A program made the position numbers and the translations under genes. Shown piece by piece: positions 1 through 38,993 of a DNA stretch of 38,993 bases. Below the pieces are notes generated by a model that saw only the letters and a list, made by a program, of their open reading frames with translations, did not search any database and had not been told where the DNA came from. Each line of letters starts with the position of its first letter. Positions within the stretch are counted from its first letter, which is position 1. The stretch comes from Chitinophagales bacterium. Lineage in GTDB: Bacteria; Bacteroidota; Bacteroidia; Chitinophagales; S012-47. Location of the stretch: assembly GCA_015487695.1 (NCBI GenBank), contig WFPF01000112.1, forward strand, positions 1 to 38,993. The letters run 5' to 3'.

Positions 1-864
1 GAAAAGCAACTGTCCTTTGGCTATAGAATTCCGGGTACGGAGGCACATGCACAGACGGCTCGCTGGATGGAGGGGCGCCTGAAGTCGTATGGTGCGAATG
101 TGAAAGTTCAAAAGGGAAGGGGCCGGATGTATAACGACAAGGTGATTGAATTGCACAATATCATCGCATCGCTCAACCCCGGTTCACGCAAGCGCATTTT
201 GCTGATGGCCCATTGGGACAGCAGACGTTTTGCGGATCACGACCCCGACCCGGAGAAAAGAAAAGAACCGGTGCCGGGAGCCAATGACGGAGCCAGCGGA
301 GTAGCTGTTCTGATGGAAATGATCCGGGCGATGCAAAGCCAGCCATTGCAGCATATCGGTATCGATGTGGTGTTTGTGGATGCCGAAGATCAGGGAACAC
401 CGGACAACATGGGCATTGCACACGGACCTAACTCAGCCGAGAGCTGGGGCCTGGGTGCCCAGTATTGGTCGCGAAATCCGCATAGAAGCCCGGGCCTCTT
501 CCGCTATGGCATCCTCCTCGATATGGTGGGTGCTGCCGGGGCAACCTTCCCCAGGGAAGTGTATTCGCTGGAGTATGCTCCGCAGGTAGTCGAGAAAGTG
601 TGGAGCAGGGCAGCCCGACTGGGCTTTGGCAATTACTTTATCATGGATAAGACCGCGGGTGGTATCACCGATGACCATTACTTTGTCAATACCATTGCAC
701 ACATCCCGATGATTGATATCATTCATTATGATGTGCTGAAAAATTCGTTTTATCCCTATTGGCACACGACATCGGATGACCTGCGTCAAATCGACAAATC
801 CACCCTGAACGCCACCGGACGCACGCTTCTGGAGGTACTCTACCGCGAGGATAACGCCTTGTAA
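1..864 (+). CDS. Glutaminyl-peptide cyclotransferase, M28 family, 5'-truncated by window edge
   Basis: The frame is open to base 1, so the gene starts outside the window; 287 residues are present. It resembles animal-type (M28 fold) glutaminyl cyclotransferases, zinc enzymes that convert N-terminal Gln to pyroglutamate with release of ammonia. Visible motifs in order: FGYRIPGTEAH near the fragment start, AHWDSR, GANDGASG (zinc Asp), VDAEDQG (Glu), QYWSRNPH, ILLDMVGA, ITDDHYFVN and YWHTTSDD (zinc His). These follow the order seen in vertebrate QPCT, so a cyclotransferase fits better than a general M28 aminopeptidase. The enzyme would act in the periplasm, but the signal peptide is off the window. 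A 96-base gap separates it from the next plus-strand gene, so the two need not be co-transcribed. Confidence 0.88.
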   Translation, partial: EKQLSFGYRIPGTEAHAQTARWMEGRLKSYGANVKVQKGRGRMYNDKVIELHNIIASLNPGSRKRILLMAHWDSRRFADHDPDPEKRKEPVPGANDGASGVAVLMEMIRAMQSQPLQHIGIDVVFVDAEDQGTPDNMGIAHGPNSAESWGLGAQYWSRNPHRSPGLFRYGILLDMVGAAGATFPREVYSLEYAPQVVEKVWSRAARLGFGNYFIMDKTAGGITDDHYFVNTIAHIPMIDIIHYDVLKNSFYPYWHTTSDDLRQIDKSTLNATGRTLLEVLYREDNAL

Positions 865-960
865 AGTATATTTTTTTAATAATTTAACAGGGAACTTTTG
901 AGGACTTTCATTCTTTATATGAAAATATGTTCATAATTTCGTGCACTAAACCTTTTAACT

Positions 961-2325
961 ATGGAGATCCAACAATTTTATGACAGCCACCTTGCGCATG
1001 CATCCTATGCGATATTCAGCAACGGTGAGGTGGCACTGGTTGACCCGGGCAGAAACCCCAACCCTTATCTTGAATTTGCTCGCGATCGTGCGGCTCGTAT
1101 TGTAGCGGTATTTGAAACCCATCCCCATGCCGATTTCGTGAGCAGTCATATGGAGTTTATCGAAAAACACGGTGCCAAAGTCTATATCAACCCCCGTGTA
1201 GGAGTGGCCTATCCCTATGAAGCACTCGAAGACGGTGACGAAGTGAAAATAGGTCGCGCTACCATTCGAACCTTATTTACCCCCGGACATTCACCGGATC
1301 ATAATTCCTACCTGGCCCTTGACCGCAAAGGCAAAGCCAAGGCTGTTTTTACGGGTGACTCCCTTTTTATCGGGGATGTGGGACGTCCGGACCTGCGGGA
1401 GGAAGCCGGAAACATGCATGAGCAGCGCGATAAGCTGGCGCGCATGATGTACCAAACCCTGCAAAACGTATTTAAAAAGCTGCCGGACGAGGTGGAAGTA
1501 TATCCGGCACACGGTGCCGGTTCGCTTTGTGGCAAGAACATGAGTGATGATACCAAGAGTACCATTGGAAAAGAGAAACAGTATAACTGGGCCATGCAGG
1601 TGGATGACGAAGATAAATTTGTGGATCTACTGCTCGAAGGACAACCTTTCATCCCCAAATACTTCCCTTATGATGTGGACCTGAACGGGAAAGGGGCCCC
1701 GGCTTATGAAGAAAGCATTGCTTCCATAAAACGACTTCCGGGAAATGCCGCATTGCAGGCAGGTCTGCCGGTCATCGATGCACGGCAGGAGGAAGATTTC
1801 AAAGCAGGCCACGTGCCGGGTTCTTACAATATCCAAAATGTGGAAAACGAGAAATTTGAAACCTGGGTGGGAAGCATCATCGGGCCGGAAGAAAAGTTCT
1901 ATCTCCTGGCCGGAAGTGATCGTGAACTGGAGTATGCCAACAGGCGCCTGGCCAAGATCGGATATGAGCTGCGCATAGAAGCCGAATTGATTCCGAATGC
2001 TGCCTTGCTCAGTGAGCAGGATGAACGGCTGGATCTGGATGACTTCAGAGAAAACCGGGATCGTTACACGGTGGTGGATATTCGCAGCAGCAGCGAAATT
2101 GAAGACACGGGCTCATTCATTTCAAATGCCCTCAATATTCCTTTGCACGAACTCCGCGAAAGGGCATCGGAGCTGCCACTCGACAAACCCATCGTAGTTC
2201 ACTGTGCCGGAGGCTATCGTTCGGCTATCGGATCAAGTATTATTAAAGCCGAGACCGGATTTAATAAAGTATACGACCTGAGCACGGCTGTCGAGGAGTA
2301 TAAAATGGCTGCGGTAACGCAGTAA
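961..2325 (+). CDS. CstB-like persulfide dioxygenase-rhodanese (MBL fold + two rhodanese domains)
   Basis: A 454-residue three-domain protein. Residues 1-210 are a metallo-beta-lactamase fold of the ETHE1/persulfide dioxygenase type, with THPHAD (H54, H56, D58), PGHS (H110), TGDSLFIGDVGRPDL (D133) and PAHG (H184). By family knowledge a mononuclear Fe(II) bound by two His and one Asp oxidises glutathione- or CoA-type persulfides to sulfite. Residues 260-345 form a rhodanese-like domain with no Cys in its loop. Residues 355-454 form a second rhodanese with active loop HCAGGYRS (C415). This architecture, including C190 in GSLCGK, matches Staphylococcus CstB, in which persulfide oxidation and sulfur transfer to thiosulfate are coupled. 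It is the first gene of the sulfur block; 14 bases separate it from the next start. Confidence 0.9.
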   Translation: MEIQQFYDSHLAHASYAIFSNGEVALVDPGRNPNPYLEFARDRAARIVAVFETHPHADFVSSHMEFIEKHGAKVYINPRVGVAYPYEALEDGDEVKIGRATIRTLFTPGHSPDHNSYLALDRKGKAKAVFTGDSLFIGDVGRPDLREEAGNMHEQRDKLARMMYQTLQNVFKKLPDEVEVYPAHGAGSLCGKNMSDDTKSTIGKEKQYNWAMQVDDEDKFVDLLLEGQPFIPKYFPYDVDLNGKGAPAYEESIASIKRLPGNAALQAGLPVIDARQEEDFKAGHVPGSYNIQNVENEKFETWVGSIIGPEEKFYLLAGSDRELEYANRRLAKIGYELRIEAELIPNAALLSEQDERLDLDDFRENRDRYTVVDIRSSSEIEDTGSFISNALNIPLHELRERASELPLDKPIVVHCAGGYRSAIGSSIIKAETGFNKVYDLSTAVEEYKMAAVTQ

Positions 2326-2339
2326 AAACAGAATTGACC

Positions 2340-2654
2340 ATGATGGGATTTAAGGATATAGGTCCGGACGAATTCAAGAAGGGGTTGGAGAAGAATCCGA
2401 ATGCCGAACTGATTGATGTTCGCACACCGGATGAATACGAAGATGCCCACTTAAAAGGGGCTAAGCTGATGAATATCATGTCGCCCGATTTTACAGAAAT
2501 GGTGGAACAGTTGCCAAAAGACAAAGCTTATTACATTTACTGCCGGAGCGGCAGCAGAAGCGCTTCTGCCTGCCAGTATATGGCGGGGCGGGGATTTGGT
2601 GAGCTGTACAACCTGCAGGGAGGCATCATGTTCTGGCCCTATGAAACAGAATAA
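2340..2654 (+). CDS. Single-domain cytosolic rhodanese
   Basis: A 104-residue protein with one rhodanese domain. It has the typical LIDVRTPDEYEDAHLKGA segment at residues 24-41 and the active loop YCRSGSRSA with C68, which would carry sulfane sulfur. No signal peptide or membrane segment is present, so it should be cytosolic. The chosen start is the ATG at 2340; a second ATG follows at 2343 and a TTG lies at 2334. It sits 14 bases downstream of the CstB-like gene and 20 bases before a lipoprotein rhodanese. It probably shuttles sulfur within the persulfide module. The natural acceptor cannot be read from sequence. Confidence 0.88.
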   Translation: MMGFKDIGPDEFKKGLEKNPNAELIDVRTPDEYEDAHLKGAKLMNIMSPDFTEMVEQLPKDKAYYIYCRSGSRSASACQYMAGRGFGELYNLQGGIMFWPYETE

Positions 2655-2674
2655 TAACCCTAAAAAACAAAACA

Positions 2675-3109
2675 ATGAAAGCATTGAAGAGACTCATCCT
2701 GACACTTACAGTTTTCCTCAGCCTCACGGCATGCAGCAATGGCCAGAGCCAGGCAGAAAATACTACAAACGAACAGGAACAGGTAGCGGCCGGGCAGTAT
2801 AAAGACGCTGATGCTGCCACTTTTCGCAAACTCTGGAAGGAGAAGAAAGGCATATTGCTGGACGTGAGAACGCCCGGTGAATTCAAACAGGGCCACGTGC
2901 CGGGTGCCCTTGAAATCGATTTCCTTTCGGATGATTTTGTCGACAAAGTGTCGAAACTGGACAAAGACACTACCTATCTGATCTATTGTCGCTCGGGTCA
3001 CAGAAGCCATCAGGCGGGAACAAAAATGAAGGAATTAGGTTATAAAGTTGTAAATCTTGAAGGGGGTTTCTTACAGTGGCAAGAAGAGGGATTTGAAATT
3101 GAAAAATAA
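2675..3109 (+). CDS. Rhodanese-domain lipoprotein
   Basis: A 144-residue protein starting with a short basic stretch, a hydrophobic core and lipobox LTAC, so C20 is the predicted lipidated residue. A Gln/Asn-rich linker follows (about 21-42), then one rhodanese domain (about 45-144) with LLDVRTPGEF, GHVPGA and the active loop YCRSGHRSH containing C105. It should sit in the envelope facing the periplasm, so the locus encodes rhodanese active sites on both sides of the inner membrane. It resembles the preceding cytosolic rhodanese in the same motifs and may be a duplicate that gained an export signal. A catalytic role in sulfane sulfur transfer is inferred from the intact Cys loop. Confidence 0.88.
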   Translation: MKALKRLILTLTVFLSLTACSNGQSQAENTTNEQEQVAAGQYKDADAATFRKLWKEKKGILLDVRTPGEFKQGHVPGALEIDFLSDDFVDKVSKLDKDTTYLIYCRSGHRSHQAGTKMKELGYKVVNLEGGFLQWQEEGFEIEK

Positions 3110-3132
3110 GATCAAATAAAAAAACACGAACT

Positions 3133-3786
3133 ATGGAAGAACTAAATCAAGCACATTCAGTCATGCCGCGAATTGGAGATCCGGCACCTAACTTTAAAGC
3201 AATGACCACCCATGGTGTCATTGATTTTGAAGAATGGAGAGGCGATAGCTGGACCATCCTCTTTAGTCATCCGGCTGATTTTACTCCGGTTTGCACCACT
3301 GAGTTGAGCGAATTTGCCCGGAACAAAGATTGGTTTGCAGAGCACAATACCAAGCTGATCGGGCTGAGCATCGACAGCATTCACTCGCACATCGCCTGGG
3401 TGGCCAATGTGAAGGAGAAAACGGGTGTATATCTCGATTTTCCGATCATTGCCGACCTCGACATGTCGGTAGCCCGGAAATATGGTATGCTGCATCCGGG
3501 TGAGTCTACCACCGCCACGGTGCGTGCCGTCTTCTTTATTGATCCCAAGGGCATTATCCGCCTGATTATGTATTATCCGCTGAATGTCGGTAGGAATATG
3601 GACGAGATCATGCGCGTACTTGAGGGCATGCAGATATCGGACAAATACGGAGTGGCCCTGCCGGTCAATTGGAGACCCGGAGCCAAAGTAATTGTTCCTC
3701 CTCCCAAGAGCCTCGAAGAGCTCAAGGACCGGGAGAATATGGAAGGAGAAAAAGTCGACTTTTATCTGATTAAGAAAGATCTTTAA
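3133..3786 (+). CDS. 1-Cys peroxiredoxin, Prx6 family
   Basis: A 217-residue protein with the peroxiredoxin signature HPADFTPVCTTE; C54 is the peroxidatic cysteine. It is the only Cys in the protein, so there is no resolving Cys and reductant must come from another molecule. R131 in TVRAVFFIDP and the C-terminal dimerisation segment WRPGAKVIVPPP are typical of the Prx6 subfamily, which reduces H2O2 and organic or lipid hydroperoxides in the cytosol. It lies 23 bases after the lipoprotein rhodanese and ends just before a hairpin terminator. Its place in a persulfide operon suggests it deals with peroxide or per-thiol species formed with sulfur oxidation; that link is inference. Start is the ATG at 3133; an internal Met at residue 11 is a less likely start. 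Confidence 0.92.
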   Translation: MEELNQAHSVMPRIGDPAPNFKAMTTHGVIDFEEWRGDSWTILFSHPADFTPVCTTELSEFARNKDWFAEHNTKLIGLSIDSIHSHIAWVANVKEKTGVYLDFPIIADLDMSVARKYGMLHPGESTTATVRAVFFIDPKGIIRLIMYYPLNVGRNMDEIMRVLEGMQISDKYGVALPVNWRPGAKVIVPPPKSLEELKDRENMEGEKVDFYLIKKDL

Positions 3787-3800
3787 TCAAAATCTGAATA

Positions 3801-3825
3801 AAGCCGCCCTTTTGGGGCGGCTTTT
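3801..3825 (+). terminator. Rho-independent terminator after the peroxiredoxin gene
   Basis: A perfect 9-bp stem (3801-3809 pairing with 3815-3823), rich in G+C apart from two A-T end pairs, has a 5-base loop and runs into a short T tract. It begins 14 bases after the peroxiredoxin stop and ends 8 bases before the next start codon. It should end or attenuate transcription of the rhodanese genes before the two small membrane genes. Confidence 0.8.
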
Positions 3826-3833
3826 CTCATCCC

Positions 3834-4049
3834 ATGGACAAACCAATAAATTTTAAAAAAATTCGAAGCCGCTGGGGCCTCACCCGAATCGTGCAACTCC
3901 TTATAGGAGGGGTGTTTTTCCTCTCGGGCATGAGCGACAGGGACTACGGTCTGGCTGCTTTGGGTGCATTCTTTCTCCTGCTTGCTTTCATGAATGCCGG
4001 TTGCGGAGCCATGGGAGCTTCTTCCTGTGAGCTAAATAAAGACAAATAA
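3834..4049 (+). CDS. Small membrane protein, DUF2892/YgaP-TM-like, Cys-containing
   Basis: A 71-residue protein with a basic N-terminus (residues 1-13) and two hydrophobic segments, about 16-32 and 38-54, followed by a short tail with C57 and C65 (motif NAGCG then SSCE). Its pattern (RIV, Gly-rich helix, second helix ending in Gly-Cys-Gly) recalls the transmembrane part of the YgaP/DUF2892 group, which in other bacteria is fused or linked to rhodanese domains. That is a resemblance by eye. It starts 8 bases after the terminator and stops 2 bases before the next small gene. Two Cys near the membrane face suggest sulfur or metal handling, but no activity can be assigned. Confidence 0.72.
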   Translation: MDKPINFKKIRSRWGLTRIVQLLIGGVFFLSGMSDRDYGLAALGAFFLLLAFMNAGCGAMGASSCELNKDK

Positions 4050-4051
4050 CT

Positions 4052-4267
4052 ATGCTTAAGAAAATCATATGGCCCGTATCGGGTGTGGCTCTGGGAGCCT
4101 TGGCCGGATATCTTTACTGGTACTATGTGGGGTGTACGGGCGGCACTTGTCCCATCTACTCGGTCTGGTGGCGAAGCACCCTTTACGGGGCAATCATGGG
4201 CGGCCTGGTTTTTTCACTTATCGAAGATCTCATTGCCCGCTTTCGCAAAAAAGATGCTTCTCAGTAA
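4052..4267 (+). CDS. Small membrane protein, DUF6132-like
   Basis: A 71-residue protein with two hydrophobic segments, about 6-26 and 43-58, separated by a loop with the motif GCTGGTCPI (C28, C33), and a basic C-terminal end. The Tyr-rich first helix, the CxxxxC loop and the TLYGAIMGG segment match the DUF6132 family as I know it, common in Bacteroidota and without known function. It follows the preceding small gene by 2 bases and the two are surely co-expressed. Its last 7 bases overlap the 3' end of the converging E1 gene. The paired loop cysteines could bind a metal or accept sulfane sulfur; this is inference from neighbours. Confidence 0.78.
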   Translation: MLKKIIWPVSGVALGALAGYLYWYYVGCTGGTCPIYSVWWRSTLYGAIMGGLVFSLIEDLIARFRKKDASQ

Positions 4268-6276
4268 GCAAAGAGTTGTGAGAGTGCTTTGGCAAAGCGC
4301 TTTTGAGGCAGATATTGCTGTTCCAGTTTACGGGCAAATGGCACAGGCGTGTCAAGAGAGGCAATGCGCATGACGGGTCCGTCCAGTTTCTCGAAACAAT
4401 GCTCGCTGATGCGGGCGGCAATTTCAGCTCCTATTCCCCCGCTCAGATTGTCCTCATGCAATACGATGGCTTTTCCTGTTTTTCCGACCGACTCGTAGAT
4501 GGCATCCCAGTCGAGGGGCTGCAGGCTGCGCAGGTCGAGGATGTCAAGGCTTCCTTCCGGGTAATTCCGCGCTTCCTCCAGGGCCCAGTGAACTCCGGCA
4601 CCGTAAGTGATGATGCTGAGCTCCATTCCGCTTTTTACTTTTTTGGCTTTTCCCGCTTCTATCGTGTAATATCCTTCGGGCACTTCCTCGTGTACGGAGC
4701 GATAAAGGGCTTTGTGTTCGAAAAACATGACCGGATTGGGGTCTTCAAATGCGTTGAGCAATAGTCCTTTTGCATCGGCCGGAGTGGCCGGGTAGAAAAT
4801 TTTCAGTCCGGGGGTATGGAAAAACCAGGCCTCATTGGATTGTGAATGAAAAGGCCCAGCCCCTACACCTGCTCCGGTAGGCATACGAACCACCACATCG
4901 GCATTTTGTCCCCAGCGATAATGAGATTTGGCCAGATTGTTGACGATCTGGTTGAATCCGCTGCTTACAAAATCGGCAAACTGCATCTCGACCATGGCTT
5001 TGTAGCCTTTGACCGAAAGCCCCAGACCGGCACCGAGTATGGCCGACTCACACAAAGGCGTGTTGCGTACCCGCTGCCGCCCGAAGCGCTCCAGAAATCC
5101 CTCTGTAATTTTGAAAACACCACCGTATTCGGCAATGTCCTGTCCCATTAATATCAGATTGGGATGCTTTTCCATGGCCAGCCCCAGCGCATCGCTGATG
5201 GCATCCACGTAGCGTTTTTCCGATTTTTTCTCACCGGCTGCTGACACCTTTAGTTCGAAGGGAGCATAGACATCTCTCAGCTCGCTTTCTTCATCCGCTC
5301 CGATTTCAGGCTCCGCATCAGCGGACTTCCAGGCCTCGTTGATTTCATTTTTGAACCTTTTCCGGATGGCATCACGCTCTTCAGGGTTGAGTATGCCTTC
5401 TTTCAGGAGGTAGCGCTCATAGTTTTCGACCGGATCTTTCTGAGCCCACTTTTCGAGCAGTTCTTTGGGAACATACTTGGTGCCCGATGCTTCTTCGTGC
5501 CCGCGCATTCTGAAAGTGATGGCTTCCACCAGTATGGGCTCGGGATTTTCGCGAATCTCCTCCGCCAGTTTTTTAATTTGCCGGTACACGTCCAGAATAT
5601 TATTGCCGTCAAGCACCAGCGAGCGCATGCCATAGGCCTGTGCCCGGTCCACGAGTCGCTTGCAGTGGTATTGCTCGCTAACCGGTGTGGAAAGGCCATA
5701 GCCGTTGTTCTCGATCATAAAAATGACGGGAAGACTCCATACGGAAGCCACATTCAGGGCTTCGTGAAAGTCGCCTTCGCTGCTGCCTCCATCGCCACTG
5801 AAAACGAGGGTGCATTTTTTGCTTTGCTCCAGTTTTTCGCCCAGGGCGATGCCATCGGCCACACCCAATTGCGGGCCGAGGTGTGATATCATTCCCACAA
5901 TGTGATGCTCGCGGCTGCCGAAGTGGAATGAACGGTCGCGGCCGGAGGTAAATCCGCCCGCTTTGCCCTGCCATTGCAGGAAGAGCTTCTTTAACGGGAT
6001 GTCGCGGCTTGTAAATACACCCAGATTCCGGTGCATGGGCAGAATATATTCATCGTCCTGCAAAGCCATTGTGCTGCCTACCGCGATGGCTTCCTGTCCG
6101 ATGCCGGCAAACCATTTGCTGATTTTCCCCTGACGAAGCAGGCTGAGCATCTTTTCTTCAATCATTCGGGGAAGGAGAATGCGTTCGTAGAGACGTTTTA
6201 GTTCTTCGTCACGGAGCGCTCCCCGCTCAAATTTCAGGGTAAAAAGCTCAAGGTCTGCCTTTGCAGTCGCGTTCAT
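4261..6276 (-). CDS. 2-oxoacid dehydrogenase E1, fused alpha and beta subunits
   Basis: A 671-residue thiamine-diphosphate enzyme. Residues about 1-325 are an E1 alpha subunit with the ThDP motif SGDGG...ENNGYG (about 160-193). After a Glu/Ala-rich linker, about 345-671 form an E1 beta subunit (MGQDIAEYGG, NTPLCESAI, GPFHSQSNEAWF). It would decarboxylate a 2-oxoacid and acylate the lipoyl group of an E2 partner. The beta half looks like the branched-chain/pyruvate E1 group; the substrate cannot be fixed, and no E2 or E3 gene is in the window. Such alpha-beta fusions are known in Bacteroidota. The ATG at 6276 was chosen; a TTG two codons upstream (6282) is possible. The 3' end overlaps the converging DUF6132-like gene by 7 bases. 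Confidence 0.9.
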   Translation of the reverse strand: MNATAKADLELFTLKFERGALRDEELKRLYERILLPRMIEEKMLSLLRQGKISKWFAGIGQEAIAVGSTMALQDDEYILPMHRNLGVFTSRDIPLKKLFLQWQGKAGGFTSGRDRSFHFGSREHHIVGMISHLGPQLGVADGIALGEKLEQSKKCTLVFSGDGGSSEGDFHEALNVASVWSLPVIFMIENNGYGLSTPVSEQYHCKRLVDRAQAYGMRSLVLDGNNILDVYRQIKKLAEEIRENPEPILVEAITFRMRGHEEASGTKYVPKELLEKWAQKDPVENYERYLLKEGILNPEERDAIRKRFKNEINEAWKSADAEPEIGADEESELRDVYAPFELKVSAAGEKKSEKRYVDAISDALGLAMEKHPNLILMGQDIAEYGGVFKITEGFLERFGRQRVRNTPLCESAILGAGLGLSVKGYKAMVEMQFADFVSSGFNQIVNNLAKSHYRWGQNADVVVRMPTGAGVGAGPFHSQSNEAWFFHTPGLKIFYPATPADAKGLLLNAFEDPNPVMFFEHKALYRSVHEEVPEGYYTIEAGKAKKVKSGMELSIITYGAGVHWALEEARNYPEGSLDILDLRSLQPLDWDAIYESVGKTGKAIVLHEDNLSGGIGAEIAARISEHCFEKLDGPVMRIASLDTPVPFARKLEQQYLPQKRFAKALSQLFAY

Positions 6277-6308
6277 TGCCAATCTTAATTTAAGCCGAAG
6301 TTAGAATG

Positions 6309-6342
6309 AAAGTCGATGCCGGAAAAGCCTTTTTGCGACTTT
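6309..6342. repeat. Inverted repeat between lutB and the E1 gene
   Basis: A 7-bp inverted repeat (AAAGTCG at 6309-6315 and CGACTTT at 6336-6342) encloses a 20-base spacer with a further A/T-rich self-complementary core. It lies in the 87-base gap after the lutB stop and before the E1 start. It may be a weak terminator or a regulatory hairpin; there is no clear T tract on the minus strand. Confidence 0.35.
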
Positions 6343-6363
6343 TCTCTGCTTCGTTTTTTTCCA

Positions 6364-7749
6364 TTATTTGCTTTTCCCGTTCATCTGTTCGCGCCATTGC
6401 TGGTTAAATGATTTGGCCGGGAAAACAGGAAGCGTTCTGCGTTTTCCCCAGGTTTTTTTAAACAGATAGCGCAGGACGAAGCTCTTGAGCCCGGCCGATG
6501 CGCGGTTCAGCCTTTTGCGCTTCATCATCCCTTTGCGCCAGAGTTTCCAGCCCAGTTTTTCATTTTTATTAATCAGCCCCCGGTCAACGGCTATTTCCCG
6601 GTTTTTGAGCAGCAGTTCATGCAGTTGAATATTGACCGGACAGTTTTCCGTACAACTGCCGCAAAGCGAGCTGGCATAACTAAGGTGGCCGTATTCTTCC
6701 ATCCCAAAGAGGTGCGGAGAAATGACCGCCCCGATGGGGCCGCTGTAAGGCGAGCGGTAATTGTGTCCGCCAATGCTCTGATAGACCGGGCAGGCATTGA
6801 GGCAGGAGCCGCAGCGGATGCAATACAGGGACTCGCGAATGGCCGGGTCTTCCAGAAGGCGGCTGCGCCCGTTGTCCAGGAGGATGACATACATCTCTTC
6901 CGGCCCATCGGCTTCATTGCCTCCTTTGGGGCCCGTAAGCACTGAGTTGTAAACGGTCAGCCTTTGACCTGTTCCGTAGGTGGCCAGCAAGGGCCAGAAA
7001 TGTGCCAGGTCGTCAAAGGCCGGAATCATTTTTTCGATGCCGGCAATGGCAATGTGTACAGGAGGATAGGTGGTGCTCAGGCGGGCATTGCCTTCGTTTT
7101 CCGTAATGGCGATGCCTCCGATGTCGGGCAGGAGGAAATTGACACCCGTAATGCCGATATCAGCCGTGGTGTACTCGTTCCGCAGCAATTCACGGGCTTT
7201 CAGGGTGAGCTCCTCGGGGCCGGCCCCGGGCGGAGTATCGAATTTTTCATGAAACAAACGAGCCACATCTTCTTTGGACTTGTGCATGGCCGGGGTGACA
7301 ATATGGAAAGGTGTTTCGCCTGCCAGCTGTACGATAAATTCGCCCAAATCACTTTCGACCACTTTTATCCCGGATTTTTCCAGATGCTCGTTGAGGTGGA
7401 TTTCTTCAGTCACCATAGACTTGGACTTCACCACCTTGCGGGCATTTCGCTGCGCTGCTATTTTCAATATGGCTTCTACGGCTTCCTTCCCGTCCCGGGC
7501 CCATATGACTTTTCCGCCATTGCGGGTGAAGTTTTTTTCAAAATCAAGCAAATAACTGTCGAGATGTTCAATGGCTTTGTATTTCAGGTTCTTGGCCCGT
7601 TGTCGTGCGCCTTCCAGGTCGGCATACTGCGCTTTCCCCAGCACGACTTTGCGCTGGTAGCGGCCAATATTGAAACGGATCTTTTTACGAAGCTCAGCGT
7701 CAAAGGCATTTTTTTCAGCTTCCGCAAGAAATTCATGCAAGGCATCCAT
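6364..7749 (-). CDS. lutB: LutB-like iron-sulfur protein of L-lactate utilisation
   Basis: A 461-residue protein. The N-terminal two thirds are a LUD domain (KSKSMVTEEI, ITGVNFLLPDIGG, TENEGNARL). The C-terminal part has two 4Fe-4S motifs, CIRCGSCLNACPVY and CGSCTENCPVNI, then a basic tail. In LutABC systems this subunit works with LutA and LutC to oxidise L-lactate to pyruvate and pass electrons to the respiratory chain from the cytosolic side. The start is the ATG at 7749, which overlaps the rpiB stop as TGATG, so translation is probably coupled; TTG at 7755 is a weaker choice. No lutA is seen, and the only lutC-like gene lies about 27 kb away. Confidence 0.9.
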   Translation of the reverse strand: MDALHEFLAEAEKNAFDAELRKKIRFNIGRYQRKVVLGKAQYADLEGARQRAKNLKYKAIEHLDSYLLDFEKNFTRNGGKVIWARDGKEAVEAILKIAAQRNARKVVKSKSMVTEEIHLNEHLEKSGIKVVESDLGEFIVQLAGETPFHIVTPAMHKSKEDVARLFHEKFDTPPGAGPEELTLKARELLRNEYTTADIGITGVNFLLPDIGGIAITENEGNARLSTTYPPVHIAIAGIEKMIPAFDDLAHFWPLLATYGTGQRLTVYNSVLTGPKGGNEADGPEEMYVILLDNGRSRLLEDPAIRESLYCIRCGSCLNACPVYQSIGGHNYRSPYSGPIGAVISPHLFGMEEYGHLSYASSLCGSCTENCPVNIQLHELLLKNREIAVDRGLINKNEKLGWKLWRKGMMKRKRLNRASAGLKSFVLRYLFKKTWGKRRTLPVFPAKSFNQQWREQMNGKSK

Positions 7750-8192
7750 CAGCAACAGGGGATTTTTTTCACTCTTCGTTCGTGGCGGCCTCCTTCAAAT
7801 TCGGCCGTGAGCCAGGCATCTGTAATTTTAATCGCCTCTTCATCGCTGATGAATCGCCCCGGCAAGCAGAGGATATTGGCATTGTTGTGCTGACGTGCCA
7901 GGCGGGCAATGTCTTCGCGCCAGGCCAGGGCTCCGCGAATGCCCGGATGCTTGTTGACGCTCATACATACACCGTTTCCGCTTCCGCAAATGACAATGCC
8001 AAGGGTCGCCTCGCCCGAGGCAACCATCCGTGCTACCTTGTGGGCATAGTCCGGATAGTCAACCGATTCTTCGGAATAGGTACCACAGTCAATTACTTCA
8101 TAACCCTTTTCGAGCAGGTGCTTTTTTAATGGTTCTTTGCGTTCGAAGCCGGCATGATCGCTGCCAATGGCTATTGATTTTGGGTGTTCCAT
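7749..8192 (-). CDS. rpiB: Ribose-5-phosphate isomerase B
   Basis: A 147-residue RpiB/LacAB-family protein that interconverts ribose 5-phosphate and ribulose 5-phosphate in the pentose phosphate pathway. Family marks: IAIGSDHAGFERK at the N-terminus, DYPDYAHKVA, the phosphate/active loop VICGSGNGVCMSVNK with the catalytic-position Cys, and ARQHNNANILCLPGR. The length is usual for the family. Its stop codon overlaps the lutB start by one base (TGATG). A gap of 108 bases separates it from the upstream unknown gene; no convincing promoter was found there. Confidence 0.95.
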   Translation of the reverse strand: MEHPKSIAIGSDHAGFERKEPLKKHLLEKGYEVIDCGTYSEESVDYPDYAHKVARMVASGEATLGIVICGSGNGVCMSVNKHPGIRGALAWREDIARLARQHNNANILCLPGRFISDEEAIKITDAWLTAEFEGGRHERRVKKIPCC

Positions 8193-8300
8193 GGGCCAGG
8201 ACTTTTATTCTATGCAAAGAAAAAGTTTCCCTCTGACTTATTGCCACTTTGAAGGCGGAACTTATACGCATTTTCCTGAATCAGCACAAGGATCTTTCGC

Positions 8301-8909
8301 TCATTGGGCGAAGAGATGCCCGATGAGTTCGCTGAAGGGTCTGGGCGAGCTGTACTTGCGATCCATATAGCGGTTGCACATCAACTGGATGTAGACCGGC
8401 TTGTGGTTCTTTTTAATTTGGGTGATCATCACATTGCCGTATTGCTGAATAAAGCGTTTTTCCTCATTGAACCGGTAACGGGGTTTCATGTAATGGCGCT
8501 CAATGCTCTCCACGTACCCGGGGCGGTTGAAAATGCGCACATCCGAGCTGTAGAGTTTGTAATCCAACTGTAATATTTTTTCTTTCAGGTAGTCGAAATA
8601 ATGCTGGAATTCGAGCGGGCTGAAGATCTGTTCGTTGAAGTTGAGAATGAAGCCCTCCGAAGCCGGTTTGTTGATGGTGTAAAAAGTAGAACCGATGTAG
8701 TTTTCTTCTGAAAGCACATCTTTTTCGTATTCCATTTGCGTAAATCGCAGTGCGCGGTCTTTCCGGCTGCTTTTTTTCCAGTTTTCGTAGGCCGTCAGTT
8801 CGTCCTCCGTGCGATTGATCAATTCGTGCACTGCTGCAGGTGTCTGGCGCTCATGCACCTCCCCGGATTTGCCGAAGATATTTTTTATCTGATCCCAGAA
8901 ACCTGCCAT
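8301..8909 (-). CDS. Conserved-looking protein of unknown function, 202 aa
   Basis: I do not recognise this protein. It is soluble by composition, with no signal peptide and no membrane segment. It is rich in charged and aromatic residues: basic/Tyr-rich stretches from about residue 130 to 195 (HYMKPRYRF, NHKPVYIQL) and an amphipathic N-terminal third with many Glu/Lys. The start ATG at 8909 gives MAGFWDQIKNIFG. It begins 7 bases after the stop of the glyoxalase II-like gene, so the two are very likely in one transcript. Coding is supported by even codon use and by tight packing between neighbours. No catalytic motif is evident. Confidence 0.75.
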   Translation of the reverse strand: MAGFWDQIKNIFGKSGEVHERQTPAAVHELINRTEDELTAYENWKKSSRKDRALRFTQMEYEKDVLSEENYIGSTFYTINKPASEGFILNFNEQIFSPLEFQHYFDYLKEKILQLDYKLYSSDVRIFNRPGYVESIERHYMKPRYRFNEEKRFIQQYGNVMITQIKKNHKPVYIQLMCNRYMDRKYSSPRPFSELIGHLFAQ

Positions 8910-8916
8910 GTTGTGC

Positions 8917-9582
8917 TTATTTAGTCTGTTTTAATGCTGCAAATTCTGCAATGTAGGGGTTCTTCTCTTTTTCCTGTGCGATGCTGGTCGAAGGGCCATG
9001 ACCCGGATATACTTTCACCTCTCCGGGCAATTGCATCAGCTTGTTCATTATCGAATCGACCAGATCTTCGAAGTTGCTGCCGGGAAGGTCGTAGCGGCCG
9101 ATGCTTCCGTAAAAAAGCACATCTCCCGAAAGGAGAAATTTCTCATCGGCCTGATAGAGGGCCATGTGGCCGGGTGAGTGTCCGGGAACAAAAAGCAAAT
9201 CGAGGGTAGTATTCCCAAAGCGGATTATCTGACCTTCCTCAAGGAAACGTGCAATGGGCGGGCTGACGCGGTAGGGCAGGCCATAGGCCCGGGCAATGGC
9301 TTCCCCCGATTCAAGTACCGGAATCTCGTTGCGATGCGCCTCGGGAGCCAGCCCCCACTCCTCCGATACAAATGCATTTCCGAGGATGTGGTCGATGTGG
9401 CAATGCGTGTTGATGAGCCTTTCGGGGCGAAGCCGATGCGCCCCGATGTATGACGCCAGTTCCTGCTCTTCGGCAGGTGTGCTGCATCCCGGATCAATGA
9501 TAATGCATGCTCCGCTCTCATCACTGATCACATAGGTATTTTCTTCAAATCCGTTGAATGTAAAAGCAGCAATACGCGTCAT
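8917..9582 (-). CDS. MBL-fold hydrolase, glyoxalase II-like
   Basis: A 221-residue metallo-beta-lactamase-fold protein with a complete binuclear metal site: THCHIDH (H60, H62, D64, H65), PGHSPGH (H135), LSGD (D154) and YPGHGP (H195). It belongs to the glyoxalase II-like group (YcbL/GloB type), which hydrolyses thioesters such as S-lactoylglutathione. In Bacteroidota, which often lack glutathione, the natural substrate may be another thiol ester. It differs from the CstB-like protein by having the full HxHxDH motif and no rhodanese domain. It is cytosolic and is the first gene of the minus-strand run, divergent from the large envelope protein with a 70-base gap. Confidence 0.87.
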   Translation of the reverse strand: MTRIAAFTFNGFEENTYVISDESGACIIIDPGCSTPAEEQELASYIGAHRLRPERLINTHCHIDHILGNAFVSEEWGLAPEAHRNEIPVLESGEAIARAYGLPYRVSPPIARFLEEGQIIRFGNTTLDLLFVPGHSPGHMALYQADEKFLLSGDVLFYGSIGRYDLPGSNFEDLVDSIMNKLMQLPGEVKVYPGHGPSTSIAQEKEKNPYIAEFAALKQTK

Positions 9583-9652
9583 GGAATTTACGTTTCGTAC
9601 AAGATTCGCTAATTTGGTTCATGTTTAGAAATTTACTAACTATATTCCCTTC

Positions 9653-12600
9653 ATGAAGGTTTCTCATTCCTCCTTTTACATGTTTTTGCTCCTTTGGGCC
9701 GCCTTCTTGCCTGTCAGTCTTTTTGCACAGGGCATAAATGTGGAGTTTGGAAAAAACCGTGTGCAATATCACGATTTTGTCTGGTCCTTTTTTGAGTCCG
9801 AGCATTTTGTCACTTATTTCTATCAGGGAGGTCAGGATTTGGGCAATTATGTGGTGCAGGTGGCCGAGGAGGAACTGCCTCATCTCGAAAAACTGCTGGA
9901 CTACAAACTGGCTTCGCGCATTGAGATTCTCGTTTTCAATGACGTTTCGGATTTGAATCAGAGCAATATTGGTACCGGTGTGGATATCAATACCAATATC
10001 GGGGGGCATACCAGGATTATCGGAAACAAGGTTTTCGTGTACTTCAATGGCAACCACAGCGATCTGCGAAGGCAGGTGAAAGAGGGTGTGGCCCAGGTGC
10101 TGCTCAACAATATGATATTCGGTGGCAGCCTGCAGGAGGTTTTGCAAAATGCAGTGTTGCTCAATCTGCCGCAGTGGTTTGTCAGTGGTCTGGTTGCCTA
10201 TGCCGGAGAGCACTGGAGCAGCGAAGATGACAGCCGCCTGAGGCAGGGAATCATGTCGGGGGAATACCGGAACTTCAATAAACTTTCAGGGAAAGACGCC
10301 CGGGTGGTAGGCCATTCATTCTGGTACTTTGTCGAGAAGCGCAACGGACGGGAGGCCATCCCGAATCTCATCTACCTGACCCGGATAAACAGGAGCCTCG
10401 AGAACGGTTTTCTTTTTGTGCTCGGGTTTACCTATCCCGAAGCCATTGATGCCTGGTATCAGTTTTATAAAAAAAGATATGAGTCCGAAGCCGATCGCTT
10501 CGAGGTGCCGGAGGATACCTTTCTTGTCAAAAGAAAGAATTTCTGGTGGATCGGCAAACGGAATTTGCTGAGGAGCCGAATCAGTCCGAAGGGGCGCTAT
10601 CTGGCCTATGTGACCGACAACAGCGGACTGCGCAAGGTCTATATCCGGGACCGGAGCAACGGAAAAACAAAGAAAATACTGTCAACGGGATTCAAAACCA
10701 GAGAGATTCTCAGCGATGTGGCCTATCCGCTCATCGCCTGGAGCCCGGCCGGCAACCGGCTTCTGGTCATTTATGAAAAAAAGGACGTGATCCGGCTCTT
10801 GTTTTACGATGTGAAGAGCGGCAAAGCAGAATTTCAGAGCAACCTGATACAGTTTCAAAGAATTCTCTCCGTTTCATTTACCGACAACCCCAGTGAAGTC
10901 GTGCTTTCAGCCATGAACCGGGGACAGTCGGACATCTACAAACTGAACATCCGTTCGCAGCGGATTACGAAGATCACGGATGACTTTTATGATGATCTGG
11001 ATCCGGTATATGTGGACCTGGGCGAGCGCAAAGGAATTCTTTTTTCTTCGAACCGAAGGGACACAAAACTGAGACGGGAAGACTTTGACACGGTCAAACC
11101 GGAGAATCATTTTGATATTTTCTTTTATAATGAAAAGGCTACCCAGCGTGACGAACTGCTGCGGGTATCGGGCCATCTTCGATTTGACGAAAGACAGCCT
11201 ATGCCGCTTGACAGTAACTATTTCTCATTTCTGAGTGATGAGAACGGCATTTTCAATCGCTATGCCGGCTACATCGATACCATCTTTTCGCATTACGAGT
11301 ACACGTATTATTTCCCCGATTCTGTTCGCAGCATCGATGCGCGCGAGGTCGATCCGCAAAGCTACCTTGAGAAGATCAACGATGCCCCCGACAGTGTGAA
11401 AGTTTTCCGCATTCTCCGCGATACGGCCATCTGTTATCCGGTGAGCAATTATGCGTATGGCATTTTGGACCAGGACAAGCCCCGGGAGCGCAATGAAGTG
11501 CTCGAAACATTTTATCTGGATTCGGATTACCGCATTTATCTGAGGCCCTTGCCCGAAGATATCGGCCCGGCTTCGGCACGGAAACTAAGTCCGAGCATCT
11601 TTGCGCTGGAGCGGGAAGATTGGGCAGAACGGCCTGTAAAACGCAAAAAAGAGACGAAAAAAGAGGAAGTAAATCCGGGCTACTTTTTTCAGAGTGAATT
11701 TGAAGCAAAGGATGCCGAGATCAACATGGAGAAGCTGAACCGGCAGGAAGACAGGAAAGTATTTCGCGCATCAAAAGTGCTGCCCTATCGTACGAAATTC
11801 TCTACCGACTATGTGGTCAGCCAGCTCGACAACAGCCTTCTGATCAATCCGTACCAAAATTTTATCGGCAACGGCCCGATCTATCAGCAGCAAAACCTGA
11901 GTGGCCTGATTACACTGAGTATCAGCGACCTGATGGAAGATTACCGATTTACGGGGGGCTTCCGCATTCCGACCAATTTTGGCGGCAGCGAATATTTCAT
12001 CCGCTTTGACGATCGTAAGAAGCAAATTGATAAATCTTTTCTGGCCTATCGACAGGCGAAGCGCCAGGTCTACTCCATCACCACCTCTGTCAGGCAGCAT
12101 ATTGTGGAAGCCCGCCAGACTACGAGCTATTACGAGGCCCGGGCCATTTATCCGCTCGATGTGACCCGAAGCCTGAGGACATCTCTCGGTCTGCGCAACT
12201 ATCGCATTGATTTTCTGGCCAATGATACTTTCTCGCTGGAGCTTCTGCCCTATACCGAGAAATGGTTGTCGTTAAAAGCGGAGTATGTCTTTGACAACAC
12301 TTTCCAGGTGATGACCAACATTCTCAACGGAATACGATACAAGGTCTATTTTGAAATGCAGAAGGCATTTATCATTGATATTGATCCGGAACCCAATCTC
12401 GACTTTGCAAAAGGCTTCCTGAATATTTTCGGTTTTGATTTCAGGCATTATCAAAAATTGCATAAGCAGATTATCTGGGCCAATCGTGTGGCAGGGGCCA
12501 GTTCTTTCGGCTCACAGAAACTGATTTATTATTTGGGGGGAGTGGACAATTGGCTGGGAGCCCGTTTCAATCAGGACATTGATGTAAACCGAAGCAACAA

Positions 12601-13021
12601 CTATGCTTTTCAGACGATTGCCACCAACTTAAGGGGCTTTGAGCAAAATGCAAGAAATGGGAATAAGTATCTGCTCTTAAACTCCGAGATCCGGGTGCCC
12701 TTCTTTACCTATCTCAGCAACAAACCTATTCGCAGCGAATTTCTGAGAAATTTCCAGGTGGTCTTTTTCGGAGATATCGGAACGGCCTGGGAAGGGCTCA
12801 GCCCTTATTCGGAAGACAATCCGTTTAATACGAATGTGTTCAACCGGGGCCCGGTAAAGGTGAAGGTGCAATACTTCAACAACCCCATTGTCGGGGGCTA
12901 CGGGCTGGGAGCCAGATCCATACTTTTCGGTTATTTTATTCGCCTCGATGTAGCATGGGGAGTCGACAGCGGAATCATTCGTGATCCGATACTCTACCTT
13001 TCGATGAGCCTCGATTTTTAG
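9653..13021 (+). CDS. Large secreted protein: peptidase-MA-like remnant, PD40 propeller, outer-membrane barrel
   Basis: A 1122-residue exported protein. Residues 1-25 are a signal peptide with likely cleavage FA|QG. About 26-215 resembles the gluzincin (peptidase MA) fold of TolB-like Bacteroidota proteins, but the helix that would carry HExxH reads RQVKEGVAQVL, so the zinc motif is absent. About 290-540 contains repeated TolB/PD40 propeller blades (ISPKGRYLAYVTD, AWSPAGNRLLV, GILFSSNRRDT). About 550-720 is a charged linker. From about 725 to the C-terminal SLDF, alternating residues suggest a beta-barrel ending in Phe, as barrel proteins do. It is probably an outer-membrane protein. The function is unknown; the propeller could dock a partner. 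Confidence 0.8.
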   Translation: MKVSHSSFYMFLLLWAAFLPVSLFAQGINVEFGKNRVQYHDFVWSFFESEHFVTYFYQGGQDLGNYVVQVAEEELPHLEKLLDYKLASRIEILVFNDVSDLNQSNIGTGVDINTNIGGHTRIIGNKVFVYFNGNHSDLRRQVKEGVAQVLLNNMIFGGSLQEVLQNAVLLNLPQWFVSGLVAYAGEHWSSEDDSRLRQGIMSGEYRNFNKLSGKDARVVGHSFWYFVEKRNGREAIPNLIYLTRINRSLENGFLFVLGFTYPEAIDAWYQFYKKRYESEADRFEVPEDTFLVKRKNFWWIGKRNLLRSRISPKGRYLAYVTDNSGLRKVYIRDRSNGKTKKILSTGFKTREILSDVAYPLIAWSPAGNRLLVIYEKKDVIRLLFYDVKSGKAEFQSNLIQFQRILSVSFTDNPSEVVLSAMNRGQSDIYKLNIRSQRITKITDDFYDDLDPVYVDLGERKGILFSSNRRDTKLRREDFDTVKPENHFDIFFYNEKATQRDELLRVSGHLRFDERQPMPLDSNYFSFLSDENGIFNRYAGYIDTIFSHYEYTYYFPDSVRSIDAREVDPQSYLEKINDAPDSVKVFRILRDTAICYPVSNYAYGILDQDKPRERNEVLETFYLDSDYRIYLRPLPEDIGPASARKLSPSIFALEREDWAERPVKRKKETKKEEVNPGYFFQSEFEAKDAEINMEKLNRQEDRKVFRASKVLPYRTKFSTDYVVSQLDNSLLINPYQNFIGNGPIYQQQNLSGLITLSISDLMEDYRFTGGFRIPTNFGGSEYFIRFDDRKKQIDKSFLAYRQAKRQVYSITTSVRQHIVEARQTTSYYEARAIYPLDVTRSLRTSLGLRNYRIDFLANDTFSLELLPYTEKWLSLKAEYVFDNTFQVMTNILNGIRYKVYFEMQKAFIIDIDPEPNLDFAKGFLNIFGFDFRHYQKLHKQIIWANRVAGASSFGSQKLIYYLGGVDNWLGARFNQDIDVNRSNNYAFQTIATNLRGFEQNARNGNKYLLLNSEIRVPFFTYLSNKPIRSEFLRNFQVVFFGDIGTAWEGLSPYSEDNPFNTNVFNRGPVKVKVQYFNNPIVGGYGLGARSILFGYFIRLDVAWGVDSGIIRDPILYLSMSLDF

Positions 13022-13036
13022 ATTTTTAATGAGGTA

Positions 13037-13065
13037 TTGCACAATGTCGCTTTTCAGTAATTTTG
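13037..13065 (+). promoter_or_regulatory. Bacteroidota-type promoter for the parvulin/SurA operon
   Basis: TTG at 13037-13039 and TAATTTTG at 13058-13065, an exact match to the -7 consensus TAnnTTTG, with an 18-base spacer. It lies in the 86-base gap before the first parvulin gene, placing transcription start around 13070 and leaving a leader of about 38 bases. Confidence 0.72.
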
Positions 13066-13107
13066 TGAGTCCCTTACCGTTTGTTTCAATAGAAAAATAC
13101 GTAGAAG

Positions 13108-15078
13108 ATGAAGATGAAATACTTCTTTACCGGGCTGGCTGCTTTGTGGCTGGTCAGTAACCTGCATGCTCAGGGAAGTTTCGGAGAAAAAGACCCGGTT
13201 CTGTTTACCTATGGCAACCACTCGGTGAGCAAAAGTGAGTTTGAATATGTTTTTCAGAAAAACAATCCGGAGATAGGGCAGCCTGCACTGGAGGATTTGC
13301 GGAACTACCTGGATCTTTATATCAAGTTTAAACTCAAAGTAGCCGCTGCGGAAGATGCGCGCCTGGATACCGTTGAAGCCGTTCGCAACGATCTGAAAAC
13401 CTATCTCGACCAGCTTTACAGGTCTTATTATGACAAGCTTGTTCTGGAGCCACTCATGAAAGAAGTCGAACAGCGCTGGATGACGGATGTGCGCGGAAGC
13501 CACATTCTTGTCCGCCTGAAAAAGAATGCGACACCCGAGGATACGCTGCGGGCCTATCGGCACATAATGGAGATCAGAAAGCGGATCCTTGCAGGAGAAG
13601 ATTTCGAAACGGTGGCACGGGAAGAGTCGGAAGACGAATATGTAAAATTTAATGGAGGCGATATTGGTTATGTAGCGGTTCTTGCATTGCCCTTCTATTC
13701 ATTCGAAAATGCACTCTACAAAACCGAAGTCGGCCGGGTGTCGATGCCTGTCCGTACCTCTTTGGGATATCATCTGGTGATGCCTACGGAGAAAAGGCCT
13801 GCCATGGGAAATGTGACGGTAGCGCATATTTTGATCAAAGCCGATGCCAATGCCGGAGAAGAAGAATGGCGGGCAGCCCGTGAGAAGGCCCATGTGATTT
13901 ATGAGAAACTCAAGGCCGGGGAGGACTTCGGAACCCTTGCCGCCAAATTTTCGGATGATGAAGCTACGCGCAGCAAAGGGGGCGAGATGCAAGCTTTCGG
14001 GACGGGCCAGATGGTGGCGGAATTTGAGAAGGCCGCCTATTCGTTGAAGGAGGACAGCAGTTTTACAGAACCCTTCCGCAGCCGCTACGGATATCATATC
14101 CTCATGTTGTTGAATAAAAAGGATAAACCTGCTTTTGGCGATCATGAAGCACGCATCAAAAGACAGATAAAAAAAGATGAACGCTACCGCATCGCCAAGG
14201 AAAGGACACTGGAGCGACTGAAGAAGGACTACGCTTTCAAAAGCCTGAACCCATCGCTTGAGCAAATCGTCTCCAGACTCGACAGCAGTGTGTATTTCGG
14301 GAAATACAAAGTGCCGCTCTTTGAAGAGCAGGAAAACAGTGCCTTGTTTGAGATTGACGGCCGGATCTACCGCATGCGCGATTTGCTCAAATACATAGAA
14401 CTGAATCAGCGTTATGCCCGCAACAAGTCGCTTGAGACCATTGTCAAAGAGGCGTACGAAGCGTTTATTGAACATGCGCTGATGGAACGTGCATTTGCCG
14501 ATCATTTTCCCGAATATGCACGCCTGAAGCAGGAATACCGGGACGGCATCATGATGTTTGCCATGATGCAGGACAGCGTGTGGAACAAAGCCCTGGCCGA
14601 CAGTGCGGGACTTGAAGATTATTATGAGCGCCACAAGGATCAATACTGGTGGAAAGAGCGGGCCGAAATAGATATCTACCATATTCTTGATCCCGAAGCG
14701 GTTCCAGTCAAAAAGCTGAAAAAGCTCGCACGGAAAAAGAGCCGGCAGGAGATACTGGAGACATTCAACGACTCCAGTCATGTTGTGCTGAGAATAGAAT
14801 CGGAAACCGTTGAAAAAGGAGAACCCTCTGTGCTGAAAGAGGAGATGTGGAAATCAGGGTGGTATGCACTCAATGAAGGCGGGGAAGGTGAAGAGCTGAC
14901 ACTTGTCCATGTAAAAAAAATATTGGATCCGTCCCCCAAAACCCTGGATGAGGCCAGAGGTATCTATATTGCCGATTTTCAAAACGAGCTGGAAGCCCGG
15001 TGGATCGAAAGGCTGAAAAAGCGCTACCCGGTGAAGGTCAATGAAGCGGTATTGAAGTCGATAGTGAAAAAGCATTGA
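13108..15078 (+). CDS. Periplasmic peptidyl-prolyl isomerase with two parvulin domains
   Basis: A 656-residue exported protein with a signal peptide ending NLHA|QG. A SurA-like N-terminal helical region (about 25-125) is followed by two parvulin domains: about 127-225 (GSHILVRL to GYHLVMP) and about 232-335 (VAHILIKA to GYHILML). The C-terminal half (about 340-656) is charged, helical and without a recognised domain. The likely role is folding or escorting outer-membrane proteins in the periplasm. It opens an operon with two further SurA-type factors and MoxR; the next start overlaps its stop. It is longer than E. coli SurA (about 430) and close to PpiD in length, but has no clear N-terminal membrane anchor beyond the signal peptide. 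Confidence 0.88.
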   Translation: MKMKYFFTGLAALWLVSNLHAQGSFGEKDPVLFTYGNHSVSKSEFEYVFQKNNPEIGQPALEDLRNYLDLYIKFKLKVAAAEDARLDTVEAVRNDLKTYLDQLYRSYYDKLVLEPLMKEVEQRWMTDVRGSHILVRLKKNATPEDTLRAYRHIMEIRKRILAGEDFETVAREESEDEYVKFNGGDIGYVAVLALPFYSFENALYKTEVGRVSMPVRTSLGYHLVMPTEKRPAMGNVTVAHILIKADANAGEEEWRAAREKAHVIYEKLKAGEDFGTLAAKFSDDEATRSKGGEMQAFGTGQMVAEFEKAAYSLKEDSSFTEPFRSRYGYHILMLLNKKDKPAFGDHEARIKRQIKKDERYRIAKERTLERLKKDYAFKSLNPSLEQIVSRLDSSVYFGKYKVPLFEEQENSALFEIDGRIYRMRDLLKYIELNQRYARNKSLETIVKEAYEAFIEHALMERAFADHFPEYARLKQEYRDGIMMFAMMQDSVWNKALADSAGLEDYYERHKDQYWWKERAEIDIYHILDPEAVPVKKLKKLARKKSRQEILETFNDSSHVVLRIESETVEKGEPSVLKEEMWKSGWYALNEGGEGEELTLVHVKKILDPSPKTLDEARGIYIADFQNELEARWIERLKKRYPVKVNEAVLKSIVKKH

Positions 15079-15932
15079 AAACAAAACGCATATACTGGAT
15101 TTTACTGCTCATGCTCTGGGCAGGCTGCGAGTACTTTCAGCGCGAAGAAGAGGCCGTGGAGCGCAAAGCCATAGCCCGGGCAGGCGATGAGTTTCTCTAT
15201 CTGGACCAAATCAAAGACCTGGGCCTGCAGGGTGCCGCCAGAGAGGACAGCCTGCGGATAGTAGATGCGTATATTGAAAACTGGGTGCAGGAAAAGCTGA
15301 AACTGCAGTATGCCTATGAAAACCTGCCGGCTGAGAAACTGGACGTGGAAGATCAGGTGAAGGATTATCGCGAGTCGCTCATCGTATACAATTACGAAAC
15401 GGAGTTTATCAGACAGCACCTCGACACGGCAACAAGTGAGGAGGAAGTGAAGGCCTATTATGAAGAAAACAAAAATAATTTCAAGCTTCAGGATGACATT
15501 GTCAGGCTATTGTACGTAAAGATACCTGTAGGGGCACCGAATGAAGATTCATTGAAAATATGGCTGAAAGTGCACGATGAAAAGATGAAAGAAAAACTCA
15601 GGGCATATGCCAATTTGCATGCAATGGATTTCAACCTGAACGACTCGATATGGCTTGACCGAATGTTGGTAAAGCGCAAAATCTCAAGAGCGCTGGCCGA
15701 AAAATATGACTGGTCAAATGCCCGGTTGATAGAGATTCGGGATACATCTTTCACTATCTTTGCGCGCATTGTGGACTTTAGAACAGCAGAATCTGCGGCT
15801 CCGTTTTCATATGTGCGAAAAGATATCAAACGGATGATTATCAACAAACGCAAACTGAACCTGGCCCGAAAACTTACGGATGACATAATGCAAAGTGCCG
15901 CCCGCGAGAAAAAATATGAAATTTATAAGTAA
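15075..15932 (+). CDS. SurA-like lipoprotein without parvulin domain
   Basis: A 285-residue protein with an N-terminal Lys/Arg stretch, hydrophobic core and lipobox WAGC (C18 lipidated). The rest is helical and charged and resembles the N-terminal chaperone part of SurA-type proteins (AYIENWVQEKLKLQYA, then EEVKAYYEENKNNF). Between that and the C-terminal helices, no parvulin catalytic sequence is seen. The start is TTG at 15075, overlapping the upstream TGA as TTGA; it is the only start that keeps the signal sequence intact. Its stop overlaps the next ATG as TAATG. It is probably a membrane-tethered chaperone subunit, perhaps a partner of the two flanking parvulin proteins. Confidence 0.82.
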   Translation: MKTKRIYWILLLMLWAGCEYFQREEEAVERKAIARAGDEFLYLDQIKDLGLQGAAREDSLRIVDAYIENWVQEKLKLQYAYENLPAEKLDVEDQVKDYRESLIVYNYETEFIRQHLDTATSEEEVKAYYEENKNNFKLQDDIVRLLYVKIPVGAPNEDSLKIWLKVHDEKMKEKLRAYANLHAMDFNLNDSIWLDRMLVKRKISRALAEKYDWSNARLIEIRDTSFTIFARIVDFRTAESAAPFSYVRKDIKRMIINKRKLNLARKLTDDIMQSAAREKKYEIYK

Positions 15933-17293
15933 TGAAAAAACCCGCTCTGATTATCGTTCTGCTGCTCTTCGGCTCCCTGTTGTATTCGCAGGTGCTCATC
16001 GATAAAGTCGTGGCAGTGGTGGGCAACCAGATTGTCCTGAAGTCGGATGTTGAAATACAGGTGGGGCAACTCCGGGCCCAAAGTAAAAAACTGCCGCCCG
16101 ATGTCCGTTGCAAGGTGATGGATCAATTGATGATGCAAAAGCTGCTGATCAGCCAGGCAAAGATTGACAGTGTGCTGGTGTCGGACGACCAGGTAGAAGC
16201 CGAGCTGAACAACAGGATGCGCTACTTTATCAATATGTTTGGCTCCCAGGAGAAGCTGGAGGAATTTTATAAAAAATCGGTGCTTGAGATCAAAGAGGAA
16301 TATCGCTCCGACATCAGAGAGCAACTGCTGGCCGAAAAAATGCGATCCGAGATTACTTCTGACATTTCGGTAACGCCCGAAGAGGTCCGTGATTTTTTTA
16401 AGAAGATACCGGAAGACAGCCTGCCATACTTTAATGCCGAGGTACAGGTAGGGCATATTGTGATTTTGGCCAAGCCCAGCGAAGCACAATGGCGTCAGTC
16501 ATACGAAAAAATCAAGCAGATCAGGAAAGAAATTGTAGAGGATGGTGCCGACTTTGGCACCAAGGCAGTACTCTATTCGGACGATCCCGGCACGGCTGCC
16601 AACGGGGGCGAATTGCCGGAATTTACACGCGATGACCCTTACGACCCTGCCTTTATAGGCGTGGCCTTCAGTCTCGAAGAAGGAGAAGTTTCCGAACCGT
16701 TTAAAACAGAGTTCGGGTACCACATCATGCAGCTGATGTATCGCAAAGGCGACCGTGTGAAGGTGCGGCATATTTTGGTAAAGCCGGACATTACCAGCCA
16801 GAACATGAAGGAAGTGAGAGAAAAAGCCGACACGGTGTATCATCGTTTGATCTCGGGAAAAATGAGTTTTGCGGAAGCTGCCATGCAATACAGCGATGAC
16901 GACAATACAAACAAATACGGAGGCCTCTTTACCAATCCCCAGACAGGCGACACCTATTTTGAAATACCCGCAATCGGTGCCCTCGACCGCGAAATACCCT
17001 TCATCATTGATACCATGGACTCGGGAGAATACTCCAGACCGGTAGTTTACAAAGGTTTGCGAGGAGAAAAAGGATACCGCATTGTGTACTTAAAAAGTGT
17101 CACCGAGCCACATGTAGCCAATCTCGAACAGGATTACCCTAAAATTCAGAAAGCGGCTCTGGCCAAAAAGAAGGACCGGGAACTGCGTGAGTGGATGAAA
17201 GGCAAAATAAGGAAGACCTACATACGCATTGATGACAGCTATAAAGATTGTGAAAACCTCAAAGTCTGGAAACAGGAAATAGATATAAACTAA
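15932..17293 (+). CDS. surA: SurA-type periplasmic chaperone/peptidyl-prolyl isomerase
   Basis: A 453-residue exported protein with a signal peptide cut near LLYS|QV. Immediately after it comes the SurA N-terminal hallmark VLIDKVVAVVGNQIVLKSDVE, then the helical chaperone domain (to about 165). Parvulin domain 1 spans about 168-268 (VGHIVILA to GYHIMQL) and parvulin domain 2 about 272-385 (VRHILVKP onward). The family escorts unfolded outer-membrane proteins to the BAM complex. Domain order and length match E. coli SurA (about 430). It is translationally coupled to the preceding lipoprotein gene (TAATG) and followed 7 bases later by MoxR. Confidence 0.92.
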   Translation: MKKPALIIVLLLFGSLLYSQVLIDKVVAVVGNQIVLKSDVEIQVGQLRAQSKKLPPDVRCKVMDQLMMQKLLISQAKIDSVLVSDDQVEAELNNRMRYFINMFGSQEKLEEFYKKSVLEIKEEYRSDIREQLLAEKMRSEITSDISVTPEEVRDFFKKIPEDSLPYFNAEVQVGHIVILAKPSEAQWRQSYEKIKQIRKEIVEDGADFGTKAVLYSDDPGTAANGGELPEFTRDDPYDPAFIGVAFSLEEGEVSEPFKTEFGYHIMQLMYRKGDRVKVRHILVKPDITSQNMKEVREKADTVYHRLISGKMSFAEAAMQYSDDDNTNKYGGLFTNPQTGDTYFEIPAIGALDREIPFIIDTMDSGEYSRPVVYKGLRGEKGYRIVYLKSVTEPHVANLEQDYPKIQKAALAKKKDRELREWMKGKIRKTYIRIDDSYKDCENLKVWKQEIDIN

Positions 17294-17300
17294 AGATTAC

Positions 17301-18266
17301 ATGCGAAAATATGCGAGTGAAGTAGAGGCCGTGGATGCACTGGCCGAAGCGTATCAAGAGATAAAAAAACAAATCGGACAAATCATAGTCGGGCAGGATG
17401 AAGTGGTAGAGAATGTGCTGATCTCCATTTTTTGCGATGGGCACAGCCTTTTGGTGGGCGTGCCCGGATTGGCCAAGACCCTGCTGGTGAAGACCCTGGC
17501 AGATGCTCTGCATTTGTCGTTCAACAGAATTCAATTTACCCCCGACCTGATGCCCTCGGATATTATCGGTTCCGAAATTCTGGACCACGACCGCAATTTT
17601 GTATTTACCAAGGGGCCCATTTTCGCGAATATCATTCTGGCCGATGAGATCAACCGGACACCTCCCAAGACCCAGGCGGCCCTTTTGGAGGCCATGCAGG
17701 AGCGATCGGTTACGGTGGCGGGACACAAGCACAATCTTGATCTGCCTTTCTTTGTGCTGGCCACACAAAACCCCATTGAGCAGGAAGGAACCTATCCGCT
17801 CCCCGAGGCTCAGCTTGACCGTTTTATGTTCAATATTGTGGTTGACTATCCGAGTTATGAAGAAGAAGTGCAGGTAGTCAAAAACACCACCAGCAACAAA
17901 ACGGCAAGTCTGGAAAAAGTGCTTGACAAGGAGGATATCCTCTACTTTCAGCATCTGGTCCGTAAAATTCCCATTCCTGACAATGTGCTGGAGTATGCGG
18001 TGACACTCACGCATAAGACCCGGCCTGACGGGGAGCTCGCAACGGAAAGAGTGAAGGAGTTTGTAGACTGGGGTGCCGGGCCGCGAGCCTCTCAGTTTCT
18101 CGTGCTGGGAGCCAAAGCACATGCCATACTTCGTGGAAAATATTCACCGGACATTGAGGATGTAAAAGCCATTGCCATCCCGATTCTGAGGCACCGCATT
18201 ATCCGCAACTACAAAGCCGAAGCCGAGGGAGTCAGCGTAGAAGAGATCATCCGCTCGCTGCTCTAA
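17301..18266 (+). CDS. MoxR-family AAA+ ATPase
   Basis: A 321-residue AAA+ protein of the MoxR/RavA group with Walker A GVPGLAKT (53-60), Walker B ILADEINRT (D115, E116), sensor motif ATQNPIEQEGTYPLPEAQLDRF and the C-terminal lid domain. MoxR proteins act as chaperone-like ATPases, usually with VWA-domain (BatA/DUF58) partners that mature envelope or metal-containing complexes. No DUF58 or VWA gene follows here; instead the operon ends and a receiver gene comes from the opposite strand 14 bases away. Its coupling to three SurA-type genes suggests a role in envelope protein quality control, which is inference from context. Confidence 0.92.
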   Translation: MRKYASEVEAVDALAEAYQEIKKQIGQIIVGQDEVVENVLISIFCDGHSLLVGVPGLAKTLLVKTLADALHLSFNRIQFTPDLMPSDIIGSEILDHDRNFVFTKGPIFANIILADEINRTPPKTQAALLEAMQERSVTVAGHKHNLDLPFFVLATQNPIEQEGTYPLPEAQLDRFMFNIVVDYPSYEEEVQVVKNTTSNKTASLEKVLDKEDILYFQHLVRKIPIPDNVLEYAVTLTHKTRPDGELATERVKEFVDWGAGPRASQFLVLGAKAHAILRGKYSPDIEDVKAIAIPILRHRIIRNYKAEAEGVSVEEIIRSLL

Positions 18267-18280
18267 ACCGGGAAATCGTA

Positions 18281-18745
18281 TCAGGAAATCAGATTTTGAC
18301 GCAACAGGAATTCAAGCTGCTCATTGGCCCGCTTGAGCTTTATCAGCAATTCCTTGTTTTCCTTCTTCAGGTTGTAAACCTCAAAGGCATTCTTGATGGT
18401 CATTCGCAATTCGGTCTCATCCCATGGTTTGGTGATATAGCGATAGACCTGTCCCTTGTTAATGGCATCGATGACTGCTTCAATATCGGTGTATCCGGTA
18501 AGCAGAATGCGAATCATATCAGGATACTTTTCCAGAATGGATTCCAGGAATTCAACGCCCGTCATCACCGGCATGCGCTGGTCGGTGATCAGTATATGTA
18601 TATCTTCTTCGTCCAGCACCTTGACACCTTCGGCAGCCGATATGGCCGTGAAAATTTTAAAATCTCTCCGAAAGGTGGCTTTGAAAGCCGTTAAGTTGTT
18701 TTGCTCGTCATCTACGTAGAGAATATGAATGTCTTTCAGATTCAT
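18281..18745 (-). CDS. Receiver-domain response regulator with C-terminal coiled coil
   Basis: A 154-residue protein: a complete CheY-like receiver (about 1-122) with acidic pair D12/D13, phospho-acceptor D55 in ITDQRMP, Thr in LLTGYTD and Lys in TKPWDE, followed by a short charged coiled coil (about 125-150) and no DNA-binding or enzymatic output. The ILLTGYTD...GQVYRYITKPWDE stretch is typical of RpfG-like receivers. It closely resembles the receiver of the hybrid protein at 22819 and may be its duplicate. It is divergent from the ThiF-kinase operon (106-base gap), so it may be part of the same system, for instance as a phosphate sink or a free response regulator. Confidence 0.9.
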   Translation of the reverse strand: MNLKDIHILYVDDEQNNLTAFKATFRRDFKIFTAISAAEGVKVLDEEDIHILITDQRMPVMTGVEFLESILEKYPDMIRILLTGYTDIEAVIDAINKGQVYRYITKPWDETELRMTIKNAFEVYNLKKENKELLIKLKRANEQLEFLLRQNLIS

Positions 18746-18797
18746 AATAAATAATATAAGGTGGTAGAAATATACATTTGATTGCTAAATTAGGAAT

Positions 18798-18826
18798 TTG
18801 CTTGTAATGCTCATTTTCTAACTTTA
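18798..18826 (+). promoter_or_regulatory. Bacteroidota-type promoter for the ThiF-GNAT-kinase operon
   Basis: TTG (18798-18800, within TTTG) and TAACTTTA (18819-18826; one mismatch to TAnnTTTG) with an 18-base spacer. It lies in the divergent gap and points to the ThiF-like gene, whose ATG is 25 bases downstream of the -7 element. Transcription would start near 18831. Confidence 0.6.
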
Positions 18827-18851
18827 AAGCTAAAATATAAATACCACCCGA

Positions 18852-19955
18852 ATGAATAGCAGCAAATTGAAGGCAAGGATTGAGAAAAACATACCCGATC
18901 ATAAAAGTTACCGTCCCCGAATATTTAAGACGAACTTGGAAGAAGACATGCAGGCGCTCGAAGAGCTTCTGGATTCTGAAGATGACCTCATTGTCTATGA
19001 CAGGTACCGCCAACAGGTGAACGAACTCATGAAACTGAGCCATCCGACCCGCCAATTATCAGCGGAGGAGCAGGAAGACCTGTTCAGGGAGTATCTCGAT
19101 GGGAGGGATGCTGCGCATCACGGAAACTGGGTCTATTATCCCTGGAATAGGTCATTGGTACACCTCCTTGTGGAAAAAGATTTTATAGCCGTCCGCACGA
19201 ATCGCAACAAGTACAAGATCACCGATGAAGAACGGGAGATACTGAGCCGGAAAAAAATCGGCATCATCGGTTTGTCGGTGGGGCAGTCGGCAGCGTTGAC
19301 CATAGCCATGGAAAGGCTCTGCGGAGAGCTCCGGATTGCCGATTTTGATACCCTTGATTTATCAAATCTGAACAGGTTGCGTTCCAATGTATACTCTCTT
19401 GGACAAGAGAAGACCATAATGGCAGCCCGGGAGATAGCAGAACTGGACCCCTACCTGCGTGTAACCTGCTTTTTTGACGGGGTAACACCTGAAAACATTG
19501 ACTCTTTTCTCGAAGAAGGCGGGAAACTCGATCTGGTAGCCGATGAATGCGACAGCATGCCGATCAAGTTTCAAATACGATTTGCAGCACGTGAAAAAGG
19601 CATACCGGTGGTAATGGACACCAGTGACAGGGGTTTGCTCGACATCGAACGGTTTGATAAAGAACCAAAACGTGCTATCTTTCATGGAAGAATAGATGAA
19701 GAGAATATAGATTATTCAAATATGATGATGATTTTGGATGCAATCCTGGATTTATCCCAGATCTCGGATCGGGGTAAATATTCCCTGAGTGAGGTGGGTA
19801 AAACAATCACTTCGTGGCCTCAGCTGGCATCTTCCGTGATGCTCGGAGGAGCCACGGTGGCTACAGCGGCCCGAAAAATTTTGCTCGGAGAGGACGTGCC
19901 ATCCGGAAGGCATTATTTCGATGTAGGTAATGAACTAACCAAAACCAAAAACTAA
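18852..19955 (+). CDS. ThiF/E1-like adenylating protein (Rv1355c-like ThiF part)
   Basis: A 367-residue protein. Residues 1-130 are an acidic helical region of unknown role. About 135-300 carry the E1/ThiF/MoeB nucleotide-binding fold: KIGIIGLSVGQSAA (Rossmann loop), ADFDTLDLSNLNRLR (E1 ATP-binding segment), GQEKTIMAAREIAELDP and ADECDSMPIKFQIR (C in the crossover-loop region). The segment VVMDTSDRGLLDIERF recalls Rv1355c-type proteins, where a ThiF domain is fused to a nitroreductase; here that part is missing. No zinc CxxC pairs are seen. E1-like proteins adenylate a carboxyl group. The substrate is unknown; the adjacent acyltransferase suggests a small-molecule substrate. First gene of a five-gene operon. 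Confidence 0.85.
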   Translation: MNSSKLKARIEKNIPDHKSYRPRIFKTNLEEDMQALEELLDSEDDLIVYDRYRQQVNELMKLSHPTRQLSAEEQEDLFREYLDGRDAAHHGNWVYYPWNRSLVHLLVEKDFIAVRTNRNKYKITDEEREILSRKKIGIIGLSVGQSAALTIAMERLCGELRIADFDTLDLSNLNRLRSNVYSLGQEKTIMAAREIAELDPYLRVTCFFDGVTPENIDSFLEEGGKLDLVADECDSMPIKFQIRFAAREKGIPVVMDTSDRGLLDIERFDKEPKRAIFHGRIDEENIDYSNMMMILDAILDLSQISDRGKYSLSEVGKTITSWPQLASSVMLGGATVATAARKILLGEDVPSGRHYFDVGNELTKTKN

Positions 19956-20663
19956 GTGAATTACAACAGTGTCAATAAGGTGAGGATCACAGCATTCCGG
20001 GCAACCGAGAATCCTGAGGCATGTGACAAATTCATAGAAGGCCACAGCAAGGTCCTCTCCAGCCATGGAGTGGATAAAGTAACCTCTTCAAACAACGATT
20101 GGAAGTACAATCCGGAGGCATATGTAATCCTGATCGAGACGGGAGACGGGGAACGGGTTCTGGGTGGCTCGCGTGTGCATTGCCTGGGTGGCACCCAGCC
20201 CTTGCCACTGGTGCCGGCCACCCGCGACCTGGATAAAAGCGTAATCGATTATGTAGATCAACTGGGAGAAAAAGGAGTAGGTGAAATTTGCGGCTTGTGG
20301 AACTCTCTCGAGGTAGCCGGAATGGGCGTAGGGAGTATCTTCTCCATTCGTTGCGCAGTAGCCGTTTTATCTCAACTGAATATTCAATATTCACTGGCGC
20401 TTTGCTCGCCTTATACAGCTCGCCTGGCAGGCAACTACGGATTCAATATCGAAGAAAGCCTCGGAAACAACGGTACCTTCTACTATCCAAAACTCGACCT
20501 GCTGGCAACAATCGTAAGACTTGATGATGTGCATACCATTCCGGGGGGGAATGAGCACGAACTGAAAAGAATTTTTGACCTGAGGGAAAATCCGGTTCAA
20601 ACAAAAGAAGAAAAGGGACGTAAGGGGGCTGAATTTATTATTGAGTATAATTTGAAAATATGA
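19956..20663 (+). CDS. GNAT/acyl-homoserine-lactone-synthase-like N-acyltransferase
   Basis: A 235-residue soluble protein. GVGEICGLWNSLEVAGMGVG (about 109-128), the preceding strand ERVLGGSRVHCL and the later ARLAGNYGFNIEES give a GNAT-like pattern closest by eye to LuxI/FeeM-type N-acyltransferases. In these, a Glu-containing beta strand precedes the acyl-CoA/ACP-binding helix and a final Gly-Phe marks the fold end. The C-terminal 30 residues are charged. The start is a GTG at 19956, directly after the ThiF stop with no gap, and the stop overlaps the kinase ATG (ATGA), so all three are coupled. It could make an N-acyl product using an amine supplied or activated by the ThiF partner. Substrate and product are not deducible. 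Confidence 0.7.
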   Translation: MNYNSVNKVRITAFRATENPEACDKFIEGHSKVLSSHGVDKVTSSNNDWKYNPEAYVILIETGDGERVLGGSRVHCLGGTQPLPLVPATRDLDKSVIDYVDQLGEKGVGEICGLWNSLEVAGMGVGSIFSIRCAVAVLSQLNIQYSLALCSPYTARLAGNYGFNIEESLGNNGTFYYPKLDLLATIVRLDDVHTIPGGNEHELKRIFDLRENPVQTKEEKGRKGAEFIIEYNLKI

Positions 20664-22810
20664 GTTTCAAAAAGGCGACAGTTGCAGCACTATTCCTGTT
20701 CACCACCATATCACTTTTCGCATCACAAAAAATATTGGAGTTCTCGGGTAGGCAGAGCGGCTATGTGGGCAACTACCTGAACTACCATTTCTCTGTCAGG
20801 GACAAGAGCTACTCCAATATTCATGAATTTGGCAATTCGCTGAAGCCGGTTAACTTCAGTGTACCCAATTTCGGGCTGAAGGACTCTACGCTCTGGGTAT
20901 CATTTACCATTCGCAGCGAGGACACCAGCACACCCTTTATCGTGGTTGAGAATCCGTGGCTCGACCGGGCCACTCTTTTTGAGGTGCTCTCTGACGGATC
21001 GCTGCACCAGATGTATGACATCAGCGACCGGAGCTTTAGCGAAAGAGTAATCAAAACCACGGAAATAGTCTTTCCGCTCACTTTGCACAAAGGCGAAGAG
21101 CGGCAGTTTGTAATGCGTTTTGATTGTCTCGAGCAATTTATGCTGCCCGTAAAACTCGAGTCGCAGAATAGCTTCCTGATCTATAAATCGAACATCAATC
21201 TTTTTGCGGGATTTTATTACGGGCTGATCCTCGTAATGATCCTCTACAATATATTTATATACGTCTCGGTTCGCGACAACAACTACCTGCTCTATGTATT
21301 GAGCATTGCGGCCATCGGACTGACGCAGTTTACCCTCGATGGATATGGCTTTAAGTTTCTATGGCCTTCCAGCGAGTGGATGGCAGATAAATCCATCAAC
21401 CTCATGGGAATCTTTTCGGGAATTACTACGGTGATTTTCTCCCAGAGTTTCCTGAAAATAAAACGCTATTACAAGCCCATGTACTGGGTATTCAATGGCT
21501 ATATCGGGCTTTACCTGATCAGTTTTATTGTGCTGCTCATGAATATGACCAGCCTCAGCTACAAGATCATCAGTTTTAATGCGGGTTCATCCTTCCTGCT
21601 CATCATCGTGGCGGCATTGATACTCCGAAAGGGATATCGCCCGGCCAAGTTTTACCTCATCGCCCTGACCTTGTTCCTGATCGGGGTAATGATCTTTGTA
21701 TTCAAAGATCTGAATTACCTTCCCTACAACCTTTGGACGGTGAATTCGGTGAAGATCGGCTCGGCATTCGAAGTCGTACTCCTCTCCTTTGCCCTTGCCG
21801 ACCGTATCAATACCCTGAAACGGGAAAGAGAAGAATCGCGACTGAAGGCCATCGAAGTTCTGAAGGAAAATGAACGCATCATCCGCGAACAGAATATCCT
21901 GCTCGAACAAAAAGTAAAGGAAAGAACCAAGGATCTGGAAAAAGCGAATGATGAACTGGCCAAAACTCTGAAAAACCTGACCGATGCACAAACCCAACTG
22001 GTAGAGTCGGAGAAAATGGCCTCGCTCGGTCAGCTTACGGCTGGGGTAGCCCACGAAATCAACAATCCGATCAACTTCGTCACCAGCAACATCAATCCGC
22101 TGAAAATGGATATCCAGGATTTGATTGAAGTGCTGGGCAAATACGATGCCCTGATTGAAGAGGAAGGAGAGCTTAGAGAGAAGCTGATCGAAATTCAGAA
22201 GTACAAGAAGGACATTGACTTTGAATATTCGCTTGACGAGATTGACTCCCTGCTTACCGGAATAGAGGAGGGGGCCAAGCGGACAGCCAATATTGTCAAA
22301 GGACTGAAAAACTTCAGCCGGATGGATGAAGAGGGATACAAGCATCACAACCTGGAAGAAGGCCTGGATTCGACCCTTATTATTCTGAACAATGCATTGA
22401 AAAACAAAATCAAACTGGTGAAGGATTATGGCGGAATTCCCAAGGTGGAATGCCGGGGCGACAAGATCAACCAGATCTTCATGAATATCATCTCAAATGC
22501 CATTCAGGCCATTGAAATGAAAGAGGAAATGACGGATCATGAAACGATTACGATTACAACTCGTAGAGAAGGTCCGGATATGGTTTCTATATCAATAAAA
22601 GATACCGGGATGGGCATGAGTGAAGAGGTGAAAGCCAAGATTTTTGAACCCTTCTTTACGACAAAGCCGGTAGGCCAGGGTACCGGTCTGGGAATGGCCA
22701 TTGTATTTGGCATACTCGAAGACCATGGGGGGGAAATAATAGTAAACTCTGAACTTGGTGTGGGTACCGAGTTTGTAATAAAACTACCAGTAGATCACTA
22801 CACGTCTTAA
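20660..22810 (+). CDS. 7TMR-DISM sensor histidine kinase
   Basis: A 716-residue sensor kinase. A signal sequence (1-21) precedes a periplasmic beta-rich domain of the 7TMR-DISMED2 type (about 25-170), the carbohydrate-binding-like sensor fold of this family. Seven hydrophobic segments span about 182-380, then a long coiled coil (about 385-450) and a HisKA box SLGQLTAGVAHEINNPINF with H465. The ATPase domain (about 560-716) has an N-box in MNIISNAIQAIE, then KDTGMGM, FEPFFTTK and GQGTGLGMAI. It should sense a small extracellular ligand and autophosphorylate. Its ATG overlaps the acyltransferase stop by 4 bases, the strongest sign that signal production and sensing are linked. Confidence 0.92.
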   Translation: MSFKKATVAALFLFTTISLFASQKILEFSGRQSGYVGNYLNYHFSVRDKSYSNIHEFGNSLKPVNFSVPNFGLKDSTLWVSFTIRSEDTSTPFIVVENPWLDRATLFEVLSDGSLHQMYDISDRSFSERVIKTTEIVFPLTLHKGEERQFVMRFDCLEQFMLPVKLESQNSFLIYKSNINLFAGFYYGLILVMILYNIFIYVSVRDNNYLLYVLSIAAIGLTQFTLDGYGFKFLWPSSEWMADKSINLMGIFSGITTVIFSQSFLKIKRYYKPMYWVFNGYIGLYLISFIVLLMNMTSLSYKIISFNAGSSFLLIIVAALILRKGYRPAKFYLIALTLFLIGVMIFVFKDLNYLPYNLWTVNSVKIGSAFEVVLLSFALADRINTLKREREESRLKAIEVLKENERIIREQNILLEQKVKERTKDLEKANDELAKTLKNLTDAQTQLVESEKMASLGQLTAGVAHEINNPINFVTSNINPLKMDIQDLIEVLGKYDALIEEEGELREKLIEIQKYKKDIDFEYSLDEIDSLLTGIEEGAKRTANIVKGLKNFSRMDEEGYKHHNLEEGLDSTLIILNNALKNKIKLVKDYGGIPKVECRGDKINQIFMNIISNAIQAIEMKEEMTDHETITITTRREGPDMVSISIKDTGMGMSEEVKAKIFEPFFTTKPVGQGTGLGMAIVFGILEDHGGEIIVNSELGVGTEFVIKLPVDHYTS

Positions 22811-22818
22811 TCAACTAA

Positions 22819-23904
22819 ATGAGCAAAAACAGAATTGACGTACTCTTTCTGGATGATGAAGAGAACAATTTGATTTCTTTCAAAAGTGCATTCAGAAGAG
22901 ATTACAGAGTACACGTAGCACTAACTGCCCGGGAGGCAAGGGAAATTCTTGACCAAACCGAAATTCCCATTGTTATCTCCGATCAACGCATGCCCGAAAC
23001 TACCGGGGTGGAATTTTTTCAAAGCATTATCGATACATACCCCGATTGTATTCGCATCCTGCTGACGGGATATACCGACATCAAAGCAGTGATTGATGCT
23101 ATCAACAAGGGGCACGTCTATCGTTATCTGACAAAACCCTGGGACGAACAGGAAATCCGCATTGCCATCGAGAACGGGTTTAGCTACTACAATGCCAAAA
23201 AGGAACTGCGCGAGAAGAACCGAAAACTCCAGAAGACCAATGACGAGCTGAACCGTTTTGTGTATAGTGCTTCGCACGACCTCAGGGCTCCGCTTACCTC
23301 CATCATGGGGGTGCTCAACCTGGCCCGCCTGGAGGTAGGTGACTTTGGCGATGATCCGTACCTTCCGCTGATTGACCGGAGTGTGAAGCGCCTGGATGAA
23401 TTTATCCAGAACATCATAGACTATTACCAAAACATCCGCTCTGATGCCATTCGAAATGAGGTCGACTTCAATACCGTGGTCAAAGGCATCATCGAAGACC
23501 TGAGCATGCTCTCGGGCAACAACATAAACTTTAATGTGAACATCACTCAGTCGGGTTCTTTCCTGGGTGACTCATTTCGTATTAAAACAGTATTGGTAAA
23601 TATTATCTCCAATGCCATCAAATATCAACGGCCGGATGCCGATTCGCAGGAAGTAAGCATCAATATCGATGTGCTGCCTGACAAGGCAATGATCCGCATT
23701 TCGGACAATGGCATCGGTATTGAAGCAGAATATGTAGATAAAATCTTCGACATGTTCTTCCGTGCCACACAAAAGAATTCAGGATCGGGAATAGGACTCT
23801 TTATTGTCAAAGAAGCACTGGATAAAATGGGAGGTCAGATTGACGTGAAGTCAGCCGTAGGTGAAGGCACTACATTCAGCATTGAAATCCCTAACCAGGT
23901 ATGA
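22819..23904 (+). CDS. Receiver-histidine kinase hybrid (REC-HisKA-HATPase)
   Basis: A 361-residue cytosolic protein with an N-terminal receiver (about 1-122; D12, D13, phospho-acceptor D55 in ISDQRMP, LLTGYTD, TKPWDE), a short coiled coil, a HisKA box FVYSASHDLRAPLTS with H153, and a HATPase domain (about 245-361; NIISNAIKYQ, ISDNGIGIE, GSGIGLFIVKEALDKMGG). No membrane segment or sensor domain is present, so its input is probably phosphate or allostery through the receiver, from the 7TM kinase encoded 8 bases upstream. Its stop overlaps the next start (ATGA). A relay from kinase to hybrid to single receiver is a reasonable model. Confidence 0.93.
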   Translation: MSKNRIDVLFLDDEENNLISFKSAFRRDYRVHVALTAREAREILDQTEIPIVISDQRMPETTGVEFFQSIIDTYPDCIRILLTGYTDIKAVIDAINKGHVYRYLTKPWDEQEIRIAIENGFSYYNAKKELREKNRKLQKTNDELNRFVYSASHDLRAPLTSIMGVLNLARLEVGDFGDDPYLPLIDRSVKRLDEFIQNIIDYYQNIRSDAIRNEVDFNTVVKGIIEDLSMLSGNNINFNVNITQSGSFLGDSFRIKTVLVNIISNAIKYQRPDADSQEVSINIDVLPDKAMIRISDNGIGIEAEYVDKIFDMFFRATQKNSGSGIGLFIVKEALDKMGGQIDVKSAVGEGTTFSIEIPNQV

Positions 23905-24338
23905 ATGAGGAGATGAAAATAATGCTGGTTGATGACAACGAAATTGACCTTTACCTGCATGAGAAGATGCTCAGCGTAGCTGGTATTTCAAATGATGTGA
24001 CTCCCTTTCTTTCTGTGAAAGAAGCCATTCGTTTTCTGAGATCCAATGCTCGGAAAAAAGCTTTGCTTCCCGATCTTATCCTGCTCGACATTCAGATGCC
24101 CGGCCTGAATGGTTTTGACTTTCTCGACCGTTTTGAAACACTCCCTCAGTCGGTTATCGATCATGTGACCATCTTTATGGTATCCTCTACGCTCGACCGG
24201 GGCGACCTTCACCGGGCGAGAAGAAGCCCTTTCGTGACCAGAATTCTGCGAAAACCGCTCAACCTGAAAGATATCAGCACCGCAGTAGCCTATCTGCTTG
24301 AGGAAAGGGACGAAGAAGCAATGGGGACTTCGGACTAA
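23901..24338 (+). CDS. Single-domain response regulator (CheY-like)
   Basis: A 145-residue receiver with acidic pair D11/D12, phospho-acceptor D63 in LLDIQMPGLNG, a Ser/Thr switch in MVSSTLD and Lys in RKPLN. There is no output domain. The VDDNEIDLYLHEKML start is typical of the Rcp1-like receivers that pair with hybrid kinases. It is translationally coupled to the hybrid kinase gene (ATGA) and is the last gene of the operon. The phosphorylated form must act by protein contact; target unknown. The last 4 bases overlap the converging secreted-protein gene. Confidence 0.93.
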   Translation: MNEEMKIMLVDDNEIDLYLHEKMLSVAGISNDVTPFLSVKEAIRFLRSNARKKALLPDLILLDIQMPGLNGFDFLDRFETLPQSVIDHVTIFMVSSTLDRGDLHRARRSPFVTRILRKPLNLKDISTAVAYLLEERDEEAMGTSD

Positions 24339-24907
24339 TCAAAGCTTGGTAATTCGCGCACCTTCTTCTTCTTGGGCATGCGCTTGATGATTTCCTGTAC
24401 CACGGATTCGTAAATGAAACTAAAGGGGTTCATCAGGGTGGGCTGAACCGGATAAAAGGTGTCGGGCTTATTGATAATGCCCGGTGGCATATAGCCTAGA
24501 TTGTCCTGAACGGGCTCGGGCCGGTAAGCCAGAAAGGCCCTCTTGAATCCCTGAACATTGGGCCAGGGATAGATAACGGCTTCTTCCAGCATGACTGTAT
24601 CTCTTCGCATTTCGATGACGGTTGACCAGCGGTAACGTGTGAGGGTATCGGGGACTACTAAAAAAACCTGCTCATAGCCGAGCGAAGAAAAAAGAAGCGT
24701 ATCTCCCGGATGGGCCACAATGGAAAAAAAGCCATTTTCCTTGCCTGCCGTACCGTAAGCCGAGCCGATGAGTGAAACCGAAACATAGGGTACGGTGACA
24801 AGATGATCCTCGTCCACAATGATTCCGGAGACGGAAATGAGGTGTTGTCCGCTGGCCGGAAGCAGGAAACAAAGGGTCAGATAAAATGAGGCGATAATTT
24901 TTTTCAT
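24335..24907 (-). CDS. Secreted CarboxypepD_reg-like domain protein
   Basis: A 190-residue exported protein with a signal peptide ending PASG|QH, so mature Gln is at +1. Residues about 25-110 form a carboxypeptidase-regulatory-like beta domain of the kind found at the N-terminus of TonB-dependent receptors (SVSGIIVDEDHLVTVPYVSV, GKENGFFSIVAHPGDTLLFSSLGYEQ). Only this domain and an 80-residue Pro/Tyr-rich tail with a basic end are present, with no barrel. It is one of the short stand-alone secreted proteins of this type common in Bacteroidota. It is probably periplasmic or surface-attached; function unknown. Confidence 0.82.
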   Translation of the reverse strand: MKKIIASFYLTLCFLLPASGQHLISVSGIIVDEDHLVTVPYVSVSLIGSAYGTAGKENGFFSIVAHPGDTLLFSSLGYEQVFLVVPDTLTRYRWSTVIEMRRDTVMLEEAVIYPWPNVQGFKRAFLAYRPEPVQDNLGYMPPGIINKPDTFYPVQPTLMNPFSFIYESVVQEIIKRMPKKKKVRELPSFD

Positions 24908-24923
24908 TCAAGAAAAGTATTCG

Positions 24924-24937
24924 TAACTACGTAGCTA
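24924..24937. promoter_or_regulatory. Near-palindrome in the divergent intergenic region
   Basis: TAACTACGTAGCTA is a 14-base near-perfect palindrome centred on CTACGTAG, with one mismatched symmetric base pair per half. It lies in the 80-base gap between two divergent starts (24907 and 24988) and could be an operator. There is no independent evidence. Confidence 0.25.
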
Positions 24938-24987
24938 AACGCTTCTTATTTGATACGCGTGGCTTTTATAATAAAAATAAGTAGGAG

Positions 24988-25317
24988 ATGACAGCACAAA
25001 AGCCAAAGAAAAGCAATCCAATGCCAATAGTGCTCGCACTAATCCTGGGTATTCTGGCTACCAGCCTGGTTTTTCAAAATAACAAAATTATCGAAATAAA
25101 TCTTTGGTTTTGGCATCTCAGGAGCTCCTTTGTACTGATCATGGGAATTGTCTTTTGCATAGGAATGCTGATCGTCCTGCTGCCCATGTCGGGCCGCCTC
25201 TTGCGCAGGAAACGGGAACTTAAACAATGCCGAAAAGAAGTTCAGAAGCTGAAGGAGGTGTTGAAACAGCAGACAGAAAGAAAAAAGGAAGCTGAAACTC
25301 CGCCTAGTACAGACTGA
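24988..25317 (+). CDS. LapA-like (DUF1049) two-helix membrane protein
   Basis: A 109-residue protein with a basic, Pro-containing N-terminus, two hydrophobic helices (about 12-30 and 46-66) and a long Lys/Arg/Glu-rich coiled coil (about 70-105). The motif FQNNKIIEINLWFWHL between the helices is the signature of the LapA_dom (DUF1049) family. LapA-type proteins are inner-membrane proteins linked in E. coli to LPS assembly with LapB. No lapB is nearby. It is divergent from the secreted protein gene and converges on the MiaE-like gene with a 14-base 3' overlap. Confidence 0.85.
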   Translation: MTAQKPKKSNPMPIVLALILGILATSLVFQNNKIIEINLWFWHLRSSFVLIMGIVFCIGMLIVLLPMSGRLLRRKRELKQCRKEVQKLKEVLKQQTERKKEAETPPSTD

Positions 25318-25888
25318 TTTTCGGGTCCATCGAGCGCATAACATTTTGTTCAATCTGTATGAAGTATTTCACACGCTTTTTGATCTCCTCCGCTTTAAAA
25401 TATTTTGCCGCAAGTTGAAGGTATTCTTCGGAGTGGATTTTTTTTCGGGCACTGATTCGTGAGAGAAGCGACTGCATCTTTTTAGTTTCCAGCTTATTTA
25501 TAAGCTGATCATAGCGTTCGGCAGCACGCAACTCGAGCAGAGAGGCTACAATAAATTTGTCGAGCAGCCGCTCCCGGTGTTTGTGCCTGCATTTGTAGAT
25601 CAGATTGATGGTATACAGGTTCTTCTGTATCTCACGGAGCATCTCTATTCCTTTCTTGTCAAAGTGCCCGAGGAGGGCTTGAAAATTTTGAAGATTGCCA
25701 ATGGCAATGCTTACCAATCCATTCATGAGCTCCTTATATTTGGGGTACTTTGAAGTGAATTGCATGGCCAGGGCCGATGCTTTTCTTTCACAATCGGCCG
25801 CTTCGGTGAGAAACTCGTCCAGGTTGGCGGAGTTTAGCTCAAGCCAGCCCGGCTGTGTCGGCTTAAGATGGGAAGTGTCCAGGTTCAT
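25304..25888 (-). CDS. MiaE-like ferritin-fold protein lacking half of the diiron ligands
   Basis: A 194-residue all-helical protein that aligns along its length with tRNA-(ms2io6A)-hydroxylase MiaE: FLTEAADCERKASALAMQF, LLELRAAERYDQL and EEYLQLAAKYF match its helices. MiaE uses a diiron centre with Glu in helix 1, ExxH in helix 2, Glu in helix 3 and ExxH in helix 4. Here E34, E119 and H152 are kept, but the helix-2 ExxH reads NLQN (N65, N68) and the helix-4 Glu is K149. A normal diiron site cannot form, so it is either a pseudoenzyme or has a changed metal or role. The reading frame is intact and there is no sign of decay. The 3' end overlaps the LapA-like gene by 14 bases. Confidence 0.75.
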   Translation of the reverse strand: MNLDTSHLKPTQPGWLELNSANLDEFLTEAADCERKASALAMQFTSKYPKYKELMNGLVSIAIGNLQNFQALLGHFDKKGIEMLREIQKNLYTINLIYKCRHKHRERLLDKFIVASLLELRAAERYDQLINKLETKKMQSLLSRISARKKIHSEEYLQLAAKYFKAEEIKKRVKYFIQIEQNVMRSMDPKISLY

Positions 25889-25964
25889 TGGTATTGTTTA
25901 AATAGGGAGATATACGTTCCAATTCGAAGTTATAAAAAATACATTTAATACGTTATAAAGTACA

Positions 25965-26615
25965 ATGGAGAAGAAGAATATTGCATCGCTCAGAAAAGAC
26001 TACCGCCAGCATCGACTTGACGACTCGGCTGTGGACGAAAATCCCTTTGCCCAGTTTGCGCTCTGGTTCGATGAAGTGGCCAGTACACCCATTGGAGAAG
26101 TAAATGCGATGAACCTCAGTACGGCCGGCCGCGATGGAAAGGTCAGCAGCCGGATGATGCTCTTAAAGTCATTTGACCAGGAAGGCTTTGTTTTCTTTAC
26201 GAACTATCGCTCGGAGAAAGGCAAAGATTTGGAAGAGAATCCGTACGCCAGCATTAATTTCTTTTGGTTCACCAAAGAAAGGCAGGTACGGATTTCGGGC
26301 CCCGTACAGAAAATTCCGGAGCAGGACTCGGAAGCGTATTTTCATTCGCGTCCGCGTGGCAGCCAGCTGGCCGCACTCGTTTCCGAGTGGCAAAGTGCCC
26401 CGGCCGGAGGGCGCGATGAACTGGAGGAAAAATACAGAGAGCTGGAAAAAAAATACGAAGGAAAAACTATCCCCCGACCGAAATATTGGGGTGGCTATCT
26501 CCTGGTTCCCGAGTTGTTTGAATTCTGGCAGGGACGACCCAATCGCCTGCACGACCGCATTCAATATTGCAAACGGGAGAGCGGGAAATGGGACATCAGC
26601 CGCCTTTATCCCTGA
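25965..26615 (+). CDS. pdxH: Pyridoxamine/pyridoxine 5'-phosphate oxidase
   Basis: A 216-residue PdxH. The FMN-dependent enzyme oxidises pyridoxine or pyridoxamine 5'-phosphate to pyridoxal 5'-phosphate in the cytosol. Signatures: the N-terminal DENPFAQFALWF, FMN-binding SSRMMLLKSFDQEGFVFFTNY, ERQVRISGPV, and the C-terminal PKYWGGYLLVP...EFWQGRPNRLHDRI. Length matches E. coli PdxH (218). It is divergent from the MiaE-like gene (76-base gap) and converges on the NusG-like gene with a 10-base 3' overlap. Confidence 0.95.
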   Translation: MEKKNIASLRKDYRQHRLDDSAVDENPFAQFALWFDEVASTPIGEVNAMNLSTAGRDGKVSSRMMLLKSFDQEGFVFFTNYRSEKGKDLEENPYASINFFWFTKERQVRISGPVQKIPEQDSEAYFHSRPRGSQLAALVSEWQSAPAGGRDELEEKYRELEKKYEGKTIPRPKYWGGYLLVPELFEFWQGRPNRLHDRIQYCKRESGKWDISRLYP

Positions 26616-27142
26616 GACGAGTCGTTGATATTCGAGATCTTTTCAATCTGGTGAGGCGAGACGCTTGCCACCAGAGATTGCTCTATGCCTTTCAGATGGA
26701 TAACCAGTTTTCTCTTTCCCTGTATTTCCATGAGCTGGCCTTCAATGTCTTTTAAAGGCCCGGCTGTAATGCGGATGAAGTCACCTTTTTTCAAATTGAG
26801 CGGGACGGTCTCCAGCGGCACTTCATTGCGGAGCAAAGCGCGAATATCTTCAATCTGTTTTTCCGATATCTCGGCCGGCTGTCCCAGGTAGTAGATGAAA
26901 CGCAAAATACCGGGTACCTGCAATACCTGATGCTGCTCCCGGGGTTTTACTTTTACAAAAATATAGGAGCGAAAGAGGGCTTCTTCGACCCATTTCTTGC
27001 GATCGCTCCACTGTTTGAGTACCCGTTGCGTGGGCAGATAGGCCTCAATTTCCCATTTTTTTAACCGTTCGTTTACTTTCTTCTCGGCTCGTGGTGCGGT
27101 ATAACAAACCAACCAGCGGGACCTGTTTTGCTTTAAATTCAT
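26606..27142 (-). CDS. NusG-like (UpxY/RfaH-type) transcription factor
   Basis: A 178-residue protein with an N-terminal NGN domain (about 8-105: RWLVCYTAPRAEKKVNERL, AYLPTQRVLKQW, LFRSYIFVKV, GILRFIYYLG) and a C-terminal KOW domain (about 118-165: KGDFIRITAGPLKDIEGQL). It is shorter and more divergent than housekeeping NusG, fitting the specialised UpxY/RfaH-type paralogs that let RNA polymerase read through long operons, often for surface polysaccharides. No polysaccharide genes are in the window, so it must act elsewhere. The ATG at 27142 is chosen over a TTG at 27151. The 3' end overlaps pdxH by 10 bases. Confidence 0.85.
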   Translation of the reverse strand: MNLKQNRSRWLVCYTAPRAEKKVNERLKKWEIEAYLPTQRVLKQWSDRKKWVEEALFRSYIFVKVKPREQHQVLQVPGILRFIYYLGQPAEISEKQIEDIRALLRNEVPLETVPLNLKKGDFIRITAGPLKDIEGQLMEIQGKRKLVIHLKGIEQSLVASVSPHQIEKISNINDSSQG

Positions 27143-27173
27143 GGCTGACAATCAGGGGAACCTGGATGCTAAA

Positions 27174-27560
27174 TTAATTAAGTTTTTCGGGGGCCAGCAG
27201 TCGAAATTCCGGAATTTTGACCTTGAAGCGCTCCCCGGTGAGTTCCCGCTCCATTGTAAAGAATCCGTACATTTTACCCATTTCAGAGCGCAGGTGACAT
27301 CCCGAAACATACTGATGGTTTTGTCCGGGTTCGATCACAGGTTGTTTACCCACAACACCTTCTCCGTAGATTTCACGCTTGCCTCCGTTGGAGTCAATGA
27401 TGTGCCAGTGGCGATTTAGCAAACGGATGGTCTGGTTGCTTTGATTTTCGATGGTGATGCGATAGGCAAACATAAACTCGTTGCTCAGCGGCTTGGAATA
27501 TTCCGGCTGATAGTAGGTCTCTACACTGATTTTAACGCCTTCTGTTGTTTTGGTTACCAC
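27174..27560 (-). CDS. apaG: ApaG-domain protein
   Basis: A 128-residue single-domain ApaG protein (fibronectin type III-like beta fold) with RITIENQSNQTIRLLNRHWHIIDSNG, GEGVVGKQPVIEPG, and a C-terminal MYGFFTME...IPEFRLLAPEKLN, all typical of the family. The role is not settled: ApaG proteins bind phosphate-containing ligands, and older work tied them to cobalt/magnesium resistance. The start is GTG at 27560, giving the usual MVTKTTEG N-terminus. A promoter-like site lies 21 bases upstream. It follows gmk on the same strand. Confidence 0.93.
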   Translation of the reverse strand: MVTKTTEGVKISVETYYQPEYSKPLSNEFMFAYRITIENQSNQTIRLLNRHWHIIDSNGGKREIYGEGVVGKQPVIEPGQNHQYVSGCHLRSEMGKMYGFFTMERELTGERFKVKIPEFRLLAPEKLN

Positions 27561-27581
27561 TTTGCTTGCATTGCTCTCCGT

Positions 27582-27611
27582 TAAAATTAGCTGATTTTAA
27601 ATATTTTACAA
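27582..27611 (-). promoter_or_regulatory. Bacteroidota-type promoter upstream of apaG
   Basis: On the minus strand, TTG (27611-27609) and TAATTTTA (27589-27582; one mismatch to TAnnTTTG) with a 19-base spacer, in the gap between gmk and apaG. It would start transcription near 27577, about 17 bases before the apaG GTG. Confidence 0.55.
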
Positions 27612-27614
27612 GGT

Positions 27615-28181
27615 CTATGCAGCAATAAATTTTTTGACCATATCCACCAGCTCCTCTCCGGCTCGCTCTATGCGGTCATTCACAATTACCCTGTCAAAGT
27701 GCCGGGCTTTCCCAAGTTCCATTTCCGCCCGTTCGAGCCGTTCTTTCAGCGATTGAGCATCTTCTGTTCCCCTTTTTCTGAGTCTTTCCTCCAAAACTTC
27801 TGCCGAAGGCGGCTTTATGAACACGGCAAGCGCTGACGGACCGAAATATTTTTTGAGTGACAAGGCGCCCAGCACATCTACATCAAATACCAGGGTTTTC
27901 CCTTCCCGCCAGAGGCGTTCCACTTCATCTTTCAATGTGCCGTAGCAGGTGCCCGGATAGACTTCTTCCCATTCGATAAAGGCCCGGTCAGAAATTTTCT
28001 TTTGAAAATCTTCAGGGCTTAGGAAATAATAATGAACTCCGTCCTGCTCGTGGCTTCTCTTTGGCCGGGTAGTGGCCGAAACCGAGAAGGCAAGACCGGG
28101 CACCCGCTCCATGAGATATCGAATCAGGGTGCTTTTGCCGCCTCCGGAGGGGGCTGTGATGATGATTGCTTTTCCCTTCAT
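27615..28181 (-). CDS. gmk: Guanylate kinase
   Basis: A 188-residue guanylate kinase (GMP + ATP to GDP + ADP). It has the P-loop TAPSGGGKST (9-18), the GMP-binding region SVSATTRPKRSHEQDGVHYYF, and EWEEVYPGTCYGT, then the lid REGKTLVFDVDVLGA and the RxxxR-type RLRKRGTEDAQSLKERLERAE. Length is normal. Two bases separate its ATG from the stop of the ABC permease gene, so it is probably expressed with the exporter genes. Confidence 0.96.
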   Translation of the reverse strand: MKGKAIIITAPSGGGKSTLIRYLMERVPGLAFSVSATTRPKRSHEQDGVHYYFLSPEDFQKKISDRAFIEWEEVYPGTCYGTLKDEVERLWREGKTLVFDVDVLGALSLKKYFGPSALAVFIKPPSAEVLEERLRKRGTEDAQSLKERLERAEMELGKARHFDRVIVNDRIERAGEELVDMVKKFIAA

Positions 28182-28182
28182 A

Positions 28183-28947
28183 TTATTCCCATTTGAATGT
28201 CAGCAATGCAATGCTTAGCGCTCCAAGCAGATAGGCCGAAAGCACGGCCACATCAATCCAGGCACTGCCTGTTTGCCATTGGTAGTGAAGTGTATTTTCA
28301 AAATAATCCATATTCCATAACCTCTGAGTCAGCTCCACGGCATAGGTGATGGGCAGCACACGGGCAATGCTTTCGAGCCACCCGGGAAGGTGCAGGGGAA
28401 TGGCTCCGGAGAGAAAGAGCATGGGATAATAAACCAGCTGGCCGATAACATTGACCGTACGCATGCCACGCGAAAAACTGGCTATCAGCAAACCGATGGA
28501 GCCGAGACTTAAAAAGGAGAGCAGCAGTCCTCCCGTAAACAGGAGAATGTTTCCATGGAAAGTGGCACCATAAAGAAAAATGCCCAGCAGCACAAGAATG
28601 ACGAGTCCGAACAGCAACATGAGCAGATTGGCAGTGCCGAGGCTGAGGAGGATGGTGATGGGGCTGAGAGGCGCCACCCGCAGTCTTTTCAGAAATTTGG
28701 TGTTTCGGTACTTGACGATGTAAATGGGAATATTGAAGAAGGAAACTCCCGTGGTGATGATGATGATAAAGGCAGGGATATAAACGTTGATGGCTCCCTG
28801 TTCTACCGCTTCTTTTGAAAGGAATACGTGCATCGTCAGGAAGAGAAACATCAGCGGGAAAAAGAGGTTGAAAAAAACCGCAACCGGCTCGCGAAGGAAA
28901 ATGCGAAATTCTACGGAGGTCAGCTTCAGGTATTGTCGCCACATCAT
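28183..28947 (-). CDS. ABC-2 type transporter permease
   Basis: A 254-residue membrane protein of the ABC2_membrane family with six predicted transmembrane helices (roughly 21-42, 54-75, 101-125, 131-155, 165-185 and 227-250). The short conserved loop GMRTVNVIGQLVYYPMLFLSGAIPLHLP precedes the last helices and is typical of DrrB/NodJ-type exporters. The ATG at 28947 overlaps the ATPase stop (ATGATG), so the two proteins are coupled and should form one exporter (drug, lipid or polysaccharide). The substrate is unknown. A second ATG directly follows the first. Confidence 0.92.
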   Translation of the reverse strand: MMWRQYLKLTSVEFRIFLREPVAVFFNLFFPLMFLFLTMHVFLSKEAVEQGAINVYIPAFIIIITTGVSFFNIPIYIVKYRNTKFLKRLRVAPLSPITILLSLGTANLLMLLFGLVILVLLGIFLYGATFHGNILLFTGGLLLSFLSLGSIGLLIASFSRGMRTVNVIGQLVYYPMLFLSGAIPLHLPGWLESIARVLPITYAVELTQRLWNMDYFENTLHYQWQTGSAWIDVAVLSAYLLGALSIALLTFKWE

Positions 28948-29873
28948 TCTCTAAGTTCTTTTCCGGTCAAAGCAATAAATACATCTTCGAGGCTCGGCTG
29001 GTGTATGGTCAGTTCTACGAAGCCGATGTCATGATCGGCCAGCAAATGTATAAAATCAGCTACCGCCACCACATCCTGCACTTCGATGTCGTAGTGATGA
29101 TCTTCGCGGTGCACCTTTCGAATAAAAGCGGGTTCTTCGAAAAGCGATTCGGGAATCTCCTCTTCGGCTTTAAAGCTTACCCGGTAATAGGCGTGCACAT
29201 CGCGGATAAGGCGGGCAGGTGTGTCGAGGGCGATCAGTTCACCGTGATCGATGATGGCTACCCGGTCGCAGAGGCGCTCGGCCTCTTCCATGAAGTGGGT
29301 GACCAGCACCACGGTTTTGCCCATCTTTCGCACATTTTCGACCAGTGTCCAGATGATGCGCCTGGCCTGGGGGTCGAGGCCTGTCGTCAGTTCATCAAAA
29401 AAGACAATCTCAGGGTCGTTGATAAGTGCCATGGCAATGGAGAGCCGCTGTTTCTGTCCGCCCGAAAGCTTGTCGTAGTAGCTGTTCATCTTTTCTTCCA
29501 GCCCCAGCTCTTTTACCAGAGGTTTCCAGGGAATGCTTTTTTGGTAAAGGGCTGCAAACAATTCGAGGGCTTCGCGGGCTTTGATGCGGTCGGGGAGCTG
29601 GCTCTCCTGAAGTTGTATGCCGATCTTTTGTTTCAGACGGGCGGCATCGCGAATGGGGTGAAGGCCGGCAACCCGTATCTCCCCGGCATTGAATTCGCGG
29701 ATGCCTTCCATGCATTCCACCATGCTGGTTTTACCTGCCCCGTTGGGCCCCACTATACCGAAGATCTCGCCTTCCTCCACATCGAAACTGATTCCTTTGA
29801 CAGCAGTAAACTTGCCATACTTCTTGACCAGGTCCCTCACTTCGATGACTGCTTTTTTTACCATCCCTGCCAT
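28944..29873 (-). CDS. ABC transporter ATP-binding protein (DrrA-like)
   Basis: A 309-residue ATPase with Walker A GPNGAGKT (42-49), Q-loop near IGIQLQES, signature LSGGQ (135-139) and Walker B EIVFFDE (154-160) followed by LTTGLDPQAR, and switch His in VTHFME. A C-terminal extension after about 225, with no known domain, is usual in DrrA-type ATPases. It pairs with the permease encoded directly downstream (4-base overlap). Its ATG abuts the YicC stop (TAAATG); M4 is an alternative start. Confidence 0.94.
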   Translation of the reverse strand: MAGMVKKAVIEVRDLVKKYGKFTAVKGISFDVEEGEIFGIVGPNGAGKTSMVECMEGIREFNAGEIRVAGLHPIRDAARLKQKIGIQLQESQLPDRIKAREALELFAALYQKSIPWKPLVKELGLEEKMNSYYDKLSGGQKQRLSIAMALINDPEIVFFDELTTGLDPQARRIIWTLVENVRKMGKTVVLVTHFMEEAERLCDRVAIIDHGELIALDTPARLIRDVHAYYRVSFKAEEEIPESLFEEPAFIRKVHREDHHYDIEVQDVVAVADFIHLLADHDIGFVELTIHQPSLEDVFIALTGKELRE

Positions 29874-30740
29874 TTATACGATATTCAGTACTTGTTCTTT
29901 CATCTTTTCGAGTTCGTCTTTCATCTGTACGACCTTGCGCTGTATCGTTGCAAAACCGGCCTTCGAACCGATGGTGTTGATCTCTCTTCCTATTTCCTGA
30001 AGAATGAAATTGAGTTGCTTTCCTTTCTCATTTTCCTCCTTGTCAAGGATCTCAAAGAAATACTTGCAGTGATTTTTGAGGCGTACTTTTTCTTCATTGA
30101 TGTCCAACTTCTCAAGGTAATACAGAATCTCTTCTTCCATTCTTTTCTCATCAAAACTGCCGGCCGGCAATTCTTTCAGCAGATTGTTCAGACGTTCGCG
30201 GACATGAATCTTTCGTTCTTCATCGGCCGCTTCGATTTCCTGCAAGAGCTCCATTATCCGCCCGACTTTTTTACGCATATCTTTTTCTGTAGCATCGCCT
30301 TCTTGTTTCCGAAAGGCCAGCACCTGCTCTATGGCCTCGCTCAGTGCTTCCATCAAAAGGTTTTTTTCCTTTTCATCGGCTTCATCCACTGCCGGTTTGA
30401 GTACGTCCGGAAACTGCAGAATGGAAGGCAGCAGGGGGGCATCGTCAGCCAGTTGTTTTTGCAGTGCCTTTAGCTGGGCATAGTAATCGGCAATCAGCTT
30501 GCTGTCGATTTTCTGTGTTTTCAGCCCTTCGCCTTCAATATTAATTACCAGATCTATTTTGCCCCGGATAAGAGTGCGGGCAAGCAGTTGCCTGATTTCG
30601 GGTTCGGCATTGCGCAATTCGGCCGGCAGACGCAGGTTGAGGTCCAAATAGCGGCTGTTGAGTGCGCGGAGTTCAATATTCAGCTCTTTGGGGCCAATGG
30701 TCCGGCCCGATCTGCCGAATCCCGTCATGGAAAGTATCAT
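29874..30740 (-). CDS. YicC-family endoribonuclease
   Basis: A 288-residue YicC/YloC protein, recently described in other bacteria as an RNA endonuclease. The N-terminal MTGFGRS and NSRYLDLNLRLP stretch, and the C-terminal DUF1732 region with NFILQEIGREINTIGSKAG, are the family marks. The middle (about 110-240) is helical and highly charged. The start overlaps the end of the EamA transporter gene by 4 bases and its stop abuts the ABC ATPase start, so it is in one transcript with both. Confidence 0.93.
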   Translation of the reverse strand: MILSMTGFGRSGRTIGPKELNIELRALNSRYLDLNLRLPAELRNAEPEIRQLLARTLIRGKIDLVINIEGEGLKTQKIDSKLIADYYAQLKALQKQLADDAPLLPSILQFPDVLKPAVDEADEKEKNLLMEALSEAIEQVLAFRKQEGDATEKDMRKKVGRIMELLQEIEAADEERKIHVRERLNNLLKELPAGSFDEKRMEEEILYYLEKLDINEEKVRLKNHCKYFFEILDKEENEKGKQLNFILQEIGREINTIGSKAGFATIQRKVVQMKDELEKMKEQVLNIV

Positions 30741-31654
30741 GTTCTTTTCTTTTTATAAAAAAAGCTTGCTTTGTTCATCTGCGTGCGGGTAGTCAAAAAT
30801 ACGCCAAGAATGATAAGCATTCCGGCAAGGACTTTCAACAAGGTCAGTACATCATTGCCGGCCATCACCGATACAGCCGTGGCTATCAGCGGCTGAGAGT
30901 AGATGTAGACGCTGACGATGGAGGGGTTGATCTTCTTCAGGGCATACATATTGAGCAGGTAAGCCATTACCGTGGTGGCCAGTACCACATAAAGCACACT
31001 GAACCAAACCATCGGTGTAAATGCCGACCAGTTGACTTCTATCAGATGGTCATAGCCTAAAAAGGCCACCGGAATGAGTCCGAAGCTGAAAACCATCGAA
31101 ACCACCGTCAGGGGGTGATATTTGTTGGTGAGGGGCTTCATGATCACGAGATAAAGCGCATAGGAGCTGGCATTGGCCAGGATCATGAGATCTCCCATCA
31201 TCGTTTCGGAACCGAAATCAAAGTCCTGCCCGAAGCCGATCAAAAGAAAAGCTCCGATGGCAGCGAGGGCAATGCCGCCAATCTTGCGCCAGGTAATTTT
31301 TTCACGAATCAGCAGATGCGAAAGGATGAGTACAAGGATCGGAACGGTAATCATGATCAGCGATGCATTGATCTCGGTCGTCTGAGCCAGTCCGTGAAAG
31401 AAGAGGAGCTGATTGGTGGCAATGCCGAACAAAGCACCGAGCATAAAAACCGGGATGTCTTTGCGATCTATTTTTTCTCTTACCAGCAGCCACCACATCA
31501 TCCAGAAAAGCAAAAAGGCCAGCGACACCCTTATGAGCACAAATGAAAACGGATCGATAAACCCGGGCAGGGCGATTTTTGCTATCGTGTAGTTGAGTCC
31601 GTATATCACATTTGCCGTGATCAGGGCCAGGTGTGCTTTGAGTTTTGATGTCAC
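30737..31654 (-). CDS. EamA/DMT-superfamily transporter
   Basis: A 305-residue inner-membrane protein with ten predicted transmembrane helices in two EamA repeats (about 8-140 and 150-295), consistent with drug/metabolite exporters. Motifs include NVIYGLNYTIAKIALPGF near the N-terminus, ALFGIATNQLLFFHGLAQTT, and PSIVSVYIYSQPLIATAVS in the second repeat. The substrate cannot be read. The start is GTG at 31654, only 4 bases downstream of a perfect -7 promoter element, which may make the mRNA leaderless. Confidence 0.9.
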   Translation of the reverse strand: MTSKLKAHLALITANVIYGLNYTIAKIALPGFIDPFSFVLIRVSLAFLLFWMMWWLLVREKIDRKDIPVFMLGALFGIATNQLLFFHGLAQTTEINASLIMITVPILVLILSHLLIREKITWRKIGGIALAAIGAFLLIGFGQDFDFGSETMMGDLMILANASSYALYLVIMKPLTNKYHPLTVVSMVFSFGLIPVAFLGYDHLIEVNWSAFTPMVWFSVLYVVLATTVMAYLLNMYALKKINPSIVSVYIYSQPLIATAVSVMAGNDVLTLLKVLAGMLIILGVFLTTRTQMNKASFFYKKKRT

Positions 31655-31658
31655 GCGG

Positions 31659-31688
31659 CAAAGGTACGGGAGCCGTACTGAGAACTAA
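31659..31688 (-). promoter_or_regulatory. Bacteroidota-type promoter for the EamA gene, possibly leaderless
   Basis: On the minus strand, TTAG (31688-31685; imperfect -33) and TACCTTTG (31666-31659; exact TAnnTTTG) with an 18-base spacer. The GTG start codon begins 4 bases after the -7 element, about where transcription itself would start. Confidence 0.55.
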
Positions 31689-31700
31689 ATTAAATGCGGC

Positions 31701-32774
31701 TTAAAGTGTCTGTCCGCTTTTGAGTTTTTCGGTGTTTTCGGCCAGTTTCAGCTGTTCGATTATTTCCTCCAGTTTTCCGTTCATCACTTCTTCCAGGTTA
31801 TAGAGTGTGAGATTGATACGGTGGTCAGTCACCCGTCCCTGAGGATAGTTGTAGGTTCTGATTTTGGCTGAGCGGTCGCCCGAAGAGACAAGGGTCTTTC
31901 GTTCGGCAGCGATGGCTTCCTGCTGCTTTCTGATTTCCTGCTCATAGATGCGTGCCCGCAGCATTTTCATGGCTTTGTCGTAGTTTTTAAACTGCGATCT
32001 TTCGGCCTGGCATTCGGCAACTATTCCCGTGGGAATGTGTGTCAACCGCACGGCCGATTCTGTTTTGTTCACATGCTGCCCTCCGGCCCCCGAAGCCCGG
32101 TAGGTGTCGCGCCTGATGTCGTCATCTTTGATTTCGATATCTACTTCTTCGGCTTCGGGAATGACGGCTACGGTAGCGGCAGATGTGTGGACCCTGCCCT
32201 GCGATTCCGTTTTCGGCACACGTTGCACCCGGTGAACCCCCGATTCATATTTCAATGTGCCATACACCTCATCTCCCGATACACTCATGATAATTTCCTT
32301 GTAGCCTCCCGAGCTTCCTTCGCTTGCACTGAGCACCTCGGTTTTCCAGCCCCGGTTTTCGCAAAAGCGTGTGTACATATTGTAGAGGTCTCCGGCAAAT
32401 ATGCCCGCTTCATCGCCACCCGTACCGGCCCTGATTTCCAGCATCACGTTTTTGGTGTCATTCGGATCTTTGGGAATCAGCAGGTGCTTGATGCGTTCCT
32501 CGCTTTCTGCTTTCTGCTTTTCCAGTGCGGCCAGCTCTTCCCGTGCCATTTCCCGCATCTCGGGGTCTTTCTCTGAGTGGAGCATTTCCCGGCTGTGCTC
32601 CAGATTGCTCAATATGTTTTTGTAACGGTCCGCCTCATTTACGATCTGTTCCAGGTCTTTGTATTCCTTGCTCAGCTTTTTATAGGCCTCCATATCCTGC
32701 ATAAGCTCAGGGTCCGAAAGCTTATGTTTCAGGTCTTCAAATCGCTCCCTAATGGATTCCAGTTTTTCAAGCAC
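31701..32774 (-). CDS. prfA: Peptide chain release factor 1
   Basis: A 357-residue class I release factor recognising UAG/UAA. GGQ is at residues 231-233 in ASGAGGQHVNKTESAVRLTH, and the codon-recognition tripeptide P-K-T lies at 187-189 (RF1 P-x-T form; RF2 has SPF). The N-terminal helical domain spans about 1-95. Length is normal. The start is GTG at 32774. A -7 element lies 22 bases upstream, inside the stop region of the preceding gene. Confidence 0.97.
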   Translation of the reverse strand: MLEKLESIRERFEDLKHKLSDPELMQDMEAYKKLSKEYKDLEQIVNEADRYKNILSNLEHSREMLHSEKDPEMREMAREELAALEKQKAESEERIKHLLIPKDPNDTKNVMLEIRAGTGGDEAGIFAGDLYNMYTRFCENRGWKTEVLSASEGSSGGYKEIIMSVSGDEVYGTLKYESGVHRVQRVPKTESQGRVHTSAATVAVIPEAEEVDIEIKDDDIRRDTYRASGAGGQHVNKTESAVRLTHIPTGIVAECQAERSQFKNYDKAMKMLRARIYEQEIRKQQEAIAAERKTLVSSGDRSAKIRTYNYPQGRVTDHRINLTLYNLEEVMNGKLEEIIEQLKLAENTEKLKSGQTL

Positions 32775-32796
32775 GTTTTCTCTGTTTGTGGCGATG

Positions 32797-32804
32797 CAAA
32801 GTTA
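32797..32804 (-). promoter_or_regulatory. -7 promoter element for prfA
   Basis: TAACTTTG on the minus strand is an exact TAnnTTTG match, placed 22 bases before the prfA GTG and overlapping the stop codon of the upstream gene. No TTG was found at the expected -33 distance, so the promoter is only half supported. Confidence 0.42.
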
Positions 32805-33656
32805 GCGACCTTTCTCCTGCTTTTTGAAAACGACAATGCTTTTGCTCTTCCGGAGATAGAGGAAGGGAGGCTGCCAGATGGCGTCTTGCAGATCATCCGT
32901 ATCGGGCAGGGCCATTTCCTCCCGCATCAGGGTCTTCAGGTCAATGGCATGGATTTTTCCTTCGCGGTAATAAATGACCCGGCCGTTGATAAACTGCACC
33001 TTGTGTACTCCGCGGATTGCAATTTTGCGGTAGAACTGGGCATAATTGTCAAAAACGAAGATACCCTGTACCGAGTCGGACAGAATGAGATAGTTGTTGC
33101 GGGCAAGGAGAAATGCAGGGTTTTCGATGCCGAATTCCGCAGCGAGGTTCACCGAAGTATTGATTTCACGCCCCCGGGCATCTATTTTCTTTATTCGTGC
33201 GGCCTCGTTGTCGTAAATCCAGGTTAGATCATCCTGGGCACGGGCAATGAGGGGGACATCCTGGTAGCCGCGAAGAGTGAGGTCTACTGTCCCGATGACC
33301 GACAGGCTCCGGTCAAGGACTTCGATGATCTGAAAGTCACGGTGATACACGAGAATGTTCATGGGGTTTCCCGGGTCAAATTGCGAAATCGGGCCAAAGG
33401 CGGTATTCGAAAAGAAGAATAGAAGCTTTCCGTTTTGTCCGTATTTTTTGAGCTCAAAGGGAGAGCTGAGCACATAGAGATTTTGCAAATCGTCTACGCG
33501 GATATCGCGGCCGGCAAGCGGGAGCTCATAGTGCAGACGAAAAGCATGGTCCTGCGATTTAAGCAAATTCGAGGAGCTGCAGACCAGCATGGTCAAGCAC
33601 AGCATAGCTGCGGTGCTGTATCCAGTCACCCGTGTTGATATAGCGGCTTTTTTCAT
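32802..33656 (-). CDS. Secreted protein of unknown function, beta-propeller-like
   Basis: A 284-residue protein beginning MKKAA, with a hydrophobic stretch and a likely signal-peptidase site LLKS|QD (S34). The mature part is made of repeated beta-strand segments (RVDDLQNLYVLSSP, YGQNGKLLFFFSN, IEVLDRSLSVIGTVDL, IYDNEAARIKKIDARG, KIHAIDLKTLMREEM), which suggest a propeller without a named family. With this start its 5' end overlaps the lpxH-type gene by 98 bases; the ATG at 33605 reduces the overlap to 47 but leaves a signal sequence with no basic residues. I favour the longer form for its complete signal peptide, not firmly. Function unknown; placement among envelope genes suggests a periplasmic role. 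Confidence 0.7.
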   Translation of the reverse strand: MKKAAISTRVTGYSTAAMLCLTMLVCSSSNLLKSQDHAFRLHYELPLAGRDIRVDDLQNLYVLSSPFELKKYGQNGKLLFFFSNTAFGPISQFDPGNPMNILVYHRDFQIIEVLDRSLSVIGTVDLTLRGYQDVPLIARAQDDLTWIYDNEAARIKKIDARGREINTSVNLAAEFGIENPAFLLARNNYLILSDSVQGIFVFDNYAQFYRKIAIRGVHKVQFINGRVIYYREGKIHAIDLKTLMREEMALPDTDDLQDAIWQPPFLYLRKSKSIVVFKKQEKGR

Positions 33657-34308
33657 TTAATTTGATGTCGAGTGGCAGATGCCGGTGTCCGAAGATAAAA
33701 AAATCGTAGTGCTCTTTTTCCAAAACGGAGCGGCAGTGCTGTACCAGCCATTCTTTTTGCTCGCCCATGTAAGGCGGAATACTTCCTCCTTCGGAGAGGC
33801 GGCTTTTTCGCGACCAGTATTGGGCGATTCCCATTCCGTACCAGGGATGCAAAAATGCAAAGGCACGCTGGGCGAGTTTATTGGCAAAGATTTTCTTCAG
33901 CATCTTATATGACCTGTCTCCCGGCCCCAGACCGTCTCCGTGGCCTATCATGAGTTTGTATCCTTTGCGCTCGAATTGCCGGGGTTCTTTATAAATTTGA
34001 AGTCCCAGTTCATCGCTCAGGTATCCGAACATCCACATGTCGTGATTGCCGGTAAAAAGGTGAACGGGGATGCCCCGGTCGGTCAATTCGGCCAGCTTTC
34101 CCTGCAGGCGGGCAAACCCTTTTGGAATGACATGGCGAAACTCAAACCAGAAGTCGAAGATATCGCCCAGCAGAAAGATCTCTTCGGCATCGGAGGAGAT
34201 ATGGTCGAGCCAGCGAATGATCATTTTTTCCCGCTCAAGGCTTTGGGCCGGATCGGGGATGCCAAGATGAAAATCCGAGGCAAAATAGATATGACCTTTG
34301 TTTCTCAA
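33559..34308 (-). CDS. lpxH: LpxH-like UDP-2,3-diacylglucosamine hydrolase
   Basis: A 249-residue metallophosphoesterase with a full dimetal set: SDFHLG (D12, H14), LLGDIFDFW (D49), TGNHD (N88, H89), IGHGDG (H123) and FGHRH (H208, H210). The family cleaves UDP-2,3-diacylglucosamine to lipid X in lipid A synthesis at the inner membrane. Length and motif order match Bacteroidota LpxH-type proteins. The start is TTG at 34308, overlapping the lutC stop as TTGA; no ATG is near. The other lipid A genes are not in the window. Confidence 0.88.
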   Translation of the reverse strand: MRNKGHIYFASDFHLGIPDPAQSLEREKMIIRWLDHISSDAEEIFLLGDIFDFWFEFRHVIPKGFARLQGKLAELTDRGIPVHLFTGNHDMWMFGYLSDELGLQIYKEPRQFERKGYKLMIGHGDGLGPGDRSYKMLKKIFANKLAQRAFAFLHPWYGMGIAQYWSRKSRLSEGGSIPPYMGEQKEWLVQHCRSVLEKEHYDFFIFGHRHLPLDIKLNEKSRYINTGDWIQHRSYAVLDHAGLQLLEFA

Positions 34309-34952
34309 TGCGCTGCTTTGTCAATGAGAAAGAGATAGATTTCTTTGGGGCCATGCGCTCCTTTCACAAGCGTTTTTTCAATGTCGGCTGTCTGGCTTGG
34401 CCCGCTGACCAGCGTCACAAGAGAGGGTGGCATGTTTTCGTACTTTTTACGAAGCTGCTTCAATCCGTCATCCAGATCGTTTACAATCTGGTCTACCGTG
34501 GCCACCACCACATGGGCCGGGGGGAAGATGGTGAGGCCCCGCCCTTCCATCTGGCGAGAGCTAAGCAGGATGCTGCCGGTTCGGGCGATGAGTGCTTCGC
34601 AGCCCGTCACCCCGGCATCGGCCTTGTCCAGGCCTCTGCCAATTCTGCATTTTTTGAAATTCTTTCGGATAAAGAGGTCCTGCAGGGCTTTTTCCCAAGT
34701 GAAGAGATGACGCCAGCCTTTGCTTTCGGCAAGCTCATTGAGTTGCTCCAAAAATTCCTGCTCGTCCACGCAAAAAATGAACTCCCCGCCATTGTCTTTG
34801 AAATTTTCCGCAAAGCGTATTTCCGGTATTTCCTCACTGCTTTTATAAAAAGAGTGCCCGTTATCCAATGAAGTGTAAGGCTGAGGCAGGGACTTGCTCA
34901 ATGCATTCCTGATCTTAGACAGTATTTCGCCTTTGGCCGATCCGGGTTTCAT
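34305..34952 (-). CDS. lutC: LutC-like LUD-domain protein
   Basis: A 215-residue LUD-domain protein matching LutC (YkgG) in ADAGVTGCEALIARTGSILLSS, GRGLTIFPPAHVVVAT and LVSGPSQTADIEKTLVKGAHGPKEIYLFLID. In lactate-utilisation complexes this small subunit acts with LutA and LutB, although the precise job is unclear. It lies 14 bases after ftsH on the same strand and overlaps the lpxH-type start, so it is part of an ftsH-led transcript, 27 kb from lutB. The catalytic LutA is not seen. Confidence 0.92.
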   Translation of the reverse strand: MKPGSAKGEILSKIRNALSKSLPQPYTSLDNGHSFYKSSEEIPEIRFAENFKDNGGEFIFCVDEQEFLEQLNELAESKGWRHLFTWEKALQDLFIRKNFKKCRIGRGLDKADAGVTGCEALIARTGSILLSSRQMEGRGLTIFPPAHVVVATVDQIVNDLDDGLKQLRKKYENMPPSLVTLVSGPSQTADIEKTLVKGAHGPKEIYLFLIDKAAH

Positions 34953-34966
34953 GTATTTCTCTGCTT

Positions 34967-37072
34967 TTATGCCTGTTCTTCCGCTTCTCCTGACGCAGCG
35001 GCCGGGGTTTTGCTTTCTCCCGGTGCTGTCTCCGTTCCGTTTATGCCTTCATTTTCAGCAGGAGTGCTGGATTTGGGCACATCCGGGTGGGCATCTTCTG
35101 TTTCGGGGGTCTCTTCATTCCCGGCATTTCCATGCTCATCGAAGGGCCTTTTTCCGATAATTGCTTCGACATCCCGTTTGTAAATTACTTCTTTCTTGAG
35201 CAATTCCTGTGCAATGCGTTCCAGTTCTTCATATCGCTCCTCAAGAAGCTTCAATGCACGGTCATACTGTTCCTGGATGATGCCTTTGGCACGTTGGTCG
35301 ATGAGGGCAGCCGTGGCTTCACTGTAGGGTTTGTTGAAGGCATTTCCGTCCTGCAGTTCATAGTAGGAAAGATGCCCGATCTCCTTGTCCATGCCGTAGA
35401 TGGTAATCATGGCATAGGCCATTTTGGTAACCGAGTCCAGGTCATTTTGGGCACCGGTGGATATTTGTCCGAAAACCAGCTGTTCGGCTGCCCTGCCGGC
35501 CAGGGTTTTGCAAATCCGGTCATTGAACTGATCCGTATTGATGAGATACTGTTCTTTCGGCACATACTGGGCATAGCCGAGTGCTGCCATGCCACGCGGC
35601 ACGATGGACACCTTAAGGAGGGGGTCGGCATGCGGGAGAAACCAGCCGGCAATGGTATGTCCGGCTTCATGATAAGCGATGATGCGTTTTTCGTCCGGCT
35701 GAATGAGTTTGTTTTTCTTCTCGAGTCCACCTATTTGCCGGTCAATGGCATCCTGAAAGTCTTTCATCTCCACACTCTTCTTTTCCGTTCGGGCGGCAAT
35801 GAGCGCGGCTTCGTTGCAGATGTTGGCAATATCGCTTCCCACGAATCCGGGGGTTTGCTGAGCCAGAATTTTGGGATCCACTTCTTTGCTCACACGAATG
35901 GGCTTGAGGTGAACTCTGAAAATTTGTTCGCGAGCATTGAGGTCGGGCTTGTCAACGGCTATCTGCCTGTCAAAACGGCCCGAGCGGAGCAGGGCGCTGT
36001 CAAGCACATCGGGGCGGTTGGTGGCCGCTACGATGATAACTCCCTTGTCGGTACTGAAACCATCCATTTCCACGAGCAGCGCGTTGAGTGTATTTTCTCT
36101 TTCGTCATTGCCCTGAATCAGTTGCTTACCTCTTGCACGTCCTATGGCGTCAATCTCATCGATAAAGATGATGCAGGGTGCTTTTTCACGAGCCTGCTTG
36201 AAAAGGTCACGTACCCTTGAGGCACCCACACCTACGAACATCTCGACAAAATCGGAGCCCGACATGGAAAAGAATGGTACTTGTGCTTCACCGGCCATGG
36301 CTTTGGCGATGAGGGTCTTGCCGGTTCCCGGAGGGCCTACCAGCAATACACCTTTCGGGATCTTACCTCCGAGACGCGTATATTTCCCGGGGTTTTTGAG
36401 GAAGTCGACCACTTCCATCACTTCTTCCTTGGCCTCTTCGAGTCCGGCCACATCTTTGAAAGTGACATTGACCTGTGTGTTCTTATCATAGAGGCTGGCC
36501 TTGGACTTGCCCACATTGAAAATCTGGCTTCCTCCGCCTCCCATGCCGCCCGAGAGCCTGCGCATGAGAAAGAGCCAAAGCAATACAAAAAGGCCAATCG
36601 GGATCACCCAGCTCAGCACCTGACCGGTCCAGTCGGTGCGGGTCACATATTCAGGATATATCTGTTTCTCCTGGGGAAGCCCTTCCTGCCATTCATCCAG
36701 CTTTTTCTGAAAGGCTTCGGCCGGCATTTCAAAGACGAAGTGAGGGCCCTCATTGAGCCCGCCTCCGAACTTTTGGTTGCGGATATCGGCATAGCGCTCC
36801 TTTTTTTTCAATGAATCGGGGTTCACCGTCACTTCTACCAGGTTGTCGTTGACAATCTGGACTTTTTCAATGTCTCCGGCACGCAACATTTCGGCAAAGT
36901 CCTTCTGATTAATGCGTTCGCTGCTGTCGAAATTGAGAAATTGCAAGGCAAGGAGTCCGATAAGTATCAGACCGTAGATCCAATACCAGTTGAATCCTGA
37001 CTTACCACCGGGCTTTTTCCCCATTCCGGGTTTGCCCTTGTTGCCGCCTTTATTATTTGAATTATTCGTCAT
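34967..37072 (-). CDS. ftsH: ATP-dependent zinc metalloprotease FtsH
   Basis: A 701-residue AAA+ membrane protease. The Asn/Gly/Lys-rich N-terminus is followed by TM1 (about 28-46), a periplasmic domain, TM2 (about 150-170), Walker A GPPGTGKT (246-253), Walker B IIFIDE (301-306), the second region of homology [18 protein letters not shown], and zinc site HEAGH (468-472). The C-terminal tail is Glu/Pro/Thr-rich. It degrades unassembled membrane proteins and regulators. The ATG at 37072 is chosen; a GTG at 37123 would add 17 basic residues and overlap rsfS by 23 bases. Confidence 0.97.
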
Positions 37073-37100
37073 GTTCTTTTTCTTACTAAAATTTGATTGA

Positions 37101-37442
37101 TTACGCTTTTTCTTCGTATTCACTAATGATACCGTCTGACCAGAGATCTTCGAGCCGATAGTGCATGCGCATTTCTTTTATGAAAATATGTACCACCACA
37201 TCAGCATAGTCGATTAAGACCCACTCCAGATTTTGAAAGCCTTCCTTTTGCCAGGGAAATTCTCCGCTTTTTTCCTTTACAACTTTCATCACGCTCTCCG
37301 CAATGGCTTTCACCTGGGTGCCGGTGGCCGCATGGCAGATCACAAAGTGATCGCAAACGGCTTCTTCAACTTCGCTCAGGTCAATGGATACAACGGCTTC
37401 TGCTTTCTTTTCTTGCATGCCCTCAACAATCAGGTCGCGCAA
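37101..37442 (-). CDS. rsfS: Ribosome silencing factor RsfS
   Basis: RsfS binds ribosomal protein uL14 and blocks subunit joining. Family marks: VSIDLSEVEEAVCDHFVICHAATGTQVKAIAE, GFQNLEWVLIDYADVVVHIF and RLEDLWSD. Annotated from TTG at 37442 (113 residues), but homologs usually have about 15 more N-terminal residues. The upstream frame stays open and gives a Lys-rich stretch ending in AAR, with no ATG, GTG or TTG before the in-frame stop. Start at CTG 37490 or ATC 37502 is therefore possible. A -7 promoter element lies at 37537-37544. Confidence 0.93.
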   Translation of the reverse strand: MRDLIVEGMQEKKAEAVVSIDLSEVEEAVCDHFVICHAATGTQVKAIAESVMKVVKEKSGEFPWQKEGFQNLEWVLIDYADVVVHIFIKEMRMHYRLEDLWSDGIISEYEEKA

Positions 37443-37536
37443 TCGGGCCGCCTCCGGGCTTTGCTTTTTAGATTTGCTTTTTCTTTTCAGGCTCTTTTCG
37501 ATAACTCGGATATTTTTATTGGAATTAAATTGAGTG

Positions 37537-37544
37537 CAAAATTA
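37537..37544 (-). promoter_or_regulatory. -7 promoter element for rsfS/ftsH
   Basis: TAATTTTG on the minus strand, an exact TAnnTTTG match, in the divergent gap between rsfS and birA. Expected transcription start is near 37532, which leaves all the candidate rsfS starts inside the transcript. A clear TTG -33 was not found. Confidence 0.48.
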
Positions 37545-37562
37545 CAAATACTTTAAGTCAGC

Positions 37563-38336
37563 ATGAATAACAGTAGCACGGTCCGAAAGTTCCTGAAATA
37601 TGCCGGCAAATGCCAATCCACCAATCTTCTGATTAAAGAAGGCTATCGCTCGGGTCGTTTGACCCATGTCGATGCCGTGTATACAGACTTGCAGGAAGCC
37701 GGCCGCGGACAACGGGGCAAGACCTGGTACGAAGAAGAGGGACGCAACCTGGCGTTCAGTATTTTACTCACAAAATTTCCCGGCCCTTTCAGTGATCCGG
37801 TCTTGCTCAATATGGGCCTCGCTGTGGCCGTGCACGAAGCCCTGTCAGTCGTGGCACCCTTGAAAATCAAATGGCCCAACGATATCATGTTTCAGGATCG
37901 CAAACTGGCAGGTATTCTCATTGAGTCCTCTACGAAAGGAAATCAACCGGAATTTCTGGTAATGGGTGTGGGCCTAAATGTCGGCACACGCCATTTCCCT
38001 TCTTTTCTGCCCGGGGCCTGCAGCCTGCATACGATGGGGCTGGAAGAAGGGGATGCAGCCACATGGGCTGCCCGTCTGTATGAATCGGTGTTGCGAAAGC
38101 TTTCGGAGAAAAGAGCAGAGGATATTCGTAGCAGCTATGTGAAGCAGCTTTATTCATGGGGTGTCTACCGGGTGTTCAGAGATCTTCGGAAGAATGTGTA
38201 CTTCACGGCTGCACCCATCGATATTGACGATCAGGGGCGCTTGGTTTTGCAGCTTCCGGATGGAGGGCGGGAGGCTTTCAGGCATGGGGAGACGGAATGG
38301 CTTTTCGGGCCCTGGTCAAAAGAAGAGAGTACGTAG
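37563..38336 (+). CDS. birA: Biotin--[acetyl-CoA-carboxylase] ligase, catalytic type without DNA-binding domain
   Basis: A 257-residue biotin protein ligase that activates biotin as biotinyl-AMP and attaches it to carboxylase carrier domains. It has the biotin/ATP loop GRGQRGKTWYEEEGRNLAFS (47-66) and KWPNDIMFQDRKLAGILIES (103-122), then a C-terminal SH3-like domain (about 200-250). There is no N-terminal winged helix, so it is the non-regulatory class and should not repress biotin genes. It is divergent from rsfS, and its last 21 bases overlap the converging LysE-type gene. Confidence 0.94.
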   Translation: MNNSSTVRKFLKYAGKCQSTNLLIKEGYRSGRLTHVDAVYTDLQEAGRGQRGKTWYEEEGRNLAFSILLTKFPGPFSDPVLLNMGLAVAVHEALSVVAPLKIKWPNDIMFQDRKLAGILIESSTKGNQPEFLVMGVGLNVGTRHFPSFLPGACSLHTMGLEEGDAATWAARLYESVLRKLSEKRAEDIRSSYVKQLYSWGVYRVFRDLRKNVYFTAAPIDIDDQGRLVLQLPDGGREAFRHGETEWLFGPWSKEEST

Positions 38337-38942
38337 AAAAAGCTGCAGACCAAAGATGATAAGAATGGCCCCCATCACCCGGTTCATCCAGAGCAGAAAG
38401 CGGGGCGTAAGGAGGTGACTGATCTTTCCGGCCAGAAAAGCTTTAAGGAGGTCGGTCGAAAAAACCGTAATGACCGTAGTCAGATAAAGGGTGACTTTGG
38501 CGCTGCTGTCATATTGCCAGTTGCTGTTGATGAGCGTAATGATTCCGAGCCAGAAGATGAGCACTCCCGGATGGGCAAAGTTGAGCAAAAAGCCCCGGCC
38601 TATCAACGCCAGGGATTTAAGTTTGCTGCTTTCGATTTCCGTATCCAGATCGCGGGGCGGCTTAGGGCTTTTGAGCATGGTCATCACTCCTACAATGATG
38701 AGCACAAATCCACCGAAAATGCCCAGGATATCTTTGAGATTATGAATGCTTTGTACGTAAGAGAGGAAAAAATTGGTCAGGAAGATATAGAGTGAATCGG
38801 AAAGGGAAATACCTATGGCGAGAAAGAAACCGGCTTTGAAGCCGCGATGTATGCTCGTTTGGATCAGTGCGAAGAACACCGGGCCAATCAAAGCAGCAAG
38901 AGTCAGTCCCAGCAATATTCCCTTGATCAGCGCGTCCTGCAT
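38316..38942 (-). CDS. LysE/RhtB-family exporter
   Basis: A 208-residue inner-membrane protein with five to six hydrophobic helices and the LysE-family start MQDALIKGILLGLTLAALIGPVFFALIQTSI, with the conserved GPV motif, and a second conserved part KAGFFLAIGISLSDSLYI. The family exports amino acids or small amine compounds. The first half is strongly LysE-like; a Lys/Pro/Asp-rich loop lies about 115-128. The 3' end overlaps birA by 21 bases. The substrate cannot be predicted. Confidence 0.9.
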   Translation of the reverse strand: MQDALIKGILLGLTLAALIGPVFFALIQTSIHRGFKAGFFLAIGISLSDSLYIFLTNFFLSYVQSIHNLKDILGIFGGFVLIIVGVMTMLKSPKPPRDLDTEIESSKLKSLALIGRGFLLNFAHPGVLIFWLGIITLINSNWQYDSSAKVTLYLTTVITVFSTDLLKAFLAGKISHLLTPRFLLWMNRVMGAILIIFGLQLFLRTLFF

Positions 38943-38948
38943 TGCATT

Positions 38949-38993
38949 TTATCTGTGAGATTTGACAAAATCTTCCCAAACCCTGAATCGCTC
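38949..38993 (-). CDS. 3' end of an unidentified upstream gene
   Basis: Fourteen codons and a TAA stop in frame with the right edge, reading ERFRVWEDFVKSHR, end 6 bases before the LysE-type ATG. The spacing fits a co-transcribed upstream gene that continues outside the window. The fragment is too short to identify. Confidence 0.35.
   Translation of the reverse strand, partial: ERFRVWEDFVKSHR

Follow-up and report, generated by a model that had tools for sequence, protein, structure and literature searches.

Described oxazolone pathways and acyl-signal circuits

The biosynthetic systems closest to the locus described here are those of the acyl-oxazolones. In OxzAB (Pseudoalteromonas), TyzACB and TrzAS (Mycobacterium/Rhodococcus), a ThiF cyclase homologous to TrzS (NF005901) adjoins a FeeM-like N-acyltransferase, just as it does here, and a flavin oxidase completes the pathway. 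The known oxazolones have been found mainly inside cells (PMC10404671, PMC12856293), and the discoverers of tyrazolone and tryptazolone regard the physiological role as a major unresolved question (PMC12856293). The published clusters, as described, come without a dedicated receptor kinase, whereas the present operon adds both such a kinase and a phosphorelay; the trzAS genes of M. tuberculosis adjoin c-di-GMP genes.

On the signalling side, there is a parallel in the phc operon of Ralstonia, with the gene order phcB-phcS-phcR-phcQ (PMC8578825). Both operons run from a signal enzyme through a membrane histidine kinase and a soluble protein with receiver and kinase domains to a single receiver. 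This likeness is one of architecture and gene order. Our operon has a 7TMR-DISM sensor and is without a known PhcA-like regulator. The chemistry differs as well: the Phc signal is a 3-hydroxy fatty acid and its enzyme a PhcB-type methyltransferase, while the predicted signal here would be built on an N-acyl amino acid and a ThiF protein stands in place of the methyltransferase. In 23-24 relatives of our operon the signal enzyme is a methyltransferase as in Phc, a likeness by enzyme class. The LuxM-LuxN and CqsA-CqsS systems of Vibrio likewise combine an acyl-signal synthase with a membrane histidine kinase, but they use other synthase and sensor families, and their hybrid kinases feed LuxU-LuxO (PMC8895600).

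The operon and its two enzymes

The window, i.e., the whole stretch of DNA that was analysed, comprises 38,993 nucleotides from a Chitinophagales bacterium, and the operon lies on its forward strand. The operon is real. The TAA of the ThiF gene is followed directly by the GTG start of the acyltransferase gene, the latter overlaps the kinase gene by the four bases ATGA, and a second ATGA overlap joins the last two genes. The initial annotation had described five genes with junctions of 0 or 4 bases throughout; the genes and these three junctions stand, but the sensor kinase and the receiver-kinase gene are separated by an 8-base gap (22811-22818).

The first gene (18852-19955, + strand) encodes a ThiF/E1-like cyclase of 367 aa, which matches PF00899 and the NCBIfam model NF005901: residues 13-366 align to positions 4-343 of its 722 (E=2e-132). 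The protein thus corresponds to the N-terminal ThiF portion, the cyclase, of oxazolone synthases of the Rv1355c/TrzS type. It lacks their flavin oxidase half, which is why its score of 443 bits stays under the curated cut-off of 476. It is 46% identical to an "Rv1355c family protein" of a Rhodococcus plasmid, and its Gly-rich loop and adenylation motifs ADFD, LSNLNR and ECDS are intact; they are common to the actinobacterial Rv1355c family proteins and are kept across the cluster family. The E1-like assignment made earlier is thus borne out, and the cyclases TrzS, TyzB and OxzB provide biochemically characterised homologues. Two other identities were considered and rejected. Matches to the ThiF/MoeB proteins of molybdopterin or thiamine synthesis are far weaker than those to the Rv1355c family, and the E1-E2 models of the PADLOC collection of anti-phage systems match the common Rossmann core only (2e-9), and a scan of the neighbouring genes showed no partner of the E2, JAB or ubiquitin-like kind.

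The second gene (19956-20663, +) encodes a GNAT-like protein of 235 aa which has no match in Pfam or NCBIfam at E<=1. Its AlphaFold model (pLDDT 88.9) is more telling. In a search of the PDB, ranks 1-6 were taken by chains of FeeM (2g0b) and ranks 7-15 by nine entries of acyl-homoserine lactone synthases, BjaI, MesI, RpaI, TofI and LasI among them. The FeeM/LuxI-type fold anticipated by the initial annotation is therefore the predicted one, and the protein is a putative N-acyl amino acid synthase. FeeM, itself an N-acyl amino acid synthase, is the closest solved structure, at about 15% identity, and homology to an actinobacterial neighbour protein is marginal at the sequence level (hhalign E=0.004). 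We know of no receptor paired with FeeM. The acyltransferase gene was not found on plasmids.

Together, a FeeM/LuxI fold and a TrzS-type ThiF protein lead us to predict that an N-acyl amino acid is made and then closed into an acyl-oxazolone, which adds the chemistry of the OxzAB, TyzACB and TrzAS pathways to the earlier reading. It is worth pointing out one difference. A flavin-dependent oxidase (desaturase) was found neither in the operon nor elsewhere in the genome, which is 98.7% complete, nor in six other genomes with ThiF only, while the same search was positive in three genomes with a ThiF-oxidase fusion. Lacking this required desaturase, the operon is no complete member of the oxazolone pathways, and its product should be a saturated oxazolone or a derivative of it.

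The sensor kinase, the relay and their conservation

The third gene (20660-22810, +) encodes a 7TMR-DISM sensor histidine kinase of 716 aa, with a DISMED2 extracellular domain (ECD; PF07696), a 7TM bundle at residues 172-393 (PF07695, 9.5e-48) and a HisKA/HATPase module. PF07696, PF07695 and PF02518 all score over their cut-offs; HisKA, at 23.2 bits, is slightly below its cut-off of 26.9. The model of the sensor half (pLDDT 92.8) has seven transmembrane helices, and its best PDB match is the periplasmic domain of RetS. RetS and LadS share the DISMED2 domain and the 7TM bundle with our kinase, but neither is known to respond to the product of a synthase encoded next to it; few ligands of 7TMR-DISM kinases are known at all. 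Distant relatives of the sensor at 14 other loci were not counted as part of the system: they have no adjoining GNAT or ThiF gene and thus look like ordinary 7TMR-DISM receptors. Downstream lie a soluble REC-HisKA-HATPase protein of 361 aa (22819-23904, +; PF00072, PF00512, PF02518) with a PhcR-like architecture, and a single-domain receiver of 145 aa (23901-24338, +; PF00072, E=2e-12) resembling PhcQ in architecture.

The clustering of GNAT and kinase is far from chance. The same 7TMR-DISM kinase stands beside the GNAT at 87/87 loci in one survey of Bacteroidota and at 59/60 in a second one, a few loci being common to both, so that the pair is indeed conserved next to the sensor kinase, as the initial annotation had proposed to check. 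The kinase is usually followed by the REC-kinase, which is present in 82 of 86 relatives of the first survey. Among 345 genomes, the 12 best matches to the sensor domain fall in exactly the 12 genomes that have the GNAT. The GNAT occurs in about 19% of the sampled genomes of the class. The open-licence literature yielded no description of such a system in Bacteroidota, a phylum in which, to our knowledge, classical LuxI/LuxR quorum sensing is mostly lacking.

Covariation of the sensor with the tailoring enzyme

The enzyme that accompanies GNAT and kinase is interchangeable. It may be ThiF, a ThiF-desaturase fusion (the full fusion with the flavin oxidase in 21 of 91 first-survey relatives), a class-I methyltransferase or, once, a carboxyl methyltransferase. 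Among cultured environmental relatives, Pedobacter glucosidilyticus has the ThiF-oxidase type and Sphingobacterium faecium the methyltransferase type. Enzyme type changes 6-8 times on the tree of the 7TM domain and 9 times on that of the ECD, compared with 18 times for the GNAT, 19-20 for the REC-kinase and 23 for the kinase domain. The association drops sharply where the 7TM domain ends, at the boundary between sensor and kinase. All methyltransferase-linked sensors form one clade (22/22). Where the enzyme was swapped independently, the sensor was concordant each time, in 8/8 cases going by the REC-kinase tree and in 7/7 by that of the GNAT. Partial Mantel tests found an enzyme effect in the 7TM domain and none in GNAT, kinase or REC-kinase. 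Among the strongest specificity positions, 18 of 19 are in the 7TM domain and none in the kinase; an apparent clustering of such positions in the outer half of the 7TM bundle (14/112 versus 4/110, p=0.025) held at one threshold, was not significant at others, and was discarded.

In a combined set of 130 loci, the 7TM tree needs 14 changes against 29-32, though the difference is a modest one (7 against 9-12) when only the new loci are counted. At the new distant loci, nearest-neighbour prediction of three enzyme classes was correct for 28/48 by 7TM, 26/48 by ECD and 27/48 by GNAT; methyltransferase versus ThiF type was predicted by the 7TM domain at 44/48, and out-of-sample prediction was weak for ThiF versus ThiF-oxidase. 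Judged from these sequence patterns, the covariation suggests that the receptor fits the product as tailored.

Alternative explanations

The main rival is co-inheritance of neighbouring genes: recombination would carry the gene of the tailoring enzyme along with the adjoining 5' part of the kinase gene, their match would then bear no information on ligand recognition, and the kinase may sense something else. Gene order lends this some weight. With the order enzyme-GNAT-kinase, which is that of our operon and keeps the cyclase away from the kinase, enzyme and sensor correlate weakly (partial r 0.15-0.27, n=18). With the order GNAT-enzyme-kinase they correlate strongly (0.57 where the enzyme is ThiF and 0.90 where it is the methyltransferase, which always adjoins the kinase); the ECD, encoded nearest to the enzyme gene, also tracks the enzyme. 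Yet the GNAT, the enzyme's other neighbour, does not track it at all, with no gradient along its sequence windows, the association ends abruptly where the sensor does, and the ECD effect vanishes once the 7TM domain is accounted for while the 7TM effect persists given the ECD. We consider neutral co-inheritance unlikely.

It is quite unlikely, too, that the enzymes serve to build or alter a membrane lipid or other cell component, with the kinase monitoring the envelope and no diffusible signal involved. Other Bacteroidota produce N-acyl amino acid lipids, in Mycobacterium and Rhodococcus most of the acyl-oxazolone stays with the cells (PMC10404671, PMC12856293), and the weak fold matches of the sensor include the acyl-carrying protein Wntless. 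A structural lipid, however, needs neither a head-group-matched receptor nor interchangeable head-group enzymes, and the whole set is present in only about 19% of the sampled genomes of the class. The tracking of enzyme by sensor favours a kinase that senses the product over the cell-component alternative raised in the initial annotation. A secreted antibiotic or stress metabolite, whose synthesis the kinase merely regulates on an unrelated cue, would accord with the induction of oxazolones by antibiotics in several Proteobacteria and with the antimicrobial activity that N-acyl tyrosines can have (PMC12856293). But an unrelated cue would not require the sensor to change with the product-tailoring enzyme, and the conserved gene set has no immunity or export gene; this explanation seems very improbable.

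A proposed signalling circuit

We think it probable that the operon both produces and detects a single small acyl signal, by the following steps. The GNAT would acylate an amino acid, as its fold and its partner suggest, and ThiF would activate the carboxylate with ATP and close the acyl-oxazolone, going by its homology to TrzS, in which the cyclase works ahead of the oxidase. The product would reach the 7TMR-DISM kinase, where the modified head group may be recognised by the sensor half, with the 7TM bundle as the likeliest site, as the covariation suggests. From the architecture, the kinase would then hand phosphate on to the REC-kinase and to the single receivers, much like the PhcS-PhcR-PhcQ relay of Ralstonia. 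The circuit would most likely serve cell-to-cell (quorum) or self-sensing, and autocrine action of the proposed signal is plausible. It counts against this circuit that the known oxazolones occur mainly within cells and that no DNA-binding output is encoded. The earlier proposal that the two enzymes make an acylated product sensed by the kinase is supported, as a predicted reading, by the conserved pairing, the FeeM/LuxI fold and the sensor-enzyme association.

The operon may thus represent a candidate quorum-sensing family that joins oxazolone-type chemistry to a Phc-like phosphorelay. We lean, with less assurance, towards a widespread Bacteroidota family in which synthase and phosphorelay stay constant while head-group enzyme and matching 7TM half are swapped as a unit, giving rise to chemical "dialects". 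If these readings are true, the acyl-oxazolones would gain their first receptor and a physiological role, about one fifth of the sampled genomes of the class would hold a new small-molecule signalling family, and nature would have provided an experiment in synthase-receptor matching while the chemistry changes. With oxazolone-type chemistry beside a conserved receptor kinase, the question of role becomes directly testable.

One more gene, absent from the initial annotation, lies 106 bp upstream of the operon and points away from it (18281-18745, - strand). It encodes a divergent single-domain receiver of 154 aa (PF00072, E=8e-20), and in 80 of 86 relatives a best-hit relative of it adjoins the cluster.

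Operon layout and conservation

The genes at 18852-24338 form a well-supported candidate signalling operon. The initial annotation placed all five correctly: a ThiF-like gene (18852-19955), a GNAT-like gene (19956-20663), a 7TMR-DISM kinase (20660-22810), a REC-kinase (22819-23904) and a receiver (23901-24338). Its claim of 0- or 4-base junctions throughout fails at one point, as the kinase/REC-kinase junction is 8 bases, and a divergent receiver gene at 18281-18745 had been overlooked. The source is a draft genome of 2.77 Mb, 98.7% complete, and a near-identical locus is found in a Chitinophagales MAG (L026). ThiF and GNAT share a reading frame in the window, their sole separator being a TAA with GTG directly after it (19953-19956); in L026 they are likewise two separate frames, equal in length to those of the window.

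A single-sequence search across the phylum found the GNAT gene in 12 of 345 genomes, and a profile search across the class found it in 76 of 395; scanning a collection gave 510 relatives, and 80 loci were kept. The pairing of GNAT with the kinase is conserved. In the first survey a 7TMR-DISM kinase was present in all 86 GNAT loci with downstream room, to which L089 (confirmed by tblastn) adds another, and a REC-kinase in 82 of the 86. The second survey, which overlaps the first by a handful of loci, has the kinase beside GNAT in 59 of 60; the one locus that lacks it, L214, is an outlier at 58-60 bits, from a distant genome, and has a ThiF-GNAT pair (6304-8159). A Streptomyces plasmid (L143, 4935-6733) also carries the pair without a kinase, preceded by a MerR-type regulator gene. 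Among the 345 genomes of the phylum, the top 12 matches to the sensor domain fall in exactly the 12 GNAT genomes, and the 13th, from a genome without GNAT, ties the 12th in score. Related sensor halves occur on shorter proteins (~500-550 aa) with no adjoining GNAT or ThiF in four genomes (G016, G001, G011 and G006; L145-L148).

Enzymes and predicted product

Neither Pfam nor NCBIfam has a family that matches the GNAT-like protein by sequence. Its predicted model (pLDDT 88.9) matches FeeM first, followed by BjaI, MesI, RpaI, TofI, LasI and EsaI; FeeM and BjaI are also the closest structural neighbours reported for TyzA (PMC10404671). The E1-like protein matches NF005901 (“Rv1355c family protein”, NCBI; E=2e-132), with the match confined to the ThiF half. 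Rv1355c is TrzS, which makes N-acyl tryptazolones together with the acyltransferase TrzA, and TyzACB and OxzAB are related pathways (PMC12856293, PMC10404671). TrzS carries out an ATP-dependent cyclisation of an N-acyl amino acid, followed by desaturation by its fused flavin oxidase (PMC12856293, PMC10404671). The window protein, in contrast, lacks that oxidase, and none of the TrzS type was found in its 98.7% complete genome. Six further ThiF-only genomes gave none either, whereas the same search recovered it in the three fusion genomes. Since TrzS without oxidase activity still forms the saturated cyclic product (PMC12856293), the predicted product of the window operon is, by analogy, a saturated cyclic N-acyl amino acid derivative. 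A TrzS-like gene on a Rhodococcus plasmid (L142, 2423-6516) has as neighbours a GGDEF-protein gene and a divergent gene for a hypothetical protein; c-di-GMP genes adjoining trzAS are likewise noted in the literature.

The tailoring-enzyme slot beside GNAT, which we call X, is interchangeable. It holds ThiF alone in 44 loci, a class-I SAM methyltransferase of ~254 aa in 23 (24 including L089) and a ThiF-oxidase fusion in 21. In a single case (L018, 8703-10090, between GNAT and kinase) it holds a member of the isoprenylcysteine carboxyl methyltransferase family, not ThiF. TrzS cyclisation takes place at the carboxyl group, and the X methyltransferases may act there too; the stieleriacines are N-acyl tyrosines that are O-methylated and C-methylated (PMC12479983). 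Loci without X lie on cut contigs, with the sole exception of L179 (3187-8154), an uncut locus in which the kinase follows GNAT immediately and a tailoring enzyme is missing; its signal may be an unmodified N-acyl amino acid. In L034 a second, shorter GNAT-like frame seems to be present between ThiF and kinase.

The sensor half follows the tailoring enzyme

The sensor half of the kinase, namely its extracellular domain and 7TM bundle, is associated with the type of X. Across 82 complete loci, X type changes 6-8 times on the 7TM tree and 9 times on the extracellular-domain tree. The GNAT tree requires 18 such changes, the REC-kinase tree 19-20 and the kinase-domain tree 23. In 110-column windows along the kinase, the count is 7-10 across the sensor half and 18-24 past it. 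The methyltransferase-linked sensors form a single clade (22/22), while their kinase halves are scattered. On supported branches, to which the counts were restricted, every independent methyltransferase/other switch had a concurrent sensor switch: 8/8 on the REC-kinase tree (sign test p=0.008), 7/7 on the GNAT tree (p=0.016) and 5/5 on the kinase tree. Eighteen of the 19 positions best separating the two groups lie in the 7TM bundle, one in the extracellular domain and none in the kinase. A partial Mantel test found an X effect for 7TM and none for GNAT, kinase or REC-kinase; because its p values ignore relatedness, the tree tests weigh more. With 48 further loci added, the changes numbered 14 (7TM) and 18 (extracellular domain) versus 29-32, and, with close relatives left out, the nearest 7TM predicted X in 112 of 130 loci versus 72 of 130 for the nearest kinase.

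A less likely reading is that joint transfer of neighbouring genes accounts for the whole match. Two results speak against linkage alone: GNAT, which lies on the other side of the X enzyme, does not track it, and the association stops at the boundary between sensor and kinase domains. Joint transfer does contribute, since the match is weak in loci whose ThiF and kinase genes are not neighbours, as in the window. The new loci taken alone show only a small contrast in change counts. In these distant loci the 7TM told ThiF and ThiF-oxidase apart poorly (28/48), and GNAT did about as well (27/48).

Proposed signal perception and relay

The sensor model (20660-21874; pLDDT 92.8) has seven TM helices and matches the RetS periplasmic domain. 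Human Wntless, a membrane protein carrying an acyl chain, gives a weak fold match (TM-score <=0.36), which may be taken as a hint only. The initial annotation proposed that the kinase senses the acylated product; we likewise infer that this product would be the ligand, with a putative relay from kinase to receiver serving quorum sensing. Ralstonia phcB-phcS-phcR-phcQ shows the same succession of enzyme, membrane kinase, REC-kinase and receiver (PMC8578825), a likeness of gene order; PhcR and PhcQ have no DNA-binding domains (PMC8578825), and the same is true of their counterparts in the window.
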